Part shown: positions 1 to 5,503 of the stretch, piece by piece | How the letters are laid out: every line of letters starts with the position of its first letter | Numbering within the stretch: position 1 is the stretch's first letter | NCBI GenBank assembly: GCA_003646995.1 | Contig: QMLZ01000212.1 | Location: 1 to 5,503, forward strand | DNA length: 5,503 nt | Direction of reading: 5' to 3' | From: Deltaproteobacteria bacterium | Lineage (GTDB): Bacteria; Desulfobacterota; DSM-4660; Desulfatiglandales; Desulfatiglandaceae | Program-made: the position numbers and the translations under genes | The notes under the pieces: generated by a model | Seen by the model: the letters and a program-made list of their open reading frames with translations, nothing else | What the model was told of the DNA's origin: nothing | Database searches by the model: none

Positions 1-3000
1 ACCTGGGGCACTGTCTTCGATTGCCTTGAGCTTGCCTATAACCGCACTTCTTTCAACATTTCTAAGCGCAAGACATGCTAGTGCAGTCCGTAGCCGCTTC
101 CATTGAATATTTACCAATTTGATATTGGAATCTAGAACAACATCTGGGTCTTTTGCTAAAATGCTGTATTTGACTCTGATTACTTCCAAAAATTTTTCAT
201 CGTCCGGAAAGTCAGGCTTTTCAAGCAGTTCCGCTGCCTGGGTCCTAAACCAATCTATTATAGGCAGTTCGATTGTCGCAGAGTCTGGCGACCAGGTATC
301 ATGTATGGATTCAGACGGTTTTAAGTCATCGTACGAGGTCCATCTCTCCCTAAACTCCTCTCTTTGGGACCCCACAAGGTGTTTCTGGAGGAATCCACAT
401 GCTGACCATCTAGTTTCCTGTTTTGCCCTGTTAAAAGCTTCAATAGCTTGATCATTACTGACAATTTGTCCCCTGGCTCCAATTTCTTTTGCCGCTGAAT
501 TCCAGTTTTTGAGATCGATGCCAAATAACTCATAAGCTTTTTTCGAAATCTCGGTCGCCTCTCGTGTTTGTTCTGCAAGCTGTCTCAATGCATTTGCATA
601 AGCGGCTGCTTTTGGGATTCTGCATTTGGCCAAGATATTTTCCATAGTCTGTTCGGCAAGCTCGTAAGGTTTTCCGCTATCAGCTACTTTGCTGATAATA
701 CCGTTGAACTCCGCAGTTGAGAGAGGCCGTGTGCCTGATTTAGCAAGGCAAAATAAAGCAGGCACAACTGATCTGATTATTTGCTGTGTCTGTCCTCCTA
801 TTACTTGGAAGAGTTCTTGGAGATTTGCTGGGTCTATGTCCAACTTATCTATAGCGAGGTTAGGAGGCAAATCTTGTCTCAAGGTGCTGTCGAAAGTGGC
901 CTCTTCAACATCTCGAAGCCACAGTTCTGCAGGTTTCCGGTAGTCCTCCCTGCCAAACAATAGGCTAAGAGGCAAGGCTAAATCCCGCAGCTTAAGATCC
1001 TTTCCAATATCAAAAAATAGCACGTTTTCTGAGGAAGAATAGAAAATGTTGCGGGGTTTTGGATTCACGGGTAATCCTTCCAGTCTTATTACAAGGTTGC
1101 GCACATATTTGGCCTTTGCCCCTTGTATACGAGGCAAGAGCCGTTTCTGGAAATCACCCTCCGGGTTTGAAACTGACATCGGCTGTGTTTGCCTGCCAAA
1201 AGCCAGGACCGCAAGCGCTGGTTGAACTAGCCAAGGGAAAACATCATTTACGAACCTTGGTTCTTCCCATCCGTCAACCTCATCATATTCTGGGATTATT
1301 TTCAGCTCTGATAACCTCCGTACCTTTGCGTTTTGGAAGATGGTCTTAAGAAGAGCGACTTTATCATCCCAGCGGGATCTTGTTTTACCTGTACAGGCTA
1401 CAAGGGTCCCTGATGGAAGCAGCGAGAGGCAATCCTCATTATCATTAACCCATACTGTATACTTTTTGGAGTTCTCATCTGAAATACGTTGCAGCCAACG
1501 CAGCCGTTTTCCACCATCTTTTTGGGTTTCGTAAACCAAAGCAGCTCCAGGCGATTTCTTAGCAGCCGTACCAGAGTTAAATTGAGATATGGCGTCGTCA
1601 AACAATTCCTGCCATAAAGACAGGAGGAAGTGCTCACGTTCACTCGGAAGAAGCTTATGGGTTTGAAACAGCAAGTTCATGATGTGAAAGGGTTCTTGCG
1701 ACTTCTTTTGTGGAGAATAGACAACGATTCCTATCTTGCTGCAAAGCTCTTCAGAAATGCAACGTTCTACAGTGGGATCAATGTGAGGAAGCAGGGAATA
1801 TATTAAGGTACTCCCTGGTCCGAAAAGATCCTTGCTTATTTTGACTGTTCTTCTAGGTTCGACAAGATCGCTAAACTCATCACTCACTTCACGGTCTTCC
1901 AAAATTCTTGTCGCCCAAACTTTGGAAGGAATCCATTTAGCTTCTCTGAGTTGTTCAACAACAAATCCGGTGACAGCCCATTGTCTGGACTCTCCATAAT
2001 CTTTTGGGTCGCGTCGGATAGTCACGGTCATATAGCGCTTGTAATATTTGTCCCACCCTCTACCCAGGCACCGCGCTAAGGCTCGCGCATCCCTTACTGA
2101 ATTTGGAATTTCTTCTATATAGGCGATTTGGTCAAGTTCAAATTTCGCAGGCATTTGAAAAGGGCGATTCTTACTTTCATTTTCTATTCTTTGAAGATAC
2201 CTTTCCCAGGTCACTTCCTCTATGGGGAGCTTGTGTTTTAGGGGGGCATCACGAAGCGCAGAGGTATCAAGAGAATAATTGTATCCTTCGGGGCACATTT
2301 CTGGAAGAACTTTTCCTCGCCTTGTTGCCTTAAAAATATGAAGTTTCGGCGCTGTCCAAACTCCAAGTGCTTCCAGGATGAACTGCTTCAAGTCCTCTTT
2401 CAGATTATATGATGTAATTAACTTTTGGTAGGTGTTCGGCAACCTTTGAATAAGATTATTCGGGTGTAGAACAAAGGGTCTTTGAGGTTTTGCGCTCTGA
2501 AATACCTTCTCGAGGTCTGCACCCTCCTCACCTGTCCATGCCTTTCCTGCATAGGTTTCATTACCTGGCCGAAAACCTACCTGGGTTGGCACCAAGAGAC
2601 GACCCCAATCGACAGATTGGCTTTCTCCGCGCATCTGTTTCCAAAGAATGAAAGTCCAGGCGAAAATCTCGCCTGCGTCTTTCCGTCTTTTTTTTGACAT
2701 TTTCTCCTTGTAAAGATCCCGACAGACATGGTTAAGTATGAAATCAGCCACCTGTTCAGTCCGAAATTCCCTAACAAGTGTCCCACCCCGATACTCTCTT
2801 ATAAGGAAAGACCGAATGAGTTTATCCCCAAGGTCTACGTCTGGATGCAGAAATGCAACTCTCTTTCTGAGAGCAGTTGGCAAGGACTCGGTAAGAACAT
2901 CTTGGAATTTCTTGATCATTGGGCTTTCGTCATCAGAAGCAACAAGTCGTCTTGGTGGCGAGAATATTCTGGACTCTTTTTCGACCTTGTATACTCCAGT

Positions 3001-4860
3001 TTGGGTCCATATCAGTTTTTTGCCTAACAAGGCTTCATATGGTATGTCCAAATGCCCTAGCCACCTATAAAGGGAATTCCACCATGTACTATCTCGCTCA
3101 TTGTTGGACACGCGGCGAATTGTGATTTCAGCGAGATGGACAAGCTCTTCTTCCATTGGGACCATTGTCTCAACTTCGAAAGCATTTGCAGTATTTTCGA
3201 TTAGCTCTTCATTCATTATTTGCGGATGTGGTAGCAAAAGGGAGACCTGCTCGCGGCAGGCAATGTCTAACATAGGCGGAACAGGATCAACTTCCCATCT
3301 GAGATTTTTCGGAAGGGTTATCTCTGAAATCTTTTTGTAATCCAGTTTGCCCTTGGAATTAGCTTCGCTGAGTATCCAGTCTTCCTCTTTTACAATGCGT
3401 TGTATGGACTCACTTGATATTTGCAGTTTCGCAAGAGGTTGCTCCTGGTCAAAAATTCCTAGCAAACGCAATATTGCCTGGCCTGATTCTACTTCTTTTG
3501 ACCTCCGAAGAAGGTAGATCATGTCTCCAACACAGGACACGGCATGTCTCAGAAGGTAGGAATTCCATTCGCGGGCCCACTCAATACTTTTTCGGTCAAT
3601 ACTCCCGTAAAAGGGTGCATTGACCCAGGCACCTGTTCCTGTCTTTGCAAGTGTAGGCAAATATATTGAAAATCTTCCTTCGCTGTTACCATCATCTATA
3701 CCATCTATAGGAACAGCAATCTCCACCTCTACCCGTCTGATTTGATGCCACCGTTCTGGAAGAGCTGTAAGAGCATCCTTAAGTTCCTGGCTGGATAAAG
3801 GCTTTTTATAAAACCACCATTTCTGTGACCCACCTTCTAGATCTCCTCGTTCCTTTCCGCAGATATCTGTCCATGTTTGCCTGTCATAGTAAACAACCTC
3901 TATTTTTCCCTTTCTGATCTCTCTTGTCTTTTCTGAAGAGGGAATAGCTCTTACAAATTCAACAATTCTATTTGGTCTAGATTCCTGAGTGTTTTCCGCA
4001 TAAACTGAGATACGTCGGGCATTCCGGAGAAAAAGGAATGAGTATGGGTGTAATTCAGCCAAGGCTTCTTTAAGGATAGACTCAGCACCTGGCTTTATTT
4101 TTATGCACACAGCTGTTGCAAATCCCAATTTAGCGACCCAGGGTAATAATGGGTCTGACGCCTCAATCGGGATAGGCATTTCATATACAGGCAGCCACTT
4201 GCATGAACGCTCCAAAATTTCAGGATTTTTGAGACTGTTTTCCAATGATTCTATGAGCTTGGGTTGCGGATTTTCCAATAATTGAAAGGGTATGCCGGAG
4301 ATTTCCATTTGAGGAGCACACTTCGAGACGAAGCTTTCTGATGCTACCCTCCGCAAAGCATTCACAATCTCGTCAGGGTCAAAACAGAAACAGTAGCCAT
4401 CGAAATTAGGTTGAGTATTTTCAGGGCGGTTAATGTCGCTGGAATATATGACGGGTGACTTGCAGACTTCCAAGACTGAACGGAAACCAAGTCCCTTATT
4501 GCCAATAGCATCTTCCGGGTTTTTGTCTGTCAGGCCCAAAGTACAAAGGCTTTCAAAATTCTTTTGGCTGAAGCCTCTGCCTGTGTTGCAAACTACTACC
4601 CTTGGTGTTGGTTCTTGCCTGATTACTATGAGTATCTGACCATCATTTCCACAGGCGTCATCGGCATTTTGAATTAGTTCTATTAGAAAACGGCCATGAT
4701 ATTCTTGAGATAATTGCTCTTCAATTGACCTGCGACCTTCAAAGATATTGGTTCCACGGCGGATGTCATCCATGAAGGCATAGATTTTGGCTTGGAGCCG
4801 TTCTAAGATAGAAGTGTAGTAATTGTTGGGGGCCATATTCATAATAGCGTTTTCTGGCAA
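1..4860 (-). CDS. Giant sacsin-like (HSP90-type GHKL) ATPase, C-terminus cut by window edge
   Basis: One frame stays open from an in-frame TGA at 4900-4902 to the left edge, giving 1620 codons from TTG 4860. Seen: a GHKL ATP site with ELIQNADDA at residues 61-69 (E61 and N65 match HSP90's catalytic Glu and Mg-binding Asn), NTGRGF at 92-97 replacing DxGxG, and GNKGLGFRSV at 120-129. Residues 396-423 (FSIYLPT then NAPFYGSIDR) resemble the segment after the ATPase in sacsin repeats. Further along are VPTQVGFRP (757-765) with W775, a basic KKRRK patch near 723-727 and a Trp-rich stretch at 961-976, then a helical, charged region to residue 1620. No signal peptide or membrane segment is apparent, so it is probably cytoplasmic. 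Long bacterial proteins of this type are often annotated 'sacsin N-terminal ATPase-like' and occur in defence islands; some relatives end in a DUF3883 domain, which would lie past the edge. It follows a methyltransferase gene in the same direction, 121 bases away. The start is TTG 4860 because of its AAAGGA site; ATG 4842 or 4836 are alternatives. The ATPase fold is confident; the biological role is inferred. Confidence 0.92.
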   Translation of the reverse strand, partial: MPENAIMNMAPNNYYTSILERLQAKIYAFMDDIRRGTNIFEGRRSIEEQLSQEYHGRFLIELIQNADDACGNDGQILIVIRQEPTPRVVVCNTGRGFSQKNFESLCTLGLTDKNPEDAIGNKGLGFRSVLEVCKSPVIYSSDINRPENTQPNFDGYCFCFDPDEIVNALRRVASESFVSKCAPQMEISGIPFQLLENPQPKLIESLENSLKNPEILERSCKWLPVYEMPIPIEASDPLLPWVAKLGFATAVCIKIKPGAESILKEALAELHPYSFLFLRNARRISVYAENTQESRPNRIVEFVRAIPSSEKTREIRKGKIEVVYYDRQTWTDICGKERGDLEGGSQKWWFYKKPLSSQELKDALTALPERWHQIRRVEVEIAVPIDGIDDGNSEGRFSIYLPTLAKTGTGAWVNAPFYGSIDRKSIEWAREWNSYLLRHAVSCVGDMIYLLRRSKEVESGQAILRLLGIFDQEQPLAKLQISSESIQRIVKEEDWILSEANSKGKLDYKKISEITLPKNLRWEVDPVPPMLDIACREQVSLLLPHPQIMNEELIENTANAFEVETMVPMEEELVHLAEITIRRVSNNERDSTWWNSLYRWLGHLDIPYEALLGKKLIWTQTGVYKVEKESRIFSPPRRLVASDDESPMIKKFQDVLTESLPTALRKRVAFLHPDVDLGDKLIRSFLIREYRGGTLVREFRTEQVADFILNHVCRDLYKEKMSKKRRKDAGEIFAWTFILWKQMRGESQSVDWGRLLVPTQVGFRPGNETYAGKAWTGEEGADLEKVFQSAKPQRPFVLHPNNLIQRLPNTYQKLITSYNLKEDLKQFILEALGVWTAPKLHIFKATRRGKVLPEMCPEGYNYSLDTSALRDAPLKHKLPIEEVTWERYLQRIENESKNRPFQMPAKFELDQIAYIEEIPNSVRDARALARCLGRGWDKYYKRYMTVTIRRDPKDYGESRQWAVTGFVVEQLREAKWIPSKVWATRILEDREVSDEFSDLVEPRRTVKISKDLFGPGSTLIYSLLPHIDPTVERCISEELCSKIGIVVYSPQKKSQEPFHIMNLLFQTHKLLPSEREHFLLSLWQELFDDAISQFNSGTAAKKSPGAALVYETQKDGGKRLRWLQRISDENSKKYTVWVNDNEDCLSLLPSGTLVACTGKTRSRWDDKVALLKTIFQNAKVRRLSELKIIPEYDEVDGWEEPRFVNDVFPWLVQPALAVLAFGRQTQPMSVSNPEGDFQKRLLPRIQGAKAKYVRNLVIRLEGLPVNPKPRNIFYSSSENVLFFDIGKDLKLRDLALPLSLLFGREDYRKPAELWLRDVEEATFDSTLRQDLPPNLAIDKLDIDPANLQELFQVIGGQTQQIIRSVVPALFCLAKSGTRPLSTAEFNGIISKVADSGKPYELAEQTMENILAKCRIPKAAAYANALRQLAEQTREATEISKKAYELFGIDLKNWNSAAKEIGARGQIVSNDQAIEAFNRAKQETRWSACGFLQKHLVGSQREEFRERWTSYDDLKPSESIHDTWSPDSATIELPIIDWFRTQAAELLEKPDFPDDEKFLEVIRVKYSILAKDPDVVLDSNIKLVNIQWKRLRTALACLALRNVERSAVIGKLKAIEDSAPG
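2688..2709 (-). other. Possible internal start and A8 slippage-prone tract inside the ATPase gene
   Basis: On the coding strand AAGGAG (2709-2704) is followed by AAA and an in-frame ATG (2700-2698, residue 721), then TC and a run of eight A (2695-2688) encoding the Lys-rich start of MSKKRRKDAG. The spacing of three bases is shorter than the usual five to nine. If used, the start would yield a C-terminal isoform of at least 900 residues that lacks the ATP site. Loss of one A would shift into a frame that stops at 2577; gain of one A would stop at 2561. Both events are possible on the sequence but unproven, and purine-rich lysine codons can produce such patterns by chance. Confidence 0.2.
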
Positions 4861-4981
4861 ATTTTTTCCTTTCAGATTCAAAGTCAACCCATATTCAGAT
4901 CACCTCAAGTTCTTTCGAGATTAAGGACATATATTCTTTTGTAAATTCTAACAAAGACTTCTTCATCCTTCAGAATCTTTC
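4861..4981 (-). other. 121-base gap between the methyltransferase and ATPase genes
   Basis: The gap holds the AAAGGA site and no convincing terminator hairpin, which fits co-transcription of the two genes. A 23-codon micro-ORF (4895-4966, beginning MKKSLLEFTKEYM) lies inside, but its AAGG directly abuts the ATG, a poor initiation geometry. Two similar leader stretches occur, GATTCTGAAGGA (4977-4966) and GAATCTGAAAGGA (4879-4867), an imperfect direct repeat ending in purine-rich ribosome-binding sequence. A TTGACT hexamer (4887-4882) is present, but no matching -10 lies at usable distance upstream of the gene start. Confidence 0.6.
4867..4872 (-). promoter_or_regulatory. Shine-Dalgarno site AAAGGA for the ATPase gene, favouring a TTG start
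   Basis: On the minus strand AAAGGA is followed by six bases (AAAAAT) and then TTG at 4860-4858, which is near-ideal spacing. The first in-frame ATG (4842) is 24 bases from the site and the second (4836) 30 bases, and neither has a purine-rich site of its own. I therefore chose the TTG, which adds six residues before the first Met. N-terminal sequencing or homologue alignment could move the start. Confidence 0.55.
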
Positions 4982-5503
4982 TCATTGATCACTGACATTA
5001 TAAACCTTGAGCACTTCATCCCCATAATGATTGATGACCTTGACAGCAATCTTTCCGGTTGAGGGTGGATCGAAGGGGCGGCTCTTGGTTGTGTAAAGAG
5101 ATGACCAGGCTTCCTCGTTAATCTCTGCTTTGAGAGCACGCTTAAGCTTATCATAAGGTCGATCCGCTCCTGTGAAATAGGCATGGCGGATAAAGAAGCT
5201 CTCTTCATTATAATCAGTATCAATAAACCAGCAGGCAATATCGTCCGTGGAGTGAGAGCGGATTTCCCCGGTAGTGGGGTCATAAATATCCACTCCCTTG
5301 ACCTCTACCGTTATTTTGCCATCTTTTCTCCTGGTGATCTCAAGGTCAGGCTCCCCGAAAACCATAAATAGGTTCCCCGCACCCGTCTTTTTCAGGAGTT
5401 CATCGCCCATGGTCAAATCCGGGTTCATTCTTGTGGGGAGCACGGTCAGTTGGCCAGAACGCTTTGCCTCTTCTGAAACATGAGGATCAAAGGCAAAACC
5501 ACA
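4982..5503 (-). CDS. C-terminal part of a type III Mod-like adenine-specific DNA methyltransferase (5' end outside window)
   Basis: The frame is open from the right edge to a TGA at 4982-4984 and gives 173 residues. A GTG at 5443 and ATGs inside are unlikely starts, because the 20 residues upstream (GFAFDPHVSEEAKR and onward) read as protein and continue off the window. Recognisable stretches are MGDELLKKTGAGNLFMVFGE, a GVDIYDPTTGEIRS turn, DDIACWFIDTDYNEESFFIR, and the terminal block SRPFDPPSTGKIAVKVINHY followed by GDEVLKVYNV. From memory, this tail belongs to a family of long site-specific DNA methyltransferases (COG2189, Mod-like) in type III-like restriction-modification clusters. The catalytic DPPY-type and SAM-binding FxGxG motifs are not visible, since they lie upstream, so the assignment rests on family resemblance of the C-terminus. 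The expected role is sequence-specific DNA methylation that protects the host genome. The fragment could instead be the tail of a partner helicase or nuclease subunit, which I consider less likely. It is the upstream co-directional neighbour of the giant ATPase gene. Confidence 0.75.
   Translation of the reverse strand, partial: CGFAFDPHVSEEAKRSGQLTVLPTRMNPDLTMGDELLKKTGAGNLFMVFGEPDLEITRRKDGKITVEVKGVDIYDPTTGEIRSHSTDDIACWFIDTDYNEESFFIRHAYFTGADRPYDKLKRALKAEINEEAWSSLYTTKSRPFDPPSTGKIAVKVINHYGDEVLKVYNVSDQ

Follow-up and report, generated by a model that had tools for sequence, protein, structure and literature searches.

Two neighbouring defence genes, probably separate: a type III-like methyltransferase gene followed by a divergent Tiamat-type ATPase gene

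Do a methyltransferase gene and a giant ATPase gene that lie head to tail in a deltaproteobacterial contig form one anti-phage system, or are they separate defence genes that share a location? The window, which is the whole stretch of 5,503 nucleotides that was analysed, contained both genes on the minus strand: the 3' end of a Mod-type DNA methyltransferase gene (4982-5503; 173 codons followed by a stop codon at 4984-4982, with the 5' part beyond base 5503), and then the gene of a sacsin/HSP90-type ATPase (1-4860; 1620 codons), with a frame that ran without a stop from 4887 to the window edge at base 1. The preferred start of the ATPase gene was the TTG at 4860, which has GAAAGGAAAAAAT with an AGGA motif ahead of it. 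With this start the distance between the genes was exactly the 121 bases given in a preliminary description of the locus, and alternative starts gave gaps of 94-145 bases. The same description had seen no evident terminator between the two genes, and a scan of positions 4600-5300 also found none (the mean in shuffled sequences was 0.7). Promoter-like sites in this interval were at chance level (2 versus 1.7), and folding of the intergenic RNA was no better than that of shuffled sequences (z 0.22). A 26-codon open frame (4905-4985, minus strand), absent from the preliminary description, has an ATG that shares bases with the Mod stop codon (ATGA); it is a reading frame only and probably without meaning. 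Third-position GC was unequal between the Mod tail and the ATPase gene.

The first gene had been described as ending like a type III Mod methyltransferase, and this assignment held. The 173-residue tail covered positions 798-982 of the 983 in the PADLOC MTase_III profile (E 6.4e-57), which was its only PADLOC match, with none to PglX or DrmM, and nothing convincing was found for the tail in Pfam or NCBIfam. The tail was 77% identical to that of a Mod encoded on a Nostocales plasmid, and it is this identity that links the window to the BPTD_3080 type III-like Res-Mod systems: the plasmid Mod contains the N6_N4_Mtase domain PF01555, a domain found in relatives of the window tail, and is encoded directly downstream of a BPTD_3080 Res (NCBIfam NF046055; 1175 bits, cut-off 800).

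Loci with related Mod genes were collected from viral contigs, plasmids and genomes. The plasmid search gave 38 records, 8 of which were opened, and 71 viral-contig loci were fetched. All 8 opened plasmid records and 25 of the 71 viral loci scored above a chosen cut of 1.15 bits per residue and made up the 33 viral/plasmid loci, the remaining 46 viral loci being lower-scoring (35) or without a Mod match (11). Scans of 398 Pseudomonadota and 295 Nitrospirota genomes (phyla inferred) found a Mod match of some kind in 25 plus 41 genomes, and the 25 genome loci used were those in which it exceeded 1150 bits. Two further protein searches listed 120 of 7996 and 120 of 6200 matches. A Res gene was present upstream of Mod in 54 of the 58 loci, comprising 29 of the 33 viral/plasmid loci (the other four had 0, 0, 0, and 1753 bases upstream) and all 25 genome loci, in two of which, L120 and L133, Res ended 2.6-4 kb before Mod. 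Because Res was upstream in these relatives, and because the four exceptions had at most 1.8 kb of upstream DNA, a Res gene would be expected just beyond base 5503. Its presence there would be the simplest explanation for the missing restriction subunit. The preliminary description had suggested that the ATPase may take over the role of this subunit; that suggestion was rejected, both because of the Res genes upstream of the Mod relatives and because a nuclease-like domain is already present in proteins related to the ATPase, as described below.

Many of the Res-Mod operons also had a helicase gene after Mod. In 20 of the 25 genome loci a UvrD-like helicase (approximately 700 aa) was encoded downstream of Mod, and 16 of the 33 viral/plasmid loci had one within 4 kb. 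A linked gene can therefore occupy the slot after Mod, and Res-Mod-UvrD would appear to be a three-gene variant associated with a different group of Mods. By analogy, the ATPase could belong to the Res-Mod operon as an accessory gene, in the place that the helicase takes elsewhere. However, none of the 10 loci with a window-type Mod (1500 bits or more) had a UvrD-like gene in reach, and the genes after Mod differed from one such locus to another, a pattern that suggests free insertion and not a fixed slot. An accessory role for the ATPase is therefore considered quite unlikely. At one locus (L128:6320-10570) the window-type Mod was followed by a 1416-aa frame with matches to an AAA/STAND NTPase and a Cap4-like nuclease, all below curated cut-offs, and this frame is another candidate defence gene in the post-Mod position.

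The second gene had been recognised as encoding a sacsin/HSP90-type ATPase of at least 1620 residues, in agreement with matches to Pfam SACS (E 7.8e-9) and NCBIfam P_loop_sacsin (E 7.6e-20). In addition, nine PADLOC TmtA profiles matched the ATPase, with E values between 6e-129 for the best (PDLC03971) and 0.003 for the weakest. PDLC03971 aligned to residues 18-1523 through profile positions 8-1416 of 1782, the end of the ATPase being outside the window. The name TmtA belongs to the single gene of the anti-phage system Tiamat, which is reported to come from the screen of Millman et al. in 2022. The giant sacsin-like gene can accordingly be given a name, TmtA. The preliminary description could match the pair to no named system, which remains true of the pair but not of the ATPase alone.

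A protein search with the ATPase found 379 relatives among 7991 scored candidates. Among the 120 of these 379 that were listed, 39 (P0001 to P0039) formed a close clade that was 49-98% identical to the ATPase, and the next matches listed were at most 31% identical. P0001 is a full-length relative of 1909 aa, which is 98% identical to the window ATPase across 99% of the query length, and comparison with it places the end of the window sequence approximately 290 residues before the C-terminal end of the ATPase. The likeness to Tiamat/TmtA extends to the N-terminal GHKL domain, present in the window ATPase too, to the C-terminal NOV_C domain of P0001, and to length, four plasmid and viral TmtA members having 1776-1928 aa. 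In contrast, the window ATPase was only about 21-23% identical to other TmtA members over the full alignment; it scored 430 bits, for a protein without its end, compared with 805-1845 bits for six other members scored; and its clade was on its own branch, with 1.72 changes per column. Judged by its sequence, the ATPase is a new, divergent member of the already catalogued TmtA family.

The GHKL ATP-binding domain at the N-terminus had intact motifs, as indicated by sequence matches, invariant residues and predicted fold. On the minus strand these were the N box, ELIQNADDA (4654-4680), in which the E, N, and D were invariant; the G1-box region, VVVCNTGRGF (4570-4599), with invariant N92 and G94; and the G2 box, IGNKGLGFRSVL (4471-4506), with invariant glycines at 120, 123, and 125 (P0001 numbering; all in the 33 covering rows of 37 aligned). 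A middle, S5/transducer-like region (3592-3672, minus strand) contained the conserved segments FSIYLPT and NAPFYGSIDR, and in an alignment of 14 rows I399, L401-T403, P416-F417, G419, and R423 (P0001 numbering) were invariant. The predicted fold of residues 29-555 matched the N-terminal plus middle domains of Hsp90.

The C-terminal part was examined in P0001, since its equivalent in the ATPase lies outside the window. Residues 1819-1876 of P0001 matched NOV_C/DUF3883 (E 1.3e-6, Pfam), and the residues of a PD-(D/E)XK signature (G1780, E1784, D1819, G1822, D1824, E1837, and K1839 in P0001) were invariant in all 37 relatives. DUF3883 is termed a novel REase domain in the accessible portion of one study (PMC3710099). 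Because a relative with 98% identity ends in NOV_C/DUF3883 with this signature, the window ATPase probably carries a C-terminal nuclease of its own, encoded just beyond base 1. Compared with the GHKL ATPases sacsin SR1, Hsp90, MORC, and MutL, the window-type ATPase is distinguished by a nuclease-like domain of the PD-(D/E)XK type and by a length of approximately 1900 residues with no match to DnaJ or HEPN in a Pfam scan of P0001.

Could the ATPase be a housekeeping chaperone or repair protein, similar to sacsin or MutL, rather than a defence protein? Its predicted N-terminal fold was like those of Hsp90, sacsin, and MutL, and sacsin was its nearest solved relative by sequence. However, most of its length matched a family in a defence library (PADLOC TmtA), its relatives have the C-terminal nuclease-like domain, restriction-modification genes adjoin it, and its occurrence was patchy. 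The window protein had no relative among 11 stretches from genome contigs, and 9 of 77 such stretches matched A1 at 27-34% identity in the N-terminal region only, none of them a close relative. A1 gave no match in 295 Nitrospirota genomes (phylum inferred) at E 1e-15 or in 39 genomes of another phylum at E 1e-30, empty results that show nothing when taken alone. The TmtA profile gave a single match at E 1e-30 in 398 Pseudomonadota genomes (phylum inferred) and none in 14 control genomes; that match (E 3e-37, locus L137) reached only 86 bits on the wide ATPase profile. There were 2 short matches in phage records, and the DNA of the window matched 9 plasmid records, all through the Mod tail only. 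A housekeeping function is considered highly unlikely.

In the preliminary description the two genes were proposed to be a single anti-phage module, the homologues of which ought to be neighbours across genomes, and rarity of such neighbours was to count against it. In the families at large, which are what these counts concern rather than the closest clade of the ATPase (49-98% identical), a TmtA-like gene was found in none of the 58 Mod loci, within the stretches read and with profiles from both the window ATPase clade and wider relatives, and the Mod profile matched none of the nine other TmtA-like loci above 200 bits (L010, L012, L013, L014, L025, L026, L027, L028, and L039). The window thus differs from the related BPTD_3080 Res-Mod loci in the gene that follows Mod. 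DNA downstream of Mod was present in 56 of the 58 loci, L049 and L090 being without any, and no TmtA match was found in the remaining 46 viral loci either. On the TmtA side, L015, L016, and L038 came from records already represented by L012 and L010, L026 and L028 were fragmentary, with one flank of L028 visible, and 7 plasmid records with TmtA were opened out of 22. No plasmid record was common to the TmtA and Mod searches among 20 of 22 and 30 of 38 accessions, compared by eye. Both families are catalogued as anti-phage defence in PADLOC, so the anti-phage role proposed for the locus stood, but the single joint module found no support in the families at large, for which the outcome that was to count against it was the one observed.

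The neighbours of the TmtA-like genes were varied. Three of the nine were beside a methyltransferase, of a different kind in each case (L010, L039, and L026), and this much agrees with the earlier statement that GHKL ATPases recur beside methyltransferases; the rest were without an annotated one. In L026, pieces of a cytosine methyltransferase were on the strand opposite to a fragmentary ATPase gene. The neighbour in L013 was a TM0106-type nuclease, with no annotated methyltransferase nearby, and none was annotated near the TmtA-like gene in L012, L014, L025, L027, or, on the side in view, L028, with plasmid gene tables that are incomplete. In L039 (331-15238), a type I restriction-modification operon (HsdM, HsdS, a NucS/DUF5655 protein, and HsdR), a Sel1-repeat protein, and the TmtA gene were encoded in succession on one strand. 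The TmtA family is thus found next to three further kinds of methyltransferase, and in other loci next to none that is annotated, so that little can be concluded about a joint system from such adjacency.

The viral locus L010 (2434-25326 of IMGVR_UViG_3300002219_000864) resembled an ARMADA type II locus and contained a TmtA-like gene at 10004-15508, between a PglX/type IIG-like methyltransferase and DUF932, YprA/DruE-like, and UvrD/GajB-like genes. As in the window, the methyltransferase was directly upstream of the TmtA-like gene, which overlapped its end by one base. The methyltransferase of L010, which is accompanied by BrxHII-, YprA/DruE-, and GajB-like genes, belongs to another family than the window Mod, and ARMADA, as presented in the available part of its description (PMC12458937), was found to fit L010 and not the window. 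The terms GHKL, HSP90, DUF3883, NOV, and MutL were absent from the text of that paper, and its section 5 makes no mention of a TmtA-like component (PMC12458937). Hma was also considered and rejected; in the accessible portions of the respective papers it consists of a helicase, an m5C methyltransferase, and an ATPase (PMC8565338), and the ATPase is reported as DUF499 (PMC12839542).

These neighbourhoods bear on the possibility that one joint system exists within the clade, in which Mod marks self and DNA that lacks the mark is recognised and cleaved by the GHKL ATPase-nuclease, whether or not Res takes part. The 121-base spacing, the shared strand, and the absence of a terminator would be consistent with such a system, as would the one-base overlap in the ARMADA type II-like locus and the TmtA gene after the type I operon of L039. 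The lack of co-occurrence described above for the Mod and TmtA loci argues against it, as do L013, L014, L025, and L027, which have no methyltransferase annotated nearby in their incomplete plasmid gene tables, and the unequal third-position GC. We therefore regard a joint system as unlikely. The specific form in which immunity in this metagenomic clade would be gated by methylation, with Mod marking self and an Hsp90-like clamp reading the absence of the mark before its own PD-(D/E)XK nuclease acts, likewise has a small chance of being correct. If it were, TmtA-type proteins would serve modification systems as their restriction arm, a hint of which is also given by the neighbourhoods of L010 and L039.

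The varied neighbours of the TmtA-like genes, the varied genes after Mod, the absence of co-occurrence in both sets of loci, and the unequal third-position GC of the two genes together indicate a defence-island pattern. The locus is thus probably best explained as two separate defence genes arranged head to tail within a defence island, namely the end of a BPTD_3080 Res-Mod operon and a Tiamat-type ATPase-nuclease that works alone. The upstream unit would be a type III-like restriction-modification operon, with Res outside the window and Mod as its last gene. The downstream unit would encode a protein from a divergent clade within the TmtA family, in which a sacsin/HSP90-type GHKL ATPase at the N-terminus is joined through a long middle part to a PD-(D/E)XK nuclease at the C-terminus. 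In MutL, MORC, and Hsp90, ATP binding closes the GHKL dimer, and in MutL the GHKL clamp is coupled to a nuclease. By analogy, the ATPase may function on its own as a clamp driven by ATP, with a dimer that would close when ATP binds. Closure would be triggered by some state of DNA or protein that is specific to phage, and the C-terminal nuclease would then cut DNA. Res and Mod would act independently of the ATPase, sharing with it the island and perhaps a transcript.

The accessible parts of two papers list the mechanism of Tiamat as unknown (PMC10482375; PMC12926258), and no paper on this mechanism was found in a limited literature collection. In this family one protein combines an ATPase of the Hsp90 type with a PD-(D/E)XK-like domain whose motif residues are invariant, which offers a testable mechanism for this system. 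According to the available part of another study, Tiamat is common in an island hotspot of Pseudomonas, together with type IV restriction-modification (PMC12629846), which fits co-location in islands without joint function. In the L012 locus (14944-22226), on a plasmid of Desulfosarcina sp. BuS5, the annotated TmtA-like gene is without the nuclease end, and it is probably disrupted, since it is split in two around an antisense group II intron reverse transcriptase gene (19679-21052).
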